From assembly GCA_025362295.1 (NCBI GenBank), contig JANYGX010000017.1, positions 1-64,000 on the forward strand: a stretch of 64,000 nucleotides of DNA, in the 5' to 3' direction. Positions 1 to 64,000 of the stretch are shown here, in pieces. The notes under the pieces are model-generated. The model saw nothing but the letters and a program-made list of their open reading frames with translations, ran no database searches and had not been told where the DNA came from. The translations under genes were made by a program, and so were the position numbers. How positions within the stretch are numbered: the stretch's first letter is position 1; every line of letters starts with the position of its first letter. The DNA comes from Sphingomonadales bacterium (lineage in GTDB: Bacteria; Pseudomonadota; Alphaproteobacteria; Sphingomonadales; Sphingomonadaceae).

Positions 1-116
1 CTGCCGTGGATCGCTGAGTGCACTGAAATGATCGATGAATGAACAATCCATAACATGCTCCATAATTGTGAAGCATCCTATGAGTCAGACAAAAACAGTC
101 TTGGGAATCCCCTTAC

Positions 117-1013
117 TCAATTTTCATGCAATTGCCCTAAAACATAAGCCCCTTCACGAATCCATTTTGTGGCAATCCATTTTTCGCCGGCACCAACCGG
201 TGTGCCGCCGTGCAGCGTGCTGGCTAATATTTTGCCAGCCTCATCAGTGTTCTCGAAATAAATGGCGTTGCCGCGCTGCGGGTTAACAACCAAGCCAAGT
301 GACGGAAAAATCGTGGCACCGCCCGATGTCACATCGTTGAGATACATGATTAGTGTGGCAATGCGCTGGCCACCGCGCGACAGTTGCATGGCATTGCCGG
401 GCACGGCAGGGTCAAAAAAATCAAAGTGCGGTTCGTATTCACCGCCAATATCGTAGTGCAGAATTTGCAGTGGTTCCTGATGAGCAACACTAAAGCCCAA
501 CAGCGCTTCGACCCTTGATTCAATCGCCTGAATCAGGGGTGTTTCGCCGATATTAAAAAAAGTGCCTTGCGATGTGCGCCTGCCGTCCGGCACAAAGTTA
601 CCGGTTTCAGGATCAACCACCGTGGATTGTATTATTTTTGATCGCGAATGGGTGATCAGCGTCTCGCATTCATCAATGCCGAGAAAATCGCCCAGCAACG
701 TCACGCGCGGCTGGGCCATGGAAAAGAGAAGTTTGGCCGTATGGCCATTTCTGTCAATAGCATTCGGGGCCGCTGCCTGATCCTGCTTGACCTTATCGGT
801 TGCCTGCGCAGCAACAGGCGCAGATGCAGTCTGTGGCTCAGCGGTGCTATAGGCCTGCGTTACCAAAGCCTCGGCATGGTGTTGTGTGTAACCTGCCTTT
901 ACCATACTCTCGATCAATTGCCTTGCACCGAAGCCTTTGTTTTTTTCATTGGTCAGCCACTCGGTCAATGCCGGATCCATATGCACATTGGAGTTCATCG
1001 CCGTTATAATCAT
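117..1013 (-). CDS. 2OG-Fe(II) oxygenase, prolyl 4-hydroxylase-like
   Basis: About 298 residues. The C-terminal two thirds match the prolyl 4-hydroxylase alpha-subunit type of 2-oxoglutarate/Fe(II) dioxygenase. Visible are the HxD iron ligands in EPHFDFFD (H196, D198), a distal His in STLHGGTPV (H268) and the 2OG-binding Lys in GEKWIATKW (K278). Residues 1-90 form a separate region: a helical part with a UBA-like look (GFGARQLIESMVKAGY) and then an Ala/Gln-rich linker. The start at 1013 is chosen because GAGG lies just upstream; an in-frame upstream ATG at 1043 would overlap ruvX. The gene begins 10 bases after the ruvX stop and is probably co-transcribed with it. The family hydroxylates peptidyl proline or free amino-acid-like substrates; the substrate here is unknown. 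The first 116 bases of the window, beyond its stop, hold nothing I recognise. Confidence 0.85.
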   Translation of the reverse strand: MIITAMNSNVHMDPALTEWLTNEKNKGFGARQLIESMVKAGYTQHHAEALVTQAYSTAEPQTASAPVAAQATDKVKQDQAAAPNAIDRNGHTAKLLFSMAQPRVTLLGDFLGIDECETLITHSRSKIIQSTVVDPETGNFVPDGRRTSQGTFFNIGETPLIQAIESRVEALLGFSVAHQEPLQILHYDIGGEYEPHFDFFDPAVPGNAMQLSRGGQRIATLIMYLNDVTSGGATIFPSLGLVVNPQRGNAIYFENTDEAGKILASTLHGGTPVGAGEKWIATKWIREGAYVLGQLHEN

Positions 1014-1023
1014 CCTGAATTCC

Positions 1024-1488
1024 TCACCAGCGCAAGCCGTCAATAGCCCCTTGCAGAATATAGCTTGCTGCTAATTTATCAACCAATTCAGCACGGCGCT
1101 TGCGGCTGGCATCAGCATCAATAAGCGTGCGGGTGACCGCCTGTGTTGACCAGCGCTCATCCCACAGCAGAATTGGTAAGTCTGGCAAGGCGCGTTCCAC
1201 ATTGCGGGCAAAGCCGCGCACCGACTGGGTTTGCGGGGATATGGTGCCATCCATGCTGAGCGGGTGGCCAACCACCAGGCCCTTGATGTTCTGCGTAGCG
1301 ATGAAACTGGAAAGTTTCTGAAAATCTTCCGTGAATTTGGTCCGCTTGAGTGTTTCAGCTGAAGAGGCAATCACCCAGCCCGCATCACATACCGCAAGGC
1401 CGATGGTTTTGCTGCCGACATCAAGCCCGGCAAGCCGACCGCCGTCGGGGAGCTTATTCCGAAAAATTGCGATATCAGTGGTAATCAT
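1024..1488 (-). CDS. ruvX: Putative pre-16S rRNA nuclease / Holliday junction resolvase RuvX (YqgF)
   Basis: A protein of 154 residues with the YqgF/RuvX RNase H-like fold. The first strand carries the catalytic Asp ([14 protein letters not shown]), then come [12 protein letters not shown] and the acidic LLWDERWST, with a final Asp/Lys-rich helix ([11 protein letters not shown]). Family members process the 16S rRNA 5' end and have also been described as Holliday-junction resolvases. The reading frame stays open upstream to 1716, but that stretch reads as Cys- and Pro-rich shadow sequence over the DUF3089 gene. The ATG at 1488 fits the family length and lies 7 bases after the upstream stop. 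It sits in the middle of a three-gene minus-strand operon. Confidence 0.9.
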
Positions 1489-1495
1489 GAATCCG

Positions 1496-2671
1496 CTACC
1501 GTGGGGTGAAAAACGCACTGACGCGGGCTTCAGCATTGGCCCTGATGTTGGCCCAAAATAGTATATAGTCATAAGTGTGGTAGTTACCCCCTGGCAGCAC
1601 CCGCTCATCGAACGGGCTTTCAGGGTTGGGCAACAGGTGCAGCACACCGTCTGCCTGACACTGCGCGCCGGTGAGGGCTGGCAGCAAGGCTGGCAACGGC
1701 TCGCCGGTCTTGGCAAAGGCCAGCGCGCCTATGTTGGCGGCTTTGGGTTGCTTGTCGTGATTGGCCCAGAAGCTGAGCGGATTGACACACACCATGTGGG
1801 TGCCCTTGCGCGTGGTGCCGCCAAGGCCAGGGTCTGCCTCCATCAGCAGGCGCACTGGGTTTGGATCTGCCGGTTCACCAAAGCTTTGCCACGAAATAAC
1901 ACAGCCGGTTGATTGCGGCGTCTGGCAAACGCTAAGGCCTAGGGGGGCAAGGTCAGCTTCGATGGAAATCGGCCAGCCAACCACATAGGCCGCAATCATC
2001 TGTGATTGCAGCGGGGTGCCGACAATGCGGTCTTTTAATAGCCGCAACGCATGAAGCGAGCCTTGGCTGTGACCAGCCAGAATAAAAGGTCGTGGCGGGC
2101 CGTCCGCGTTGCGCTGGGTTTGAAAGGCATCAAAGGCGGCCAGCACATCTGTATAGGCAAGGTTCACAGCTTTCTTGCGGTCGGGCTTATCTTCAAGAAA
2201 CGCGCCAAAAGTGGCCTGACGGTAGCGCGGAATCCAGAGCTGACCAGCACCGTTGAAGGCACTGGCAAAATGCCGGGCAATTTGATTGAGCAAGCGGTTT
2301 GGTTCTTTTTCTTCCAGCGGGGCGTTCCAGTGGCTTTTATCGAAATAGGTGGTCGGCGGAATGAAAAACACATCGGCGACCGGGTGGGGTGCTGCCTGAT
2401 AGTTTTTCGGGGCATCAAGGGCCGGGTTGCTGCCGAACTGATCACTCGGCATTCCCGGAATGGCAACCCAGGCGCTTGGCTTGCTGTAATCAGGCTTTGC
2501 TGATAGCCCTGAGGCCTCAAAGCTGATGCTGGGCACCATCGATAACCTCATCAGTTGCGGCGCAAATGCATGATAGCCGACAAGACCGAGCACAGCCAAA
2601 GTGGTCAGCGTGCCGATAATCCATAGAAATTTGATGGCTGGGGTAGATTGTGTTTTTACAGCTGGTTTCAT
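1496..2671 (-). CDS. DUF3089 alpha/beta-hydrolase-like protein
   Basis: About 391 residues from the ATG at 2671. The N-terminus has one hydrophobic segment (residues about 14-33), a membrane anchor or uncleaved signal. The body matches DUF3089 proteins: [19 protein letters not shown] near the N-terminal side and a nucleophile elbow GHSQGS followed by LHALRLL, typical of alpha/beta hydrolases. A C-terminal HTYDYILFW segment could hold the catalytic His. The substrate is unknown. In sphingomonad-like genomes this family is often next to ruvX and gatCA, as here. The alternative start at 2707 only adds 12 residues in front of the anchor. It is transcribed divergently from gatC across about 84 bases. 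Confidence 0.8.
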
Positions 2672-2755
2672 GTGCGAGATATCATCTGCATAGGGAGTGA
2701 TTGGCAAGAGGGAAAGTGCATGTTAGAGAACGGATTAGTTTGAAGGAGCACCAAA

Positions 2756-3058
2756 ATGGCTGTTGATGAAAAAATTGTGAAACGCATTGCGCATCTTGCC
2801 CGCATGCAGCTGGATGATACAGATGTGGCCCCCATGATGCATGAACTCAATGGAATATTGGGCTGGATCGAGCAATTAGAAGAAGTGGAAACCGGCACTA
2901 TTCCGGCAATGACATCAGTCGTATCACAAAAACTCAAATGGCGCGCTGATGTGGTCAACCAGCCGGAACTCACTGGCGGTGCGCGTCAGGCTGCGGTTTT
3001 GGCCAATGCAGCAGATGCCCAATTCGGGTTTTTCTCAGTTCCCAAAGTGATTGAATAA
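2756..3058 (+). CDS. gatC: Aspartyl/glutamyl-tRNA(Asn/Gln) amidotransferase subunit C
   Basis: A protein of 100 residues, normal for GatC. It shows the family pattern [13 protein letters not shown] near the N-terminus, then a helix and [15 protein letters not shown], followed by the extended C-terminal strap with RADVV. GatC tethers GatA to GatB in the complex that converts Glu-tRNA(Gln) and Asp-tRNA(Asn) to the amidated forms. A clear ribosome site (GAAGGAG) precedes the ATG at 2756. gatA starts one base after its stop, so translation is probably coupled. Confidence 0.93.
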
Positions 3059-3059
3059 T

Positions 3060-4550
3060 ATGAACGACTCTTTGTTAACGGATCTTTCCATTGCCGACAT
3101 GCAAACTGGCTTGCGTGCCAGGCAATTTACAGCCGTCGAACTGGCTAAGGCGCATATCAAAGCCGTGGCCGATGCGCGCGTTCTCAATGCATTTATTGTG
3201 GAAACGCCAGACATTGCCCTGGCGCAAGCCAAAGCGGCTGATGAAGCGCTGGCAGCAGGCACGGCAAGGCCGCTTGCAGGCATTCCGCTGGGTATCAAGG
3301 ATTTATTCTGCACCAAAGGGGTGCAAACCACAGCAGCATCCAAGATACTCGAAGGCTTCGTGCCGCAATACGAAGCGACCGTTTCAGCGAACCTGTTTCG
3401 CGACGGGGCGGTAATGCTGGGCAAGCTCAATATGGATCAGTTTGCCATGGGGTCATCCAACGAGACCAGTGCCTACGGCAATGTGCTTAACCCATTCAGG
3501 AATAGTGAGGGCAAGGCGCTTGTACCGGGTGGGTCTTCAGGCGGTTCCGCCGCTGCCGTTGCCGCTGGTATTGTGGCAGGGGCAACCGGCACAGACACTG
3601 GCGGCTCTATCCGTCAGCCAGCGGCTTTCACTGGCATAGCTGGAATCAAGCCAACTTATGGCCGTTGCTCACGCTGGGGGATAGTCGCGTTTGCATCATC
3701 ACTGGACCAAGCCGGGCCCATGGCGCGCGATGTGCGGGATTGTGCCATTCTGCTGAACAGCATGTGCAGCTACGATGAGAAGGATTCAACGAGCATCAAC
3801 CAGCCGGTGCCGGATTACACCGCAGCACTGACCGGTGATATCAGGGGTTTGCGGATTGGGATTCCAAGAGAATATCGGGTAGACGGTATGCCAGTTGAAA
3901 TCGATGCGCTGTGGCAAAAAGGCATTGACTGGCTCAGCGCGGCCGGCGCGACAATAGTCGATGTATCGCTTCCACACACAAAATACGCCTTGCCAACCTA
4001 CTACATCGTTGCACCCGCCGAATGCTCATCGAACCTCGCGCGCTATGACGGCGTGCGCTATGGTTTGCGAGTATCTCCGAAGCATGGCTCGCTCAGCGAC
4101 ATGTATGAGGCCACGCGCGCGACCGGTTTTGGCAAGGAGGTGCGCAAGCGCATTATGATCGGCACCTATGTGCTGTCAGCGGGCTATTACGATGCCTATT
4201 ATATCAAAGCTCAGAAGGTGCGGGCGCTGATTGCACAGGACTTTGATCGGGCTTTTGAGCACTGCGATGTGATTTTAACGCCGACTGCACCATCAGCGGC
4301 GTTTCCTCTGGGAGCCAAATCGGCTGACCCGATTGCCATGTATCTGAATGATGTATTCACAGTGCCAGCCTCACTTGCCGGCTTGCCAGCGATGTCGGTG
4401 CCAGCTGGTGTGGACAGCGGCGGACTGCCATTGGGTTTGCACCTGATCGGGAAAGCCCTCGATGAGGAAACGGTTCTGAAAGTTGGCCATGTGGTTGAAC
4501 AGGCGGCAGGGCGATTGGCTAAACCGTTGAAGTGGTGGCTCCATAGTTGA
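3060..4550 (+). CDS. gatA: Aspartyl/glutamyl-tRNA(Asn/Gln) amidotransferase subunit A
   Basis: About 496 residues, full length for GatA, the glutaminase subunit that makes ammonia for transamidation of mischarged tRNA. The amidase-signature catalytic triad is complete: Lys in GIPLGIKD (K80), cis-Ser in PGGSSGGS (S159) and nucleophile Ser in [11 protein letters not shown] (S183), with the usual 24-residue spacing between the serines. The ATG at 3060 follows the gatC stop by one base; a TTG nine bases earlier is possible but lies inside gatC. gatB, the usual third gene, is absent here: a TonB receptor follows. Confidence 0.95.
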
Positions 4551-4557
4551 CAGGTCA

Positions 4558-4595
4558 CACTGTAACATATTAATAAAAATGTTATAGTGTAACAT
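4558..4595. promoter_or_regulatory. Inverted repeat, candidate operator of the TonB receptor gene
   Basis: An 11-base arm CACTGTAACAT (4558-4568) is answered by ATGTTATAGTG (4579-4589), an inverted repeat with one mismatch and a 10-base AT-rich spacer. The core TGTAACAT occurs again as a direct repeat at 4588-4595. The cluster ends 11 bases before the receptor start and covers where a promoter should lie, so it looks like a repressor or activator site. The regulator is unknown and no regulator gene is adjacent. Confidence 0.5.
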
Positions 4596-4606
4596 TTGGA
4601 GCATTG

Positions 4607-6787
4607 ATGATCAGCGATACTTGCCACAAGCACTTGGTCGGCCATACCCTTTGGCTGATAACGGCGACCGCTTTGTGGTCACCCGTGGCACGCGCGGCTG
4701 ACGCAATTGTTGCGGACAAGTCACCAGTTGCCGTAATCACCATTACCGCTCGCAAGCTCGACAAAGCGCGCGATAACATCCAGCCAAGCCTCGGGGCTGC
4801 GACCTATGTAATTGGCAAACAGGCCATTCTTGCCCAGCCCGGCGGTGCCAATGTCGGCCTTAACGAGCTATTATTGCAAGCCCCCGGTGTCACCAAGGAC
4901 AGCGACGGGCAAATTCACATACGCAACGAACATGGCAATCTGCAATACCGCGTGAACGGCGTGATTGTGCCGGAAGGCATCAGTGGTTTTGGTCAGGCGC
5001 TCGACACGCGCGTTGCGGACAATGTATCGTTGCTGACTGGCGCTCTGCCCGCTCAATATGGGTACCGGACGGCGGGTGTTGTAAACCTCACCACCAAAAG
5101 CGGCAGCCTGAAAGATGGCGGCGAAATAGGGATTTACGGCGGATCGTTTGGTGCGGTGCAACCGAGCGCCGAAGTACAGGGCAGCCGTGGTGGTTTAAGT
5201 TATTTTGTGTCGGCGAGCTATTTGCAGAATCAGCTTGGTATTGAGAACCCGACAGCCAGTCGCATAGCCATTCATGATGAAACGCAACAAGGCAAGCTGT
5301 TCGCATATGTATCCGATATTGTGTCTGATGAAACGCGACTAAGTGGACTTTTTGGGGGCGCGATTGCATCGTTTCAAATTCCTGGCAGACCGAATCAGCC
5401 AGCCACATTGAATGTTGCTGTTGATACCAACAGGGACTCAGCCACACTCGACCAGAACCAGCATGAATATAATTTTTATGGTGTGCTGAGTGCCCAGCAT
5501 TCACATAGCCTTTTCAATATTGTGGTGGCGCCCTTTGTACGCTACTCGCGCACACGCTTTTCGCCCGATCCGCGCGGCGGTGATTTAATATTTGGTGGTG
5601 TGTCCGATAACTCGGAGCTGTCGAGTCTCTCGGTTGGTGTTCAGTCTGATGCCAGTTATAAACTTAATGATTACCACACTGTGCGCGCCGGTTTATTTGT
5701 CAGTGCCGAACGCACGTGCTCGAATGTGATCAGCCAGGTGTTGCCGCTTCCGGCCTTAGTTGCACCGCTTGGATTTAACAAGGATGCTGCCACCATTCCG
5801 CTCAGCATTGCGGATGCCAACAGTAAAACCGGGTGGCTTTACGGGCTCTATGTACAGGATGAATGGACACTGAGCGATCAGTTGACGGTCAACTATGGTG
5901 CCCGGCTCGATCTTGTGCGGGCCTACACCCATGAGCAGCAAGTCAGCCCGCGCCTCAATGTGGTTTACAAACCTTTTACAGGCAGCACGCTACATTTTGG
6001 CTATGCGCGCAATTTCACGCCCCCTCCGCAGGAGCTGATTGCCCCGCGCACAGTGGCCCTGTTCAATGGCACTGTGAAGCAGGCTGAAACCAGTTTAAAC
6101 GACCCGGTAAAATCTGAGCGTGAGCATTATTTTGATGTAGGTGTGCTACAAACAGTGTTACCGGGTTTTGATATCGGGCTTGATGTCTATTACAAAATTA
6201 AGAAAAATCTGCTCGATGAAGGGCAGTTTGGCGAGTCGCTGATATTCTCGCCGTTTAACTATGCCACCGGGTACAGCAAGGGCGTGGAGCTCAGCGCCAA
6301 CTATCATCACGGAGCGTACACAGCTTATGCCAACGCAGCACTAGCAGAAGAAAAGGGCAGCAATATTATCTCCAGCCAGTTTTTTTTCAGCAAGGCAGAT
6401 CTTGATGCAATTGCCGTGAACAAAATTCACACCGATCACGATCAGAAGTGGACCATTTCGGCAGGTGGCAGTTATAATTATAAATATAAGCTTGGTACGC
6501 TGGTGCCTTCGTTTGACTTGATTTACGGGAGTGGCCTACGCGCGACGCCAGTCGGTGCAACACTTCCCAACAGCGGCACATTGGCACCTTATGCGGTGGT
6601 CAACTTCGGCATTGCTCAAAACTTTAAGGGCATGGGTGGCTGGCTTGACGGCATAACACTGCGCGCGGATATGACAAATCTCTTCGATGAAAGCTATCTT
6701 GTCCGCGATGGCAGCGGTGTTGGTGTAGGAGCACCGCAATACGGCGCACGCCGGGGATTTTATGCGGGCGTGAGCAAAGCGTTTTAG
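4607..6787 (+). CDS. TonB-dependent outer-membrane receptor
   Basis: About 726 residues from the ATG at 4607, which is preceded by GGAG. An N-terminal signal peptide ends near ARA (residue 31). A TonB-box-like stretch (AVITITARK) is followed by a plug domain with NVGLNELLLQAPGV and IHIRNEHGNLQYRVNG, then a long beta-barrel region. The protein ends GFYAGVSKAF with a terminal Phe, as expected for an outer-membrane barrel. Such receptors import siderophores, vitamins or oligosaccharides using TonB energy. The substrate cannot be read from the sequence. The neighbouring GH3 enzyme and sugar transporter suggest a carbohydrate or glycoside. It converges on the GH3 gene with only 20 bases between the stops. 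Confidence 0.88.
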   Translation: MISDTCHKHLVGHTLWLITATALWSPVARAADAIVADKSPVAVITITARKLDKARDNIQPSLGAATYVIGKQAILAQPGGANVGLNELLLQAPGVTKDSDGQIHIRNEHGNLQYRVNGVIVPEGISGFGQALDTRVADNVSLLTGALPAQYGYRTAGVVNLTTKSGSLKDGGEIGIYGGSFGAVQPSAEVQGSRGGLSYFVSASYLQNQLGIENPTASRIAIHDETQQGKLFAYVSDIVSDETRLSGLFGGAIASFQIPGRPNQPATLNVAVDTNRDSATLDQNQHEYNFYGVLSAQHSHSLFNIVVAPFVRYSRTRFSPDPRGGDLIFGGVSDNSELSSLSVGVQSDASYKLNDYHTVRAGLFVSAERTCSNVISQVLPLPALVAPLGFNKDAATIPLSIADANSKTGWLYGLYVQDEWTLSDQLTVNYGARLDLVRAYTHEQQVSPRLNVVYKPFTGSTLHFGYARNFTPPPQELIAPRTVALFNGTVKQAETSLNDPVKSEREHYFDVGVLQTVLPGFDIGLDVYYKIKKNLLDEGQFGESLIFSPFNYATGYSKGVELSANYHHGAYTAYANAALAEEKGSNIISSQFFFSKADLDAIAVNKIHTDHDQKWTISAGGSYNYKYKLGTLVPSFDLIYGSGLRATPVGATLPNSGTLAPYAVVNFGIAQNFKGMGGWLDGITLRADMTNLFDESYLVRDGSGVGVGAPQYGARRGFYAGVSKAF

Positions 6788-6807
6788 GCTATACTCTCAC
6801 GATCAAA

Positions 6808-9009
6808 TTATTTGAGCATCGCCACAGTTCCATGAACACCCAGTTTATGCGTTGAAAGGGTAATGTTCTGCACTGGACCCAAATCGTTCGCTGATGTGCC
6901 GATTGCAAAACCATAACGGCCAGCGGCAACAATCCATTGTCCGTCTTTCCATTCAGCCAGCAAACGTGAGTCTACTGTTAGTGTAACACGACTCGATGCG
7001 CCTGGCGCAAGTGTTACTTTGTCAAATCCGACAAGGCGTTGTTTTGCCTCCCCGTTAACGGAAACAAGATACAGTTGCGGCACATCGGCACCCGCTTTCG
7101 CACTAGTGTTTAGAACATTGAAGGTTGCAGAAATCGTTTGGCCACCCAAAATTTTCAAACCATTGTGCACAAAGTTTGAATAGGACAGGCCATAACCAAA
7201 AGGAAACAAAGGTTTGGCTGCTGTCCGTGCAAACCAGCGGTAGCCGACATCGGAACCTTCAATATTATAATCAATGGAAAGAGTTTGCCCCGGTTTGCCG
7301 ATACCCTGAAAATTTGGTTCAACAGTATCGCTGCCCGCTAGCACAGGATGCGGCAGTTGACTGACGCTTGCGGGGAATGTGACGGGCAATCGACCGGACG
7401 GGTTGATGTCTCCATAAAGCACTGAAGCAATCGCCTCACCACCCCGCGCACCCGGATACCACGCTTCCACCACAGCTGCTGTTTTATCAAGCCATGGCAT
7501 TACCACCGGCCCGCCGGTTTCAAGCACAACAATTGTATTCGGGTTGGCAGAAGCCACAGCGTCGATCAGGGCATCCTGGCCGTTCGGCAGATTGAGATCA
7601 GGCACGTCGAAGCCTTCGCTCATCCACTGGGTGGCAAAGATGATTGCCACATCGGCTCCCTTTGCAGCCTGCACGGCATCAGTAATATAACGACCATCAT
7701 GGTAGACAAAGCTGGTTTGCAGCGCGCGAGCTTTCATCGCCTTAAGCGGTGAGGACCGATGATAGGCCTGATTTATGAAGCCGGCAAATGGGCCATCGCC
7801 ACTCAGCGGTATAATTACCGCTGGGCCGCCTTCGCCTTGCACATGCGATGATCCGGCACCGGCCAGCACGCCGCTATCGGCAAAGCCGCCGATCACGGCA
7901 ATTTTTCCGGCGGATGCTGCAAGCGGCAGCGTATTGCCGCGATTGCGCAGCAGCACTATGGCCTCCTTAGCGGTGGCTTCGGCGACATCACCGTTGGCTT
8001 TAAAATTAATGGTTGTACGCGGTGCTGCTACATCCACATCGTTCGCATAGATGGCATAGAGTACCCGGCGGTTCATGTCTGCCAGCCGCGTTTTGTAAGC
8101 GGCACTGTGGGTCGCTGCGGCTGCCAGGGGCCCCGCAAAGAACACCGCAGGATCAATCTGCGCTCCGGACTGTTGATCGAGTCCGTGCAAGGCTGTTTCC
8201 AGCCGTGGCACAGCGCCCCAATCCGACATAACATAACCCTTGTAGCCCCAGTCTTTTTTGAGCACGGTATTCAGCAGATAGTCGCTGTCACAGCCATAGG
8301 CGCCGTTCACCTGATTGTAGGAGCACATGACAGACCCAGGCTGCCCGCGCTCGATGGCAATCTCGAACGCCAGCAGATCGCTTTCTCGTGCGGCTGCATC
8401 GCTGATTTTCACATCAATAAAATGACGAGCCGTTTCCTGGTTGTTGAGCGCGAAGTGCTTCACCGTTGAGATAATATGGTTAGACTGGATGCCGGCTACC
8501 GCTGCACCGCTGAGCACCCCGGACAGTAACGGATCTTCGCTGAAATATTCAAACGTGCGACCACCGCGTGGCTCTCTGATCAGGTTCATGCCGCCCGCCA
8601 GCATCACATTAAAGCCCTTGGCTTTCGCCTCACTGCCAATCATCGCACCGCCACGTTTGATCAGCGTCGGGTTCCATGTCGCGCCCATGGCCATGCCCGA
8701 TGGCATTGCTGTTGCACCATCCTTGCGCAGGCCCATGACATATGACACGCCAAGGCTTGCGTCCGTCTCACGTTCAGAAGGCACGCCAAGGCGCGGAATG
8801 CCAGTGATATAGCCGGCACCAATCACGCCATCGGCTGGCAGGTTAACGGGTCCGCCAAAAGGCACCGCCATTATACCATGTGTGAGCACCGTGCGCTCTG
8901 CATCGGTCATTTTCGTTTCTGTTGCTGCTGCACGGGTTGCTGCGTTTTGTGCAAGTGACGCAGAACTGGTCAATGAGGTTAAAACAATCAGGAGTGAAAT
9001 AAAATGCAT
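6808..9009 (-). CDS. Glycoside hydrolase family 3 beta-glycosidase
   Basis: A protein of 733 residues with a signal peptide (cleavage near ASLA-Q, residue 20), so probably periplasmic. It has the GH3 N-terminal barrel, with STVKHFALNNQE (K184, H185) and GYVMSDWGA containing the nucleophile Asp (D263). The GH3 C-terminal domain (IVLLRNRGNTLPL, VVLETGGPVVMPW) and the fibronectin-like tail (SYSNFVHNGL to the end) follow. Family members release terminal sugars, most often glucose, from beta-glucosides. It lies 10 bases downstream of the sugar MFS gene, suggesting one transcript for hydrolysis and uptake. Confidence 0.92.
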   Translation of the reverse strand: MHFISLLIVLTSLTSSASLAQNAATRAAATETKMTDAERTVLTHGIMAVPFGGPVNLPADGVIGAGYITGIPRLGVPSERETDASLGVSYVMGLRKDGATAMPSGMAMGATWNPTLIKRGGAMIGSEAKAKGFNVMLAGGMNLIREPRGGRTFEYFSEDPLLSGVLSGAAVAGIQSNHIISTVKHFALNNQETARHFIDVKISDAAARESDLLAFEIAIERGQPGSVMCSYNQVNGAYGCDSDYLLNTVLKKDWGYKGYVMSDWGAVPRLETALHGLDQQSGAQIDPAVFFAGPLAAAATHSAAYKTRLADMNRRVLYAIYANDVDVAAPRTTINFKANGDVAEATAKEAIVLLRNRGNTLPLAASAGKIAVIGGFADSGVLAGAGSSHVQGEGGPAVIIPLSGDGPFAGFINQAYHRSSPLKAMKARALQTSFVYHDGRYITDAVQAAKGADVAIIFATQWMSEGFDVPDLNLPNGQDALIDAVASANPNTIVVLETGGPVVMPWLDKTAAVVEAWYPGARGGEAIASVLYGDINPSGRLPVTFPASVSQLPHPVLAGSDTVEPNFQGIGKPGQTLSIDYNIEGSDVGYRWFARTAAKPLFPFGYGLSYSNFVHNGLKILGGQTISATFNVLNTSAKAGADVPQLYLVSVNGEAKQRLVGFDKVTLAPGASSRVTLTVDSRLLAEWKDGQWIVAAGRYGFAIGTSANDLGPVQNITLSTHKLGVHGTVAMLK

Positions 9010-9019
9010 ATTTTTTTCT

Positions 9020-10279
9020 TTAGTTTGACAATAGAGGTTTGGCCGGTTTGCGGGCCGACCAGCCGTAAGCGGCGATTAGAAAATAACACAAAACAGGAAT
9101 TACAAGAGCCGTGCCGATACTGCTGACATCAGCAAGCTTGCCACTCATAAGCGGTATGATAGCGCCGCCGACAATCGCCATGCACAGCAAGCCGGAGCCC
9201 TGCGGCGTCTTCTCGCCGAGACCCTCGACAGCAAGGCTAAAAATAGTTGGAAACATGATGGCATTGGTAAGCCCGACGGCGAGCAGGGTCCAACCAGCCA
9301 GCGGACCCGTGGAAAGCAATGAAAACAATACCAGCGACGCTGCACCAATTGCGGCAACCACCAGCACCTTGCCTGGGGTTTTGGTCACATACAAAACACC
9401 TGCACCGATAAAACGCCCCACCATCGCACCGCCCCAATAGAGTGCCAGTCTTTTCCCAGCCGCTTCCTGAAGCAGTCCTAATGTGGACGATTGCATAAGG
9501 TAGTTGACCAGAAAACTGCCAATGGTCACCTCCGCACCAACATAAAGAAAAATTGAGGCTACGCCGTAGCGCAACCGTGCGCGCTGCAATAATGCTACGC
9601 TGCCATTCATATTGGCGGATGCATCTGCTCCGCCTAAATGCTGACGCGCCAGCCAAAACACCACGGCAAGGGCAGCCAGCACCAGCGCAATGCCAAGATA
9701 GGTGTGGCCAACAACAGCCACTTCATGCACCTCAAACGCCGTGCGGGCATCACCGGTGAGCGTTGCGGGGTCAATCTTTGCCACTGACCCTAGGATGATC
9801 TGCGCGCCCACATACGGCCAGATGGCTGTGCCCAGCGCATTGAATGCTTGAGCTAATGTCAACCGGCTATGCGATGTTTCTGCCGAACCCAGATTGGCAA
9901 TCAGCGGGTTGGCCGCCACCTGCAAAACGGTTATGCCACCCGCCAGTACAAATAATGCCACCAAAATAAGATTATAGCTCGCGACATGTGCGGCTGGCAC
10001 AAATAGCAGGCACGCTGCGGCCATTACAGCAAGGCCAGCAACAATCCCCCTCCCATAGCCAAGCCTGGCCACCAGCGCACCAGCTGGCAGTGAAACAATC
10101 GCATAGGCACCAAAAAACGCAAACTGTGTCAGCATTGCCTGTGCGTAGCTCAGCTGGAACAACCCTTTTAGTTTGGGAATGAGGATATCATTAAGGCTGG
10201 TAATGCCACCCCAGAGAAAAAAAAGTGCCACAACAAAGACGACAAGCCCAAAGGACGTGTTACGGGTGGAGGTGTTCAT
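9020..10279 (-). CDS. FucP-type sugar:H+ symporter (MFS)
   Basis: A protein of 419 residues with about 12 hydrophobic segments. It carries family features of the fucose/glucose-galactose permeases: an N-terminal FFLWGGITSLNDILIPKLK and the motif GITVLQVAANPLIANLG in the fourth/fifth segment. The family moves monosaccharides across the inner membrane by proton symport. The start has a good ribosome site (GGAG, 9 bases before the ATG). It is the first gene of a two-gene operon with the GH3 enzyme, so the hydrolysis product is probably its substrate. Which sugar is not decidable from sequence alone. Confidence 0.88.
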   Translation of the reverse strand: MNTSTRNTSFGLVVFVVALFFLWGGITSLNDILIPKLKGLFQLSYAQAMLTQFAFFGAYAIVSLPAGALVARLGYGRGIVAGLAVMAAACLLFVPAAHVASYNLILVALFVLAGGITVLQVAANPLIANLGSAETSHSRLTLAQAFNALGTAIWPYVGAQIILGSVAKIDPATLTGDARTAFEVHEVAVVGHTYLGIALVLAALAVVFWLARQHLGGADASANMNGSVALLQRARLRYGVASIFLYVGAEVTIGSFLVNYLMQSSTLGLLQEAAGKRLALYWGGAMVGRFIGAGVLYVTKTPGKVLVVAAIGAASLVLFSLLSTGPLAGWTLLAVGLTNAIMFPTIFSLAVEGLGEKTPQGSGLLCMAIVGGAIIPLMSGKLADVSSIGTALVIPVLCYFLIAAYGWSARKPAKPLLSN

Positions 10280-10298
10280 GCGATTATCTCCAAAAGTT

Positions 10299-10312
10299 TT
10301 TAAGCGTTTCTA
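10299..10312. promoter_or_regulatory. LacI/GalR-type operator-like site
   Basis: Read on the minus strand this is TAGAAACGCTTAAA, with the central CG and flanking AA/TT pattern of LacI/GalR-family operators (11 of 14 positions of the general TGWAANCGNTNWCA pattern). It lies 20-33 bases upstream of the sugar transporter start, where a repressor would act. It is a short, common type of motif and no LacI gene is in the window, so confidence is low. Confidence 0.3.
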
Positions 10313-10563
10313 TTGATCACCCCGTCGTAGGAGCAGGATTTGATGTGCAAGGATAGTTATTTCTGCTGGTCAAATAGGGCAATATTCATGCCTGCAGCTC
10401 TCAACTCTTATAACTCAAGCAATGGAAGGAACAAACTACTTCGTCGATTTAGAATTAGTGACGAGCATAAATACCCTATGCGCTAGACGCCCGAATGCTG
10501 TCACTTGCGTATAACAACCTGTTCAAATGCAATAATGGAACCAATTCGTTTTTCAGCACTTAA

Positions 10564-10592
10564 TTGCAAATGTAATCTAATGTGTATATTTT
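10564..10592 (+). promoter_or_regulatory. Candidate sigma-70 promoter of RND efflux operon
   Basis: TTGCAA (10564-10569) and TATTTT (10587-10592) are spaced by 17 bases, about 90 bases before the adaptor start. The match is moderate and the region is AT-rich, so chance is possible. Confidence 0.3.
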
Positions 10593-10682
10593 TCGTCATT
10601 AATTCCCTTAATAATGGACTTCCACGTTGATAATTGCAATGCCGCTATTGACGATTATTGTGCAGTGCACTATTTTGATGCA

Positions 10683-11861
10683 ATGAATAAAATATATATA
10701 TTATTCCTAATATGTGCTGTTGCTTGCTCTCCAGCCAAGCCACCTCCACCGTCACAGACATTTGTCTCCGTAGCAACACCCATAATGCGGAATGTGGTGG
10801 ATTGGGACGATTATGTCGGGCGTTTTCAAGCAATTCAAGACGTTGAAATTAAGCCACGTATCACCGGCACGGTTGACAAGATATTATTTCGTGAAGGTAT
10901 TGAGGTACACAAGGGTCAACTTTTGTTTGTGATAGATCCAAGGCCTTATCAGGCGGCGCTGGCACAATCACGTGCTGATGCATTAAGGGCGCAAGCAACT
11001 CTTTCGAATGCACGCACGGAATTGACGCGCGCCCAAAAACTTGTTGATGCCGAGGCTATAAGTCGTGAAGATTATGAAACAAAACTGGCGGCTGTGCGAA
11101 CCGCATCGGCATCGGTGATATCGGCTCAGGCAAACGTTAAGTCCAAGGCTCTTGATGTTTCTTTTACGTCTATCAGAGCGCCAATTTCCGGACGAATTTC
11201 TGATAAACGCGTGGCCGTGGGGGACAATGTTTCAAATGGCACAACGCTTTTGACGCGTATTGTGTCCACGAACCCAATTTGGTTCAGTTTTGACGGAGCA
11301 GAAAGCTTTTACCTCAAATATGTTCGTCTTGCCCAACAAGGCACACGGAAATCATCGCGTTATGCCCCCAACCCTGTTGATATCCAGCTGGCGGATGAAA
11401 AAGGCTACAGCTGGCATGGGCACATGAGTTTTGTCGATAATGCTATTGATCCGCAAGCTGGCACAATACGTGCTCACGCGATCATTTCCAACCCTACAGG
11501 TTTTCTGGTGCCCGGTATGTTCGGCCGTGCCCGGTTGCTGGGTTCTGCACCATATGCTGCTTTGCTTGTTCCTGATGAAACAATTGTGACCGACCAAACG
11601 CGCCGGTTTGTCTTTGTGGTTGGGCCAGACGGTAAAACCGCGCAACGTTCAGTAATTGTTGGGCCGATTGTCGAAGGTTTGCGCGTGGTAAAAAGTGGTT
11701 TACAGCCTAGCGATAAAATTGTGCTTGATGGCTTGGCGCGGTTGCAACCAGGTATGGCAGTCAAGGTTGTGAATGCAAGGATCCTGCCTCGCGCTCAAGA
11801 TGACAGCCCGACATCGGTCGCCCTTGCAGCGCCGCCTGCATCTGAAGCTAAAGCACAGTAG
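10683..11861 (+). CDS. RND efflux periplasmic adaptor lipoprotein (MexE/AcrA type)
   Basis: About 392 residues from the ATG at 10683. This start places a lipoprotein signal at the N-terminus, with lipobox AVAC (Cys15). The order of parts is typical of membrane-fusion proteins: an early beta-barrel/lipoyl half (VEIKPRITGTVDKILFREG), a coiled-coil hairpin (about residues 85-150, QAALAQSRADALRAQATL onward), a lipoyl half with TSIRAPISGRISDKRV, then beta-barrel and membrane-proximal domains. It links the inner-membrane pump to the outer-membrane channel. It is the first gene of the efflux operon; the pump starts 11 bases after its stop. Confidence 0.92.
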   Translation: MNKIYILFLICAVACSPAKPPPPSQTFVSVATPIMRNVVDWDDYVGRFQAIQDVEIKPRITGTVDKILFREGIEVHKGQLLFVIDPRPYQAALAQSRADALRAQATLSNARTELTRAQKLVDAEAISREDYETKLAAVRTASASVISAQANVKSKALDVSFTSIRAPISGRISDKRVAVGDNVSNGTTLLTRIVSTNPIWFSFDGAESFYLKYVRLAQQGTRKSSRYAPNPVDIQLADEKGYSWHGHMSFVDNAIDPQAGTIRAHAIISNPTGFLVPGMFGRARLLGSAPYAALLVPDETIVTDQTRRFVFVVGPDGKTAQRSVIVGPIVEGLRVVKSGLQPSDKIVLDGLARLQPGMAVKVVNARILPRAQDDSPTSVALAAPPASEAKAQ

Positions 11862-11872
11862 AGCGTCGCACA

Positions 11873-14800
11873 GTGCGCTTTCCACATTTCTTTATTGAGC
11901 GGCCAATATTTGCAACCGTCTTGTCCATTCTGATCGTTATTTTTGGTCTGGTGGCTTATCCGGGCTTGCCAGTTGCACAATATCCTGAAATTGCGCCGCC
12001 AACGGTTGTGGTGTCGGCAAACTATCCTGGTGCCACAGCGGAAACACTTGCCGAAACAGTTGCGGCACCGCTTGAGGAATCCATCAACGGCGTTGAGAAA
12101 ATGATTTATATGCAATCATCTTCAACGGCTGATGGCACCGTAGCAATCACAGTCACTTTCATGCCAGGTACCAATATCGATCAGGCACAAGTGCTGGTGC
12201 AAAACCGCGTTGCAACGGCTGAGCCAAGGTTGCCGGAAGAAGTGCGGACCATTGGTGTAACAGTGCGAAAAAATTCACCTGATTTACTCATGGTGATTAA
12301 CATATATTCGCCTGACAAAAGCCTGACAGATCAATTTGTCTCCAATTATGCAACCCTGCATGTTGTCGATCGGCTTAGTCGGGTGCAAGGCGTTGGCGGC
12401 ACCAGGATTATTGGCGGGCGTGATTACAGTATGCGTGTCTGGATTGATCCGGATGCAGCAACCACACATAGTTTAACCGTTGATGAAATTATTGCAGCTA
12501 TTCGTGCCCAGAATGCACAGGTGGCTGCAGGATCTGTTGGAGCACCCCCTTTCAGCATCGGTGCCACAGCCTTTCAGCTAAGCATCCAAGTTGAGGGGAG
12601 ATTGACATCCACCACACAATTTGGCGATATCATTGTTAAGCGTAGTGCAGCCGGACAGTTAACTCGGCTCCGCGATGTGGCCCGCATCGAGCTCGGAGCG
12701 CAGGATTATGGCACCAACGCTTACCGTGAAGACAAACGCACTGTGGGTGTGGCAATCTCCCAATTGCCAGGTTCAAATGCTCTGACAACAGCCGATGCCG
12801 TGCGGGCCGAAATGGCAGCAGCTGCAAAGTCGTTTCCGCAAGGCTTGATCTATACAATACCCTATAACCCAACCGAATATATCCGCGCCTCGATCAATGC
12901 TGTCGAGCATACGCTGGTTGAAGCTATTATTCTTGTTGCACTTGTTGTGCTCTTGTTTTTGCAAAGCTGGCGCGCCTCGCTTATCCCGATCATTGCCATT
13001 CCGGTTTCACTGGTCGGCAGTTTCGCCATGATGGCAGCGTTCGGATTTTCACTAAATAATCTATCGTTGTTCGGTCTGGTTTTGGCCATTGGTATTGTTG
13101 TTGATGATGCGATCGTCGTGGTGGAAAACATTGAACGCTTGATGGAGGAAGAGGGCCTACAACCCAAAGAAGCAGCGCACAAAACTATGGATGAGGTGTC
13201 TGGTGCGCTTATCGCCATTGCTCTGGTTTTATGTGGCGTGTTCATTCCAACAGCACTTATTTCCGGTATTTCGGGTGCGTTTTACAAGCAATTTGCTTTA
13301 ACGATCGTTTCAGCAACGTTGATTTCGGCATTTGTATCGCTTACCTTGTCACCAGCCCTGGCAGCGCTGGTTTTGAAACCGAAGCATGATAATGCACCAG
13401 CGGCAGGTTGGCGTGGATTTTCAGCCCGGTTTGCTCGCGGCTTCAATACCGGGTTTGATGGTCTGTCAAAACGTTATGGTAAACTGACAGCGAAACTGGT
13501 GCGTATGCTGGGTGTTCTTGGTATCGCCTATGTTGTGTTGTTGGCTTTGGCAGGTTGGCGTTTTTCAGCCACGCCTTCTGGCTTTATTCCTGCACAGGAT
13601 CAAGGCTATCTGATTGGGGTTGTGCAATTGCCGCCAGGCAGCTCTTTGCAACGCACAGACGAGATCATTCAAAAGGCTGTGGCACTGGCTCGAAGCAACC
13701 CTGCTGTTAAAACAACCATTGCCTTTGCAGGGTTTGATGGTGCCACTTTCACCACAGCTCCAAACGCTGGCGCCATATTTATTCTGCTTAAGGATCACGC
13801 AGAGCGTAGCGACAATTCAGATACAATTGCCAATGCTATCAGGAAATCTTTCGGGTCGATCACGGCGGCTAATCTACTTGTCGTGGCACCGCCCCCGGTG
13901 CGTGGCATTGGCACGGGCGGCGGCTTTAAAATGCTGATTGAAGATCGCGCCGGGGCTGGCTACCGCGCATTGGAAGCGGCGGCATTCAAGATGATGACGG
14001 CCAGCAACAAGGAACCTGGCCTCACATCGGTTTTTACTACGTTCAGCACCAAAACCCCGCGCCTGTATGCTGACATAGATCGTGAGCGTGCCGAGCAAAT
14101 GGGTGTGTCCGTCGCCAGTATTTTCTCTACACTTAACACGTATCTTGGCTCTACTTATGTCAATGATTTTAATTTTCTGGGCCGCACGTTCCGCGTAACA
14201 GCAGAAGCCGATGCACCGTATCGTAACTCAGTGAGTGATATCGGCAAGCTGCAAACACGCTCGGTAGGAGGCAAAATGGTACCACTCGCTGCCTTGATGA
14301 CATTGAAAAACGATAGTGGTCCTTACCGTGTGGTGCGTTTCAACCTCTATCCTGCAGCAGAGTTGCAGGGCGACACACAGCACGGGTTTTCCTCAGGTCA
14401 ATCTTTAAAGACAATGGATAAGCTGGCAAAATCCATTCTGCCAGCAGGTTTTGACTATGAGTGGACCGAACTCGCGTATCAGCAACAAACAGCAGGCAAC
14501 AGCAGCGTGCTGGTTTTTGGTTTGGCTGTGGTATTTGTGTTTTTATTACTGGCAGCGCAATATGAAAGTCTTGTTTTGCCATTGGCTGTTATACTGATTG
14601 TGCCCATGTGTCTGCTGGCTGCCATACTGGGTGTCAATATCATGGGCCGTGACAACAACATACTGACACAAATCGGTTTGGTCGTGTTGATTGGTTTGGC
14701 CGCCAAAAATGCCATTTTGATTGTCGAATTCGCACGTCAGGGAGAAGAGCAGGGGCTTGATGCAAGAGCCGCCGCCGAGCAAGCAGCACACCAGCGGCTG

Positions 14801-15037
14801 CGACCCATATTAATGACATCCATTGCCTTTATTCTTGGCACCTTGCCACTGGTGATTTCAGCGGGGCCAGGCGCTGAAATGCGACAGGCGCTCGGCATAG
14901 CGGTCTTCTTCGGGATGATTGGTGTGACACTGTTTGGCTTGCTGTTTACGCCGTCTTTCTACATCATTAGCCGTCAGTTGGGTAACAAGTTAAATTCTAA
15001 AACCAAAAGATCAATTGAAGCGGAGTCAAAGGAATGA
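11873..15037 (+). CDS. RND multidrug efflux pump, HAE1 family (MexF/AcrB type)
   Basis: A protein of 1054 residues, standard length. It begins FPHFFIERPIFATVLSILIV and PGLPVAQYPEIAPPTV, the hallmark start of HAE1 pumps. The central membrane segment with GLVLAIGIVVDDAIVVVENIE contains the proton-relay Asp pair. The second half repeats the fold, with an IGLVVLIGLAAKNAILIVEFA segment near the end. It exports hydrophobic drugs and similar compounds with proton antiport. The start is a GTG at 11873. Its last four bases overlap the start of the outer-membrane factor. No regulator gene lies beside the operon. Confidence 0.96.
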   Translation: MRFPHFFIERPIFATVLSILIVIFGLVAYPGLPVAQYPEIAPPTVVVSANYPGATAETLAETVAAPLEESINGVEKMIYMQSSSTADGTVAITVTFMPGTNIDQAQVLVQNRVATAEPRLPEEVRTIGVTVRKNSPDLLMVINIYSPDKSLTDQFVSNYATLHVVDRLSRVQGVGGTRIIGGRDYSMRVWIDPDAATTHSLTVDEIIAAIRAQNAQVAAGSVGAPPFSIGATAFQLSIQVEGRLTSTTQFGDIIVKRSAAGQLTRLRDVARIELGAQDYGTNAYREDKRTVGVAISQLPGSNALTTADAVRAEMAAAAKSFPQGLIYTIPYNPTEYIRASINAVEHTLVEAIILVALVVLLFLQSWRASLIPIIAIPVSLVGSFAMMAAFGFSLNNLSLFGLVLAIGIVVDDAIVVVENIERLMEEEGLQPKEAAHKTMDEVSGALIAIALVLCGVFIPTALISGISGAFYKQFALTIVSATLISAFVSLTLSPALAALVLKPKHDNAPAAGWRGFSARFARGFNTGFDGLSKRYGKLTAKLVRMLGVLGIAYVVLLALAGWRFSATPSGFIPAQDQGYLIGVVQLPPGSSLQRTDEIIQKAVALARSNPAVKTTIAFAGFDGATFTTAPNAGAIFILLKDHAERSDNSDTIANAIRKSFGSITAANLLVVAPPPVRGIGTGGGFKMLIEDRAGAGYRALEAAAFKMMTASNKEPGLTSVFTTFSTKTPRLYADIDRERAEQMGVSVASIFSTLNTYLGSTYVNDFNFLGRTFRVTAEADAPYRNSVSDIGKLQTRSVGGKMVPLAALMTLKNDSGPYRVVRFNLYPAAELQGDTQHGFSSGQSLKTMDKLAKSILPAGFDYEWTELAYQQQTAGNSSVLVFGLAVVFVFLLLAAQYESLVLPLAVILIVPMCLLAAILGVNIMGRDNNILTQIGLVVLIGLAAKNAILIVEFARQGEEQGLDARAAAEQAAHQRLRPILMTSIAFILGTLPLVISAGPGAEMRQALGIAVFFGMIGVTLFGLLFTPSFYIISRQLGNKLNSKTKRSIEAESKE

Positions 15038-16482
15038 AGCTTTGTGCGCCTGCAATATTTGTATTGATCCTTAGCGCTTGTGTCGTCGGGCCGAACTATC
15101 AGCGTCCTGCAGCTCTTAATGCCAAGCAAGCGGCATTGCATGAAATGATCGCGAATAGCCATGTATCTGCGAAAACGCTGCCCGTCCACTGGTGGCATTT
15201 GTTTGATGACCCCGAACTTGACCGGCTTGTTGAAAAGGCTTTGGTTTACAACACTGATTTAAGAGTTGCTGTCGCCAATTTACAACGGGCAAGGGCCGTA
15301 TTGTCAGAAAGCGGTGCGGCACTCTTGCCAACATCAGATGTCACAACCCAAGCCGTGCGTCGCCGCACATCGGCTGCAGCTGTTGGCAGCAACGGCACTA
15401 TCAACACTCAAGCCTACACCACAAACTATTTTGTCGGCGGTTTTGATACTGCTTATGAAATCAATCTTTTCGGTGGGGTTACGCGATTGATACAATCGGC
15501 GCGTGCCGATGTCGATGCAGCTGCTGCGTCTGTTAATACAGCACGTGTGTCCGTAGCCGCTGAAACAGCGCGAGCCTATGCTCAAGCTTGTGGTTATGGC
15601 GCCCAAGCGGCTGTTGCGCGTGAAACAAAAACTCTGCAACTGCGCACACTCGATCTTACTGAGCGCCGGCGCAGCGCTGGTCGCGGTACCCGCAGCGAAG
15701 TTGATCAAGCCATCACCCTGGTTGAGCAAGCTGCCGCACAAGTGCCCGTGTTCGAAGCCAATCGACGCAGTGCACTTTATGCACTGGCCGTGCTAACAGG
15801 TGATGCACCCAATACTATTTTTGAAACAAGCGCATCCCTGTGTCATAATCTGCCTATTGTAAAATCGGCTGTTCCGGTTGGCGATGGACAGGCACTGTTG
15901 GCAAGGCGGCCTGATGTTCGCCAAGCAGAACGACAACTGGCTGGTGACGTGGCGCGCATTGGTATCGCAACAGCGGCACTCTACCCATCTATCAGATTGC
16001 TTGGCTCAACCACATTGGGTGCCACTCAGTTAAGCAATCTTGGTAATAGTTCTTCATTTGGTTATACAATTGGCCCATCCATCAGCTGGGCTTTTCCATT
16101 CAACGGCGCTTTGCGTGCGCGGGTCAGGGAGACCAACGCGGTCTCCGCGGGGTCGCTTGCCAAATTTGATGGTGCAGTGTTGACTGCGCTCAAGGAAACA
16201 GAGCAATCTTTAGCAAGACTGGACGGAGCCGTGCAGAGAGAACTGTCTCTCGGTCGGGCTTTGACCGCCAGCAGCGATGCAGCGCGCCTCTCACGTCTCA
16301 GGTTCGATAATGGAGCCGATAGTTTCTTGCAGTTGATTGATGCAGAGCGTACCCGGGCAACGGCTCGCGCGGCTCTTGCGCAGGCGTCAGCTGATCGCGC
16401 CGACGGTCAGATAAGTCTTTTCAAAGCTCTTGGTGGCGGTTGGGAAGATGCACCCACTGTAGTTGAAAAGAAATTTCCTTAA
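15034..16482 (+). CDS. RND efflux outer-membrane factor, NodT/OprM family lipoprotein
   Basis: A protein of 482 residues. The lipoprotein signal ends in the lipobox LSAC, followed by VVGPNYQRP, the usual opening of NodT/OprM proteins. Two outer-membrane-efflux repeats follow: W-W-H-L-F-D-D-P-E-L-D-R-L near residue 50, and a second copy with RPDVRQAERQL near residue 290. It forms the trimeric channel that completes the tripartite pump. Translation is coupled to the pump gene by an ATGA overlap. Confidence 0.94.
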   Translation: MKLCAPAIFVLILSACVVGPNYQRPAALNAKQAALHEMIANSHVSAKTLPVHWWHLFDDPELDRLVEKALVYNTDLRVAVANLQRARAVLSESGAALLPTSDVTTQAVRRRTSAAAVGSNGTINTQAYTTNYFVGGFDTAYEINLFGGVTRLIQSARADVDAAAASVNTARVSVAAETARAYAQACGYGAQAAVARETKTLQLRTLDLTERRRSAGRGTRSEVDQAITLVEQAAAQVPVFEANRRSALYALAVLTGDAPNTIFETSASLCHNLPIVKSAVPVGDGQALLARRPDVRQAERQLAGDVARIGIATAALYPSIRLLGSTTLGATQLSNLGNSSSFGYTIGPSISWAFPFNGALRARVRETNAVSAGSLAKFDGAVLTALKETEQSLARLDGAVQRELSLGRALTASSDAARLSRLRFDNGADSFLQLIDAERTRATARAALAQASADRADGQISLFKALGGGWEDAPTVVEKKFP

Positions 16483-16522
16483 CTTTAGTATACCTGGCAA
16501 GTGGCATCATTCAAATTTTGCG

Positions 16523-17176
16523 CTAAACTATTTTCTGGCCAGTTTTTTCCCAGTCAGCCAGAAATCCTGCAATGCCCTTGTCGGTCAACACATGATTAAA
16601 CAAAGCCTTAATAACAGATGGCGGTGCGGTCATCACGTCCGCACCTATCTTGGCGGATTCTAGCACATGAACCGGATGCCGCACGCTAGCGACCAGAATT
16701 TCAGTTTCGAAACCATAATTATCATAAATCAATCGAATGTCTGAAATCAGCTGCATTCCATCAAAACCATTATCGTCCAGGCGCCCTACAAAGGGCGAGA
16801 TAAATGTGGCCCCAGCCTTGGCAGCCAGCAGTGCCTGATTGGGAGAGAAGCAAAGTGTCACATTCACTTGCGTACCCTCGTGAGTGAGCGCTTTGCAGGT
16901 TTTTAGACCATCGACAGTAAGGGGCACCTTGACGCAAACATTATCAGCAATCTTGCGCAACACATCAGCTTCTCTCATCATGGTCAAATGGTCAAGCGCT
17001 ACAACCTCTGCGGAAACCGGTCCATCAACGATACCGCAAATCTCTCTCACCACATCGAGAAAATTGCGGCCAGCCTTGTGTATTAGGGATGGGTTGGTGG
17101 TAACACCATCGAGCAAACCAGTGGTGACAAGTTCAGTAATATCTTTCGTGTCAGCTGTATCAACAAAAAATTTCAT
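16523..17176 (-). CDS. Transaldolase, fructose-6-phosphate aldolase type
   Basis: A protein of 217 residues, the short form of the transaldolase family. Visible are [13 protein letters not shown], the segment GVTTNPSLI, the Schiff-base Lys in NVCVKVPLT, and [10 protein letters not shown]. Members either transfer dihydroxyacetone units in the pentose-phosphate pathway (TalC) or cleave fructose-6-phosphate (FSA); sequence inspection cannot settle which. Because no long transaldolase is in view, TalC activity is a reasonable guess. AAAGGA stands 7-12 bases before the ATG. It is divergent from the aldose epimerase across 135 bases. Confidence 0.9.
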
Positions 17177-17311
17177 GATTTGTGTCCTTTATTAAGATAA
17201 AATAGATTTATTGAGCGCAGGCAAAAATTTTGAATTAAGTTGTGTTCAATGCAACTTGACATATTTAAATATCAAATACACTGTTCATGCACATAGCGCA
17301 ATGTTGATACA

Positions 17312-18208
17312 ATGAAATCAATGCCTAAAACGGCTTCAATTTGCAGCAATCTGAGCCGCTGCGACGTATACCCTGATTTAGGAGGCGGCATAGCGCGCTG
17401 GTGTTTTGACGGGCAAGAGATACTGTCTATGGCACGGCCAGAAGCTATTTCAGCTGGCGATCCGCTTGGCCTGTCTTCATTTCCATTAGTTCCGTATTCT
17501 AACCGGATTGGCAACGCAACATTTGAATGGAACGGTAAGCGCTATCAATTGCTAAAAAACTTCCCACCTGAAGCCCATGCCATTCACGGTGTCGGCTGGC
17601 AATTGCCGTGGGTGATTACACATCAATCAGAAGCAGAACTGACTTTATTATTGAGGCACAAAGCAGATAACAACTGGCCATGGTCGTTTGATGCCAAACA
17701 AACAATTAGCCTGAGTGGCGATACACTATCATTGAATATAAGTGCACAAAATTTGGCAACAGAAGATGCACCTTTGTCATTCGGCCATCATCTATATTTT
17801 GATAATGAGGGTGCATCTTTACAATTTAAGGCTGATCGTGTCTGGCTGTCTGGAGAGGATAATCTGCCCACAAAAGCTGTTACCCCTGAGGGAGAATTTG
17901 ATTTCAGCCAGATTACAACCGTTGCTGGCCATAACGTTGATCATTGTTATGCAGGCTGGAATTGCAGCGCTACCATGGCATGGAAATTTCGACCGTACTC
18001 TTTGTACCTTCAAGCTTCACCCGAATTAAGTGCAGCTGTGGTTTATATTCCTGCAGGTGGGAAAACCTTTTGTTTTGAGCCTGTGCCCCATATCAGTAAT
18101 ACGCTAAATATACTGAGTCATCAACCTGCGATGCCCATCGTAGCGCCTGGAAAAACGTTTACAGCAACGATTATTTTAAAGGCACTACCTGCATGCATAA
18201 AGGTATAG
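17312..18208 (+). CDS. Aldose 1-epimerase family protein
   Basis: A protein of 298 residues. Galactose-mutarotase family features are present: PLVPYSNRIGNATFEWNG near residue 60, AIHGVGWQLPW with the substrate His, SFGHHLYFDNEG around the catalytic His, and PAGGKTFCFEPVPHISN near the C-terminus. The enzyme interconverts alpha and beta sugar anomers, or acts on a related sugar in this broad family. There is no signal peptide, so it is cytoplasmic. It sits next to the transaldolase gene, divergent from it, and both act in sugar metabolism. Confidence 0.88.
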   Translation: MKSMPKTASICSNLSRCDVYPDLGGGIARWCFDGQEILSMARPEAISAGDPLGLSSFPLVPYSNRIGNATFEWNGKRYQLLKNFPPEAHAIHGVGWQLPWVITHQSEAELTLLLRHKADNNWPWSFDAKQTISLSGDTLSLNISAQNLATEDAPLSFGHHLYFDNEGASLQFKADRVWLSGEDNLPTKAVTPEGEFDFSQITTVAGHNVDHCYAGWNCSATMAWKFRPYSLYLQASPELSAAVVYIPAGGKTFCFEPVPHISNTLNILSHQPAMPIVAPGKTFTATIILKALPACIKV

Positions 18209-18319
18209 TATAATCTAGGAGCAGACTTTTTAGAAAAATTCTTTGGATTTAAATACTTGCCAATTACTTAAAATTTTATTTGTAACAATAATATTCATAA
18301 GTATCTACAACTTGAATTC

Positions 18320-19171
18320 TCAAAGTACTCCGAATGTCCAGCCTTCTTTTGCAGCTATGTCTGGTGTTAAACCTAACGGCTTCCAATAACGCGGATCAGA
18401 CGATATGTGCCGCAGCCCCGCTGCAGAAATAAGCACATCTGTTTTATCATCGGTAAGGTTTGGTATGTTTGTAACTGGTTTTGATCCGAATGCGGCAAGA
18501 GCGATATTCAGCTCATCAAGCGAACGAATCTTTTTTCCCCTCAAACCTGCATGGCGAATAAAAGCGCGGCAATAAATTTCAACCAAAACTGATTTATTGT
18601 GTGGCTTGAAATCAAATGGCCAGATGGCAACATCATTTTTTATATGGTGCAAAAACCGCATTCCAGCAAAACTGGCTTTCGCAACCTGTGCCGCGCCTAC
18701 GGCATCAAATATCGAGGATGGCTTGCCGCCGCCAGCTGCATTGAAACTATGTTCGCACGCACGCAAACGCATAAAATTAGTTTTCTCACCAGACACCAGC
18801 CCATGATAGAATTGTTTATAATGAAGGACGTCAACAAACGATGCAGCGCCTAGATCAGGGTCATCGCATTGAGCCTCAACAAATTGCCAGAAATTTTTTG
18901 CAGTGACTGGAGCCTCTACACCATGCAGATAGGCTTTATGATCCATAAATGGTGGTGCAAATGAAAAATCAATACCGACAAGGATGCAATGCTCTGATAA
19001 AATCTGAGTTTTTAAATAGTGTAAAATTGACTCGCGCGACCATGGCTTATCCGCCGTTACCAATACTGGAGCTGATTTACCTTTCTTGCACAAGCCAATC
19101 TGCAGTTTATTTCCATAACCAGATTTTGCGCCAGACCAATCGATGGCAATGAAATGCGTGAACAAATCCAT
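18320..19171 (-). CDS. RNase H-fold protein, DUF429-like (predicted nuclease)
   Basis: A protein of 283 residues. It opens with a strand ending in Asp, FIAIDWSGAKSG (D11), and has a second strand with Asp in LVGIDFSFAPP. Further conserved-looking parts are GLRGKKIRSLDELN and DDKTDVLISAAGLRH near the end, where a third acidic residue (D in DKTDVLISA) could complete a site. This layout is that of the RNase H-like DUF429 group, often annotated as predicted nucleases; no function is proven as far as I know. It starts 8 bases after the GNAT gene and is the last of a four-gene operon purL-rarA-GNAT-this gene. Confidence 0.65.
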   Translation of the reverse strand: MDLFTHFIAIDWSGAKSGYGNKLQIGLCKKGKSAPVLVTADKPWSRESILHYLKTQILSEHCILVGIDFSFAPPFMDHKAYLHGVEAPVTAKNFWQFVEAQCDDPDLGAASFVDVLHYKQFYHGLVSGEKTNFMRLRACEHSFNAAGGGKPSSIFDAVGAAQVAKASFAGMRFLHHIKNDVAIWPFDFKPHNKSVLVEIYCRAFIRHAGLRGKKIRSLDELNIALAAFGSKPVTNIPNLTDDKTDVLISAAGLRHISSDPRYWKPLGLTPDIAAKEGWTFGVL

Positions 19172-19179
19172 AGATTATT

Positions 19180-19773
19180 TTATTTATACTTTTCAACTAA
19201 GTGTTGTAAATTTTTTTTAACACCTGCCCATTCTGCTGCAATAATGCTGAAGACCACGACATCTCTGATGCGGCCATCTGTTGCCATAATTGTGTGATTA
19301 CGAAGCACCCCGTCTTGCTTGGCGCCAAGGCGAGCTATCGCCGCGCGCGATTTAAGATTGAACCAGTCAGTGCGAAATTCAACAACATTGGTTTGCAAAA
19401 ATTCAAATGCGTGGTTTAAAAGCAGTAATTTACACTCTGTGTTAATGGAGCTACGCTGTACGCTTTTACGGTACCAAGTTGCCCCGATTTCCAGTCTCCT
19501 GTGCGCGGGTGCGATGTTGAGATAACGCGTCATGCCGATAATGTTTTTTGATAGTTTGTCAATAACTACAAATGCGACTGTGCTACCCTTTTCCTGCTCA
19601 TCGAGAACACTGATAATATACTCATGCATTTTCTCTGGAACTGGAATGGGTGTGAAGAATAACTCCCAAAGTTTACCATCCTGACTTGCATCAACTAGGC
19701 CTTGCACATCATCCAACATTAGGGGTCGAAGCTGTATATTCTCGCTTTCAAGTGTTGTTGGTGTCGCCCACAT
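19180..19773 (-). CDS. GNAT family N-acetyltransferase (RimJ-like)
   Basis: A protein of 197 residues. The pattern is that of the RimJ/RimL branch of GNAT: N-terminal LESENIQLRPLMLDDVQGL, the core strand AFVVIDKLSKNIIGMTRY, EIGATWYRKSVQRSSINTECK (acetyl-CoA binding region), FRTDWFNLKSRAAIARLGAKQDG, and a C-terminal RIRDVVVFSII. Members acetylate protein N-termini or small amines; the substrate here is unknown. It begins one base after the rarA stop, so it is tightly coupled to it, and DUF429 follows. Confidence 0.85.
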   Translation of the reverse strand: MWATPTTLESENIQLRPLMLDDVQGLVDASQDGKLWELFFTPIPVPEKMHEYIISVLDEQEKGSTVAFVVIDKLSKNIIGMTRYLNIAPAHRRLEIGATWYRKSVQRSSINTECKLLLLNHAFEFLQTNVVEFRTDWFNLKSRAAIARLGAKQDGVLRNHTIMATDGRIRDVVVFSIIAAEWAGVKKNLQHLVEKYK

Positions 19774-19774
19774 A

Positions 19775-21079
19775 CTATTCGTCCTTATTATTTTTAAGGC
19801 CGGCCCAATAATCTAGCCGCTTAATAATCTCTCGTTCAAAACCGCGCTCTACAGGTTCATAAAAAATTTGTGCATTCATCTCTTCTGGCCAATAGTCTGC
19901 ACCAGAAAATCCATCTGTCGTATTATGATCGTAAGCATAATCTTTGCCATAATCGAGTTGCTTCATCAACTTTGTTGGTGCGTTCAATATAGATTTTGGT
20001 GGTGTAAGCGAACCGGTATTGCGCGCTAGTGTTTTTGCCGCATTTTCAGCTTTGTAAGCGGCGTTGGATTTTGGTGCTGTGGCGAGATAAATACAGGCTT
20101 GTACAACTGCCAGCTCACCCTCCGGACTACCTAAAAAATCAAAAGCATCCTTTGCAGCAAGGGTTTGCAAAAGTGCTTGCGGATCGGCGAGGCCAATATC
20201 TTCTGAAGCAAATCGCACCATGCGGCGGAGCAGATACAACGGCTGCTCACCAGCCACAAGCATGCGCGCAAGATAGTAAAGAGATGCATTAACATCTGAT
20301 CCGCGCAAGGATTTATGAAAGGCACTGATCAGATTATAATGACCATCACGGTCTTTATCGTAGACAGGCAAGCGACGGTGCAGCAGTGTTGCCAAGGAAG
20401 AAATATCAAGTGGACTTTTGATTTCAAGCGATAATAAGGTTTCAACCTGATTGAGTAGAAATCGCCCATCTCCGTCGGCAAAATTGAGCAGCGCCTCACG
20501 AGCATCAGCTTGGAGCGGCAGTGATTTATTTGCGTCACGCTCTGCCCGATCGAGAAGCACAGCCAAAGCGCTCTCATTTAGCCGGTTCAGCACCAGCACC
20601 TGAGCACGTGACAGTAGGGCTGCGTTCAAAGCAAAGCTCGGATTTTCTGTTGTTGCACCCACAAGAATAACTGTGCCATTCTCTACATAGGGTAAAAAAC
20701 CATCTTGCTGTGCACGGTTGAAGCGGTGAATCTCGTCAACAAACAGTAGGGTTTGTTTACCATTCGATGCAGCGATCTTCGCTTCCTCAAAAACTTTTTT
20801 TAAATCGGCCACGCCGGAGAAAACAGCTGAAAGCGATGCAAAACGTAAGCCTACAGCCTCTGCCAGCAATCGTGCCAGCGTCGTTTTACCTGTACCCGGT
20901 GGCCCCCATAAAATCAGTGATGCGAGCTTATGAACGGCAACCATACGCGTAATGCTACCGTCTGGACCGGTCAGGTGATCTTGCCCGACAACCTGCGCTA
21001 ACGATTGTGGCCGCAAACGCTCAGCAAGGGGTTGCTTTGCAGCCTTGATGTCTTCATTTGTGCCAAATAAATCAGCCAT
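19775..21079 (-). CDS. rarA: Replication-associated recombination protein A (AAA+ ATPase, MgsA)
   Basis: A protein of 434 residues. RarA features: N-terminal [20 protein letters not shown], Walker A GPPGTGKT (residues 59-66), Walker [12 protein letters not shown] (D115, E116), a sensor region [19 protein letters not shown], and the C-terminal tetramer domain with [20 protein letters not shown]. RarA acts at stalled replication forks together with single-strand-binding protein and RecA. Its start overlaps the end of purL by 8 bases, an unusual partnership with a purine gene. Confidence 0.95.
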
Positions 21080-23249
21080 TCATCAACTTTGGAAAGAAGG
21101 CGTTGTGGGATGCTTTGATATCAACAAGCGAAACATTCAGTACTTTTTCAACCTTGATTGTATTGCCACCTGTCGTGCCAATAACGGCGGCCACCACGCC
21201 GGCAACTTCCGCACTGTTTAACACAGCTTCTGGTTTGCTTGTTGTAACGATATAGCGTGCCTGATCTTCACCAAACAAAACAGTGTGCAAAAATTGATCG
21301 ATGCTGCAGCCTATTCCGGACGCCATTGCCATATCACATAATGCCGCTATTAAACCACCATCAGACACATCGTGCACGGCTGACACATATTTATTCTTGA
21401 TTAGCTCTCGCACACAATCTCCATTGCGCCTTTCAGCCACAAGATCAACCGGCGGCGGCGGTCCATCCTCACGACCCAGAATTTCGCGCAGGTATAATGA
21501 TTGGCCCAGATGGCCATTCGTTTCGCCGATCAAAATAATGCTTTCTGCCGCCGCCTTGAAAGGCAATGTTGCCATAATGGAATAATTTTCAAGCAGCCCA
21601 ACACCACCAATAGCGGGCGTTGGCAAAATACCAGTGCCATTTGTTTCGTTGTAGAGTGACACATTGCCAGAGACGACGGGAAAATCTAGTGCTGTGCATG
21701 CGGCTGCCATGCCTTCAATACAGCCGACAAACTGGCCCATAATATCGGGCCGCTGCGGGTTACCGAAATTCATACAGTCGGTGATTGCTAAAGGTAACGC
21801 ACCGACAGCGGTAATATTGCGCCATACCTCGGCAACCGCTTGTTTGCCCCCCTCATACGGATCGGCAAAGCAATAGCGCGGCGTACAATCCGTTGACATA
21901 GCGAGAGCTTTTTGTGTGCCGTGCACGCGGACGATGGCAGCATCACCGCCTGGTCGCGCAATCGTATCAGCCATCACCATATGGTCATATTGCTCCCAGA
22001 TCCATCGCCGCGAGGCCATGTCCGGCGAACCCATAAGTTTGACCAGGGCTTGGCCGTAATCGTTTGGCTCTTCTATAATCTCTAACGGCTCACGTTTTGG
22101 TGTTGCGACATAAGGCCTATTGTAGAGCGGTGCATCATCGCCAATTGGCGCCAAGGGAATATCGCAAACAGTTTTGCCACCAAATTTCAGTACTAAGCAT
22201 TCCGTATCCGTGATGTGGCCAATTATTGCAAAATCAAGACCCCACTTATGAAAAATAGTGCGTGCAAAATCTTCTCGACCTGGTTTAAGAATCATCAGCA
22301 TGCGTTCCTGCGATTCAGACAGCATCATTTCATAGGGCACCATACCAGATTCCCGACACGGTACCTGATCGAGGTCAAGTTCAATCCCAACGCCCCCCTT
22401 TGATGCCATCTCTACGGATGATGATGTGAGGCCAGCCGCGCCCATATCCTGAATGGCAACAATAGCATCCGATGCCATCAGTTCCAAGCAGGCTTCGATC
22501 AACAGTTTTTCTGTAAACGGATCGCCAACTTGCACTGTAGGGCGTTTGGCATCACTGTCTTCGGTGAACGCCGCAGATGCCATGGTGGCACCGTGAATGC
22601 CATCACGGCCAGTTTTGCTACCGACATAAACCACCGGATTGCCAATACCAGCAGCGGCGGAATAGAAAATTTTATCCGTGCGGGCAAGGCCTACGGTCAT
22701 GGCATTGACCAAAATATTGCCATTGTAGGATGAGTGAAAATTAACCTCACCACCCACTGTCGGTACACCGACACAATTGCCATAGCCGCCAATACCAGAC
22801 ACAACACCTGCAATAAGATGACGCATTTTAGGGTGATCCACATCGCCAAATCGCAAAGCGTTCATGTTGGCGATTGGGCGTGCTCCCATGGTAAAAACAT
22901 CGCGTAATATGCCACCAACTCCAGTAGCCGCACCTTGATAAGGCTCTATGTAACTTGGGTGATTGTGGCTTTCCATTTTAAAAATAGCAGCCCAGCCGTC
23001 GCCAATATCTATCACGCCCGCGTTTTCTCCAGGGCCGCAAATGACCCAAGGTGCATTGGTCGGTAGCTTTTTTAGGTGAATACGCGATGACTTGTAGGAG
23101 CAGTGCTCGGACCACATCACCGAGAATATGCCTAGCTCAGTTATATTGGGTGTACGGCCGAGCGCTTTTAGCACCCGCTCATATTCTTCAGGTGTAAAAC
23201 CATGCTCGTCAATAACCTGAGGTGTGATCTCAAAAGATTTAAAAGTCAT
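21072..23249 (-). CDS. purL: Phosphoribosylformylglycinamidine synthase subunit II
   Basis: A protein of 725 residues, the small PurL form that works with separate PurQ and PurS. Visible are [14 protein letters not shown] near the N-terminus, the ATP/Mg region [26 protein letters not shown], and two AIRS-like halves, the second with [17 protein letters not shown]. It turns FGAR into FGAM in purine synthesis using ammonia channelled from PurQ. It is the first gene of the minus-strand operon with rarA and is divergent from pstS across 262 bases that also carry the Pho box. Confidence 0.96.
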
Positions 23250-23359
23250 CGATATTCGCCAAAATTATGCTGTTTTATTTTATGATGCAAGTTGTGTAGC
23301 GGATGGCCGATTGTCTGACCAGATGGCACTCATTAAATGTAGCACCACTAAATGATTTA

Positions 23360-23379
23360 TGTTCTTATTTTGTTCTTAT
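23360..23379 (+). repeat. Direct repeat TGTTCTTAT x2, 11-base period
   Basis: TGTTCTTAT occurs at 23360-23368 and again at 23371-23379, exactly 11 bases apart. This is the helical period used by tandem PhoB half-sites, and it lies just upstream of the better Pho box. The bases fit the Pho half-site (TGTCATA) poorly, so it may be a weak accessory PhoB site or chance. Confidence 0.3.
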
Positions 23380-23391
23380 AAATCGTAATTT

Positions 23392-23409
23392 ATGTCATCA
23401 AACTGTAAC
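23392..23409 (+). promoter_or_regulatory. Pho box of the pst operon
   Basis: The 18 bases ATGTCATCAAACTGTAAC match 14 of 18 positions of the PhoB consensus CTGTCATAWAWCTGTCAT. They form two half-sites 11 bases apart. A -10-like TATCTT follows at 23422-23427, about 12 bases downstream, as in PhoB-activated promoters where the Pho box replaces the -35. The transcript would start about 75 bases before pstS. Placement ahead of pstSCAB-phoU-phoB supports it strongly. Confidence 0.75.
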
Positions 23410-23511
23410 AAAAAATTCACATATCTTACGCATCGCACCATTAAATATTATGTAATAATAAATATTTATGAATTTACCCTTATTTTTTAATCCGTACTGG
23501 AGGTAATTAGT

Positions 23512-24561
23512 ATGTCAAAAAAAGCATTTTCTCTTTCACTGGTAATCTTGGCCGCTGAAATATTGTTAACGAATGGAGCCCACGCTCAGGCACGCAGTCA
23601 AATTAGCATTGTTGGCTCCGGAACAGTCTTTCCGTTTGCTGCAACTGTAGCAGAGCGCTTTGGCAAGACCGGTAAATTCAAAACACCCAAAGTTGAAGAA
23701 ACCGGCACTGGTGGCGGTATGAAACTTTTTTGCGGCGGTGTAGGGCCAAAGTTCCCGGATATTACGAACGCATCTCGTCGCATGAAAGCTTCGGAAGCCA
23801 AATTATGCAGTGATAATGGTGTAAGCAAAGTCGTTGAAGTTAAAATAGGATATGATGGCATAGTCATTGCGCACTCAAAAGCCAAACCAAACTTTGCTCT
23901 CACTACAAAACAGCTTTATTTAGCAATGACGGCAAAATTACCGAACGGCAAACTAAACACAAATAAAAACTGGAGCGACATCGATAAAAGTTTGCCGAAC
24001 CAGCCGATTGAACTTATTGGCCCGCCTATAGTATCAGGTACAAGAGATGCGTTTCTTGAATTGGTGATGAAGCCTGGTTGTGCTGCTGCTGCGCCTGCAA
24101 TTGCTGCCATTGAAAAGACCGAGGAGGCAAAATGGAAATCAATGTGTCAAAGCCTTCGTGAAGATGGAAAATATGTAATTGGCAGTGAAAATTATAATCT
24201 TACCGTACAAAAGCTCGTCACCAACCCTCAAGCCGTTGGTTTATTCGGTTTTAGCTATCTTGAAGGCAATGCTGATAAAATTGTAGCATCGCCCATCAAC
24301 GGTGTGCCAGTAAGTTACGATAATATTGCTTCGGGTAAATATCCTGTCTCACGCCCACTCTTCTTTTACATTAAAAAATCGCATATTGGCGCAATTCCAG
24401 GTTTGAAAGAATACGCAAGGACATGGGCAAGTGACGCCGTGTGGGGTACCGATGGCATTTTGGTTGAAAAGGGTTTGATTGCTATGCCGGCTGTTGAGCG
24501 CCAATCAAGTACAGCCACCATTAATGCCCTTAATGAACTTGATTTCAGCAAACTTAAATAA
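23512..24561 (+). CDS. pstS: Phosphate ABC transporter substrate-binding protein
   Basis: A protein of 349 residues with a signal peptide cleaved near AHA-Q. The mature N-terminus ISIVGSGTVFPFAATVAERF holds the Thr/Ser phosphate contacts of PstS. VEETGTGGGMKLFCGGVG and PPIVSGTRDAFLELV follow, the latter giving the Arg-Asp phosphate contact. It is the periplasmic binding protein for phosphate. GGAGG lies 8-12 bases before the ATG. It leads the pst-pho operon behind the Pho box. Confidence 0.95.
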   Translation: MSKKAFSLSLVILAAEILLTNGAHAQARSQISIVGSGTVFPFAATVAERFGKTGKFKTPKVEETGTGGGMKLFCGGVGPKFPDITNASRRMKASEAKLCSDNGVSKVVEVKIGYDGIVIAHSKAKPNFALTTKQLYLAMTAKLPNGKLNTNKNWSDIDKSLPNQPIELIGPPIVSGTRDAFLELVMKPGCAAAAPAIAAIEKTEEAKWKSMCQSLREDGKYVIGSENYNLTVQKLVTNPQAVGLFGFSYLEGNADKIVASPINGVPVSYDNIASGKYPVSRPLFFYIKKSHIGAIPGLKEYARTWASDAVWGTDGILVEKGLIAMPAVERQSSTATINALNELDFSKLK

Positions 24562-24585
24562 TAGCGCAATCCCGGGAGCAGCCTG

Positions 24586-25962
24586 GTGCAAATTTGGCCT
24601 GTAATATTTGCATTAGTGCTGCTCTCTCTTGTTGGCTTTGCCGTTGGACAATGGCGAGCTACTGTAGTGCTGAGCCGGAATGAGTATTTGCATTCAAGGC
24701 CAGGCCATCATGGCTGGTACACAGCCCTGATAACTTTTTTGCCGGCACTTGTTATTTTAATTGCCGTAAGTTTTTACTTGCCACACACAATAGATGCGGC
24801 AACTCTAGAAAATCTACCACACAATGAACAACCTGTAGATGCGTTATCCCGACAGGTGGCCTTGAATGAAATTCAATCCCTGTCTCAGCATAGCGGCATA
24901 CTGCCGAGTTCACCTGCCATGGCAGAAGCTGCAAAAAACTATGAAGTTAGGCTAAGACAAGCGACGTTATGGCTTGCGATCAGCGTGCTTGGCACCGCTA
25001 TTATTGGATTGGTAGTCAGCAGCTCTCAAATAACCACACAATTTAAAGCGCGATCTATTGTAGAAGCAATATTCATGGGCGGATTGTCTTTAAGTTCGGT
25101 CATCGCCATATTGATTACCGTTGGCATAGTCTTGTCGCTTCTATTTGAAAGTATCCGCTTTTTTGAAAAAGTACCGCTTTTGAATTTTCTTGGTACATCG
25201 TGGTCAACACAAATGGCTATCCGGTCTGATCAGGTGGGGTCAGTTGGCAGTTTTGGAGCACTTCCTCTGATTTATGGAACTGCATTTATCTCCCTGATAG
25301 CTATGTTGGTCGCAGTGCCAATCGGGTTGATGTCAGCCATATACTTGACGCAATATGCCAGTCTTAAAATGCGACGCATTTTGAAGCCGGTGCTTGAAAT
25401 ATTGGCTGGCGTGCCAACAGTTGTCTACGGTGTTTTTGCTGTCATAACCATTGCGCCAGCCATTCGCGCCTGGGGACAATCTATGGGCATTGACGCCACA
25501 TCGGATAGTGCGCTGGCTGCCGGTTTGGTGATGGGCGTGATGATTATTCCGTTTATGTCTTCGATGTCAGACGATGCGCTTACAGCTGTTCCACAGTCAA
25601 TGCGCGACGGGTCTCTGGCACTCGGCGCGACGCCATCAGAAACAATACGCAAGGTTTTGCTGCCAGCAGCGCTACCTGGCATTGCAGGCAGTTTTTTGCT
25701 GGCCATTAGCCGCGCTATTGGTGAAACAATGATTGTTGTGATGGCCGCAGGCCAAGCTGCAAATCTTACAATCAATCCATTCAAGTCAGTAACTACAGTC
25801 ACTGTACAAATTGTTGCGGCATTAACAGGCGGTGATGAAACATTTGATTCACCGCGCACATTGGTTGCCTTTGCTCTTGGCTTACTTTTGTTTATCATTA
25901 CGTTGCTTCTTAATATTATTGCATTGCGCGTGGTCAAAAAATACCGGGAAGCTTATGATTGA
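24586..25962 (+). CDS. pstC: Phosphate ABC transporter permease PstC
   Basis: A protein of 458 residues from a GTG start at 24586. The ABC permease core is in the second half: AIYLTQYASLKMRRILKPV, LEILAGVPTVVYGVFA, then the EAA-like loop SLALGATPSETIRKVLLPAALPGI. The first 200 residues hold extra membrane segments and a soluble part, so the protein is much longer than E. coli PstC. This long form is usual in alphaproteobacteria. It forms half of the phosphate channel. Its end overlaps pstA by 8 bases. Confidence 0.94.
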   Translation: MQIWPVIFALVLLSLVGFAVGQWRATVVLSRNEYLHSRPGHHGWYTALITFLPALVILIAVSFYLPHTIDAATLENLPHNEQPVDALSRQVALNEIQSLSQHSGILPSSPAMAEAAKNYEVRLRQATLWLAISVLGTAIIGLVVSSSQITTQFKARSIVEAIFMGGLSLSSVIAILITVGIVLSLLFESIRFFEKVPLLNFLGTSWSTQMAIRSDQVGSVGSFGALPLIYGTAFISLIAMLVAVPIGLMSAIYLTQYASLKMRRILKPVLEILAGVPTVVYGVFAVITIAPAIRAWGQSMGIDATSDSALAAGLVMGVMIIPFMSSMSDDALTAVPQSMRDGSLALGATPSETIRKVLLPAALPGIAGSFLLAISRAIGETMIVVMAAGQAANLTINPFKSVTTVTVQIVAALTGGDETFDSPRTLVAFALGLLLFIITLLLNIIALRVVKKYREAYD

Positions 25963-27259
25963 GGACCATCAAACGCAGCAAGTGCCAACCAATTGGCGGG
26001 ATGCAGCCATGCAGCAGCGTATAAAAAAACGCTACGCTGCAGAAAAGCGATTTCGGCTTTTTGGTTTCACCACAGTCATATTCGCATTGGGATTTCTGGT
26101 ATTTTTAATCGGCGATGTGGTTTTGAAAGCTTTTCCGGCTTTTACAGCTGCGGAGATACAGCTATCCGTCACATTTGATTCAACAGCTTTTGGCCTTGCA
26201 AGAACCCGCGCCGATATTGATGCAGCTGAATATGGGGCATTTATCAAAGCTGGTCTTGCAAAGCGTTTTCCAGAAGCTCAAAATCGAACAACAAAACGTG
26301 AGTTAAGGGAACTGGTTAGTGAGGATGCCGAACGTGTTTTAAAAGCAGCCGTAGAGGCTAATCCTGATCTTATTGGCAAAACAAAGGTTTTTTGGCTACC
26401 TGGCTCAGATATTGTTGAACTTTACGTCAAAAATCAATTAAACGCAAAAGGGGTTGTGGGTGAACGGCTGGCCTCGGACACAATGTTGGCCCGGCTGAAC
26501 AGTGCTCAATCAAATGGCGAATTACGCAAGACGTTTAATACACGTTTTTTTTCTGCGCCAGATTCAAAACATGCAGAACTTGCCGGTATTGCCGGTTCTG
26601 CCAAAGGCTCGTTGCTTACTTTATTTGTAACGTTGCTGGCAGCGTTTCCATTGGCAATTTTCACTGCGATTTATCTTGAACAGTTTGCCCCCAAAAACCA
26701 TCTGACTGACTTTATTGAGGTTAATATTAATAACCTGGCCGCGGTGCCATCGGTAATATATGGTTTGCTTGGTGCTTCAGTATATTTAGGCTTTATGGAA
26801 ATGCATCGGTCAGCATCACTGGTTGGTGGTTTAACCCTGGCGCTGATGACAATGCCGACCATTGTTATTGCCTCAAGGGCTGCCATCAAAGCTGTGCCAC
26901 CCTCAATACGCGATGGTGCAGTTGCGCTTGGTGCGTCGCCTTTACAGGCAGTGTTTCATCATGTCTTGCCATCTGCGATGCCAGGTATGCTTACCGGCAC
27001 TATTATAGGCATGTCTCGTGCTTTAGGTGAAACCGCACCACTCTTGTTGATCGGTATGGTTGGTTTTTTTGGTGACATACCAAGCTCTTTTAATGATGGA
27101 ACAGCAGTGCTCCCAGTACAAATTTATATCTGGGCCAGTGCGACCGAGCGTTTGTTTGCGCAAAAAACATCGGCGGCAATATTGGTGCTTCTGTTGTTTC
27201 TCATAATTATGAATGCAACAGCTATATACTTTCGCAATCGTTTCGAAAAACGCTGGTAA
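25955..27259 (+). CDS. pstA: Phosphate ABC transporter permease PstA (long form, DUF3333 N-terminus)
   Basis: About 434 residues from the ATG at 25955, which overlaps the pstC end by 8 bases; the longer upstream frame is shadow sequence over pstC. One membrane segment near residue 30-50 is followed by a soluble N-terminal domain of about 160 residues (DUF3333 type). The permease core then has LTDFIEVNINNLAAVPSVIYGLLG and AVALGASPLQAVFHHVLPSAMPGM (EAA loop). It pairs with PstC. The long N-terminus is typical of alphaproteobacterial PstA. Confidence 0.93.
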   Translation: MIEDHQTQQVPTNWRDAAMQQRIKKRYAAEKRFRLFGFTTVIFALGFLVFLIGDVVLKAFPAFTAAEIQLSVTFDSTAFGLARTRADIDAAEYGAFIKAGLAKRFPEAQNRTTKRELRELVSEDAERVLKAAVEANPDLIGKTKVFWLPGSDIVELYVKNQLNAKGVVGERLASDTMLARLNSAQSNGELRKTFNTRFFSAPDSKHAELAGIAGSAKGSLLTLFVTLLAAFPLAIFTAIYLEQFAPKNHLTDFIEVNINNLAAVPSVIYGLLGASVYLGFMEMHRSASLVGGLTLALMTMPTIVIASRAAIKAVPPSIRDGAVALGASPLQAVFHHVLPSAMPGMLTGTIIGMSRALGETAPLLLIGMVGFFGDIPSSFNDGTAVLPVQIYIWASATERLFAQKTSAAILVLLLFLIIMNATAIYFRNRFEKRW

Positions 27260-27262
27260 ACC

Positions 27263-28063
27263 ATGTATAATATAACAGGTGTTGGAATGAACAAGCAGGA
27301 TGTCAGTGCAGTCAAAATGACGGCACTGAATTGCAATGTCTACTACAATGAAAAACAAGCCATAAAAGATGTGACAATCGATATCCGCGCCGATGAAGTC
27401 ACAGCGTTTATAGGTCCGTCCGGCTGCGGCAAATCGACATTTTTGCGCTGCCTCAATCGTATGAATGACACGATTGCAGGATGTCGTGTAACCGGTGATA
27501 TCAAGCTCGATGGTGAAGATATTTATGGCAAGGCCATGGACGTGGTTCAGTTGCGTGCTCGCGTCGGTATGGTGTTTCAAAAACCCAACCCGTTTCCTAA
27601 ATCAATCTATGAAAACATCGCCTATGGGCCTCGTATTCATGGTTTAATTTCTAACAAAACAGGCCTTGACGAAGTGGTGAAAAATAGTTTGCAAAAAGCT
27701 GGACTTTGGGAAGAAGTCAAGGATCGTCTGAATGAATCTGGCACAGCATTGTCAGGTGGACAGCAGCAACGTTTGTGTATTGCGCGAGCTATAGCAGTAA
27801 ACCCTGAGGTCATTTTAATGGACGAACCATGTTCAGCACTTGATCCAATTGCAACAGCAAAGATTGAGGAGCTCATTGAAGAATTGCGCGGGCGCTATGC
27901 AATAGTTATTGTTACACATAATATGCAACAGGCAGCCCGTGTCAGCCAGAAAACAGCTTTTTTTCATCTGGGTTCTATGGTTGAATATGGTGCCACAACT
28001 GATATTTTTACCAATCCTCGCAAAGAACGTACAAAAGATTATATAACCGGTCGTTACGGTTGA
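27263..28063 (+). CDS. pstB: Phosphate ABC transporter ATP-binding protein
   Basis: A protein of 266 residues. Walker A is GPSGCGKS (residues 51-58), then a Q-loop in [20 protein letters not shown], the ABC signature LSGGQQQR, Walker [13 protein letters not shown] and a switch His in [12 protein letters not shown]. It drives phosphate import through PstC-PstA. The ATG at 27263 is three bases after the pstA stop. A second ATG at 27287 has a better ribosome site (GGTGTTGGA) and may be the true start. Confidence 0.96.
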
Positions 28064-28076
28064 AGGGCACTAGGAT

Positions 28077-28802
28077 ATGTCACAAAAGCATACTGTAAAA
28101 TCTTATGATGATGATTTGAAACAACTACGAGCCCTGATTGCTCAAATGGGGGGTATTGCCGAAGCACAGATTTTAAGTGCTATTGAAGCGCTACAAAGGC
28201 GTGATGCGGATTTAGCCCTCCGCGTTATCGAAATGGACATATCACTCGACAATCTGGAGAGTGATGTCGAAAAAATGACAGTCAATCTTATTGCCCTGCG
28301 TGCGCCGATGGCAGATGACCTACGTGAAATTATTTCGGCGCTCAAAATCAGTGCGCTGCTTGAACGTATCGGTGATTATGCGAAAAACATTGCCAAGCGC
28401 ACGTCCGTGCTGGCGCAATATGCCGCGATCGAACCTATGATCATTATTCCGGAAATGGGCCGCATGGTTTCACGCATGATGAGTGCAGTGATGGGCGCAT
28501 ACAGCAGCCGTGACAGTGTGTCGGCAAGAAAAATATGGGCACAAGACAGGGATGTCGATAATTTTTATAATAGTATTTTCCGCACTTTGCTTACACATAT
28601 GATGGAAAATCCTCATCACATAACGCTTTCCACGCATTTATTATTTATAGCCAAAAATATTGAGCGAATTGGTGATCATGTCACAAATATATCAGAAATA
28701 ATTCATTATAATGTAACAGGAAACGTCATACCTGATGTCAGGCCGAAAGGCGATATGACATCCTATGTGTTTAATCCGGCTTCTATTCAGGACGAAAAGT
28801 GA
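28077..28802 (+). CDS. phoU: Phosphate signalling complex protein PhoU
   Basis: A protein of 241 residues made of two similar three-helix bundles. Visible family pieces are YDDDLKQLRALIAQMGGIAE at the start, APMADDLREIISALKISALLERIGDYAKNIAKR in the first bundle and ERIGDHVTNISEII in the second; the E-R-I-G-D repeats are the metal-cluster motifs. PhoU links the Pst transporter to the PhoR/PhoB system and holds it off when phosphate is plentiful. It follows pstB by 13 bases. Confidence 0.95.
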   Translation: MSQKHTVKSYDDDLKQLRALIAQMGGIAEAQILSAIEALQRRDADLALRVIEMDISLDNLESDVEKMTVNLIALRAPMADDLREIISALKISALLERIGDYAKNIAKRTSVLAQYAAIEPMIIIPEMGRMVSRMMSAVMGAYSSRDSVSARKIWAQDRDVDNFYNSIFRTLLTHMMENPHHITLSTHLLFIAKNIERIGDHVTNISEIIHYNVTGNVIPDVRPKGDMTSYVFNPASIQDEK

Positions 28803-28804
28803 TC

Positions 28805-29494
28805 ATGAAACCCAGTGTCCTCGTTGTAGAAGATGATGCCGCCCTTGCAGAATTATTACGTTACAACCTTGAACGTGACGGCTATGCCGTCACCCATACA
28901 GCTGATGGTGAAGATGCGCTTATTCTAGCAGATGAAATGCATCCCGACGTCATCATTCTTGATTGGATGGTGCCTAGTCTATCTGGCATTGAAGTTTGCC
29001 GACGCCTAAGGCGCCAACCGGATATGGCTGCTGTGCCCATTCTTATGCTAACAGCACGCGCTGAGGAAACAGATCGGGTACGCGGCCTTGATACGGGTGC
29101 AGATGATTATATTACAAAACCATTCAGTCCAAAAGAATTGAGCGCACGTATCAAAGCGGTGCTTCGGCGGGTCCGCCCCGCTCTCACAGGTGGCGAACTT
29201 GTTTATGGTGGTGTAGAAATGGACACCACAGCGCACAAAGTTCTGAGGGATGGTAACACCATTCAGTTAGGGCCAACGGAGTTCCGCTTGTTGCGTCACT
29301 TTATGCAAAATCCGCATCGCGTTTTTAGCCGGGAGCAACTGCTAGACTCCGTTTGGGGCAGGGATGTCTATGTGGAAGTGCGGACAGTTGATGTACATAT
29401 TAGACGTTTGAGAAAAGCTCTCAATGCACCCGGCCAAGTGGATTTAATTCGTACAGTTCGGTCCGCTGGTTATGCGCTCGATGTAGCCACGTAA
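28805..29494 (+). CDS. phoB: Phosphate regulon response regulator PhoB
   Basis: About 229 residues from the ATG at 28805, two bases after the phoU stop (a GTG at 28799 is also possible). The receiver domain has acidic VVEDDAA, phospho-acceptor Asp53 in ILDWMVPSLSG and Lys in YITKPFSPKEL. The C-terminal winged helix of OmpR/PhoB type has LGPTEFRLLRHFM and VEVRTVDVHIRRLRKAL. It binds Pho boxes such as that at 23392. The partner kinase PhoR is not in the operon. Confidence 0.93.
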   Translation: MKPSVLVVEDDAALAELLRYNLERDGYAVTHTADGEDALILADEMHPDVIILDWMVPSLSGIEVCRRLRRQPDMAAVPILMLTARAEETDRVRGLDTGADDYITKPFSPKELSARIKAVLRRVRPALTGGELVYGGVEMDTTAHKVLRDGNTIQLGPTEFRLLRHFMQNPHRVFSREQLLDSVWGRDVYVEVRTVDVHIRRLRKALNAPGQVDLIRTVRSAGYALDVAT

Positions 29495-29526
29495 CAAGTT
29501 TTTTTGGCCAAAACATACGTGGCGCA

Positions 29527-29544
29527 GCGTCATAAATATGTCGC
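29527..29544 (+). promoter_or_regulatory. Second Pho box-like site after phoB
   Basis: GCGTCATAAATATGTCGC matches 13 of 18 positions of the Pho box consensus, with TCATAAAT and TGTC in register. TACAAT (29552-29557) and TATAAT (29565-29570) lie 7 and 20 bases downstream. It could put the two membrane-protein genes downstream under PhoB, although the first of them starts over 200 bases away. Confidence 0.4.
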
Positions 29545-29645
29545 GGTATTTTACAATTTTTAACTATAATGTCATAGTTGTCCCGAAATGAGACAGAAAT
29601 GACTCTGGATTATAGCCATTGTATATAGTTGGCATGAACTGTGCA

Positions 29646-29676
29646 AGTAATTCTACTGTTATATGTGGGAATTACT
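29646..29676. repeat. 8-bp inverted repeat, possible operator
   Basis: AGTAATTC (29646-29653) and GAATTACT (29669-29676) are perfect inverted copies with a 15-base spacer. They lie in the 270-base region between phoB and a small membrane-protein gene. No T-tract follows, so a protein-binding site is likelier than a terminator; chance is possible. Confidence 0.3.
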
Positions 29677-29764
29677 ATACCTGTATGACTATTGACTTTA
29701 TAATAAGATATCAAACATTTTGCGAAGCCATCAACGCTAAGAAGTGATGCTCAAAGGATATATT

Positions 29765-30022
29765 GTGATCAGTAAAAATAATAAAGAGTCTCCATTATTT
29801 TCTCTCCGTAATTCAGTTTTGGTTTGGGTTGCTGGTATCATGCTGGGCTGGGGCATAGCTGTCATTGGCGTGTATCAGTGGATCAAATCTAGCAATAATG
29901 GTCGTGTGGTTGCTGGCAAAGTTGACCCCATTCTTGCACAAGCTCGCGATGCGAATACTTTGAGCCAGATAGAGCCAGCAGCAGGTAACACATCAAATAA
30001 AAATGTTAAGAACAAACAATAG
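29765..30022 (+). CDS. Small single-pass membrane protein, unknown function
   Basis: About 85 residues. I do not recognise a family. One hydrophobic segment (VLVWVAGIMLGWGIAVIGVY) lies near residues 17-36, followed by a polar tail rich in Asn, Lys and Ala that ends KNVKNKQ. The GTG at 29765 is preferred because AAAGGA lies 7 bases before it; an in-frame ATG at 29747 would add 6 residues. It follows phoB by 270 bases that hold a second Pho box-like site, so it may belong to the phosphate response, but this is inference. Confidence 0.55.
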   Translation: MISKNNKESPLFSLRNSVLVWVAGIMLGWGIAVIGVYQWIKSSNNGRVVAGKVDPILAQARDANTLSQIEPAAGNTSNKNVKNKQ

Positions 30023-30121
30023 TTTTTCCTTATTTGTTTTGCTTTAGTAAAGCTAAGTAGTCCAGCGGTCACGATGAACTGATCCTCTAAAGTGAGGATG
30101 AATCATTACGGGGTTACGGCC

Positions 30122-30880
30122 ATGGCTACATTCATTATGACTAAGCGTCTAAATGCAGAACGCCTTTTCTTCACCGGTATATCCATAGCTATGGTTGTTG
30201 TGGTTTTCATCGGATTTTCACCAACATATTTTTTGCTAAAATATTTGCATGGTACCACCTCGTTTGGGTCTAAAGACGGTGCTAACTTAACGCCGCTGGT
30301 GCATGTACATGCTGTGGTCTTTTCAGCCTGGATGCTACTATTTGTTACACAAGTCAGCTTGATAGCAAAACACCGGATTGATCTGCATCGTATATTCGGT
30401 TTGGTATCGACTTTGGTCGCTGTGGCGATTGTAGTTGTTGGCACAGAGACGGCAATAATGGCTGGCAGACTTGGCCATCATCCGCCAGGCTGGAGCAGTC
30501 GCGCGTTTCTTCTTATTCCTTTGAGTAATATTATCCTATTTAGTGGCTTTGTAATTGCAGGATTTGCAAACCGAAGGCAGGGCGATAATCATAAACGCTT
30601 GATGCTGATTGCAACCTTTGGTTTGCTTATTCCGCCAGGTGCACGGATCGCCAGAATGCTACACCACACGTTAAATTTTCTACCCGCGGGGCCAATTGGT
30701 GGTATGATAATAGCCGATATATTTTTAATGACACTTGTTTCATTTGATGTGGCAAATCGGGGGCGCCTTCATCCAGCGACACTCTGGGGCGGTGGATTGT
30801 TTCTCGTCTTGCAACCACTTCACATCATGTTCGCATCAACACCCTTATGGCAAGGGTTTGCACAGACATTGATAGGATGA
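30122..30880 (+). CDS. DUF2306-like multi-pass membrane protein
   Basis: About 252 residues from the ATG at 30122, which has GGGG 9-12 bases upstream; in-frame starts at 30092, 30098 and 30137 are alternatives. Seven hydrophobic segments are visible. Conserved-looking His residues occur in PLVHVHAVVFSAWMLLF and in RIDLHRIFGLV, the pattern of an uncharacterised family of membrane proteins near DUF2306 with possible metal or haem ligands. Function unknown. A 6-bp hairpin (30082-30099) lies just before the start. It converges on rsmA. Confidence 0.6.
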   Translation: MATFIMTKRLNAERLFFTGISIAMVVVVFIGFSPTYFLLKYLHGTTSFGSKDGANLTPLVHVHAVVFSAWMLLFVTQVSLIAKHRIDLHRIFGLVSTLVAVAIVVVGTETAIMAGRLGHHPPGWSSRAFLLIPLSNIILFSGFVIAGFANRRQGDNHKRLMLIATFGLLIPPGARIARMLHHTLNFLPAGPIGGMIIADIFLMTLVSFDVANRGRLHPATLWGGGLFLVLQPLHIMFASTPLWQGFAQTLIG

Positions 30881-30938
30881 AGCGTATGGTCTAAATCAAA
30901 AATAAAACACGTTATAATAAAACTAAATTTATCACGCT

Positions 30939-31778
30939 TCAATCGACGCAGACCTTCGTCAATCCTTCAGCCAGCGTGCAAAATTCCTTAACGGAAAGCG
31001 TTTCTGCTCTGCGGTTTCCATCTATACCGGCATAATCAAGCAGGGCGGGCACATCTCGAGTTGCAGATTTGAGGCTGGTGCGCAGCATTTTACGGCGTTG
31101 ACCGAACGCAGCGGCGGTTATAGTTTCAAGTGTTTTTACAGGTATATCCACAAGTGGTTCACGCGGCACAATGTGGACAACAGCCGAATTTACTTTCGGG
31201 GCAGGGCTGAATGCCGACGCCGGTACATGCATGGTTATACGCGGTTCGGCGCGCCACTGGGCTAAAATGGCAAGCCGACCATAATGTTTGGTGTCTGGCT
31301 TGGCGATAATGCGTTCTGCCACCTCCTTCTGAAACATGAGCGTAAGGCTTTGCCACCAACTTGGCCAGGGTCGCTCGTTGCTGAGCCAGCGCACCAAAAG
31401 CGCAGTGCCAATATTGTAGGGTAGGTTGGCTATAATGTGGCAGCTCTTGCCGACCAGTGCCTGCTCATCCAGTTTAAGGGCATCGCCATGTAGAACATTC
31501 AACCTGGCATCGTGTGCCACAAGCTCTGCAAGAGCCTCTACAGCGCGCACATCATATTCCACTGCAACAAGTTTTTTGACCCCTGCATCCAGAATAGCGC
31601 GTGTCAGGCCGCCAGGGCCTGGCCCAACTTCGTAAACAGTTTCACTCTTGATATCGCCTGCACACCGAACAATCTTGGCCAACAGATTGCTATCCAGCAA
31701 AAAATTCTGCCCCAGCGCCTTGTTTGCAGAAAGGCCGTGCCTTGCAATAACATCCTTGAGTTTTGAAAGTTCAGCCAT
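30939..31778 (-). CDS. rsmA: 16S rRNA (adenine1518/1519-N6)-dimethyltransferase
   Basis: About 279 residues from the ATG at 31778. The protein shows [14 protein letters not shown], the SAM-binding [12 protein letters not shown] (residues 48-59), the acidic VAVEYD, and the catalytic NLPYN motif (118-122). [16 protein letters not shown] then leads to a C-terminal helical domain. RsmA methylates two adenines near the 3' end of 16S rRNA late in ribosome assembly. A longer frame upstream to 31829 lies inside pdxA and is less likely. Its start overlaps the pdxA end by 8 bases. Confidence 0.96.
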
Positions 31779-32712
31779 GCTGCCGGTGGCGACGCAGGGC
31801 AATTTCCCCTGCCATACGGATGGCTGCAATCATGGCATCAGGCTTTGCTATATTTTTGCCAGCAATATCGAAAGCCGTGCCATGATCAGGCGACGTGCGC
31901 ACAATCGGCAGGCCAAGCGTTACGTTAACACCGTCATCAAAATGCAATGTCTTGATCGGGATGAGCGCTTGATCGTGGTATGCACATAAAGCGACGTCAT
32001 AGCTTTTGCGAGCGGCTTGGTGAAACAGGGTATCAGCTGATAGCGGCCCGCGAATATCTATACCCTCCGCTTGCAGCATAGTAACAGCGGGCAAAAACAC
32101 ATCGAGTTCCTCACGACCAATGGTGCCCGCCTCACCAGCATGTGGATTTAAACCAGCCAACACCAAGCGAGGCCTGGCTATGCCAAAATCTTGCTGCAAG
32201 GCTTTTGCAACGGTGCGCGCACGATCAATAATCATAAGAGATGTCAGCGATGATGCGACGTGGCTGAGTGGCATATGAATGGTAAGCGGCACAGTGCGCA
32301 AACTAGGGCCAGCCAGCATCATGACCGCATAAGCAGCGTTCACACCGGCAGCTTCGCTTACAAACTCAGTTTGGCCTGGCCATTTAAAGCCAAGCGCATA
32401 AAGTGCTGATTTAGCCACAGGTGCAGTCACAATAGCCGAATATAAACCCTGCACAGTCATAGTTGCTGCCTGTTGTAATGCATCCCACCCCGCTTGTGCC
32501 GATGCATGACTGGATTGCCCAAAGGTGTATTCAGCTTTGGCAAAATCGCCTATCAGAGCAGGCTTTTCAGCAAAACAATCAAATGCGGATCTATCACCAG
32601 CCACTACAAAATCAGGCAGACCCAGCTCATGGCGTTTGGCCCAGGCTCGAGCAATAATCTCTGGGCCGATACCCGCAGGATCGCCCATGGAAACAATGAC
32701 CGGTTTCAGCAT
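31771..32712 (-). CDS. pdxA: 4-hydroxythreonine-4-phosphate dehydrogenase
   Basis: A protein of 313 residues. PdxA marks: [13 protein letters not shown] at the N-terminus, and the three metal His sites in [24 protein letters not shown] and [10 protein letters not shown]. The last third has [25 protein letters not shown]. It oxidises 4-phosphohydroxy-L-threonine in the vitamin B6 pathway. It sits between surA (1-base overlap) and rsmA (8-base overlap), a very common grouping in proteobacteria. Confidence 0.96.
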
Positions 32713-34046
32713 TAACGGTAATCGATCACCGCATCACGGCGAAGATCGCGCATATAACGTCTGGCGGCAAGGTCCATGCGTTGTTCATTGATTTGTGCAT
32801 AGACTTCATCATAGCTGGGTTCAGTAGATGATTTTGGATCGTCACGCCCACAGAGCATTAAAACACGTGCTTCCTTTTCTGTTCCAAACGGTTTGGTTGA
32901 TTTACCAATTTGCAAATTGATCATCTGGGCATGAAGGCCTTCAGGCAAATCACGAATTTTTTGGCTTGGCACATCAACAGCTTTGCCGTTAACAGCTTTC
33001 GCCATATCAGCAGCGCGGCCACACCCTGTAATGGTAGTGCTGCTTGCAGTTAGAGTGCGGACCATTTGCTCCAGTTGCGCTTTTGTTGCACCGGTAGGAA
33101 AAGGCACGACAATCTGTTTAAATGTTACCACAGCATCAAGTGGATCAGGTGCAAGGATTTTGCGTTTTTCATTGAGCAACAATAAATATATGCCGGCCGG
33201 CACGCGAACAGGGCCGGCAATTTCTCCAGTTTTCAGGTTGGAAATTGCGTCTTTAAGCTTCGGGTCAAGTTGTGGTGCTGCAACCCATCCACGATCTCCA
33301 CCAAGAGCAGCTGTGCCACTTTCGGAATATTGTCGTGCATAGGCTATGAAGGATGCGCCTGATTTGATTTGTTTAAGAATGTTGTTGGCTTGCGCTGTAA
33401 TCTCGCTTTCATTCTCTTTGGTTGCTGCCAGAAAAATTTCAGCTATCCGGTATTGATCCTGACCTTTCGAGTCTTGCAGCTTTTTAATGACGGCATCAAC
33501 TTCGTTGTCACCAACATTAACAAATGGTTCTACACGGCGACGCAGCAGGCGATTCCAGGCAAGTTCGGCCTGTATTTGATCGTGCAGCGACATTTTTGAT
33601 GAGCCAGTCGAGCGCAAGAACTTGTCAAAATCATCAGGTGTTTTTTTAAAGTTTTGTGCCACTCTGTCAAAGGCATCATTTACTTCCTTGTCATCAATCG
33701 TCACATCATGAACCTTGGCTTCAATAACCTGAAGTTTTTCATCAATGAGGTTGCGCAGTATCTGAGCATGAAGCCTTGTCAGCTCTTCCTTCGGCACTTG
33801 CGTTCCGGAAGCGGTCACGACGAGCGCAAGGCGCTGGTCAACATCAAGATCAGTGACAACAGAACCATTAACAATGGCAGCTGCCTTTCTGATTCGTGGA
33901 TCAGTGTCCCGAGCCGAGTCGTTTCTGGTTGGGATAGACTTAAGCAGCACATTGTCCTCGGGCGCTTTCGCATCACCCGAATCCTGCGCAAATGCAGGAA
34001 AGGCAGATATTAAACATGTAAATAAAAGAAAGATGATTTTTTTCAT
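32712..34046 (-). CDS. surA: Periplasmic chaperone/peptidyl-prolyl isomerase SurA
   Basis: A protein of 444 residues with a signal peptide ending AFA-Q (residue 21). The SurA N-terminal helical domain (AAIVNGSVVTDLDVDQRL) is followed by a parvulin domain (YRIAEIFLAATKENE, then ALGGDRGWVAAPQLDPKLKD). A second, degenerate parvulin-like part follows (VTFKQIVVPFPTG), with a C-terminal helix to the end. SurA carries unfolded outer-membrane proteins, including LptD, to the BAM machine. It lies between lptD and pdxA. Confidence 0.92.
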   Translation of the reverse strand: MKKIIFLLFTCLISAFPAFAQDSGDAKAPEDNVLLKSIPTRNDSARDTDPRIRKAAAIVNGSVVTDLDVDQRLALVVTASGTQVPKEELTRLHAQILRNLIDEKLQVIEAKVHDVTIDDKEVNDAFDRVAQNFKKTPDDFDKFLRSTGSSKMSLHDQIQAELAWNRLLRRRVEPFVNVGDNEVDAVIKKLQDSKGQDQYRIAEIFLAATKENESEITAQANNILKQIKSGASFIAYARQYSESGTAALGGDRGWVAAPQLDPKLKDAISNLKTGEIAGPVRVPAGIYLLLLNEKRKILAPDPLDAVVTFKQIVVPFPTGATKAQLEQMVRTLTASSTTITGCGRAADMAKAVNGKAVDVPSQKIRDLPEGLHAQMINLQIGKSTKPFGTEKEARVLMLCGRDDPKSSTEPSYDEVYAQINEQRMDLAARRYMRDLRRDAVIDYR

Positions 34047-34131
34047 AATAACCGATTAAACGAAGCCTCTAGTTGAACACAAGTTATAGCAGCAAAGTAA
34101 AGCTTAATAATGGCAAGATTGGTCTAAATTT

Positions 34132-36366
34132 TTATCGATTTGAACCACCAAGGTTTTTTAACGCAATCTGGAACAGATACGTTGAGCCACGGGTGAAATC
34201 GCGGTCCGACGTGTAATTGCGCCGCCAGGTTATCCCAAAGGTGAAACATTCATCCTCGTAAAGGGCACCCAAGCTGTTGCGGATTGGACTGGTGCCTTTG
34301 GTAAGGTCATAAATTGTGCTGCCAACCACTGACCAACGCGGGGTCACGCGAAATTTTGCAACCCCGCGAATTTCTTCGCCATCCTGAACATCCTCAATAG
34401 CAATCCCGCGATTGAGTTTACTGTAACCTATTGTAAAATTGAGTCTTTTATCCGTGTATTGAAGATCAATTTCATTGCGCCGTATGGCAAAGCTGGCCTG
34501 ATCCAATCTAAATCGATGTATAAAACTAAACCTGTCGTTTAATTTAAAGTCAATTCGTCCAACGATATCAGATAGTTCGTCAGAGAGCCCTGCACCAGCC
34601 GGTAAAAGTAAGATATTTGAATTGTTATTAAATCGATAACTTTGCCCGACTTCAGCCGTTAAATTAATATCTTTTCGGTGGAGACTCCAGCGTACACCAT
34701 ATGTAAAACGCGCACCCCCATCTGAACGATCATAGCCCGGAAAGCGATTGAGTGAAAAAAGGTTTGTTTCATCAAGATCGATAGAGCGACTGTCTTCATT
34801 CGTAATGATACCAACCTTATTATCAGATGAACTGACAACGAGCTGCGCAATAGGTTCAAAGGTTTGACTGCCACCAAGGCCTTTTCCAACCAGTGGCCAA
34901 CTCACCTGCAACGCTGCGGTTGGCAAAATTCTACTCTGAAAACCATCTTTCCCTACGTAGGTTGTTCCGCCAGAATCCTGTAAAACGCTGTTAGTTTGGT
35001 AGTATATGTCGCCACGAAGTTGACCGGTTAATTTCCAGACCATTCCAACACGATTGATATAAGGTATTTCATAATTTGTTATCAGACTAACGCGCTGGCT
35101 GTCGGCTGCCTGCGTTCGTATGATTGAGGCTGTATCAGCCGTAACGGTCAGGTGCCCACCAAAACTGCTAGGCGCAGAGCGCCACCAGTAGTTCAGGAGT
35201 GGCAGGGCAAGCGGAACAATGCCTTGCGTTCTGTTTAAGCGAAGCGATTGAAAACCATTGAGTTCTGCTGAAAAATAGCTGTTAGGGCCAAATCGCTCCA
35301 AGGTGTAATAACTATGAAGGGTATCGTCATTAGAAATCTCATACCGGCGAAGAAATGTATCATCGGTTGTAACCCGAATCCCAAAAGTGGAGCGCCAAGC
35401 CTTGTTATGCTGAAGCTCACCATCAGCATAACCATAGCCGCGCCATATGCTTTTGCCTGAAGATATGTTGTTGCCATCCGTGCCTTCAACGTTGGTGAGT
35501 GTGCCGCCGACTTTCAACGAGCCATTTCTCAACTGTTCGCGATATTCAAGCGAAAGCGCAGGCCGCTCAAGCGTGAATACGGTAGGCGATACGGTGAGAT
35601 CACGCCAAGGCGCAAGATTGATAAAGTAAGGCAGTTCAACGGCAAAACCAAGATTTTGAGATTGTTTGATGTTGGGTACCAACAAACCGCTCGAACGTGC
35701 TACGTCTGGAGATGGGTGCGAAAATTTTGGCAAGTAAACAATAGGCACATTAAAAAATTCCAAAAAGGCGTGCTCGTAATAAACACGTTTTTTTGCTTCG
35801 TTAAGCGTCACTTTTACCGCCTTGATGCGCCAGACAGGGCGTTCCTTGCCGGATTTTGAGCAAACATTACATGGACTGTAAATCGCGTAATCAAGTTGGT
35901 TGCTAGAACCAAGTCGCGTGCCTGATCGTGCGGCCAGTCTGGATTTATCGTTAAGGATGAGCATGATATTTTCTACAGCACCGTCGTGTAGAGCCTCCGT
36001 CAACGTGGTTTTATCGGCTGTTACGATATTGCCCTTGATGTCCGTGATGGTAACGTTTCCTACGGCTGTTACCACTCCAGTGGTGCGGTCATAAATAACT
36101 TGATCGGCAGTCAAGCGATTGCCTTGTCTGTTAACAGCAACATGCCCGGTGGCTACGACCTCAGCGTCATTCTCCGAGTATGTGAGTTTGTCCGCCTCAA
36201 AGCCAATTTCTGTTTCAATAGGTGCGGTGGATGGTTGAATTTCGCGTGTGTCTTGCGTTGCAGCCGCATCATTGAGTGATTGGCTTACCGGCACACTTGC
36301 CTGTGCTTTAAATATGACCAAAACTGCACAAATACAGATTGCCAAGGGCGCTAAATTAAGTCTCAT
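34132..36366 (-). CDS. lptD: LPS-assembly protein LptD
   Basis: A protein of 744 residues. Signal peptide to about residue 23. The OstA/jellyroll N-domain has GFEADKLTYSENDAEVVATG and VNRQGNRLTADQVIYDRTTG. A cysteine pair occurs in YSPCNVCSKSG and one Cys near the end in YEDECFTFGITW, compatible with the domain-linking disulfides of LptD. The C-terminal barrel begins near VPIVYLPKFSHPSPDVARSSG. LptD inserts LPS into the outer leaflet together with LptE. It heads the minus operon lptD-surA-pdxA-rsmA. The usual lptF and lptG genes are not next to it. Confidence 0.94.
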   Translation of the reverse strand: MRLNLAPLAICICAVLVIFKAQASVPVSQSLNDAAATQDTREIQPSTAPIETEIGFEADKLTYSENDAEVVATGHVAVNRQGNRLTADQVIYDRTTGVVTAVGNVTITDIKGNIVTADKTTLTEALHDGAVENIMLILNDKSRLAARSGTRLGSSNQLDYAIYSPCNVCSKSGKERPVWRIKAVKVTLNEAKKRVYYEHAFLEFFNVPIVYLPKFSHPSPDVARSSGLLVPNIKQSQNLGFAVELPYFINLAPWRDLTVSPTVFTLERPALSLEYREQLRNGSLKVGGTLTNVEGTDGNNISSGKSIWRGYGYADGELQHNKAWRSTFGIRVTTDDTFLRRYEISNDDTLHSYYTLERFGPNSYFSAELNGFQSLRLNRTQGIVPLALPLLNYWWRSAPSSFGGHLTVTADTASIIRTQAADSQRVSLITNYEIPYINRVGMVWKLTGQLRGDIYYQTNSVLQDSGGTTYVGKDGFQSRILPTAALQVSWPLVGKGLGGSQTFEPIAQLVVSSSDNKVGIITNEDSRSIDLDETNLFSLNRFPGYDRSDGGARFTYGVRWSLHRKDINLTAEVGQSYRFNNNSNILLLPAGAGLSDELSDIVGRIDFKLNDRFSFIHRFRLDQASFAIRRNEIDLQYTDKRLNFTIGYSKLNRGIAIEDVQDGEEIRGVAKFRVTPRWSVVGSTIYDLTKGTSPIRNSLGALYEDECFTFGITWRRNYTSDRDFTRGSTYLFQIALKNLGGSNR

Positions 36367-36482
36367 GCCATTCCATACTCGGGCCTAGTATATATGAGCA
36401 ACTTATTTGCTTATATTGACCCTTTGCAACAGCTGAAACCTCAGTTTAAGGATAGATATATCACAATCTGAAAGAGTATTTT

Positions 36483-38030
36483 ATGAAGTTCAATTTTGCC
36501 AAGCTCAGTGCCGTAAAAGCCGGTGCTATCGTCGTTTTTGCAGTGCAGGGCCCTGGCCTGACAAAGTCGGCGCAACAATTGGATAAAACATGCAAAGGCG
36601 CTCTCAGCCGTGCTTTAAAAGCCAGCCGATTTCACGGGGATATTGCAGAAATCATTGAGGTGCTCGCGCCACAAGGCCTGCGCTGTTCTCGTGTTCTGGT
36701 GGTTGGTTTGGGGAGTGCTGGCAAAGCGGGGCACGCTGATTTTGAACGTATCGGCGGTCAAATCGTTGCAAAACTCCAATCTTCAGGCGAAACTGTGGTC
36801 TCTGTTATCATGGATGCAATTGGAACCCTTGCTATCACAGTGTCAGAAGCGGCAATGCGGCTTGCTTTGGGTGGCAGATTACGCAGCTACCGGTTTGATA
36901 AATATCGCACAAAGGAAAAAGCAGCCAAAAAACCCAGCCTGACCCGTTTTGTAGTGCTTACTTCAGACTACAAGCAAGCTGATCAATTGTTCAACAATCA
37001 GGATCCGGTTATCGACGGGGTGTTCATGACCAGAGATCTGGTCAGTGAACCGGCCAATGTTTTATATCCAAAAAACTTTGCCGATCGAATTATGGCATTA
37101 AAAGATGTCGGCATTGAAGTAGAAATTCTCGGCGAAAGAGAAATGCGGCGCTTGGGCTTTGGCGCTTTGATTGGCGTGTCGCAGGGTTCCGCCCAGGAGC
37201 CTCAACTGGCAATTATGCAATGGAATGGTCATGCACAAAAAGCAACGCCCAAACCAGCTGACAAGCGCAACAAGACATCAACTTCTGCAAGCGCACCACC
37301 AGTTTTGCTGGTCGGCAAAGGCGTTACTTTCGATTCGGGTGGTATAAGCATTAAACCAGCTGGCGGCATGGAAGATATGAAGTGGGATATGGGCGGGGCA
37401 GGGGCCGTGACAGGGGCCATGTATGCCCTTGCAATACGTCGCGCCAGGGCAAATGTGGTCGGCGTCGTGGCCCTTGTAGAAAACATGCCATCTGGCACGG
37501 CACAGCGCCCGGGTGATGTTGTGCGTTCGCTGTCTGGCCAGACGATTGAAGTGATCAATACAGATGCTGAAGGTCGCCTGATTCTGTGTGATGCCATGTG
37601 GTATGCGCAAGAACGCTTTAAACCAAAAGTGATGATTGATCTTGCCACACTGACAGGTGCAATCATTATTTCGCTTGGTCACGAATATGCAGGTATGTTC
37701 AGCAATAACGATGACCTTTGCAAACAATTAAGCAGCAGCGGTTTCGCGTCGGGAGACAAGCTCTGGCGTATGCCAATGGGTGATAGCTATGATGGTCTGA
37801 TAAATTCACCGATTGCTGACATGAAGAATGTCGGGCCGCGCGAGGGGGGGTCTATCACGGCCGCCCAATTTCTGCAGCGTTTTGTCAAGCCAGGTGTCGC
37901 CTGGGCACACCTTGATATCGCTGGCATGGCATGGTCAAGCAAGGACACGGCTCTATGGGAAAAAGGCGCTACGGGATACGGTGTCCGTTTGCTGGACACA
38001 TTCATCCGCGATCATCATGAAGAAAAATGA
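36483..38030 (+). CDS. pepA: Leucyl aminopeptidase (peptidase family M17)
   Basis: A protein of 515 residues. The M17 catalytic half is clear: VGKGVTFDSGGISIKPAGGM with the metal-binding Lys and Asp, KWDMGGAGAV, and the signature NTDAEGRLILCDAM. The N-terminal macro-like domain is more variable. It removes N-terminal residues from peptides; in some bacteria PepA also binds DNA. A Lys/Ser-rich insert (about residues 256-274) precedes the catalytic part. It overlaps holC by 4 bases and is divergent from lptD across 116 bases. Confidence 0.94.
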   Translation: MKFNFAKLSAVKAGAIVVFAVQGPGLTKSAQQLDKTCKGALSRALKASRFHGDIAEIIEVLAPQGLRCSRVLVVGLGSAGKAGHADFERIGGQIVAKLQSSGETVVSVIMDAIGTLAITVSEAAMRLALGGRLRSYRFDKYRTKEKAAKKPSLTRFVVLTSDYKQADQLFNNQDPVIDGVFMTRDLVSEPANVLYPKNFADRIMALKDVGIEVEILGEREMRRLGFGALIGVSQGSAQEPQLAIMQWNGHAQKATPKPADKRNKTSTSASAPPVLLVGKGVTFDSGGISIKPAGGMEDMKWDMGGAGAVTGAMYALAIRRARANVVGVVALVENMPSGTAQRPGDVVRSLSGQTIEVINTDAEGRLILCDAMWYAQERFKPKVMIDLATLTGAIIISLGHEYAGMFSNNDDLCKQLSSSGFASGDKLWRMPMGDSYDGLINSPIADMKNVGPREGGSITAAQFLQRFVKPGVAWAHLDIAGMAWSSKDTALWEKGATGYGVRLLDTFIRDHHEEK

Positions 38031-38476
38031 CAAATATCAGTTTTTATCATCTCACATGCCACACACTATGTGAGGCTTTGCCTAAGTTAATGGAACGGGC
38101 CTATGCTGCCAAATTGAAGGTGGTGGTGCGAGCGGCAACAGATGCGCGCGTTCAAGAACTTGACCGTGCCCTGTGGGCCTATGATAACGCGAGTTTTCTG
38201 CCACACGGTACCGATCGCAATGAACAGCTGGATTTACAGCCGATTTTCATCACTACTAAAACAGAAATCCCCAATGCCGCCACAGTTATAACATTGGTTG
38301 ATAACCGAGTGGATGACGACATTAAAAATTTTGACCGGTGTCTCTATCTGTTTGACGGCAACGATCCGCAAGCTGTCACAACAGCCAGAGAACACTGGAA
38401 AATGTTTAAATCGGAAGATCATCAGCTGACATACTGGCAGCAAGCAGATACAGGTGGCTGGCAAAAGCAGGGGTAA
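38027..38476 (+). CDS. holC: DNA polymerase III chi subunit
   Basis: A protein of 149 residues, normal for HolC. Visible are ISFYHLTCHTLCEALPKLMERAY, a stretch ELDRALWAYDNASFLPHG that is the family hallmark, QPIFITTKTE, and FDRCLYLFDGND. Chi links the clamp-loader complex to single-strand-binding protein. It follows pepA with an ATGA overlap, a frequent pairing in proteobacteria. It converges on gspK, 10 bases away. Confidence 0.92.
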   Translation: MTNISFYHLTCHTLCEALPKLMERAYAAKLKVVVRAATDARVQELDRALWAYDNASFLPHGTDRNEQLDLQPIFITTKTEIPNAATVITLVDNRVDDDIKNFDRCLYLFDGNDPQAVTTAREHWKMFKSEDHQLTYWQQADTGGWQKQG

Positions 38477-38486
38477 AAATTCTTTT

Positions 38487-39338
38487 TTATTCTAAAAACC
38501 TTACGCGATATGGATCACCAGCATAGCCTGTATATTCCACAATTGTTGCACGCTCCAAACGGGCACCGTGGCCATCTTCAACCAGCACACGAATAGTAAG
38601 ATCGCGGCCTGCAATCTTTTCATCTTCCGTAAAACCAATTGCTGTGCGTTCCCCCGCCTGCTCACGTTGACGTTGAATTGAGGCAACGGAATTAAGGCTG
38701 CCACCTGTCATGACCGCAAGTGCCAAAGGATTAGCTGTGCGCTCATCAAAGCCTCCGCTTGATCCAAAAAATACAGTGAGGGCTGGAGAGAGTTTGGCCA
38801 ATAAGGCGGCATCCATACCTTTTATTTCTACCATTTCATCAATTGTGCGGAAGCTGCCATTGGTTGGTAATTTGCCTTCTTGCACATAGTCTGGCGCTTC
38901 AGCACCGTTGGTGCGTTTCTGGTCATCGTCATCGCGCCAATCCAGAAACGAATCTGTCAGTGTATTAAGACGGTCTCCACTGGCGCCAGCCAGTGCAAAC
39001 ATATCGCGCACCTGGCTCTCATCGATAATATTGATCGGGATTTTACCGCGTTCGTCTTCCACCTTGATAGTGATATTCATAGCGTCAAATTTAATCTGGC
39101 GGATGCTACCATCTATGGCCCAGCGACGGGTTTTATCTTTAATGGCAACGCCCTGAATGGCAAGATTAAGCCCGGCTTCGGCAGCAGCAACCAGTTTTGC
39201 ATGATCATATTGTGCGCTCACGCCAAGCATGGCCCCGCGACTGGCAGCCAAAATTTCATAGCTTACGTAGGCAAAGGCCACAATTGAAGCGACTGCCGCA
39301 ACCAGCGCATAACCCGCTTCGTTGCCACGCCTGTTCAA
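38487..39338 (-). CDS. gspK: Type II secretion minor pseudopilin GspK
   Basis: A protein of 283 residues. It has a short positive leader ending in Gly (EAG), followed by the hydrophobic helix YALVAAVASIVAFAY. It lacks the Glu at position 5 of the mature pilin, as is characteristic of GspK. The larger soluble domain has INIIDESQVRDMFALAGASG, FLDWRDDDDQKRTNGAE and a helix-hairpin-helix-like KGMDAALLAKLSPALT. GspK caps the pseudopilus tip with I and J. It is encoded last in the operon, after gspD, not after gspJ as usual. A 4-base overlap joins it to gspD. Confidence 0.88.
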   Translation of the reverse strand: MNRRGNEAGYALVAAVASIVAFAYVSYEILAASRGAMLGVSAQYDHAKLVAAAEAGLNLAIQGVAIKDKTRRWAIDGSIRQIKFDAMNITIKVEDERGKIPINIIDESQVRDMFALAGASGDRLNTLTDSFLDWRDDDDQKRTNGAEAPDYVQEGKLPTNGSFRTIDEMVEIKGMDAALLAKLSPALTVFFGSSGGFDERTANPLALAVMTGGSLNSVASIQRQREQAGERTAIGFTEDEKIAGRDLTIRVLVEDGHGARLERATIVEYTGYAGDPYRVRFLE

Positions 39339-41581
39339 GGCAGGCGTTCTTTTTTAATGATTGGCTGCACAAGGCGAAGTTTGCTTTCTAGCTCTTCAGT
39401 AACAGCATGAGCATCATCAGGCGTTCGAATGACACGTGGGCGTAACAGCACCAGCAATTCAGTTCTGCCTATATTGCTATTATTGTTGCCAAACAAAAAG
39501 CCGCCGATAACTGGAATGCGACTGAGGAAAGGCAGTCCGCTTTTACCTTTATTGCTGCTTTCTGAAATAAGGCCACCAAGAGCAATAATTTGACCATCTT
39601 GTACAGCAACAGTTGTTGCAATTTTACGGGTCGAAATAACGGGCGACGCAATAGCGGTTTGTGATGTGTTGTTGGTATCATTTGTAACTTGGCTGACTTC
39701 TTGGGCAACATCAAGCAAAACAAGCCCACCGCTATTCACACGTGGTGTAATTTTTAAAATGACACCGGTGTCTTTATATTCAATTGAATTCGCGACGGTT
39801 GGGTTTGCGTTGCCAATTGTACTGGCCGAGCCAGTTGATATCGGTACTTGGTTGCCAACCTGCAAGGCTGCCGTCTGATTGTTCAGCACCAACAATTTAG
39901 GCGCTGAAATGACCTTGATCGTCGTCAAGCCTTCGAGTGCCTCCAATGTAGCAGATATCGAACTCCCGTTTGAATAAAATGTCGATAAACCAGGAAATGT
40001 ACGCGCAAGATTAGCAATCGTATTCAAAGTTGAAGTTGTGTTACCAGTGGTAGGGGGAAATGTTGTGCCTTGGCCAGCAGCACCAGGCGCGCCGCCCAGT
40101 GTGAAATTTGCGTCGCCTTTCTGAAAGCTCCACTGCACTCCATAGCGCAGTGCATTGGTCAGCGTTACTTCTGTCACAGCGGCTTCAATCATGACCTGAT
40201 AAGGCAAAACGTCGAGCTTGCGCAGCGCATCCTCAACTATGGCATAATCATGCGGCGTTCCAAAAACGATGATGGCGTTGTTTGTTTCATCACTAGTAAT
40301 TTTAGCGCGTATGCCAGTTTCGACAGCAGCATTCACGTTGTTTGCAGTATCGCTTAGACTGTTACTTCGGCCAATTGTGTTGCCTGGTACGCTGCTTTGG
40401 TTGCCAGTGCCGCGCCTGGAATTATAACGATTATAGTTATTGTTCTGAGTGTCAGCAGCATTCGCGCTACCAATAGAAGACGCGGCGTTGCCAAGCGAGC
40501 CGGTAGCAAAAGGTTCCTTTGGCGCATCATCACCTGACGACGATCCATTGCCAAAAGCATTGTTGATCACTTTTGCAATATCACCAGATCGACCATTTTG
40601 CACCCGGTAAACAAACAAGCGTTTTTCGTTATTCTGACCCTCTCGATCAAGAATTTCGATCCAGCGTTTTACATCGTTGAGATATTGAGCCTGCGATGAA
40701 ATTGCAAGAATTCCATTCAAACGCTCCATGGAAATCAAACGCACCAAGCCTTTGGTCGGGGCACCATTGCCATTTAGCAATTTCTCAAGTTCTGGCACGA
40801 TTAAACGACTATCAGTGCGTTGCGGCACAAACATGCCGAACGACATATTGCGCAACCAGTTAACATCAAACTGTTTTAGCAATTCGCGGACACTGTTGCG
40901 CTGGCCGCTGGTGCCGGAAACCACAAGCGTATTTTCAGAGCCCTCTGTTTTTGTCACGACACCGGGTAAAATTGGCTCCAGCAGTTTGCGCATTTCTTCC
41001 GCACCAACAAACTTGAGCTGAATGGTCTCCGTTCCAAAACCGGTGGATTGACTGTTGACGACGGTTGATTGGCCTTTGGCAATATCGATAGCCTCAACTG
41101 TGTACGTGCCACCACGCGGCACCAAAGCAAAATTGGCGGCCTTCAGGGCTTCCTCGAACATTGCAAGCACAGAAGTACGCGCTACCGGCCGCTGGGTAAC
41201 CAGTGTCACTGGCGCGTGAACTTCGGGATTTAGGGTATATTGAAGTTTCAATAAATCACCGAGCACAGCTTTGGTAACAGTCTGCACATCGGCGGCTGGA
41301 AAATTCAGGCTGATATCGCCAGAGCGCGGCGAAATGCGGATGTTGTTGGTGGTGTGCGGCAAGGGTGCCTGACCCGCAACTATAGTGCTGCGAACAGCGG
41401 GATCAACCTGAACATTGACTTTGTTTTTTTCTGAAGCTGGAGACGGTGATATGCTTGTGGTTTGAACAGACTCAGCTACGGGCAGATTAATTTGTCGATG
41501 CATGGATGCACAGCCACCCAGCATTAATGCCAGCGTAGCCGTCGCCATCGTTTGGCGATTGATGCGGTGTGTTTGTATCAT
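39335..41581 (-). CDS. gspD: Type II secretion secretin GspD (lipoprotein signal)
   Basis: A protein of 748 residues. The N-terminal signal ends in the lipobox LGGC, so the secretin is probably lipidated. N-domains follow: ISLNFPAADVQTVTKAVLGD (N0), two further N domains with VGAEEMRKLLEPILPG and LFVYRVQNGRSGDIAKV, and a Ser/Asn-rich insert of about 80 residues (about 340-420). The secretin core has VMIEAAVTEVTL, VPISTGSAS and IKITPRVN-like ILKITPRVNSGG. It forms the outer-membrane gate of the T2SS. A lipobox on GspD itself may remove the need for a separate pilotin. Confidence 0.93.
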   Translation of the reverse strand: MIQTHRINRQTMATATLALMLGGCASMHRQINLPVAESVQTTSISPSPASEKNKVNVQVDPAVRSTIVAGQAPLPHTTNNIRISPRSGDISLNFPAADVQTVTKAVLGDLLKLQYTLNPEVHAPVTLVTQRPVARTSVLAMFEEALKAANFALVPRGGTYTVEAIDIAKGQSTVVNSQSTGFGTETIQLKFVGAEEMRKLLEPILPGVVTKTEGSENTLVVSGTSGQRNSVRELLKQFDVNWLRNMSFGMFVPQRTDSRLIVPELEKLLNGNGAPTKGLVRLISMERLNGILAISSQAQYLNDVKRWIEILDREGQNNEKRLFVYRVQNGRSGDIAKVINNAFGNGSSSGDDAPKEPFATGSLGNAASSIGSANAADTQNNNYNRYNSRRGTGNQSSVPGNTIGRSNSLSDTANNVNAAVETGIRAKITSDETNNAIIVFGTPHDYAIVEDALRKLDVLPYQVMIEAAVTEVTLTNALRYGVQWSFQKGDANFTLGGAPGAAGQGTTFPPTTGNTTSTLNTIANLARTFPGLSTFYSNGSSISATLEALEGLTTIKVISAPKLLVLNNQTAALQVGNQVPISTGSASTIGNANPTVANSIEYKDTGVILKITPRVNSGGLVLLDVAQEVSQVTNDTNNTSQTAIASPVISTRKIATTVAVQDGQIIALGGLISESSNKGKSGLPFLSRIPVIGGFLFGNNNSNIGRTELLVLLRPRVIRTPDDAHAVTEELESKLRLVQPIIKKERLP

Positions 41582-42189
41582 TGTTGGTTGGCCTCTTCTG
41601 GGTTGCTGTCGGGAGCGGGCTGTTCTGCTTCCGGATTGGGTGCTTCGCGCTGGCCTTGCACAGCAATTGTGTTTTGGTTCGTCGCTATCGTTTGTCCATT
41701 TGTATCACCACGTGAACCGACGGGTATTTCTATGCGCTTGTCAGCACGTGTGAACGTTACCCTGTCCAGATGTATGGCCTGCACTAGCCAACCCTCATGA
41801 AGTTCGCCAGTATGAAGTGCAGCCGTTGTGCCGTCGCGATTTTTTACGAACGCTATTGCCAGTGTCTTACCTGTGGTGATGCCAACAACCACAAAACTCC
41901 CGTTCGTACTGGCCGTTGCCGTAGCGGTTGCAGTGATTTCATCAAACTGCCGCGTTGGGGTAAACAGGGGGCGCTCTTTTATGAACGGATACTCTCCAAT
42001 TTTTGGAATAACCGAAGCGCGCACGTGCCTTGGCATCAAATTAGAACCTGGCGGCAAAACAGTTTGATTAGGAAAAATAAATTGCACAGCAAGCCCAAGC
42101 AGCAAAAAACCACTGAGCACAGCTGGCAAAAAACCAGTGCTACCGGGACGCGGGAGCAATATATGGGGCGGAAATTTCAAGGCGTACAT
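41578..42189 (-). CDS. gspN: Type II secretion protein N-like (GspN/XpsN type, GspC analogue)
   Basis: A protein of 203 residues with one membrane segment (about residues 21-40) and a periplasmic part. ERPLFTPTRQFDE followed by an HR-like beta domain (VVVGITTGKTLAIAF to RVTFTRADKRIEI) resembles XpsN, and the HR domain of GspC. No PDZ or coiled-coil part is seen; the tail is Pro/Glu/Asn-rich. It probably connects the inner-membrane platform (L, M) to the secretin, the job of GspC elsewhere. Its start lies 50 bases inside gspM, and its end overlaps gspD by 4 bases. Confidence 0.65.
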   Translation of the reverse strand: MYALKFPPHILLPRPGSTGFLPAVLSGFLLLGLAVQFIFPNQTVLPPGSNLMPRHVRASVIPKIGEYPFIKERPLFTPTRQFDEITATATATASTNGSFVVVGITTGKTLAIAFVKNRDGTTAALHTGELHEGWLVQAIHLDRVTFTRADKRIEIPVGSRGDTNGQTIATNQNTIAVQGQREAPNPEAEQPAPDSNPEEANQQ

Positions 42190-42691
42190 CCATCGGGGTT
42201 AAGTGTCCAGTTTCCAAAGCTTGGTCTGCGGCAATTGTTAAAGAATCTATAAAGATATAGGGAGGTTGGTTCTGCAAATCCTTTAAACTATCGGTGAGTT
42301 GGATCAGGCTCAACTGTATATCTGAACGTACTTTGACAAAACCAGTGTTGGCTTGCATTTCCTGCGCCGCCTTGATCTCACCGCCGTGGCTGGCCACTAG
42401 CTTAATAACGCGGGCTTTTAGAATTTCAGCCGCCGCTGCCGCGCTGGGCGATGTCATTGCAAACTGGCCGCTGCTACCTCTTAAACTGTTGGCTTCTGCA
42501 CGCCACTGCGGAATGGCGCTTATCAAACGGTCGTTGCTTGAATATGTGCGGAGCAAGTTGGCCCTGGTCTCGGCACGATCCATGAAACCACTTACGATTG
42601 GCATAACAATACCAAACCCGACAAGCAACACAGCGGCAAAGAGCAATCCAATTGCAATCAAACGTTTTTCCCGGGCTGTAAGATTATTCAT
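42140..42691 (-). CDS. gspM: Type II secretion inner-membrane platform protein GspM
   Basis: A protein of 183 residues with a short cytoplasmic N-terminus (MNNLTAREKRL), one membrane segment (about residues 10-33), and a periplasmic helix plus ferredoxin-like domain ending in an IDSLTIAADQ strand. This is the layout of GspM, which partners GspL. Sequence conservation in the family is low, so the call rests on size, topology and position between gspL and gspN. Confidence 0.8.
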   Translation of the reverse strand: MNNLTAREKRLIAIGLLFAAVLLVGFGIVMPIVSGFMDRAETRANLLRTYSSNDRLISAIPQWRAEANSLRGSSGQFAMTSPSAAAAAEILKARVIKLVASHGGEIKAAQEMQANTGFVKVRSDIQLSLIQLTDSLKDLQNQPPYIFIDSLTIAADQALETGHLTPMDVRLEISAPYIAPASR

Positions 42692-43731
42692 CGCCCGGCC
42701 TTTATGTTTTGCGGAGTTTTTGTATCAGCTGTAATATCGAAAGGTTGTCCGGCGTTATTTTTCAGCACAACATCTGAGGTTGACGGGCGAACATTCTTGA
42801 GCATGGTTGAGCGGGAAAGCGCAGCAATCATATCGATATTGCTGCGCTTGTAACCGGCAAGCCGAATGGTCTGGCCATTCCATGTCAAACGCTGAACCCA
42901 AGCTTCGTCAGGCAATGTCTGTGAGACAGCAGACAGAATTTTAAGTGGCTCTTGCCCTGCACGACGCGCAATTACGGCTTCACGCTGCGCGTGGTCTTGC
43001 TCAATGCGTTGACGTAGCTGGCGACCAACATTGGCTGTGGCTGATTGACCGTCAATTGTCGTTTGAAGCTGATTGATATCGTGCATATCACGAAAAATAA
43101 GCACGGCAAGATTGATCAGTAAAAGTGCAGCAACACTGCTCCACCAGATCAATCTCGATTTATGCTCGTCATCTTTTCCCTCGCTTGCACGCATGGGCGG
43201 GATGAAATCCAGCCGCGTTCCCGCAGTCGTCAGGCATTTAACATCAAGTCCATGGGCTGCGGCGAGCTCAACGGCGCTGTCAGCAACAGTTTTTACGATT
43301 ACACCAAGCTGAATTTTTTGCCTGCCGTTATCAGAGTCGCGGGCAACCTGATACGCATTGTGATAAATCGACTCAGCTGAAAAAGGCGTTAACCGATCAA
43401 TATCTAGGGCAATTAGGCGATTTATATCTTTAGCCGACAACAGCGGCATATCAAGTGTACGTTGTAAAACCTGACTATCTGGAATGACTAATGTCACTGG
43501 TGTGCGCCGGCCATCAGCTTTGGAACTGAAGGCAATCTCATTGCCAAGTTTGGTAAATCTGTATTGTCCGCCGCCCAAAGATTCTGCCGTGAGAGCTGTT
43601 CTTGATGAAAACCTATTGTGCCAAAATTTTGGCATTATGGCACTCAGTTCACCCAGCCACCAGCTAAAGCCGCTTTTTATCCATTCACTCAGTGTTTCCA
43701 TGTCGGCATTAAGAATATCTTGCATACTCAT
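42688..43731 (-). CDS. gspL: Type II secretion protein GspL
   Basis: About 347 residues from the ATG at 43731, which overlaps the gspJ stop by 4 bases. The N-terminal cytoplasmic part has an actin-like/PilM-like pattern (VTLVIPDSQVLQRTLDMPLLSAKD). One membrane segment follows (LIWWSSVAALLLINLAVLIF, about residues 200-219), then a coiled coil and a ferredoxin-like domain (LPDEAWVQRLTWNGQTIRLAGY). GspL anchors the ATPase GspE to the membrane. The membrane-distal half resembles PilN. Confidence 0.85.
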   Translation of the reverse strand: MSMQDILNADMETLSEWIKSGFSWWLGELSAIMPKFWHNRFSSRTALTAESLGGGQYRFTKLGNEIAFSSKADGRRTPVTLVIPDSQVLQRTLDMPLLSAKDINRLIALDIDRLTPFSAESIYHNAYQVARDSDNGRQKIQLGVIVKTVADSAVELAAAHGLDVKCLTTAGTRLDFIPPMRASEGKDDEHKSRLIWWSSVAALLLINLAVLIFRDMHDINQLQTTIDGQSATANVGRQLRQRIEQDHAQREAVIARRAGQEPLKILSAVSQTLPDEAWVQRLTWNGQTIRLAGYKRSNIDMIAALSRSTMLKNVRPSTSDVVLKNNAGQPFDITADTKTPQNIKAGR

Positions 43732-44414
43732 GCGGCACGCCCCTGACATTTCCCGGTTGTGCCATTAATAACACACGCAATATCCGTGTTGGCGGCTGGT
43801 CGGACAATAAGCTCAGGCCAGTTACGACTATCATTTGTCGCAAAAGCAACTTTGATGCGCACCAGTTTTGGTGGTGATGGCCGATCTGTCCAACGCGGAT
43901 GCCAAGAGGCAAGTTTATCCGGTGGTAAAATGCCGTAATAAGAAATTTCCATGAACTGCACGCCGCGTAGTAAAACATCGTTATCCCACGGGCCTTTTGG
44001 TGGACCTGGCAAATTGGCAAGTTCACTGATGCCAACCCGCGACGATACACTGTCTGCTGATGTCAGTGTTAGATCTCCCCCCGCACTCAGCCAAATACGA
44101 TAACGATGCAGAGCTGCGGGAGCTGCTACAGCTTTAGGTTCAGCAAAAAAAACAAACGAGTCTGCGATGCCCTGTAGATCAGCATAAGGCTCACTTGAAT
44201 CATAGCGTGTTGCAGGGAAAATCCGTTCCAGCCGATCACGCAATATCGTCTGTGCCGCTTCAACCGACTCACCTGTTGCCGTGCGTGTTTCAATATGCTC
44301 CCAAACTCGCCGGCCGGTGCCGACACCTGACATCAACATCATGCTAACCATGCCAAGAATTGCGAGGCTCACCAAGAGCTCCACCAAAGAAAACCCAGCG
44401 CAAGAGCGATTCAT
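43728..44414 (-). CDS. gspJ: Type II secretion minor pseudopilin GspJ
   Basis: A protein of 228 residues. The leader is short and cleavage occurs after CAG, before FSLVELLVSLAILG with the needed Glu at position 5. The C-terminal half (KLVRIKVAFATNDSRNWPELIVRP) matches GspJ. It forms the tip complex with GspI and GspK. The gene is joined to gspI and gspL by 4-base overlaps. Confidence 0.9.
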   Translation of the reverse strand: MNRSCAGFSLVELLVSLAILGMVSMMLMSGVGTGRRVWEHIETRTATGESVEAAQTILRDRLERIFPATRYDSSEPYADLQGIADSFVFFAEPKAVAAPAALHRYRIWLSAGGDLTLTSADSVSSRVGISELANLPGPPKGPWDNDVLLRGVQFMEISYYGILPPDKLASWHPRWTDRPSPPKLVRIKVAFATNDSRNWPELIVRPAANTDIACVINGTTGKCQGRAA

Positions 44415-44818
44415 TGTGCAACCCTTTTGGGTAACAACCGCAAACTAGAAAGTGTTATCAGGTCCTGATCAGCATCTCTCCGCCTTACAGTCACACGAAC
44501 CCGCTCCATCTGGCCCACGTCATTCTCATCACTGGCAAAAACATAGGGTGCAACATCAAGCTGCCAGGCCATCTCCCCATCAATTCCGGATGTGCCGCCA
44601 GTCGATAGTGATTGCGTTATACCAGCCGTTGCCATCTGGGATTGCGCAACCAGCAGAGCTTCGCGCCTTTCTTCAGCTTTTTTAGTACGAAGTGATGCAT
44701 CACCAATCGAGCGGTAAGTGGCTGCCAGCATCAAAGCAACAATTGCAGATGCAATGAGAGTTTCTATAAATATAGAACCGCTATCTCTCGTTGATTTTTG
44801 AGCCGTCAAATTCATCAT
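44411..44818 (-). CDS. gspI: Type II secretion minor pseudopilin GspI
   Basis: A protein of 135 residues. The prepilin site is DSG before SIFIETLIASAIVALML, with Glu5. The later part (REALLVAQSQMATAGI) and the strand RVRVTVRRRDADQDLITLSSL fit GspI. It initiates the pseudopilus tip. The gene overlaps gspH and gspJ by 4 bases each. Confidence 0.88.
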   Translation of the reverse strand: MMNLTAQKSTRDSGSIFIETLIASAIVALMLAATYRSIGDASLRTKKAEERREALLVAQSQMATAGITQSLSTGGTSGIDGEMAWQLDVAPYVFASDENDVGQMERVRVTVRRRDADQDLITLSSLRLLPKRVAQ

Positions 44819-45249
44819 TGAACCGTGACGATACCAGTGAACGAATCGATTGAAATACCTATGGAGCGATACGCTGTGGCCATAACAAAATGTCCACCGG
44901 TAGATGTGCCATCAGGATAAAACTCAATGCTACGGTTCGGATTTGCATTGAGGTGGACAGCACCAGGCACAGCCGTTTGCGAACCTGTCAACCAACCATA
45001 GCTTCGACCATCAGGGGCCATGGCGACCACGACCCTGCCGCCACTGCGAAGCGCTTCGGCTCTGGCAATGCGCAGGTTGGCCTCAAGGGCACTCGCGGCT
45101 TGCCTAAGCGCAAGAGTACCAAGGTTTTGTTGGAGGCGGGGAAAGGCGATCCCACCTATCAAAGCTGTCACGGCAACGACCACCAGCACCTCTATCAAAG
45201 TGGTACCAGCATCCCTTTCATAACGACCATATATATTAGTTTGTGACAT
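44815..45249 (-). CDS. gspH: Type II secretion minor pseudopilin GspH
   Basis: About 144 residues from the ATG at 45249, which lies 14 bases inside the gspG end. The leader ends DAG, before TTLIEVLVVVAVTALIGG with Glu5. The body (LEANLRIARAEALRSGGRVVV) and a C-terminal SIEFYPDGTSTGG strand are typical of GspH/FimT pseudopilins. An alternative start at 45276 would lengthen the leader without benefit. Confidence 0.87.
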   Translation of the reverse strand: MSQTNIYGRYERDAGTTLIEVLVVVAVTALIGGIAFPRLQQNLGTLALRQAASALEANLRIARAEALRSGGRVVVAMAPDGRSYGWLTGSQTAVPGAVHLNANPNRSIEFYPDGTSTGGHFVMATAYRSIGISIDSFTGIVTVQ

Positions 45250-45679
45250 CCTTGGCCTCACCGGTTCCGCCCTCACTATGATCGGAACCTAAACTAAAAA
45301 CATCAAATTCGCCTTTGCGCCCTGGAAGTCGGTAGCCATAAGGTGTTTGCCACGGATCGTTCAAAGCGGCTGCGTCCTTAAGATAAGGCCCATTCCACGA
45401 CGGTATGCCCTGAGGCGCGGTAACCAACGATTTCAAACCTTCATCGGGGCCTGGGTAACGACCGACATCAAGCTTAAAAAGTTCGAGGGCTGCACTAATG
45501 TTTTGCACTTGAACTTTGGCGGTCTGGCTTCGAGAACTCCCAAGATATTTGATTACTTGAGGGGCAATGATAGCAGCCAACATGCCCATAATTGCCAACA
45601 CAACAAGTAGTTCAAGCAGTGTAAAGCCTGCATCTTTCCGCTCGTTGTATAGTGGTATATCTATATTTTTGTTTGTCAT
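45236..45679 (-). CDS. gspG: Type II secretion major pseudopilin GspG
   Basis: A protein of 147 residues. The leader ends KDAG, followed by FTLLELLVVLAIMGML with Glu5. The body has the GspG hallmarks LELFKLDVGRYPGPDEGLKSL and WNGPYLKD, DPWQTPYGYRLPG, and FDVFSLGSDHSEGGTGEAKD (the calcium-binding end). It is the main subunit of the pseudopilus. It overlaps gspF by 4 bases. Confidence 0.95.
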   Translation of the reverse strand: MTNKNIDIPLYNERKDAGFTLLELLVVLAIMGMLAAIIAPQVIKYLGSSRSQTAKVQVQNISAALELFKLDVGRYPGPDEGLKSLVTAPQGIPSWNGPYLKDAAALNDPWQTPYGYRLPGRKGEFDVFSLGSDHSEGGTGEAKDVTN

Positions 45680-46890
45680 GGTGCGAGTGCCAAATCGTTA
45701 AAGCCAAGTATAGCGGACATGATTGATGCAATTATGGTTGCAACCACACCGCCTAGAATAACCGTTATAGCTGGAGTGAGCACACCAATCAATCTCTGGA
45801 TTTTAAGGCGTACATCGCGGTCCAACACATCAGCCAATCGTTCAAGCATAAGACCCAATTGTGACGTTTCTTCGCCGGTTCGCAAGAAACCCAGAGCCAT
45901 TTTTGGGAAAACACCGGTTGCCGCCAAGGGGCCGGTAAGACCACCGCCTTGTTTAAGTCCGGCTGCCACTCGACCAATGGCTGCCGCCATGTAAGTGTTA
46001 GAGAGTGAACGCTGAGCAATGGTGATTGCCGTGGGTAATGGAACCCCGCCATCGACCAGACTGCCCAACACCCTCGCAAAACGAGCCGTTTCACTGTTTT
46101 TTATCAGCACACCTATTTGTGGCAGGCCCAGCATATTGCGGTGCCAAGCTTGTCGCACACTCGGCTGCTTCATCCACTGGGAAAAAGCCAAACCCGCTAA
46201 AATTATGACCACTAAAGCGTAAAGACCATAATTTTTCAGTGCATGGCTGGCCCCCATCACGGCCTCTGTCATCGGTGGCAATTTGGCCTGATTGGCTGTT
46301 ATCAAACTTTCGAATTGTGGCACAACCAACAAAAGCATTACCAGTATAACAGAGGTTGCAATGATCAGCAAAATTATTGGGTAAATCATCGATGTGGAAA
46401 GAGTTTGTCGTAAATCTTCCGCACGTTCTAATGTTTCAGAAAGTTTAGCAAGAGCTGCGCTTAATTTGCCGTTAGCCTCTCCAGCCTCCACCATGGCCCA
46501 TGCCATAGGCGGAAACAAACCCTCTGCAAAGGCCATCGCGCGGGAAAGTGGAATGCCCTCTTTAACCTGTTTGTGAAGTTCAACAAAGCCAGCTAAAACG
46601 GCATTATTATCAATATTTTCAATGCAAATAGTCAGAGCCCTATCGAGAGTCAGTCCCGCACCAAGAAGCACCGACAGTTCTCCAATTGCCTTGTTGACAG
46701 TTTTACGTGTTGCGCCACTGGATTTAATAGTTTTAGCGCGACCACCATTTGTGGAGGCTTCAACTGCATCAATCGGGGATAAACCAAGCTGACGGACCTT
46801 ATTGAGAGCATCGGGTTTGGAAATACCCTCCAGTGTGCCGCTGCGAACGACACCTGTTGCGGTCACAGCTCTGTATTTAAATTGTCCCAT
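45676..46890 (-). CDS. gspF: Type II secretion inner-membrane protein GspF
   Basis: About 404 residues from the ATG at 46890, seven bases after the gspE stop. N-terminal MGQFKYRAVTATGVVRSG, then two T2SSF domains (each a helical bundle, e.g. ELSVLLGAGLTLDRAL and FARVLGSLVDGGVPLPTA) and membrane segments such as MIYPIILLIIATSVILVMLL. It is the multi-pass platform protein working with GspE. The frame runs upstream into gspE but that part is shadow. Confidence 0.94.
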   Translation of the reverse strand: MGQFKYRAVTATGVVRSGTLEGISKPDALNKVRQLGLSPIDAVEASTNGGRAKTIKSSGATRKTVNKAIGELSVLLGAGLTLDRALTICIENIDNNAVLAGFVELHKQVKEGIPLSRAMAFAEGLFPPMAWAMVEAGEANGKLSAALAKLSETLERAEDLRQTLSTSMIYPIILLIIATSVILVMLLLVVPQFESLITANQAKLPPMTEAVMGASHALKNYGLYALVVIILAGLAFSQWMKQPSVRQAWHRNMLGLPQIGVLIKNSETARFARVLGSLVDGGVPLPTAITIAQRSLSNTYMAAAIGRVAAGLKQGGGLTGPLAATGVFPKMALGFLRTGEETSQLGLMLERLADVLDRDVRLKIQRLIGVLTPAITVILGGVVATIIASIMSAILGFNDLALAP

Positions 46891-46897
46891 TCGCCTC

Positions 46898-48589
46898 TCA
46901 AGCCTCTCTGGTGACGCGCAACACCTCTTCAATCGTCGTCTGGCCCTCTTCTGCCTTTATTATACCATCTTCAAGCATAGTGCGCATACCAGCTGCAATG
47001 GCAGCGCGCTGAATTTCACGCGCTTCAGCCCGGTGCAACACCAGCTGACCGACAGCGTCGTCCATGACCAGCAGTTCAAGCAGTGCCACTCGACCGCGAA
47101 AGCCTGTGTGTCCACATCTGTCACAGCCAACCGGTTTGTAAAGCGTGACTATACTTTGCAATTTAATATTCACATCAATCGCTTCCAGGGCATCCTGGGT
47201 AGGCTTGAACGATTCTTTGCAATGCGGACATAGCCTTCTGACAAGGCGTTGAGCGAGAACAGCGTTCAATGTAGAAGTGATGAGAAAGGGTTCAACGCCC
47301 ATGTCCAGCAGGCGCGTAACGGCGCTGGCTGCAGTATTCGTGTGCAGTGTCGAAAGAATGGTGTGGCCGGTTAGCGCAGCCTGAACTGCCACTTGTGCGG
47401 TTTCAAGATCACGAATTTCTCCAACCATCATTACATCTGGATCTTGACGCAAAAATGAGCGCAGTGCGGCTGCAAAATTCAGTCCTATCTGAGCGGACAC
47501 CTGTGTCTGGCTGATCCCGCCAAGGCGATACTCAATCGGATCTTCAACAGTCAGAATTTTCCTGTCAGTTGTATTGAGTTCTGACAGGGATGCGTAAAGT
47601 GTTGTGGTTTTACCGCTGCCGGTTGGGCCAGTGACCAGAACAATCCCATGCGGACGCTTGAGCACAGGCAAATATTTATTCAGTGTGATCTGATCGAAAC
47701 CCAATGTCTCAAATTCCAGTGCCAGATTTGATCGGTCAAGAATACGCATGACCACACTCTCACCGTGAATGGTTGGTGAGGTGGCAACACGAAGGTCGAT
47801 ATCATGACCGCGCACAGCGAGCCGCAAACGACCGTCCTGCGGCAAACGCTTTTCTGCAATGTTAAGGCCGGACATCACTTTTATACGGGAGACAAACGCA
47901 AGCTTCATAGTTGCTGGCAGTGGATCTATATCGCGCATGGCGCCGTCAATCCGAAACCGTACTGCAAGACCATCCTCATTTGGTTCAATGTGAATATCAG
48001 AAGCGCGCTCCTCAACCGCGCGTGCAATCAAGCGATTGACGGCGCGAATTACAGGAGCGTCACTGGCCAGATCCTTCAATCTTTCCAGATCAACATCGTC
48101 AGCTTCGCTGTCAATCTCACCATTATAATCTGCAACAGCACCGTAAAGGCGATCCAGTGCAGATTCCAGATCACTAGATTTTGCAACTATGGGATTGATC
48201 TTTTGGCCGCTGGCAAAACGCAATGCCTGTATGGGAAAGGGGTTAAACGGATCAACAAAAGCCACATCCATACCATGCGGTGTAAATTGCAATGGGACTG
48301 CTTTGGCATCGCGCAAAAAACGCGGTGTAACATTGGCAAGATCAAGGGCCTGTTGCGGATAACTGGCTATAGTTGCCACAGCCAAGCCTGTTGCGTCAGC
48401 AATCGCGTTGGCAAGGGCATGTTCGGAAATCAAACCGAGACGGGTGAGAACAGCATCCAACCTCTCGCCGGTTTCGCTTTGCACAAGACGCGCTCTGGTC
48501 AGGGTTTCCTGAGTGACCAAGCCACGTTCAACGACAAGCTGATCAAGGCTGTCAGGAATGTTGTTGCTATGTTGCACTACCGTAAGCAT
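46898..48589 (-). CDS. gspE: Type II secretion ATPase GspE
   Basis: About 563 residues from the ATG at 48589; a TTG ten codons earlier is possible. Order of parts: an N1E-like domain (about 1-150), an N-terminal ATPase subdomain with ASDIHIEPNEDGL, Walker A GPTGSGKTTT (321-330), an Asp box VEDPIEY, Walker B MMVGEIRD (387-394), a His box STLHTNTA, and four cysteines (454, 457, 489, 492) forming a zinc finger, as in GspE/PilB. It powers pseudopilus assembly. It is the first gene of the T2SS operon. Confidence 0.95.
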   Translation of the reverse strand: MLTVVQHSNNIPDSLDQLVVERGLVTQETLTRARLVQSETGERLDAVLTRLGLISEHALANAIADATGLAVATIASYPQQALDLANVTPRFLRDAKAVPLQFTPHGMDVAFVDPFNPFPIQALRFASGQKINPIVAKSSDLESALDRLYGAVADYNGEIDSEADDVDLERLKDLASDAPVIRAVNRLIARAVEERASDIHIEPNEDGLAVRFRIDGAMRDIDPLPATMKLAFVSRIKVMSGLNIAEKRLPQDGRLRLAVRGHDIDLRVATSPTIHGESVVMRILDRSNLALEFETLGFDQITLNKYLPVLKRPHGIVLVTGPTGSGKTTTLYASLSELNTTDRKILTVEDPIEYRLGGISQTQVSAQIGLNFAAALRSFLRQDPDVMMVGEIRDLETAQVAVQAALTGHTILSTLHTNTAASAVTRLLDMGVEPFLITSTLNAVLAQRLVRRLCPHCKESFKPTQDALEAIDVNIKLQSIVTLYKPVGCDRCGHTGFRGRVALLELLVMDDAVGQLVLHRAEAREIQRAAIAAGMRTMLEDGIIKAEEGQTTIEEVLRVTREA

Positions 48590-48785
48590 CTGAGATTCAG
48601 TCCCAAAATAATCAATCAAAATAGTTAAATATAGGGTAAACAGCGCTCTATCAAGTAATCGTTTCGGTCCGCGATATTTTGATTGGATGTAGTATAAATG
48701 TAATTTATGTCACAAAACTATCATTCATATTCCATACATGTTCTCTTGGTTAAAAGGAAAGAAATAATCTACCAAGGGTTAGATC

Positions 48786-48881
48786 ATGCTTTATTTAGTC
48801 GTCAAATTTATAGTTTTTTATGTTGCACTTTCTCTCAGGCCGAATGAAAATAAGTTTAAGCGTTATGGGATTAGCCATTAA
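48786..48881 (+). CDS. Possible 31-residue membrane microprotein
   Basis: An ATG at 48786 opens 31 codons. The product would have a hydrophobic N-terminal two thirds (VVKFIVFYVALSL) and a basic, polar C-terminal tail (KFKRYGISH), the look of a small single-pass protein. AAGGG lies 7-11 bases upstream, a fair ribosome site. It stands alone in an AT-rich 264-base gap between gspE and the sleB-type gene, converging on the latter. No family is recognised. It could be chance; confidence is low. Confidence 0.3.
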   Translation: MLYLVVKFIVFYVALSLRPNENKFKRYGISH

Positions 48882-48883
48882 CA

Positions 48884-49666
48884 TTATTTTGATTCAGGTT
48901 TCGTTGCAGGCGGATGGACGGCCAAGGCCCCGTTTTTTATAGCAATTGAAGCAACATCTATGCCCCATGTGCTAAAAATACTTGAGATTTTTTGTGGCAA
49001 CGGATTGGATATGTGATGATGTCTAGTAGAACGGCGTGTAAGAGTTGGGGCAGGTTCTTCGGTTATTGACACTATTTTTTGAACGGGCTGTGAACCTGAC
49101 TTTTGATAAAAAACATGTGCCCCAATGCGGGCAACTTCAACAAGTGAGCTGCTCCAGTACGGATTAACCCAATACGTATGATAATGTGTGATGGGTCCAA
49201 GATCAATTTCAAATTTACCATCTAGAGCTCGTGACGCTACGCGCTCAGCTTTTTGCCAGAGAGCATTAACAGGCAGACGGGCAAGAGACCCATCGCATGT
49301 AAAGGTAAATTGGCATCCGGTGCGTCGTGTTGAACCTTGATAGACGACACCGCATACAGATTTTGGGTAATTTGGTTGCTTGACACGATTAAGCACCACT
49401 TGCGCTACGGCTTCCTGGCCTAAAGTTGGTTCAGTAGCCGCTTCATAATAAACGGCAGATGTCAGGCAATCGAGGGCACGCGCCCTGTCTACCCCAAATG
49501 CAGGAAAGGTTATTGTGTCTTCTGGTTGAAACCAAGGTAAATCTAGAGGAGGCGTTGGTGGAGGAGCGGCATCATCTGTTCCGTAAGTAACGACTTCAGC
49601 ATAGCCGTGAGAGCTCATAACAAAAAGAGCGCAGTGCAGAGCAAAAAAAGTACTGCAACACTTCAT
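48884..49666 (-). CDS. Cell-wall hydrolase, SleB domain
   Basis: A protein of 260 residues with a signal peptide (cleavage near GYA-E). The central domain matches the SleB hydrolase family: LDCLTSAVYYEAATEPTLGQEAVAQVVLNRV (with the Glu expected for a lysozyme-like lytic enzyme), YPKSVCGVVYQG, CQFTFTCDG, and ITHYHTYWVNPYWS. It would cleave cell-wall peptidoglycan in the periplasm. The C-terminal 90 residues are Ser/His-rich and unrecognised. It begins 15 bases after the accA stop. Confidence 0.85.
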   Translation of the reverse strand: MKCCSTFFALHCALFVMSSHGYAEVVTYGTDDAAPPPTPPLDLPWFQPEDTITFPAFGVDRARALDCLTSAVYYEAATEPTLGQEAVAQVVLNRVKQPNYPKSVCGVVYQGSTRRTGCQFTFTCDGSLARLPVNALWQKAERVASRALDGKFEIDLGPITHYHTYWVNPYWSSSLVEVARIGAHVFYQKSGSQPVQKIVSITEEPAPTLTRRSTRHHHISNPLPQKISSIFSTWGIDVASIAIKNGALAVHPPATKPESK

Positions 49667-49681
49667 TATTTAATCATACTC

Positions 49682-50638
49682 TTAAATGCGGCCAATAGCC
49701 AGATAGCGGGCACGGCGGTCAGCCTTCAATTCAGCTGGCTTCAGCGAACTCAAGCTGCCAAGTTCCTGCTCGATGGCTTGACCCATAGTGGTGATTGCAA
49801 GGTCGCGATTGCGATGCGCTCCCCCCATCGGCTCCGGAATAATGCGGTCAATCACCTTTAAACGAAGCAGGTCCTGTGCAGTGTGCTTAAGGGCATCGGC
49901 GGCATCGGCGGCTTTGTCTGCTTTGCGCCAAAGAATTGATGCGCAACCTTCTGGTGAAATAACCGAATAAACTGCATGTTCAAACATCATCACACGATTA
50001 CCGGAAGCAAGTGCCACAGCTCCACCTGAGCCACCCTCACCAACAATAACAGATATCAGTGGCACAGAAAGATTGAGGCAAGCTTCCGTAGCGCGGGCAA
50101 TTGCTTCAGCCTGTCCGCGTTCTTCCGCTTGAACGCCAGGAAAAGCACCAGGTGTGTCGACTAATGTGATTACCGGGAATGCAAATCGGTTGGCTAGCTC
50201 CATGAGCCTTATAGCCTTACGATAGCCTTCAGGCTTTGCCATGCCAAAGTTATGCTTAAGACGACTGGTTGTATCGCGGCCTTTTTCATGGCCCATAATC
50301 ATCACAGCGCGACCATTAAATCGACCTATGCCTCCAATAATTGCGGCATCCTCAGCAAATGCCCTATCGCCGGCAAGAGGTGTGAAGTCGTCTATCAAAC
50401 GATCTACTGTATCGCTGAAATGTGGCCTGTCCCCATGACGTGCCACTTGGGTTTTCTGCCATGGGTTAAGCCTGGAATATGTATCAACCAGTAGCTGATC
50501 GACCTTGGTTTGCAGTTTGGCAACTTCAGTTGACATGGAATTTGGACCCGCTGTCACGGCTTTGACAGATGCTTTCAAATCAGCAATCTTGGCTTCAAGA
50601 TCAGCAATAGGTCTCTCAAAATCTAATATAGTGCTCAT
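49682..50638 (-). CDS. accA: Acetyl-CoA carboxylase carboxyltransferase subunit alpha
   Basis: A protein of 318 residues, full length. The N-terminal helix [19 protein letters not shown] is followed by a carboxyltransferase core with [48 protein letters not shown], and [15 protein letters not shown]. AccA with AccD moves the carboxyl group from biotin to acetyl-CoA for fatty-acid synthesis. It is 32 bases downstream of pyrD, probably in one operon with DUF952 gene, pyrD and the SleB-type gene. Confidence 0.96.
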
Positions 50639-50670
50639 ATAAGGCTAGATGGCTGGTTTCAGGATCAAGG

Positions 50671-51711
50671 TCAATGATGCGCTGTTCCTACGGCCTCTGC
50701 GATATTTTTAAAACCATCTCGCAATAGGAGGGTATCCAGTTCTGTTGTAATTTGTCGAATCAAACCCGGCCCTTTGTAAATCAACGCCGTATAAAGCTGA
50801 ACCAATGACGCACCGGCACAAATTTTAGTATAGGCGTCTGCACCGGAAGCTATGCCACCGACGCCAATAATTGGCAATTTTCCATGAGTAATTTTATATA
50901 TTTTGGATAAAATCATTGTGGAATTATGCATTAAGGGTTGTCCAGATAGCCCGCCAGATTCCTTCGCTTGTCGAGATAATAAAGGCATCGATCTATCAAT
51001 AGTTGTATTGCTGACAATCAAACCATCAATCTGGCGGGCGCGTGCTATGGCCGCTATAGCTTCAAGCTCACTGTCATTTAAATCTGGCGCAATCTTTACA
51101 AGCATAGGCGTTCTCGAAGCGCCCCTTGCAGCAAGGCACCGCTCGATCAATTCATCAAGAGCGTTAGCCTCTTGAAGCGCTCGAAGCCCCTGCGTATTTG
51201 GTGATGATATATTTATGGCAATATAGCTGCATAATCCAAGCACGGACTTAATACCCAGTTCGTAATCTGCTACGCGATCCTGGCTATCTTTATTGGCGCC
51301 GATATTGGCGCCGATGATGCCGCCGTTTAGAAAGCGAAATTTTAATCTTGCTACGAAAGGTGTCAATCCATCATTGTTAAAACCCAGCCTATTTATCACA
51401 GCGCGGTCTTTGGATAAACGAAATATGCGTGGTTTGGCATTGCCGTGTTGAGCAAGTGGTGTCACCGTACCTAGTTCAGCAAAACCAAAGCCAAGGTTGA
51501 GAATAGCATCTGGCACTTCAGCATTTTTATCAAAGCCTGCGGCTAAACCGACAGGATTCTGAAAATCCAGATTAAATAATTTTATATGCAGAGATTGTGG
51601 ATCAACCTGATGTTTATGCGGCATATATTTAAGTGTTTTAATAGTGAGATTATGTGCCGTTTCAGGATCAAGCAAATGCAGGACAGGACGCAAAGTGTCA
51701 AATAAAGCCAT
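50671..51711 (-). CDS. pyrD: Dihydroorotate dehydrogenase (quinone), class 2
   Basis: A protein of 346 residues. Class 2 marks: a short N-terminal membrane-contact helix (FDTLRPVLHLLDPETAH), NPVGLAAGFDKNAEV, NRLGFNNDGL, the catalytic Ser region INISSPNTQGLR, and LPIIGVGGIASGADAY near the end. It oxidises dihydroorotate to orotate and passes electrons to quinone. It follows the DUF952 gene by 2 bases. Confidence 0.95.
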   Translation of the reverse strand: MALFDTLRPVLHLLDPETAHNLTIKTLKYMPHKHQVDPQSLHIKLFNLDFQNPVGLAAGFDKNAEVPDAILNLGFGFAELGTVTPLAQHGNAKPRIFRLSKDRAVINRLGFNNDGLTPFVARLKFRFLNGGIIGANIGANKDSQDRVADYELGIKSVLGLCSYIAINISSPNTQGLRALQEANALDELIERCLAARGASRTPMLVKIAPDLNDSELEAIAAIARARQIDGLIVSNTTIDRSMPLLSRQAKESGGLSGQPLMHNSTMILSKIYKITHGKLPIIGVGGIASGADAYTKICAGASLVQLYTALIYKGPGLIRQITTELDTLLLRDGFKNIAEAVGTAHH

Positions 51712-51713
51712 GA

Positions 51714-52064
51714 TTAATATATATCGTTTTCAAAACCATCAGGGAAGCGGTGGCTGTGTCCGTCCCACGGCAATGCCCAGGAGAGCGTGACGGCGCGCTC
51801 TGACAATGCATCAAAATAATGTGGAAATAATTGGCTGCCGCGCGCGGTTTCCCATCTCAAAGAATCGCCCAATTGATCGCTATCAATTTCTACCAGCACA
51901 AGGCCTGTTATACCTTTGAAATGTTTGGCTGCCGTTTCACACACCTGTAATGCTGTTGACAAGTGGATATAGCCATCGATTGCATCCACCTCGGAGCCCT
52001 GAAAACGACCTTCACGTCGCAACGTTGCCCATTCCTTTGCATGCAAAATTTTGTATAATTTCAT
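51714..52064 (-). CDS. DUF952 family protein
   Basis: A protein of 116 residues that matches DUF952: YKILHAKEWATLRREGRFQGSEVD, then DGYIHLSTALQVCETAAKHF, LVLVEIDSDQLGDSLRWE, and SQLFPHYFDAL. Structural relatives have been compared to RNA 2'-phosphotransferase/ADP-ribosyltransferase-like folds, but no function is established as far as I know. It is the first gene of the pyrD-accA operon. Confidence 0.85.
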   Translation of the reverse strand: MKLYKILHAKEWATLRREGRFQGSEVDAIDGYIHLSTALQVCETAAKHFKGITGLVLVEIDSDQLGDSLRWETARGSQLFPHYFDALSERAVTLSWALPWDGHSHRFPDGFENDIY

Positions 52065-52135
52065 AATATATTACTCTTTTTTTTATACACACATATTAAT
52101 TGTGAAATGGCGTGTTTCTACAATACAATTGAGTT

Positions 52136-52247
52136 TTAAACTTGCAAACATTCATCACCCGAGGGAATCGAATTCGCACTTGAAGTTTCAGTCGACTCGA
52201 ACCCACACTTCGCCCGCTCCTACTCATGTAGAGAGTGGGCTTTTTTT
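52136..52247 (+). ncRNA. Candidate small RNA, about 110 nt
   Basis: A promoter-like pair, TTGTGA (52100-52105) and TACAAT (52124-52129), would start a transcript near 52136. It would end at the terminator of 52212-52247. Inside, AAACTT and AAGTTT can pair across about 45 bases, and the central part includes CGAATTCG and TTCAGTCGACTCGAACCC stretches that do not translate well. No protein gene precedes the terminator on this strand, which is the main reason to suspect an RNA. No family is recognised. Confidence 0.4.
52212..52247 (+). terminator. Strong intrinsic terminator
   Basis: GCCCGCTC pairs with GAGTGGGC (one G-T pair), and inside it CTAC pairs with GTAG around a TCAT loop, with a single bulged A. 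Seven T follow at 52241-52247. This is a textbook Rho-independent terminator for plus-strand transcription, with no plus-strand gene immediately before it. Confidence 0.85.
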
Positions 52248-52391
52248 GTCAGATATGATATATATAAAGTATGTGTATTTTATCACAGCCAATGATTCGG
52301 ATGTAACTTATTATTAGAGCAATTACTCATTTGAGGGACCAATGAGATGTTGTCGATACTAAGTTTTTTTATACTTTGCCATGGTGCTTGA

Positions 52392-53279
52392 ATGCTAGTG
52401 GCCAGATATCATACCCCATCACTATCACTGCAAACGGTTGTTATAACCTATTATCATTATGCAGCGCATATTCCTCATAGTGTATCAATGTCTGACAAGC
52501 TTTTGGGCGAACGTGCGAATATTCGCTTTTTGATAGTCGGCAATGCGCGTGTTGCCACTCGTAAGCGCACGCTCGAACCAACGCCTTCAGCCCTTGCTTT
52601 TGGCCCCAATAGTTATCCAACGACGGTAAATTTTAGTGGTCCTTTTAAAGTTTTTGGGATTGGTATTAGTGCAGCAGGTTGGGATTCGCTGTTTGATATC
52701 CCGCAAGCCTGTATTGCCGATGATGTGATTGATTTAGCGGATTTGATCGGGAGGTATGATGCTGATGCAATAACCGATGCTTTGCGTGCCTGTAGATCAG
52801 ACGCCAATATGGTGACGGTTATGGATGATTTTTGGAGCGCCCGGCTTATAAGGCGTGGAGGCTTAAAGTCTTCACCAGCTATAAGCGCTATAGAAGAGGT
52901 GTTGGAGAATAAAAATATCAATAAGGTCGAAGTGTTGGCAGAGGCCGTTGACCTCAGCCTCAGGCAATTGGAGCGATTAACAACGGAAAGCTTCGGCTAT
53001 TCACCTAAATTGTTGCTTAGGCGACAACGTTTTTTGCGTGCTTTAAAAGCGATGCGAAATTTCGAGCGAAACGATTGGCAAGACACAGTGGCTGACGAGT
53101 TTTACGATCAATCTCATTTAATCAAAGAATTTCATAGATTTGCAGGTGAAACGCCAATTCAGCTGATGTTGCGGCTTAAGCCCTTGATGGACGCGGCATT
53201 AGATATGCAATTTAATAGGGGTCCGCACAATTCGAATAGGTCGTCGATTGATATCGATCAACTGGCTGTGGCGGTTTGA
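52392..53279 (+). CDS. AraC family transcriptional regulator
   Basis: A protein of 295 residues. The C-terminal part (about residues 170-265) has the two helix-turn-helix units of AraC regulators: KVEVLAEAVDLSLRQLERLTTESFG, YSPKLLLRRQRFLRAL and VADEFYDQSHLIKEFHRFAGETP. The N-terminal part is unrecognised and probably senses a ligand. The start at 52392 is uncertain; an ATG at 52488 is an alternative. It sits upstream of the suf operon in the same direction but is separated by a terminator-like hairpin, so control of suf is not implied. Confidence 0.82.
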   Translation: MLVARYHTPSLSLQTVVITYYHYAAHIPHSVSMSDKLLGERANIRFLIVGNARVATRKRTLEPTPSALAFGPNSYPTTVNFSGPFKVFGIGISAAGWDSLFDIPQACIADDVIDLADLIGRYDADAITDALRACRSDANMVTVMDDFWSARLIRRGGLKSSPAISAIEEVLENKNINKVEVLAEAVDLSLRQLERLTTESFGYSPKLLLRRQRFLRALKAMRNFERNDWQDTVADEFYDQSHLIKEFHRFAGETPIQLMLRLKPLMDAALDMQFNRGPHNSNRSSIDIDQLAVAV

Positions 53280-53300
53280 CCCTTGACGTAAGGGCTTTTT
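53280..53300 (+). terminator. Weak terminator-like hairpin after the AraC gene
   Basis: CCCTT and AAGGG form a 5-bp stem with the loop GACGT, followed by C and five T (53296-53300). It starts right after the AraC stop codon and would separate that gene from the Rrf2-suf operon. The stem is short, so termination may be partial. TTGACG inside it could also serve as a -35 for the Rrf2 gene. Confidence 0.4.
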
Positions 53301-53303
53301 ATC

Positions 53304-53342
53304 CCCATTTAATTCATACTACAATGGTATGAATTAAATGGG
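53304..53342. promoter_or_regulatory. Perfect 16-bp inverted repeat before the Rrf2 gene (suf operator)
   Basis: CCCATTTAATTCATAC (53304-53319) and GTATGAATTAAATGGG (53327-53342) are perfect inverted copies with a 7-base spacer. The right arm ends 6 bases before the Rrf2 GTG start and includes the GGG that would serve as its ribosome site. This fits an operator for the Rrf2 protein itself, giving autoregulation of the suf operon. In RNA the same repeat would form a very stable hairpin hiding the start. It differs from the E. coli IscR sites. Confidence 0.7.
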
Positions 53343-53348
53343 TTATAA

Positions 53349-53831
53349 GTGTTAAAATTATCAAATTTTGCTGATTATGCGGTTATTATGCTGGCTCACG
53401 TCGCCCAGAGGAATTGCGACAGCGTGAATAGTGGTTGGTTTTCAGCCTCGGCCATCGCTAGTGAATTAGCATTTTCAACCCCGACTGTAACAAAGATTAT
53501 CGGATTACTGGCAAAGGCAGGCTTGCTGACTACCCAGCGCGGCGCTCATGGTGGCTTTCGTTTGGCGCTTGGGCCAGAGGCAATCAGCATCGCAGCTGTG
53601 GTCGAAGCTGTAGATGGACCTATTGCCCTCACCCATTGCACGGATCATACGACGAACGTAACGCCATGTGATCGCCTCTCCATGTGTACAGTCAGCCCGC
53701 ACTGGCAAATCATTAACCGGACAGTGCGCGATTCTCTAATGTCTCTGAGTGTCGCTGATCTTGCCAAACCCGCACCAATTTTTGATTTCAGACCCCCTCA
53801 AATGAAGGAGGTAAACCATGTCCGCGACTAG
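53349..53831 (+). CDS. Rrf2 family regulator of the SUF operon
   Basis: A protein of 160 residues from a GTG start. The Rrf2 winged helix is clear: [46 protein letters not shown], and a wing [10 protein letters not shown]. Three cysteines, C97, C107 and C113 (in [18 protein letters not shown]), are the expected ligands of an iron-sulfur cluster, as in IscR-like sensors. The protein probably represses or tunes the suf operon according to cluster supply. Its end overlaps sufB by 14 bases. Confidence 0.9.
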
Positions 53832-55287
53832 CGAAACCATTGCCACAGTCGAAGACCTCACCAGCACCTACAAATGGGGGTTCTCGACTGATATCGAAAC
53901 TGAATTTGCGCCAAAGGGTCTAACCGAAGACACTGTGCGGTTTATCTCTGCAAAAAAGAACGAGCCCGTGTGGATGCTGGAGTGGCGACTCAAGGCCTAC
54001 CGACACTGGCTAGGTATGGAAGAACCGACATGGGCGATGGTGGATTTTCCAAAAATTGATTATCAGGACGCCTATTATTATGCCTCGCCCAAGCTCAAGG
54101 CAACGATTAAGTCGCTTGATGAACTTGACCCTGATATTTTGCTTACCTACCAGAAATTGGGTATTCCTATTGAAGAGCAAAAGTTTCTTGCTGGTGTCGA
54201 GGGTGCGCGCAAAGTGGCAGTGGATGCCGTTTTTGACAGCGTGTCTGTTGCCACAACATTCCGTGCGGAACTGCTGAGTGCGGGCGTAGTGTTTTTGTCG
54301 ATCTCCGAGGCGATCCGCGAATATCCAGATCTTGTGCAGAAATATCTCGGCACAGTAATTCCGCAGCGGGACAATTATTATGCCTGCCTGAACAGCGCCG
54401 TATTTTCCGACGGCACATTCGTCTATATCCCCAAAGGCGTGCGCTGCCCGATGGAGCTTTCCACCTATTTTCGTATCAATGCTGAAAATACTGGCCAGTT
54501 TGAACGCACGCTGATCATTGCTGACGAGGGGTCTTACGTGAGTTATCTCGAAGGCTGCACCGCACCGATGCGCGATGAAAACCAGTTGCACGCTGCGTGT
54601 GTGGAATTGGTGGCGCTTGATGATGCAGAAATAAAATATTCCACTGTGCAGAACTGGTACCCCGGCGACAAGGACGGCAAAGGCGGCATCTACAATTTCG
54701 TTACCAAGCGTGCCTTGTGCAAGGGCAAACGATCGAAGGTAAGCTGGACACAGGTGGAGACCGGTAGTGCAGTCACGTGGAAATACCCGTCGTGTGTATT
54801 ATCGGGTGATGATTCAGTCGGTGAGTTTTATTCAGTGGCTGTGGTGAATAACCATCAGCAAGCCGATACCGGCACCAAGATGATCCACTTGGGCAAGAAC
54901 ACAAAATCGACCATTGTCAGTAAGGGTGTTTCAACCGGCAAGGGTCAGAACACCTATCGCGGCCTGGTACGTGTTGCTGCAACTGCCGACAATGTACGCA
55001 ACTTTACGCAGTGTGATTCATTGTTGCTGTCATCAACATCAGGTGCCCACACAGTGCCCTATATTGAAGTCAAAAACCCGACGGCGCAGATTGAACATGA
55101 GGCTACAACATCGAAAATCAGCGATGACCAGCTATTTTATGCCATGTCGCGCGGGCTAACGCAGGAAGAAGCGGTGGCAATGATTGTGAATGGTTTTTGC
55201 CGAGAAGTGCTGCAACAATTACCAATGGAATTTGCGGTTGAAGCGCAGAAGTTATTGGGGATATCGCTAGAGGGGAGCGTGGGGTGA
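53818..55287 (+). CDS. sufB: Fe-S cluster assembly protein SufB
   Basis: A protein of 489 residues. SufB marks: [19 protein letters not shown]-like start ([19 protein letters not shown]), [47 protein letters not shown]-type region ([18 protein letters not shown]), and [18 protein letters not shown], ending in the beta-helix with [19 protein letters not shown]. SufB with SufC and SufD builds clusters on a scaffold. A perfect AAGGAGG precedes the ATG, inside the end of the Rrf2 gene. Confidence 0.97.
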
Positions 55288-55309
55288 TTGGAAACACACA
55301 TCAAGCCCC

Positions 55310-55403
55310 ATCATTCCAGCGAAAGCCGGAATCTCAGGCAATATTACCTAACGTTTGCACGTGCGCGCCGAGGCCTGAGGTTCCGATGCAAGGCCGGAAT
55401 GAC
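55310..55403. repeat. REP/MITE-like palindromic element inside the suf operon
   Basis: Two imperfect inverted arms: 55311-55338 (begins TCATTCCAGCGAAAGCCGGA) and 55374-55402 (ends GGCCGGAATGA), about 28-29 bases each and roughly three quarters identical. Each arm is itself a hairpin, e.g. ATTCCAGC-GAAA-GCCGGAAT. The 35-base middle contains GCACGTGC. The style matches dispersed REP-type repeats of many proteobacteria. It fills most of the 143-base gap between sufB and sufC, while the other suf genes overlap or nearly touch. Confidence 0.7.
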
Positions 55404-55430
55404 GCTCAACTGTTACAAATTGGATAATCT

Positions 55431-56171
55431 ATGCTCAACATACACAACCTCCACGTCGCCATCAACGATACCCCAATCCTCAAGGGCCTCACACTCGCCA
55501 TCAATGCTGGCGAAGTCCATGCCATCATGGGGCCAAACGGTGCCGGTAAATCGACGCTCTCTTACGCGCTAGCCGGCCGCGATGGTTATGATGTCACGGA
55601 AGGATCTGTGACCTACAACGGCCATAATTTGCTTGCCATGAAGCCGCACGAACGCGCCACCACTGGCATCTTCCTTGGCTTTCAATATCCGGTAGAAATT
55701 CCGGGCGTATCAAATGTGAATTTTCTCCGTACGGCGATGAACGCGATGCGCAAACGGCGCGGTGAAGCGGAACTCTCCGGTGGTGAATTTCTCAAGCTCG
55801 TCAAAACAAAATCAGCAGCACTTGGTATGGACTATGAGATGCTGAAGCGACCAGTGAATGTAGGTTTCTCTGGCGGCGAAAAAAAGCGCAACGAGATGGT
55901 ACAGATGGCGATGATCAATCCAACGCTGGCTATCCTTGATGAAACCGACTCAGGGCTTGATATTGATGCGCTGCGGGTGGTCGCCCAAGGCATCAATGCA
56001 TTGCGTGCGCCTGACAAGGCCATTCTTCTCATCACGCACTATCAGCGCTTGCTGGATTATGTGGTGCCAGATTATATCCACGTGCTGGCTGATGGCCGCA
56101 TTGTAAAAACTGGCGATAAGTCGCTAGCGCACGAACTGGAGCGAGATGGCTATGCAGGGATCGCCGCATGA
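55431..56171 (+). CDS. sufC: Fe-S cluster assembly ATPase SufC
   Basis: A protein of 246 residues. Walker A is GPNGAGKS (34-41), followed by GIFLGFQYPVEIPGVSNVNFLR (the SufC-specific region), the signature SGGEKKRNEM, Walker B LAILDETDSGLDIDAL, and a switch His in LLITHYQRLL. SufC is the ABC-type ATPase of the SufBCD scaffold. The ATG lies about 30 bases after the repeat element; the upstream frame (from 55288) is shadow. It overlaps sufD by 4 bases. Confidence 0.96.
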   Translation: MLNIHNLHVAINDTPILKGLTLAINAGEVHAIMGPNGAGKSTLSYALAGRDGYDVTEGSVTYNGHNLLAMKPHERATTGIFLGFQYPVEIPGVSNVNFLRTAMNAMRKRRGEAELSGGEFLKLVKTKSAALGMDYEMLKRPVNVGFSGGEKKRNEMVQMAMINPTLAILDETDSGLDIDALRVVAQGINALRAPDKAILLITHYQRLLDYVVPDYIHVLADGRIVKTGDKSLAHELERDGYAGIAA

Positions 56172-56917
56172 ATGCAGTGCCAACCAAGCGCAATGAACTC
56201 TGGCGCTATAGTGATTTGCAAGCAGTGGCGGCGGTATGGCCGTTGCCCGCACCGGAGCATATTATCGTGCCAGCAGGCGGCGAATTTTCACGCGCCATCG
56301 TGCAGGACGCGGCAGACAATGAAGTCGCTATACAAACCATTGATCTGGTGATTGGCAAGGATGCGCGCGCGGTTTTTGATATATTAAATTACGGAGGTTC
56401 ATTTGGTCGCATCGCCATTCGTGCAGTGTTGCATGAGAACGCCCATTTTAGATTAAACACTGTGCAGCTCGGCAGGGCAAGGCAGACACTGGAAATAGTT
56501 TGCACCATCATTCATGCTGAACTGGGGGCCACTTCCAGGCAAACAGTGCGCACGGTGCTTACCGATAAAGCTACCGGCACGTATCTTGGCAAAATACAAG
56601 TGATGAAAGCGGCGCAAAAAACCGATGCCTCGCAATCCTCAAAAGCATTATTGTTGAGTCGTTTGGCAACAGTCAATACCAAGCCAGAGCTGGAAATTCA
56701 TGCAGATGATGTGAAGTGTGCGCACGGGGCAACAGTTGGCGAGCTTGACAAAAATGCCCTTTTTTACTTGCAAACAAGAGGGTTGGATGAGGCTGAAGCA
56801 AAATCTTTGCTGACACGGGCTTTCGTAATGAGCGTGATCGATGATGTGCAAGACAGTGTCGTGCGTGACAATATGATCGCTCATACGGACATGTGGCTGG
56901 ATAAGGTGGCGTTGTGA
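56168..56917 (+). CDS. sufD: Fe-S cluster assembly protein SufD (short form)
   Basis: A protein of 249 residues, much shorter than the 400+ residues of E. coli SufD. The C-terminal part is clear: ELEIHADDVKCAHGATVGELDKNALFYLQTRGLDEAEAKSLLTRAF, the conserved end of the SufB/SufD family with the key His/Cys region. The N-terminal half is reduced. Short SufD proteins are seen in related alphaproteobacteria, so it is probably complete. It pairs with SufB and SufC. Confidence 0.9.
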   Translation: MNAVPTKRNELWRYSDLQAVAAVWPLPAPEHIIVPAGGEFSRAIVQDAADNEVAIQTIDLVIGKDARAVFDILNYGGSFGRIAIRAVLHENAHFRLNTVQLGRARQTLEIVCTIIHAELGATSRQTVRTVLTDKATGTYLGKIQVMKAAQKTDASQSSKALLLSRLATVNTKPELEIHADDVKCAHGATVGELDKNALFYLQTRGLDEAEAKSLLTRAFVMSVIDDVQDSVVRDNMIAHTDMWLDKVAL

Positions 56918-58113
56918 GTAGCCGTTCAGCCCGCCTAGATTTTCCGGTTTTTTCAGCCAACCCAAAACTCGTCTATCTCGACAATGGCGCCACAGCACAA
57001 AAGCCGATTTCAGTGATTGATGCCATCGCGCGCGCTTATGCAATTGATTATGCAACCGTTCATCGCGGCGTCTACGCGCGTTCTCAACACATGACTGAAG
57101 CGTATGAGGCGGCTCGTGTGGCTGTTGCGAAATTCATCAATGCAGACGAGAAAGAAATCATTTTCGTGCGCGGGGCAACTGAAGCGATCAACCTCGTAGC
57201 GCAAAGCTGGGGCCGTACTTTCTTGAAGGCTGGTGATGAAGTCGTGCTTACCGAGCTTGAACATCATAGCAACATTGTGCCGTGGCAATTGCTGCGTGAT
57301 CAAATTGGTATTGTGCTGAAGTTTATACCCATCAATGGTGAGGGTGATCTTGATTATGATGCGGCTAAGCAGATTATAAGTGAGGGCACCAGGCTTGTAT
57401 CGATTGCTCATGTATCAAATGTATTGGGCACTGTTATAGATCTGCCGCGCATCTTCTCTATGGCGAAGGCAGTCGGGGCGAAAACTTTTGTTGATGGTTG
57501 CCAATCTGCGCCGCGTATGGTGATTGATGTGAAGGCGCTAGACTGTGATTTTTACACATTCTCAGGCCACAAACTTTATGGCCCAACGGGTATTGGTGTG
57601 CTATACGGAAAGTATGACGTGCTGGCCACCATGCCGCCCTATCACGGCGGCGGTGCCATGATTGAAACGGTGAGCTTTGAGCGCAGCACATTTTTACCTC
57701 CACCCCTGCGCTTTGAAGCCGGCACCCCACATATTGTTGGCGTGCTCGGGCTTCATGCAGCTGTTGATTATGTGTGCGAGATTGGTATGGCAAATATAGC
57801 AAAACACGAAGCCCATTTGCTGGCTAAAACCCGTGACACCTTGCGTCTTTTTAACTCTGTGCGTGTGCTTGGACCAGAACACGGATCAGGGGCTGTTTCT
57901 TTTGTTATGGAGTGTGTGCATCCGCATGATATAGGGACAATACTTGACGAGGACAGCATTAACATCCGCGCGGGCCACCACTGTGCACAGCCGCTTATGG
58001 ATGTGCTTGGCGTGCCCGCAACAGCGCGGGTAAGTTTTGGTGTCTACAATACAGCGGATGATATTGACCGGCTAGGAAGTGCCATGGAAAAAGTTGTGAG
58101 GATATTCAGGTGA
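56914..58113 (+). CDS. sufS: Cysteine desulfurase SufS
   Basis: A protein of 399 residues from a GTG start that overlaps the sufD stop. PLP-dependent group II desulfurase: VYLDNGATAQKP, ELEHHSNIVPWQ, FVDGCQSAP, the PLP Lys in FSGHKLYGPTG (K220), FEAGTP, and the active Cys in RAGHHCAQP (C357). It takes sulfur from cysteine and hands it to the SUF scaffold. A SufE partner is not in the window. Confidence 0.96.
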   Translation: MSSRSARLDFPVFSANPKLVYLDNGATAQKPISVIDAIARAYAIDYATVHRGVYARSQHMTEAYEAARVAVAKFINADEKEIIFVRGATEAINLVAQSWGRTFLKAGDEVVLTELEHHSNIVPWQLLRDQIGIVLKFIPINGEGDLDYDAAKQIISEGTRLVSIAHVSNVLGTVIDLPRIFSMAKAVGAKTFVDGCQSAPRMVIDVKALDCDFYTFSGHKLYGPTGIGVLYGKYDVLATMPPYHGGGAMIETVSFERSTFLPPPLRFEAGTPHIVGVLGLHAAVDYVCEIGMANIAKHEAHLLAKTRDTLRLFNSVRVLGPEHGSGAVSFVMECVHPHDIGTILDEDSINIRAGHHCAQPLMDVLGVPATARVSFGVYNTADDIDRLGSAMEKVVRIFR

Positions 58114-58562
58114 GCGAGCAAATTATTAAATCAGAAATAATTGATACAGCGCCACCCGTACCTGAGCGTCCAATAGTTACCAATGCTGTCGAACGTAAGC
58201 TGGATTATCTTGATAAATTTTTGAAACAAACGCCCGCTGTTGTACCAAACGAAGCGCCGGGTGGCATGCTCTATGATTCAGTGATTGAAGCCCTGCGCAA
58301 TATTCATGATCCTGAAATACCCGTAAATATCTACGATCTTGGTTTGATTTATGGGGTTGATATCGATGGTGGCCATGTTGATGTGACGATGACACTCACA
58401 ACACCGCACTGTCCGGTTGCTGAATCCATGCCGATGGAAGTTGAAACCAAGGTTGGCGCTGTGCCAGGTGTTGGCAGTGTGAATGTCGCATTGGTGTGGG
58501 ATCCGCCTTGGGATCCGCAGAAAATGTCCGACGATGCAAAACTTGAATTAGGGATGTTGTGA
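58110..58562 (+). CDS. sufT: SUF-associated DUF59/MIP18 protein (SufT)
   Basis: A protein of 150 residues from a GTG start overlapping sufS by 4 bases. The DUF59 domain is clear: VIEALRNIHDPEIPVNIYDLGLIYGVD, VTMTLTTPHCPVAESMPMEVE with the conserved Cys, and VGSVNVALVWDPPWDPQKMS. An N-terminal 50 residues is extra. Family members help mature iron-sulfur proteins. The link to the SUF operon supports that role. Confidence 0.9.
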   Translation: MSEQIIKSEIIDTAPPVPERPIVTNAVERKLDYLDKFLKQTPAVVPNEAPGGMLYDSVIEALRNIHDPEIPVNIYDLGLIYGVDIDGGHVDVTMTLTTPHCPVAESMPMEVETKVGAVPGVGSVNVALVWDPPWDPQKMSDDAKLELGML

Positions 58563-58563
58563 T

Positions 58564-58896
58564 ATGAAAGCTGCTCTTACAGTAACAGACTCTGCTGCCG
58601 GGCGTATCGCGACTTTAATGGCAGAAGCACCAGCTGATACCAAGGGTTTACGTTTGACCACGCCACAAAAAGGCTGCTCCGGTCTTACCTATAAAGTTGA
58701 TTATGTCGTATCACCAAATTTATTGGATGAAGTTGTGGAAACACCGTCGGGTAAGTTGTTTATTGATTCTGGCTCGCTTTTATATCTCATCGGTTCTGAA
58801 ATGGATTGGGCAGAGGATGATTTTACAGCTGGCTTCACATTCAGCAATCCAAATGAAAAGGGCCGTTGTGGTTGTGGGGAAAGCTTTACCGTTTGA
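58564..58896 (+). CDS. sufA: A-type Fe-S carrier protein (SufA/IscA/HesB)
   Basis: A protein of 110 residues. The three cluster-binding cysteines are in GCSGLTYKV (C38) and CGCGESF (C102, C104), in the pattern of A-type carriers. It receives clusters from SufBCD and delivers them to target proteins. It starts one base after the sufT stop. Its own stop overlaps the probable start of trmB. Confidence 0.92.
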   Translation: MKAALTVTDSAAGRIATLMAEAPADTKGLRLTTPQKGCSGLTYKVDYVVSPNLLDEVVETPSGKLFIDSGSLLYLIGSEMDWAEDDFTAGFTFSNPNEKGRCGCGESFTV

Positions 58897-59576
58897 CCCG
58901 CAACGAATTGACTCATAAGGCTGGCACTGAGCCTCAACGTAACCTCTACGGCAGACGCAAGGGTCCAAAGCTGCGTGACCGGCCAGCGCGATTGATGGCT
59001 GAGCTTTATCCGAAACTCGCGCTGCCCGACTCTGGGCCAATTATTGTCGAACAGCGCAACTGGTTTGAGGTTGGCTTTGGCAAAGGCGAACACATGGTTG
59101 TAAACGCGCAAGCTAACCCTGATGTGTTGTGCATTGGTTGCGAGCCTTATGTTAACGGTATGGCCGCCTGCCTTGGTTTGATTGAGGACACTGGAATTAC
59201 CAACGTAAGGCTGTACATGGGTGATGCATTATCAGTTCTGGAACGTTTGCCAGATGCATCGTTAGAAAAAATATTTGTATTACATCCAGACCCTTGGCCA
59301 AAAACAAGACACGTTCGTCGGCGTTTTATTAATGAAAAACCGTTGGCAGTGATGGCTGCCAAGCTTAAAGCTGGCGGCGAACTTAGGGTGGGCACAGATC
59401 ATGAAATCTATATGGAACATAGCCTCATGACTATAAGTCATAAAAGTTTTACTTGGACAGCTGAAGCCAAAAAAGACTGGAATATAAGGCCTGATGATTG
59501 GCCTGAAACACGCTATGAGGCATGGGCTTTAGGTGAGGGGCGTCCGGTGTGGTATCTGCGTTTTTTGCGTACATAA
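58893..59576 (+). CDS. trmB: tRNA (guanine-N7-)-methyltransferase TrmB
   Basis: About 227 residues. TrmB marks: RRKGPKLRDRPARLM, FEVGFGKGEHM (SAM site), PEV-like IGCEPYVNGMAACL, IFVLHPDPWPKTRHVRRRFIN (family signature), and RVGTDHEIYMEHSL and RPDDWPETRYEAWAL. It methylates G46 in tRNA. There is no good ATG near the start; TTG at 58893, overlapping the sufA stop, fits best, with GGGGA upstream, and TTG at 58908 is an alternative. It closes the suf operon. Confidence 0.9.
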   Translation: MTRNELTHKAGTEPQRNLYGRRKGPKLRDRPARLMAELYPKLALPDSGPIIVEQRNWFEVGFGKGEHMVVNAQANPDVLCIGCEPYVNGMAACLGLIEDTGITNVRLYMGDALSVLERLPDASLEKIFVLHPDPWPKTRHVRRRFINEKPLAVMAAKLKAGGELRVGTDHEIYMEHSLMTISHKSFTWTAEAKKDWNIRPDDWPETRYEAWALGEGRPVWYLRFLRT

Positions 59577-59580
59577 AGTT

Positions 59581-59608
59581 ATAATGACTGTAATGTTGTT
59601 GTCATTAT
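59581..59608. repeat. 8-bp inverted repeat after trmB
   Basis: ATAATGAC (59581-59588) and GTCATTAT (59601-59608) are perfect inverted copies with a 12-base loop, starting five bases after the trmB stop. No T-tract follows. It may be a weak terminator or a binding site controlling the DUF3597 gene; a TATAAT (59619-59624) lies just downstream. Confidence 0.4.
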
Positions 59609-59665
59609 GATTAAGTACTATAATATACTATTTTATTAAAGATTGAAAACCCAAGGAGTGATACA

Positions 59666-60094
59666 ATGAGTATATTTAGCGCGATTAAGAATGCTATTTT
59701 TGGCAAAGCTAAAGAGTCACCGGCGCCAGTTGCTGTGTCGGCACCCCCTTCTAATTCACCAATTAATACTAATGTTGAGCAACCTGTTGAAGCTACAACA
59801 ACAGAACAAGCAAGTGATCAGCATGCGCCAATTGGCGAGGTTAATGTCGAGTCTATTTTGGACGCGGCCGTTAAAATTAAAGGGGAAAATCTTAATTGGC
59901 GTGTTTCAATTGTCGATTTGATGAAATTATGTGACCTTGATTCCAGCTTGAGTGCCCGCAAGGAATTAGCCGACCAGTTGGAATACACCGGAGATATGAG
60001 CGATTCAGCCACAATGAATATATGGCTGCACAGACAGGTAATGAATAAGTTGGCTGCCAACGGTGGGTATGTGCCTGCAGAGCTCAAAGATTGA
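59666..60094 (+). CDS. DUF3597 family protein
   Basis: A protein of 142 residues. It opens MSIFSAIKNAIFGKAK, then a Pro/Thr/Glu/Gln-rich linker (about residues 18-52), then the DUF3597 core: VNVESILDAAVKIKGENLNWRVSIVDLMKLCDLDSSLSARKELADQ and SATMNIWLHRQVMNKLAANGG. The core resembles peptidoglycan-binding-like helical domains, but the function is not known. AAGGAG stands before the ATG. A candidate intrinsic terminator follows. Confidence 0.85.
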   Translation: MSIFSAIKNAIFGKAKESPAPVAVSAPPSNSPINTNVEQPVEATTTEQASDQHAPIGEVNVESILDAAVKIKGENLNWRVSIVDLMKLCDLDSSLSARKELADQLEYTGDMSDSATMNIWLHRQVMNKLAANGGYVPAELKD

Positions 60095-60148
60095 TACAGT
60101 CTAAAAAACCATTTCAAAAGAAGCCATTTTTCCGGATGATTTGTTGAT

Positions 60149-60185
60149 AATTTGAAATAGTAGTTATTAGTCATTTCAAATTTTT
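60149..60185 (+). terminator. Hairpin terminator after the DUF3597 gene
   Basis: AATTTGAAAT (60149-60158) and ATTTCAAATT (60173-60182) are perfect 10-bp inverted copies with a 14-base loop, and T runs to 60185. This would stop plus-strand transcription from the DUF3597 gene. The right arm overlaps the stop codon and last codons of the minus-strand dienelactone hydrolase gene. The stem is AT-rich, so strength is uncertain. Confidence 0.55.
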
Positions 60186-61043
60186 GGAAAACCATTCTAG
60201 ACATTCATCCCAGCCATCGCGTGCGGCGATTTCGTTGTAACTCGGCCTGTAATCTGCAAAAAAACCATGTTCTGCTGCAGGAAATACAACAAGCTTGGAT
60301 TTTGATTTTGCATTTGCTAGGGCTACACGCATTTTTTCAACGTCGGTTAACGGAATTCCTTTGTCAAGAGCGCCATAAAGACCAAGCACAGGAACTTTAA
60401 GACTACCTGCAATATTTAACGGATGCGTAGGATGCTCTGTTGATGGCTCGCCATTTAATTTACCGTACCAAGCAACACCGGCTTTGATTTGTGGATTATA
60501 TGCTGCAGTCATCCACACCACACGGCCACCCCAGCAAAAGCCGGTAATACCCATGTGCTTTACATCGCCGCCATCTGTTGTGATTGTTGCTATGGTTGCA
60601 TCTATATCTTTGGCAACCTGAGCATCTGTGACTTTGGAAACAATTGTTTTAAAAAGTGTATCAATATCAGCAATTTTGGTGGCATCACCAAAGCGTGCGT
60701 AGAGATCGGGGGCTATTGCATAATAACCAGCCTTGGCAAACCGGCGTACCACATCGCGCAGCCATTCGTGCAATCCAAAAATTTCGTGAATAACAATTAT
60801 TACGGGCGGATTTTTAATGCCAACAGGTTTAGCTCGGTAAGATGGCATTGTGCCATCCGCTGTCGGCACCGAAATCATGCCTTCAAGCAAATTAACACTG
60901 TCTGTATGCAACGTTGAAGCAGCAACAGGTTGAACAGCAAGTGCAAAACCACTGGCGAGTGTTCCTGAAACAAGTGCCTGACGGCGTGAAAGATGGCTGG
61001 ATTGTATCCAACTTGTTGTTTCTGGTAATCTGTCATCTGTCAT
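60171..61043 (-). CDS. Dienelactone hydrolase family protein, Tat-exported
   Basis: A protein of 290 residues. The N-terminus has a twin-arginine signal (LSRRQALVSG, then a hydrophobic run to about residue 42), so the enzyme should be exported folded. The alpha/beta-hydrolase core has VIIVIHEIFGLHEWLRD, the nucleophile Cys in GFCWGG (C170), Asp in YGALDKG (D227) and His in AEHGFFADYRPSYN (H259), the dienelactone hydrolase triad. The natural substrate is unknown. It is joined to the DUF885 gene by a 1-base overlap (TAATG). Confidence 0.9.
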   Translation of the reverse strand: MTDDRLPETTSWIQSSHLSRRQALVSGTLASGFALAVQPVAASTLHTDSVNLLEGMISVPTADGTMPSYRAKPVGIKNPPVIIVIHEIFGLHEWLRDVVRRFAKAGYYAIAPDLYARFGDATKIADIDTLFKTIVSKVTDAQVAKDIDATIATITTDGGDVKHMGITGFCWGGRVVWMTAAYNPQIKAGVAWYGKLNGEPSTEHPTHPLNIAGSLKVPVLGLYGALDKGIPLTDVEKMRVALANAKSKSKLVVFPAAEHGFFADYRPSYNEIAARDGWDECLEWFSKNLK

Positions 61044-62827
61044 TATTTGGTATCCTCACTTGTAATCCATTGGTTAATTTGAGTTTCGAGAATAGCTAAA
61101 GGTACGGGTCCGTTTTCAAGCACCGCATCATGAAAACGTCTGATATCGAATTTAGTGCCAAGCCTTTTTTCTGCATCATTTCTAAGGGCACGAATTTTGA
61201 GTTCGCCAATTTTATACGCAAGCGCCTGACCTGGCCAGCTGATATAACGATCAACTTCAGCTTCAATATTGGCGTGAGTTAAAGCAGTGTTATCAGTCAT
61301 GTAGGCAATGGCTTGCTCTCGAGTCCAGCCCATTGTGTGAATGCCGGTATCTACAACCAAACGACAAGCACGCCACATTTCATATGATAGACGACTGTAA
61401 TCTTTTTCTGGCGTATCATAAAGTCCCATTGATGTGCCAAGGCTTTCTGCATACAAACCCCAGCCTTCAACAAATGCCGTAAAGCCAGCACCCTGGCGAC
61501 GAAACTGTGGCATATCTAATTCTTGCTGCAAGGCAATTTGTAAATGGTGGCCCGGCACGGCCTCATGCAAGCTGAGCGATGGCAACTCATACAGAGGGCG
61601 CTGCGATAACTCTGTCGTATTTACACGGTAAACCCCCGGCCTGCCAGCTTCTGCTTGTCCAGGCTCGTAATATGCGGTGGTGTTGCCAGGCGCCACATCA
61701 TCTTCCATAGCTTTTACAGTGTAGGGCAGGCGTGGTAATCGCCCAAATAATTTAGGCAGTTCACCGTCAACATGCTTCATCAAGGCAGACGTTTTTTCCA
61801 GTAACATGTCCGCCGAAGATGCAACATATTTGGGGTCTGTTTTCATATGGTTTACAAAATCTTTACGGCTGCCTTTGAAGTTAGAAGCTTTGACTACAAC
61901 CTCCATTTCACCGCGAATACGTGCAACCTCATTCAGTCCAATTTGGTGAATCTGTGCGGGCGTGAGATTGGTCGTAGTTTGGGTATGTGCTCGGTAATTA
62001 TAATATGCCAAACCTTGAGGCATTGATGACACACCAGCTGTTGTGCGGCATGTGGGCTTATACATCTGTACGTAAAAATTTAGAAAACTTTTATAAGCCG
62101 GCATTACTTTTTCGGTAACAGCAGTCTGGGCTGCCTTTTTCAACTGCGACCACTCCGTATCACTTATTGCTATTGTTTTTTTATCGAATGGTTGCATAAA
62201 TACTGACTTGGAAATATCAGATACAATATTGGCCGAAATTGTTTTTTCAAAACCCAGCATGGATGGGCAAAATTGTGTAACATTCGCAGCGAGAGCTGCA
62301 CGCGTTGTGGCAATACCTTCTGCATTAAAGCGAGGCACGTCGTTAAGACGTGCAACATAACTGTCATAATCTGCTTTATTGTAAAACGGTAGTTGCTGTG
62401 GCAGTCCACTTAAAAAGCTATGCCAGCCATATCGGTTGGTAAACAACATCAGCCGCTCAGGAAAAGCATTACCATCAATTAGGTCTTGTAGTTCACGGCG
62501 TAATATTTCCCAATTGATACGGTCTGCATTTGTAAGAGCAAGCGGATCGATTGCGTTTGCACGCCTCAGAAACAGTGCTGCTGAATTTGCGTTGCGATCC
62601 ATACTAGCAATAGACTGCTCACCCAGGGTCGTATCGTAGCGGTGATCACCCAAGGTGGTTGCCAGAACAGGATTAGTTTTTAGTGTCCATTCCCAATGGT
62701 CATTAAGCAGAGTTTTAAATGTCTCAGTTGTTTGAGCGACAACGCAAAACGGGTAGAATATAAAAAATGTGGCAAGTATTTTTTTTAACAAGATACTTAT
62801 AAGCCTGAAATTTGAAACTGAATTCAT
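61043..62827 (-). CDS. DUF885 peptidase-like protein
   Basis: A protein of 594 residues with an N-terminal signal peptide (hydrophobic to about residue 31, cleavage near VVA-Q). The DUF885 family has a zinc-metalloprotease-like motif, here HEAVPGHH (421-428), with downstream Glu in AFVEGWGLYAESLG as a likely third ligand. Related proteins are oligopeptidase-like but most are uncharacterised. It is the first gene of a two-gene minus operon with the dienelactone hydrolase, divergent from methylmalonyl-CoA mutase across 92 bases. Confidence 0.88.
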   Translation of the reverse strand: MNSVSNFRLISILLKKILATFFIFYPFCVVAQTTETFKTLLNDHWEWTLKTNPVLATTLGDHRYDTTLGEQSIASMDRNANSAALFLRRANAIDPLALTNADRINWEILRRELQDLIDGNAFPERLMLFTNRYGWHSFLSGLPQQLPFYNKADYDSYVARLNDVPRFNAEGIATTRAALAANVTQFCPSMLGFEKTISANIVSDISKSVFMQPFDKKTIAISDTEWSQLKKAAQTAVTEKVMPAYKSFLNFYVQMYKPTCRTTAGVSSMPQGLAYYNYRAHTQTTTNLTPAQIHQIGLNEVARIRGEMEVVVKASNFKGSRKDFVNHMKTDPKYVASSADMLLEKTSALMKHVDGELPKLFGRLPRLPYTVKAMEDDVAPGNTTAYYEPGQAEAGRPGVYRVNTTELSQRPLYELPSLSLHEAVPGHHLQIALQQELDMPQFRRQGAGFTAFVEGWGLYAESLGTSMGLYDTPEKDYSRLSYEMWRACRLVVDTGIHTMGWTREQAIAYMTDNTALTHANIEAEVDRYISWPGQALAYKIGELKIRALRNDAEKRLGTKFDIRRFHDAVLENGPVPLAILETQINQWITSEDTK

Positions 62828-62865
62828 ACGGTTTCTAGTCCTACACTATTATATTAATGGTTATA

Positions 62866-62894
62866 TTGACTGTCTTGTTATCATGTTTGATACA
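62866..62894 (+). promoter_or_regulatory. Candidate promoter of the mutase gene
   Basis: TTGACT (62866-62871) and GATACA (62889-62894) lie 17 bases apart, 25 bases upstream of the mutase ATG. The -35 is good and the -10 poor. No riboswitch-like structure is visible in the 92-base gap. Confidence 0.3.
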
Positions 62895-62919
62895 CGATGT
62901 GAAATAGGAGATAAAGCTT

Positions 62920-64000
62920 ATGGTTGATAGAATGACCACGGAATGGCAGGCACTCGCTCAAAAAGAGCTTGGAAACTTGAAACTGTCAGATCTGACCTGG
63001 CCGACACCAGAAGGCATTGAAGTTAAACCGCTTTATACGGCTGACGATATCAGGGACATCCGTGCTGAAATGCCAGGCTTTGTGCCTTATACCAGAGGCG
63101 TTCGTGCAACAATGTACGCTAATCGCCCGTGGACAATTCGCCAGTATGCAGGGTTTTCCACAGCGGAGGACTCGAATGCATTTTATAAACGTAATCTTGC
63201 AGCTGGCCAGATGGGGCTTAGTGTTGCCTTTGATCTTGCAACTCACAGAGGATATGACAGCGATCATGAACGCGTCGCGGGTGATGTTGGTAAGGCAGGT
63301 GTCGCGATCGACTCAGTTGAAGATATGAAAATTCTATTTCAGGACATTCCACTTGATAAAATGTCAATCAGTATGACCATGAACGGCGCTGTTATTCCCT
63401 GCTTGGCGTTTTATATTGTAGCCGCTGAAGAACAAGGCGTTTCTTCAGATCAGCTATCAGGCACTATTCAAAATGATATTTTAAAAGAATTCATGGTGCG
63501 CAACACGTATATTTACCCACCCTCACAATCAATGCGGATTGTTGCTGATATAATCGAATACACGTCTAAATATATGCCAAAATTTAACAGCATTTCCATT
63601 TCAGGCTATCACATGCAGGAGGCTGGAGCGACACAATTACAGGAATTAGCCTTCACGCTTGCAGATGGCATGGAATATGTTCGAGCTGCCATGGCGCGCG
63701 GACTTGATGTCGATGCTTTTGCTGGTCGATTGAGTTTTTTCTTTGCTATTGGAATGAATTTTTTCATGGAAGTTGCCAAACTTCGAGCCGCACGTCAATT
63801 ATGGGCACGCATAATGACAAATTTTGGTGCCAAGAAGGCCTCTTCATTAATGTTGCGTACACATTGCCAAACCTCCGGTGTTTCATTGACTGAGAAAGAT
63901 CCTTACAATAACATAGTGCGCACAACACTTGAGGCGCTAGCAGCAACACTGGGAGGCACACAATCGTTGCATACCAATGCATTTGATGAGGCAATTGCAC
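62920..64000 (+). CDS. Methylmalonyl-CoA mutase, N-terminal part (partial)
   Basis: The first 360 residues of the catalytic subunit; the gene continues past the window edge. Clear marks are [79 protein letters not shown] and [20 protein letters not shown]. These form the TIM barrel that binds the CoA ester. The enzyme interconverts methylmalonyl-CoA and succinyl-CoA with coenzyme B12; the B12 domain would lie beyond the edge. AGGAG stands before the ATG at 62920. Confidence 0.96.

Follow-up and report, generated by a model that had tools for sequence, protein, structure and literature searches.

A perfect inverted repeat stands directly before sufR, the regulator gene of a suf operon in a Sphingomonadales bacterium, and the question raised by this locus is what such a palindrome does there. 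A stretch of 64,000 nt, hereafter called the window, was analysed together with the rest of the genome and with related genomes. The comparison of sequences argues that the palindrome very probably holds the operator of the suf promoter, by which SufR would repress its own operon when clusters are plentiful.

The palindrome and the suf operon

The first-pass annotation had described two perfect 16-base arms with a 7-base spacer, ending 6 bases before the GTG, and both the coordinates and the complementarity are in agreement with this description. The left arm, CCCATTTAATTCATAC (53304-53319), and the right arm, GTATGAATTAAATGGG (53327-53342), are 100% complementary on either side of the spacer TACAATG, and 6 nt separate the right arm from the sufR GTG at 53349. 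The sole ribosome-site-like bases had also been placed in the right arm; they correspond to a GGG (53340-53342), the only such stretch near the GTG and a weak one. When gaps of 3-20 nt were considered, the palindrome was the longest perfect inverted repeat of the window, the runner-up having arms of 12 nt. Arms of at least 16 nt occurred in 0 of 100 random windows of equal dinucleotide composition, where the longest were of 15 nt (one case) and 13 nt (one case). The extended palindrome has a single copy in the 2.59-Mb genome, even with 3 mismatches allowed.

The features of the locus are collected in Table 1. The regulator gene heads the operon and adjoins sufB; the family whose cut-off it passes, TIGR02944, is that of the SUF-system regulators (suf_reg_Xantho), whereas with the model of the E. 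coli-type IscR (TIGR02010) SufR scores 55.1 bits, far under the cut-off of 207.55. In an alignment with relatives the GTG falls on their conserved start, M-[IL]-[RK]-L, and the three cysteines, putative cluster ligands arranged as C97-x9-C107-x5-C113, are all invariant among 22 relatives. No Rrf2 gene other than sufR was found in the genome. No NifU_N match, the mark of a NifU/IscU scaffold, was found in the genome, which therefore appears to depend on SUF alone, without an ISC system.

Table 1. Coordinates of the suf locus features in the window
Feature	Positions	Strand	Remarks
Predicted -35 TTGACG of the suf promoter	53283..53288	+	TTGA conserved upstream of the operator in relatives
Whole perfect palindrome	53304..53342	.	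Operator core and mirrored -10 region
Predicted -10 CATTTA	53306..53311	+	Spaced by 17 nt from the -35; makes up the outer portion of the left arm
Operator core TAATTCATAC-tacaatg-GTATGAATTA	53310..53336	+	Counterpart of the relatives' 27-nt motif
Predicted transcription start region	53316..53320	+	From the -10 position and the conserved promoter layout
sufR, Rrf2-family regulator	53349..53831	+	GTG start; TIGR02944, 122.4 bits (cut-off 110.65)
sufB	53818..55287	+	NF008773, 893 bits, over its cut-off
sufC	55431..56171	+	TIGR01978, 356.5 bits
sufD	56168..56917	+	TIGR01981 best match; 199 bits, under the curated cut-off of 222
sufS, cysteine desulfurase	56914..58113	+	TIGR01979, 530 bits
SUF-associated protein (SufT-like)	58110..58562	+	TIGR02945, 146.4 bits, over its cut-off
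A-type carrier, sufA-like	58564..58896	+	TIGR00049, 102.9 bits, over its cut-off

Within the operon, the 143-nt gap between sufB and sufC (55288-55430) contains an imperfect inverted repeat of the kind TCATTCCAGCGAAAGCCGGAATC...GGCCGGAATGACG. Two other places of the genome carry a 32-34-nt part of this repeat, so that the suf operon seems to harbour a dispersed repeat that has decayed.

Putative operator motif and promoter in relatives

A sufR homologue was present in all of the 59 related genomes searched, and a sufB-like reading frame was seen behind it in the 31 loci fetched with downstream DNA. An independent collection of named homologues came mostly from Sphingomonadales, the remainder including some Kordiimonadales-like, Rhodospirillales-like, Xanthomonadaceae and deltaproteobacterial records. 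A motif model was seeded by hand and then refined with 58 upstream regions, the window's own site being excluded. It describes a 27-nt semi-palindrome upstream of sufR-sufB, cAAAtCgGACcgAATtaGTCcGATTTg, which is present in 56 of the 58 genomes used for its discovery. Among further upstream regions, 74 of 76 reach at least 13 bits, versus 0.3% of 946 control stretches taken at these loci; some of the controls are probably true second sites. Genome-wide searches of seven relatives with the sequence-only model placed the sufR promoter at the top in all seven, sites outside the training of the model included. The first-pass annotation had named the lack of the palindrome in relatives with the Rrf2-sufB arrangement as grounds to drop the operator; they carry a semi-palindrome of equal spacing at the same promoter position. 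This comparison supports the site itself, the place that it takes at the promoter, and the fact that it is conserved together with sufR-sufB.

In the relatives the distance between operator and start codon varies widely, from 0 to about 150 nt. One genome first scored as an exception (G041) has its operator 235 nt upstream of sufR, just beyond the stretch first searched. In Thermaurantiacus tibetensis (L010/L078), no recognisable operator was found in the 220 nt searched, and this is the sole such locus of the first set. In three loci (L019, L066 and L068) the highest-scoring copy of the motif does not cover the start but closely precedes the TTGAC -35; L019 apparently has a weaker copy at the usual place as well, which suggests tandem operators upstream of its sufR. 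In many Erythrobacter- and Sphingomonas-type genomes (for example L076, L105, L107, L129 and L140), a conserved string, agaaccgctcgc, directly follows the operator, just before the start codon.

The promoter itself was seen only by alignment with the relatives and was not listed by a simple promoter scan. Of 130 relatives, 102 have a TTGA at 22-33 nt before the operator, as opposed to 2-7 per control stretch of similar size; of 97 aligned on the TTGA, 67 show [CT]A[TCG]NT at offset 23 from it and a further 17 show this at offset 22. The gene upstream in the window has a terminator-like hairpin, and the predicted -35 lies inside it. The TACAAT of the spacer was also considered as a -10 and was dropped, not being conserved in relatives. 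From the conserved layout, the suf transcript is predicted to start near 53318, inside the palindrome, and the suf mRNA would therefore contain the right arm only, without the left one. Three minimal frames with ATG starts (ATG GTA TGA; ATG AAT TAA; ATG GGT TAT AAG TGT TAA; 53324-53355) begin in the leader that separates this predicted start from the GTG of sufR, probably by chance in AT-rich sequence.

The position of the start bears directly on the second half of the earlier proposal, in which the operator of an Rrf2 regulator would at the same time form, in the normal suf transcript, an RNA hairpin masking the sufR ribosome site. While the comparison with relatives supports the operator before the suf operon, it does not support the translation-blocking hairpin, and such a two-layered site is now judged highly improbable. 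The whole palindrome does fold strongly as RNA (53280-53400, -33.5 kcal/mol, z -3.8) and the location of the GGG in its right arm is consistent with masking. However, the hairpin needs both arms in one transcript, and with the predicted start inside the palindrome the left arm would stay untranscribed; the leader from 53318 is no more folded than its shuffles (z +1.8), and the relatives have arms of at most 10 nt at variable distances from the start codon. An RNA family search over 50000-60000 gave no match. It is equally improbable, in our estimate, that the perfect extension has a function in read-through RNA from the AraC-type gene upstream, which would fold via both arms and hide the ribosome site of sufR. 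If this were true, only RNA from the SufR-controlled promoter would be translated, and the site would be an operator combined with a translational lock for read-through RNA.

That same AraC-type gene (52392-53279; PF12833) ends 24 nt before the palindrome, and neighbouring genes are often targets of local regulators. Binding of the palindrome by another regulator, such as the AraC-type protein, is nevertheless very doubtful: the motif type precedes sufR-sufB across many genera where the AraC-type neighbour is not seen, AraC-family proteins usually bind direct repeats, and the spacing of the site fits Rrf2. Finally, a strong hairpin directly past the end of an ORF could be read as the terminator of the upstream gene or as a dispersed hairpin element, but the former identity is largely refuted by the lack of a T-run after the palindrome on either strand and by a separate terminator-like hairpin with a T-run at 53280-53294, the latter is ruled out by the single genomic copy, and the conserved operator motif at the equivalent place in relatives leaves hardly any likelihood to either.

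Divergence and extension of the window's site

The operator of SufR in the window is most likely of an ordinary autoregulatory type found across the order, diverged in its bases and bearing a lineage-specific extension. Held out from the model, it ranks 1 of 127,948 window positions on both strands and lies 27 nt after the TTGAC, the usual distance in relatives being 26-30 nt. Its score of 15.5 bits is low for the family, in which 24-35 bits are typical, and the site was not returned by a genome-wide model search at E 5. The half-sites are ATTCATAC-N7-GTATGAAT, as compared with mostly AATCGGAC in relatives, so that the core reads ATAC on both sides and departs from the family consensus half-site GGAC. 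A TAC half-site variant is seen in a few relatives, for example L016, L004 and L051.

The divergence of the half-sites is paralleled in the protein. Thr48 of SufR, which was matched by eye to Glu43 of E. coli IscR, a base-contacting residue (PMC9973013), is unique among 135 proteins, and Ser43 replaces a near-invariant proline (P in 127 of 134). Across the set, and with kinship ignored, residue 48 tracks the half-site, Gln going with CGGA and Ser with a looser half-site; the window pairs its unique Thr48 with the equally rare ATAC on both sides. This covariation, in which kinship is left aside, hints that SufR itself may read the site.

In relatives the half-site symmetry is strongest 5-12 nt from the centre and, in the set of 130, it is no higher than background (0.25-0.44) from 13 nt on; a perfect arm of more than 10 nt was found in 0 of 130. 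The palindrome of the window keeps its symmetry over the positions 4 to 19 nt away from the centre. Its outer left arm matches the conserved promoter at the -10 region while the outer right arm is without counterpart in relatives, and the symmetry reaches 19 nt because the -10 region on the left is mirrored on the right. By this comparison, the 16-nt perfection is a lineage-specific extra, and arms so long and perfect are seen in this genome alone. The simplest account would be template switching (quasi-palindrome correction), with the left side as the source of the right. A naked palindrome can thus mislead: promoter, and not operator, makes up half of its length.

Proposed autoregulation by SufR and related systems

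In the model that we favour, a dimer of SufR, a regulator of the TIGR02944 type, would bind the half-sites ATTCATAC-N7-GTATGAAT. These half-sites lie over the predicted -10 element and start of transcription, where the bound protein would block RNA polymerase. With clusters plentiful, cluster-loaded SufR would repress sufR-sufBCDS-(SUF_assoc)-sufA; with clusters scarce or damaged, the repression would be lifted, closing a negative feedback. We infer that SufR binds the site, that it depends on clusters and that it acts as a repressor, and likewise the exact point at which the transcript starts; dependence on clusters is suggested by the conserved cysteines and by characterised relatives, and it is by analogy with these that SufR may be called a cluster-sensing autorepressor.

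Within 3 mismatches, ATTCATAC-N7-GTATGAAT occurs at 18 places of the genome, its own site included, versus 3 for the reversed control. Most of the 17 other places are inside long ORFs. The closest of them, with 1 mismatch (contig 65065-65087, just past the window), is at the end of two converging ORFs and is an unlikely operator. The consensus of the relatives, used as a pattern in this genome, gave no excess over control. Because the genome yielded no other convincing site, suf may be the main or only target of SufR, although equally diverged sites could have been missed.

The closest parallel is Myxococcus xanthus RisR, an Rrf2 protein of group IS6, for which a GAC-N7-GTC site over the -10 of suf and isc was footprinted and mutated; its cluster form represses suf and isc, and disruption of the palindrome raises expression 3-4 fold (PMC9973013). 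The site of the window shares the 7-nt spacing of the half-sites, with diverged bases, and overlaps the suf -10 as the AT-rich-flanked RisR site overlaps those of the suf/isc promoters, and the RisR cysteines C92, C102 and C108 are spaced as C97, C107 and C113 of SufR. It differs by ATAC in place of GGAC, by its perfect 16-nt arms and by a genome that appears to have no ISC system. With the TIGR02944 regulators of Sphingomonadales, SufR shares a score over the family cut-off, the sufR-sufB order and the place and spacing of the operator, whereas its S43/T48 recognition helix and its half-sites have diverged.

Autoregulation of a cluster-assembly operon by an Rrf2 protein is common to E. coli IscR and to the IscR of Caulobacter crescentus, which represses its own isc-suf operon in high iron (PMC11475020). 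The earlier observation that the site resembles neither the type 1 nor the type 2 sites of E. coli IscR holds, since it fits the GAC-N7-GTC architecture of RisR instead, and the Caulobacter type I and II consensuses, quoted with those of E. coli in PMC11475020, are likewise unlike it. Rhodobacter sphaeroides IscR represses its own isc-suf operon through the 19-bp Iron-Rhodo-box when iron or clusters suffice (PMC4618611), but that protein has a single cysteine and its box stands at many iron genes, in contrast to the one site here.

Zymomonas mobilis belongs, like the present organism, to Sphingomonadales. When that species is exposed to oxygen, its suf operon, which includes an IscR homologue, at first goes up (PMC6372839). 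In the literature searched, no paper describing a consensus operator for TIGR02944-type SUF regulators was found.

The comparison provides a consensus site for the TIGR02944-type SUF regulators across Sphingomonadales and, in this genome without a detected ISC scaffold, a candidate and testable operator for its sole Rrf2 regulator. A recognition helix and an operator that have both diverged would offer a natural case for studying how the specificity of Rrf2 proteins changes.
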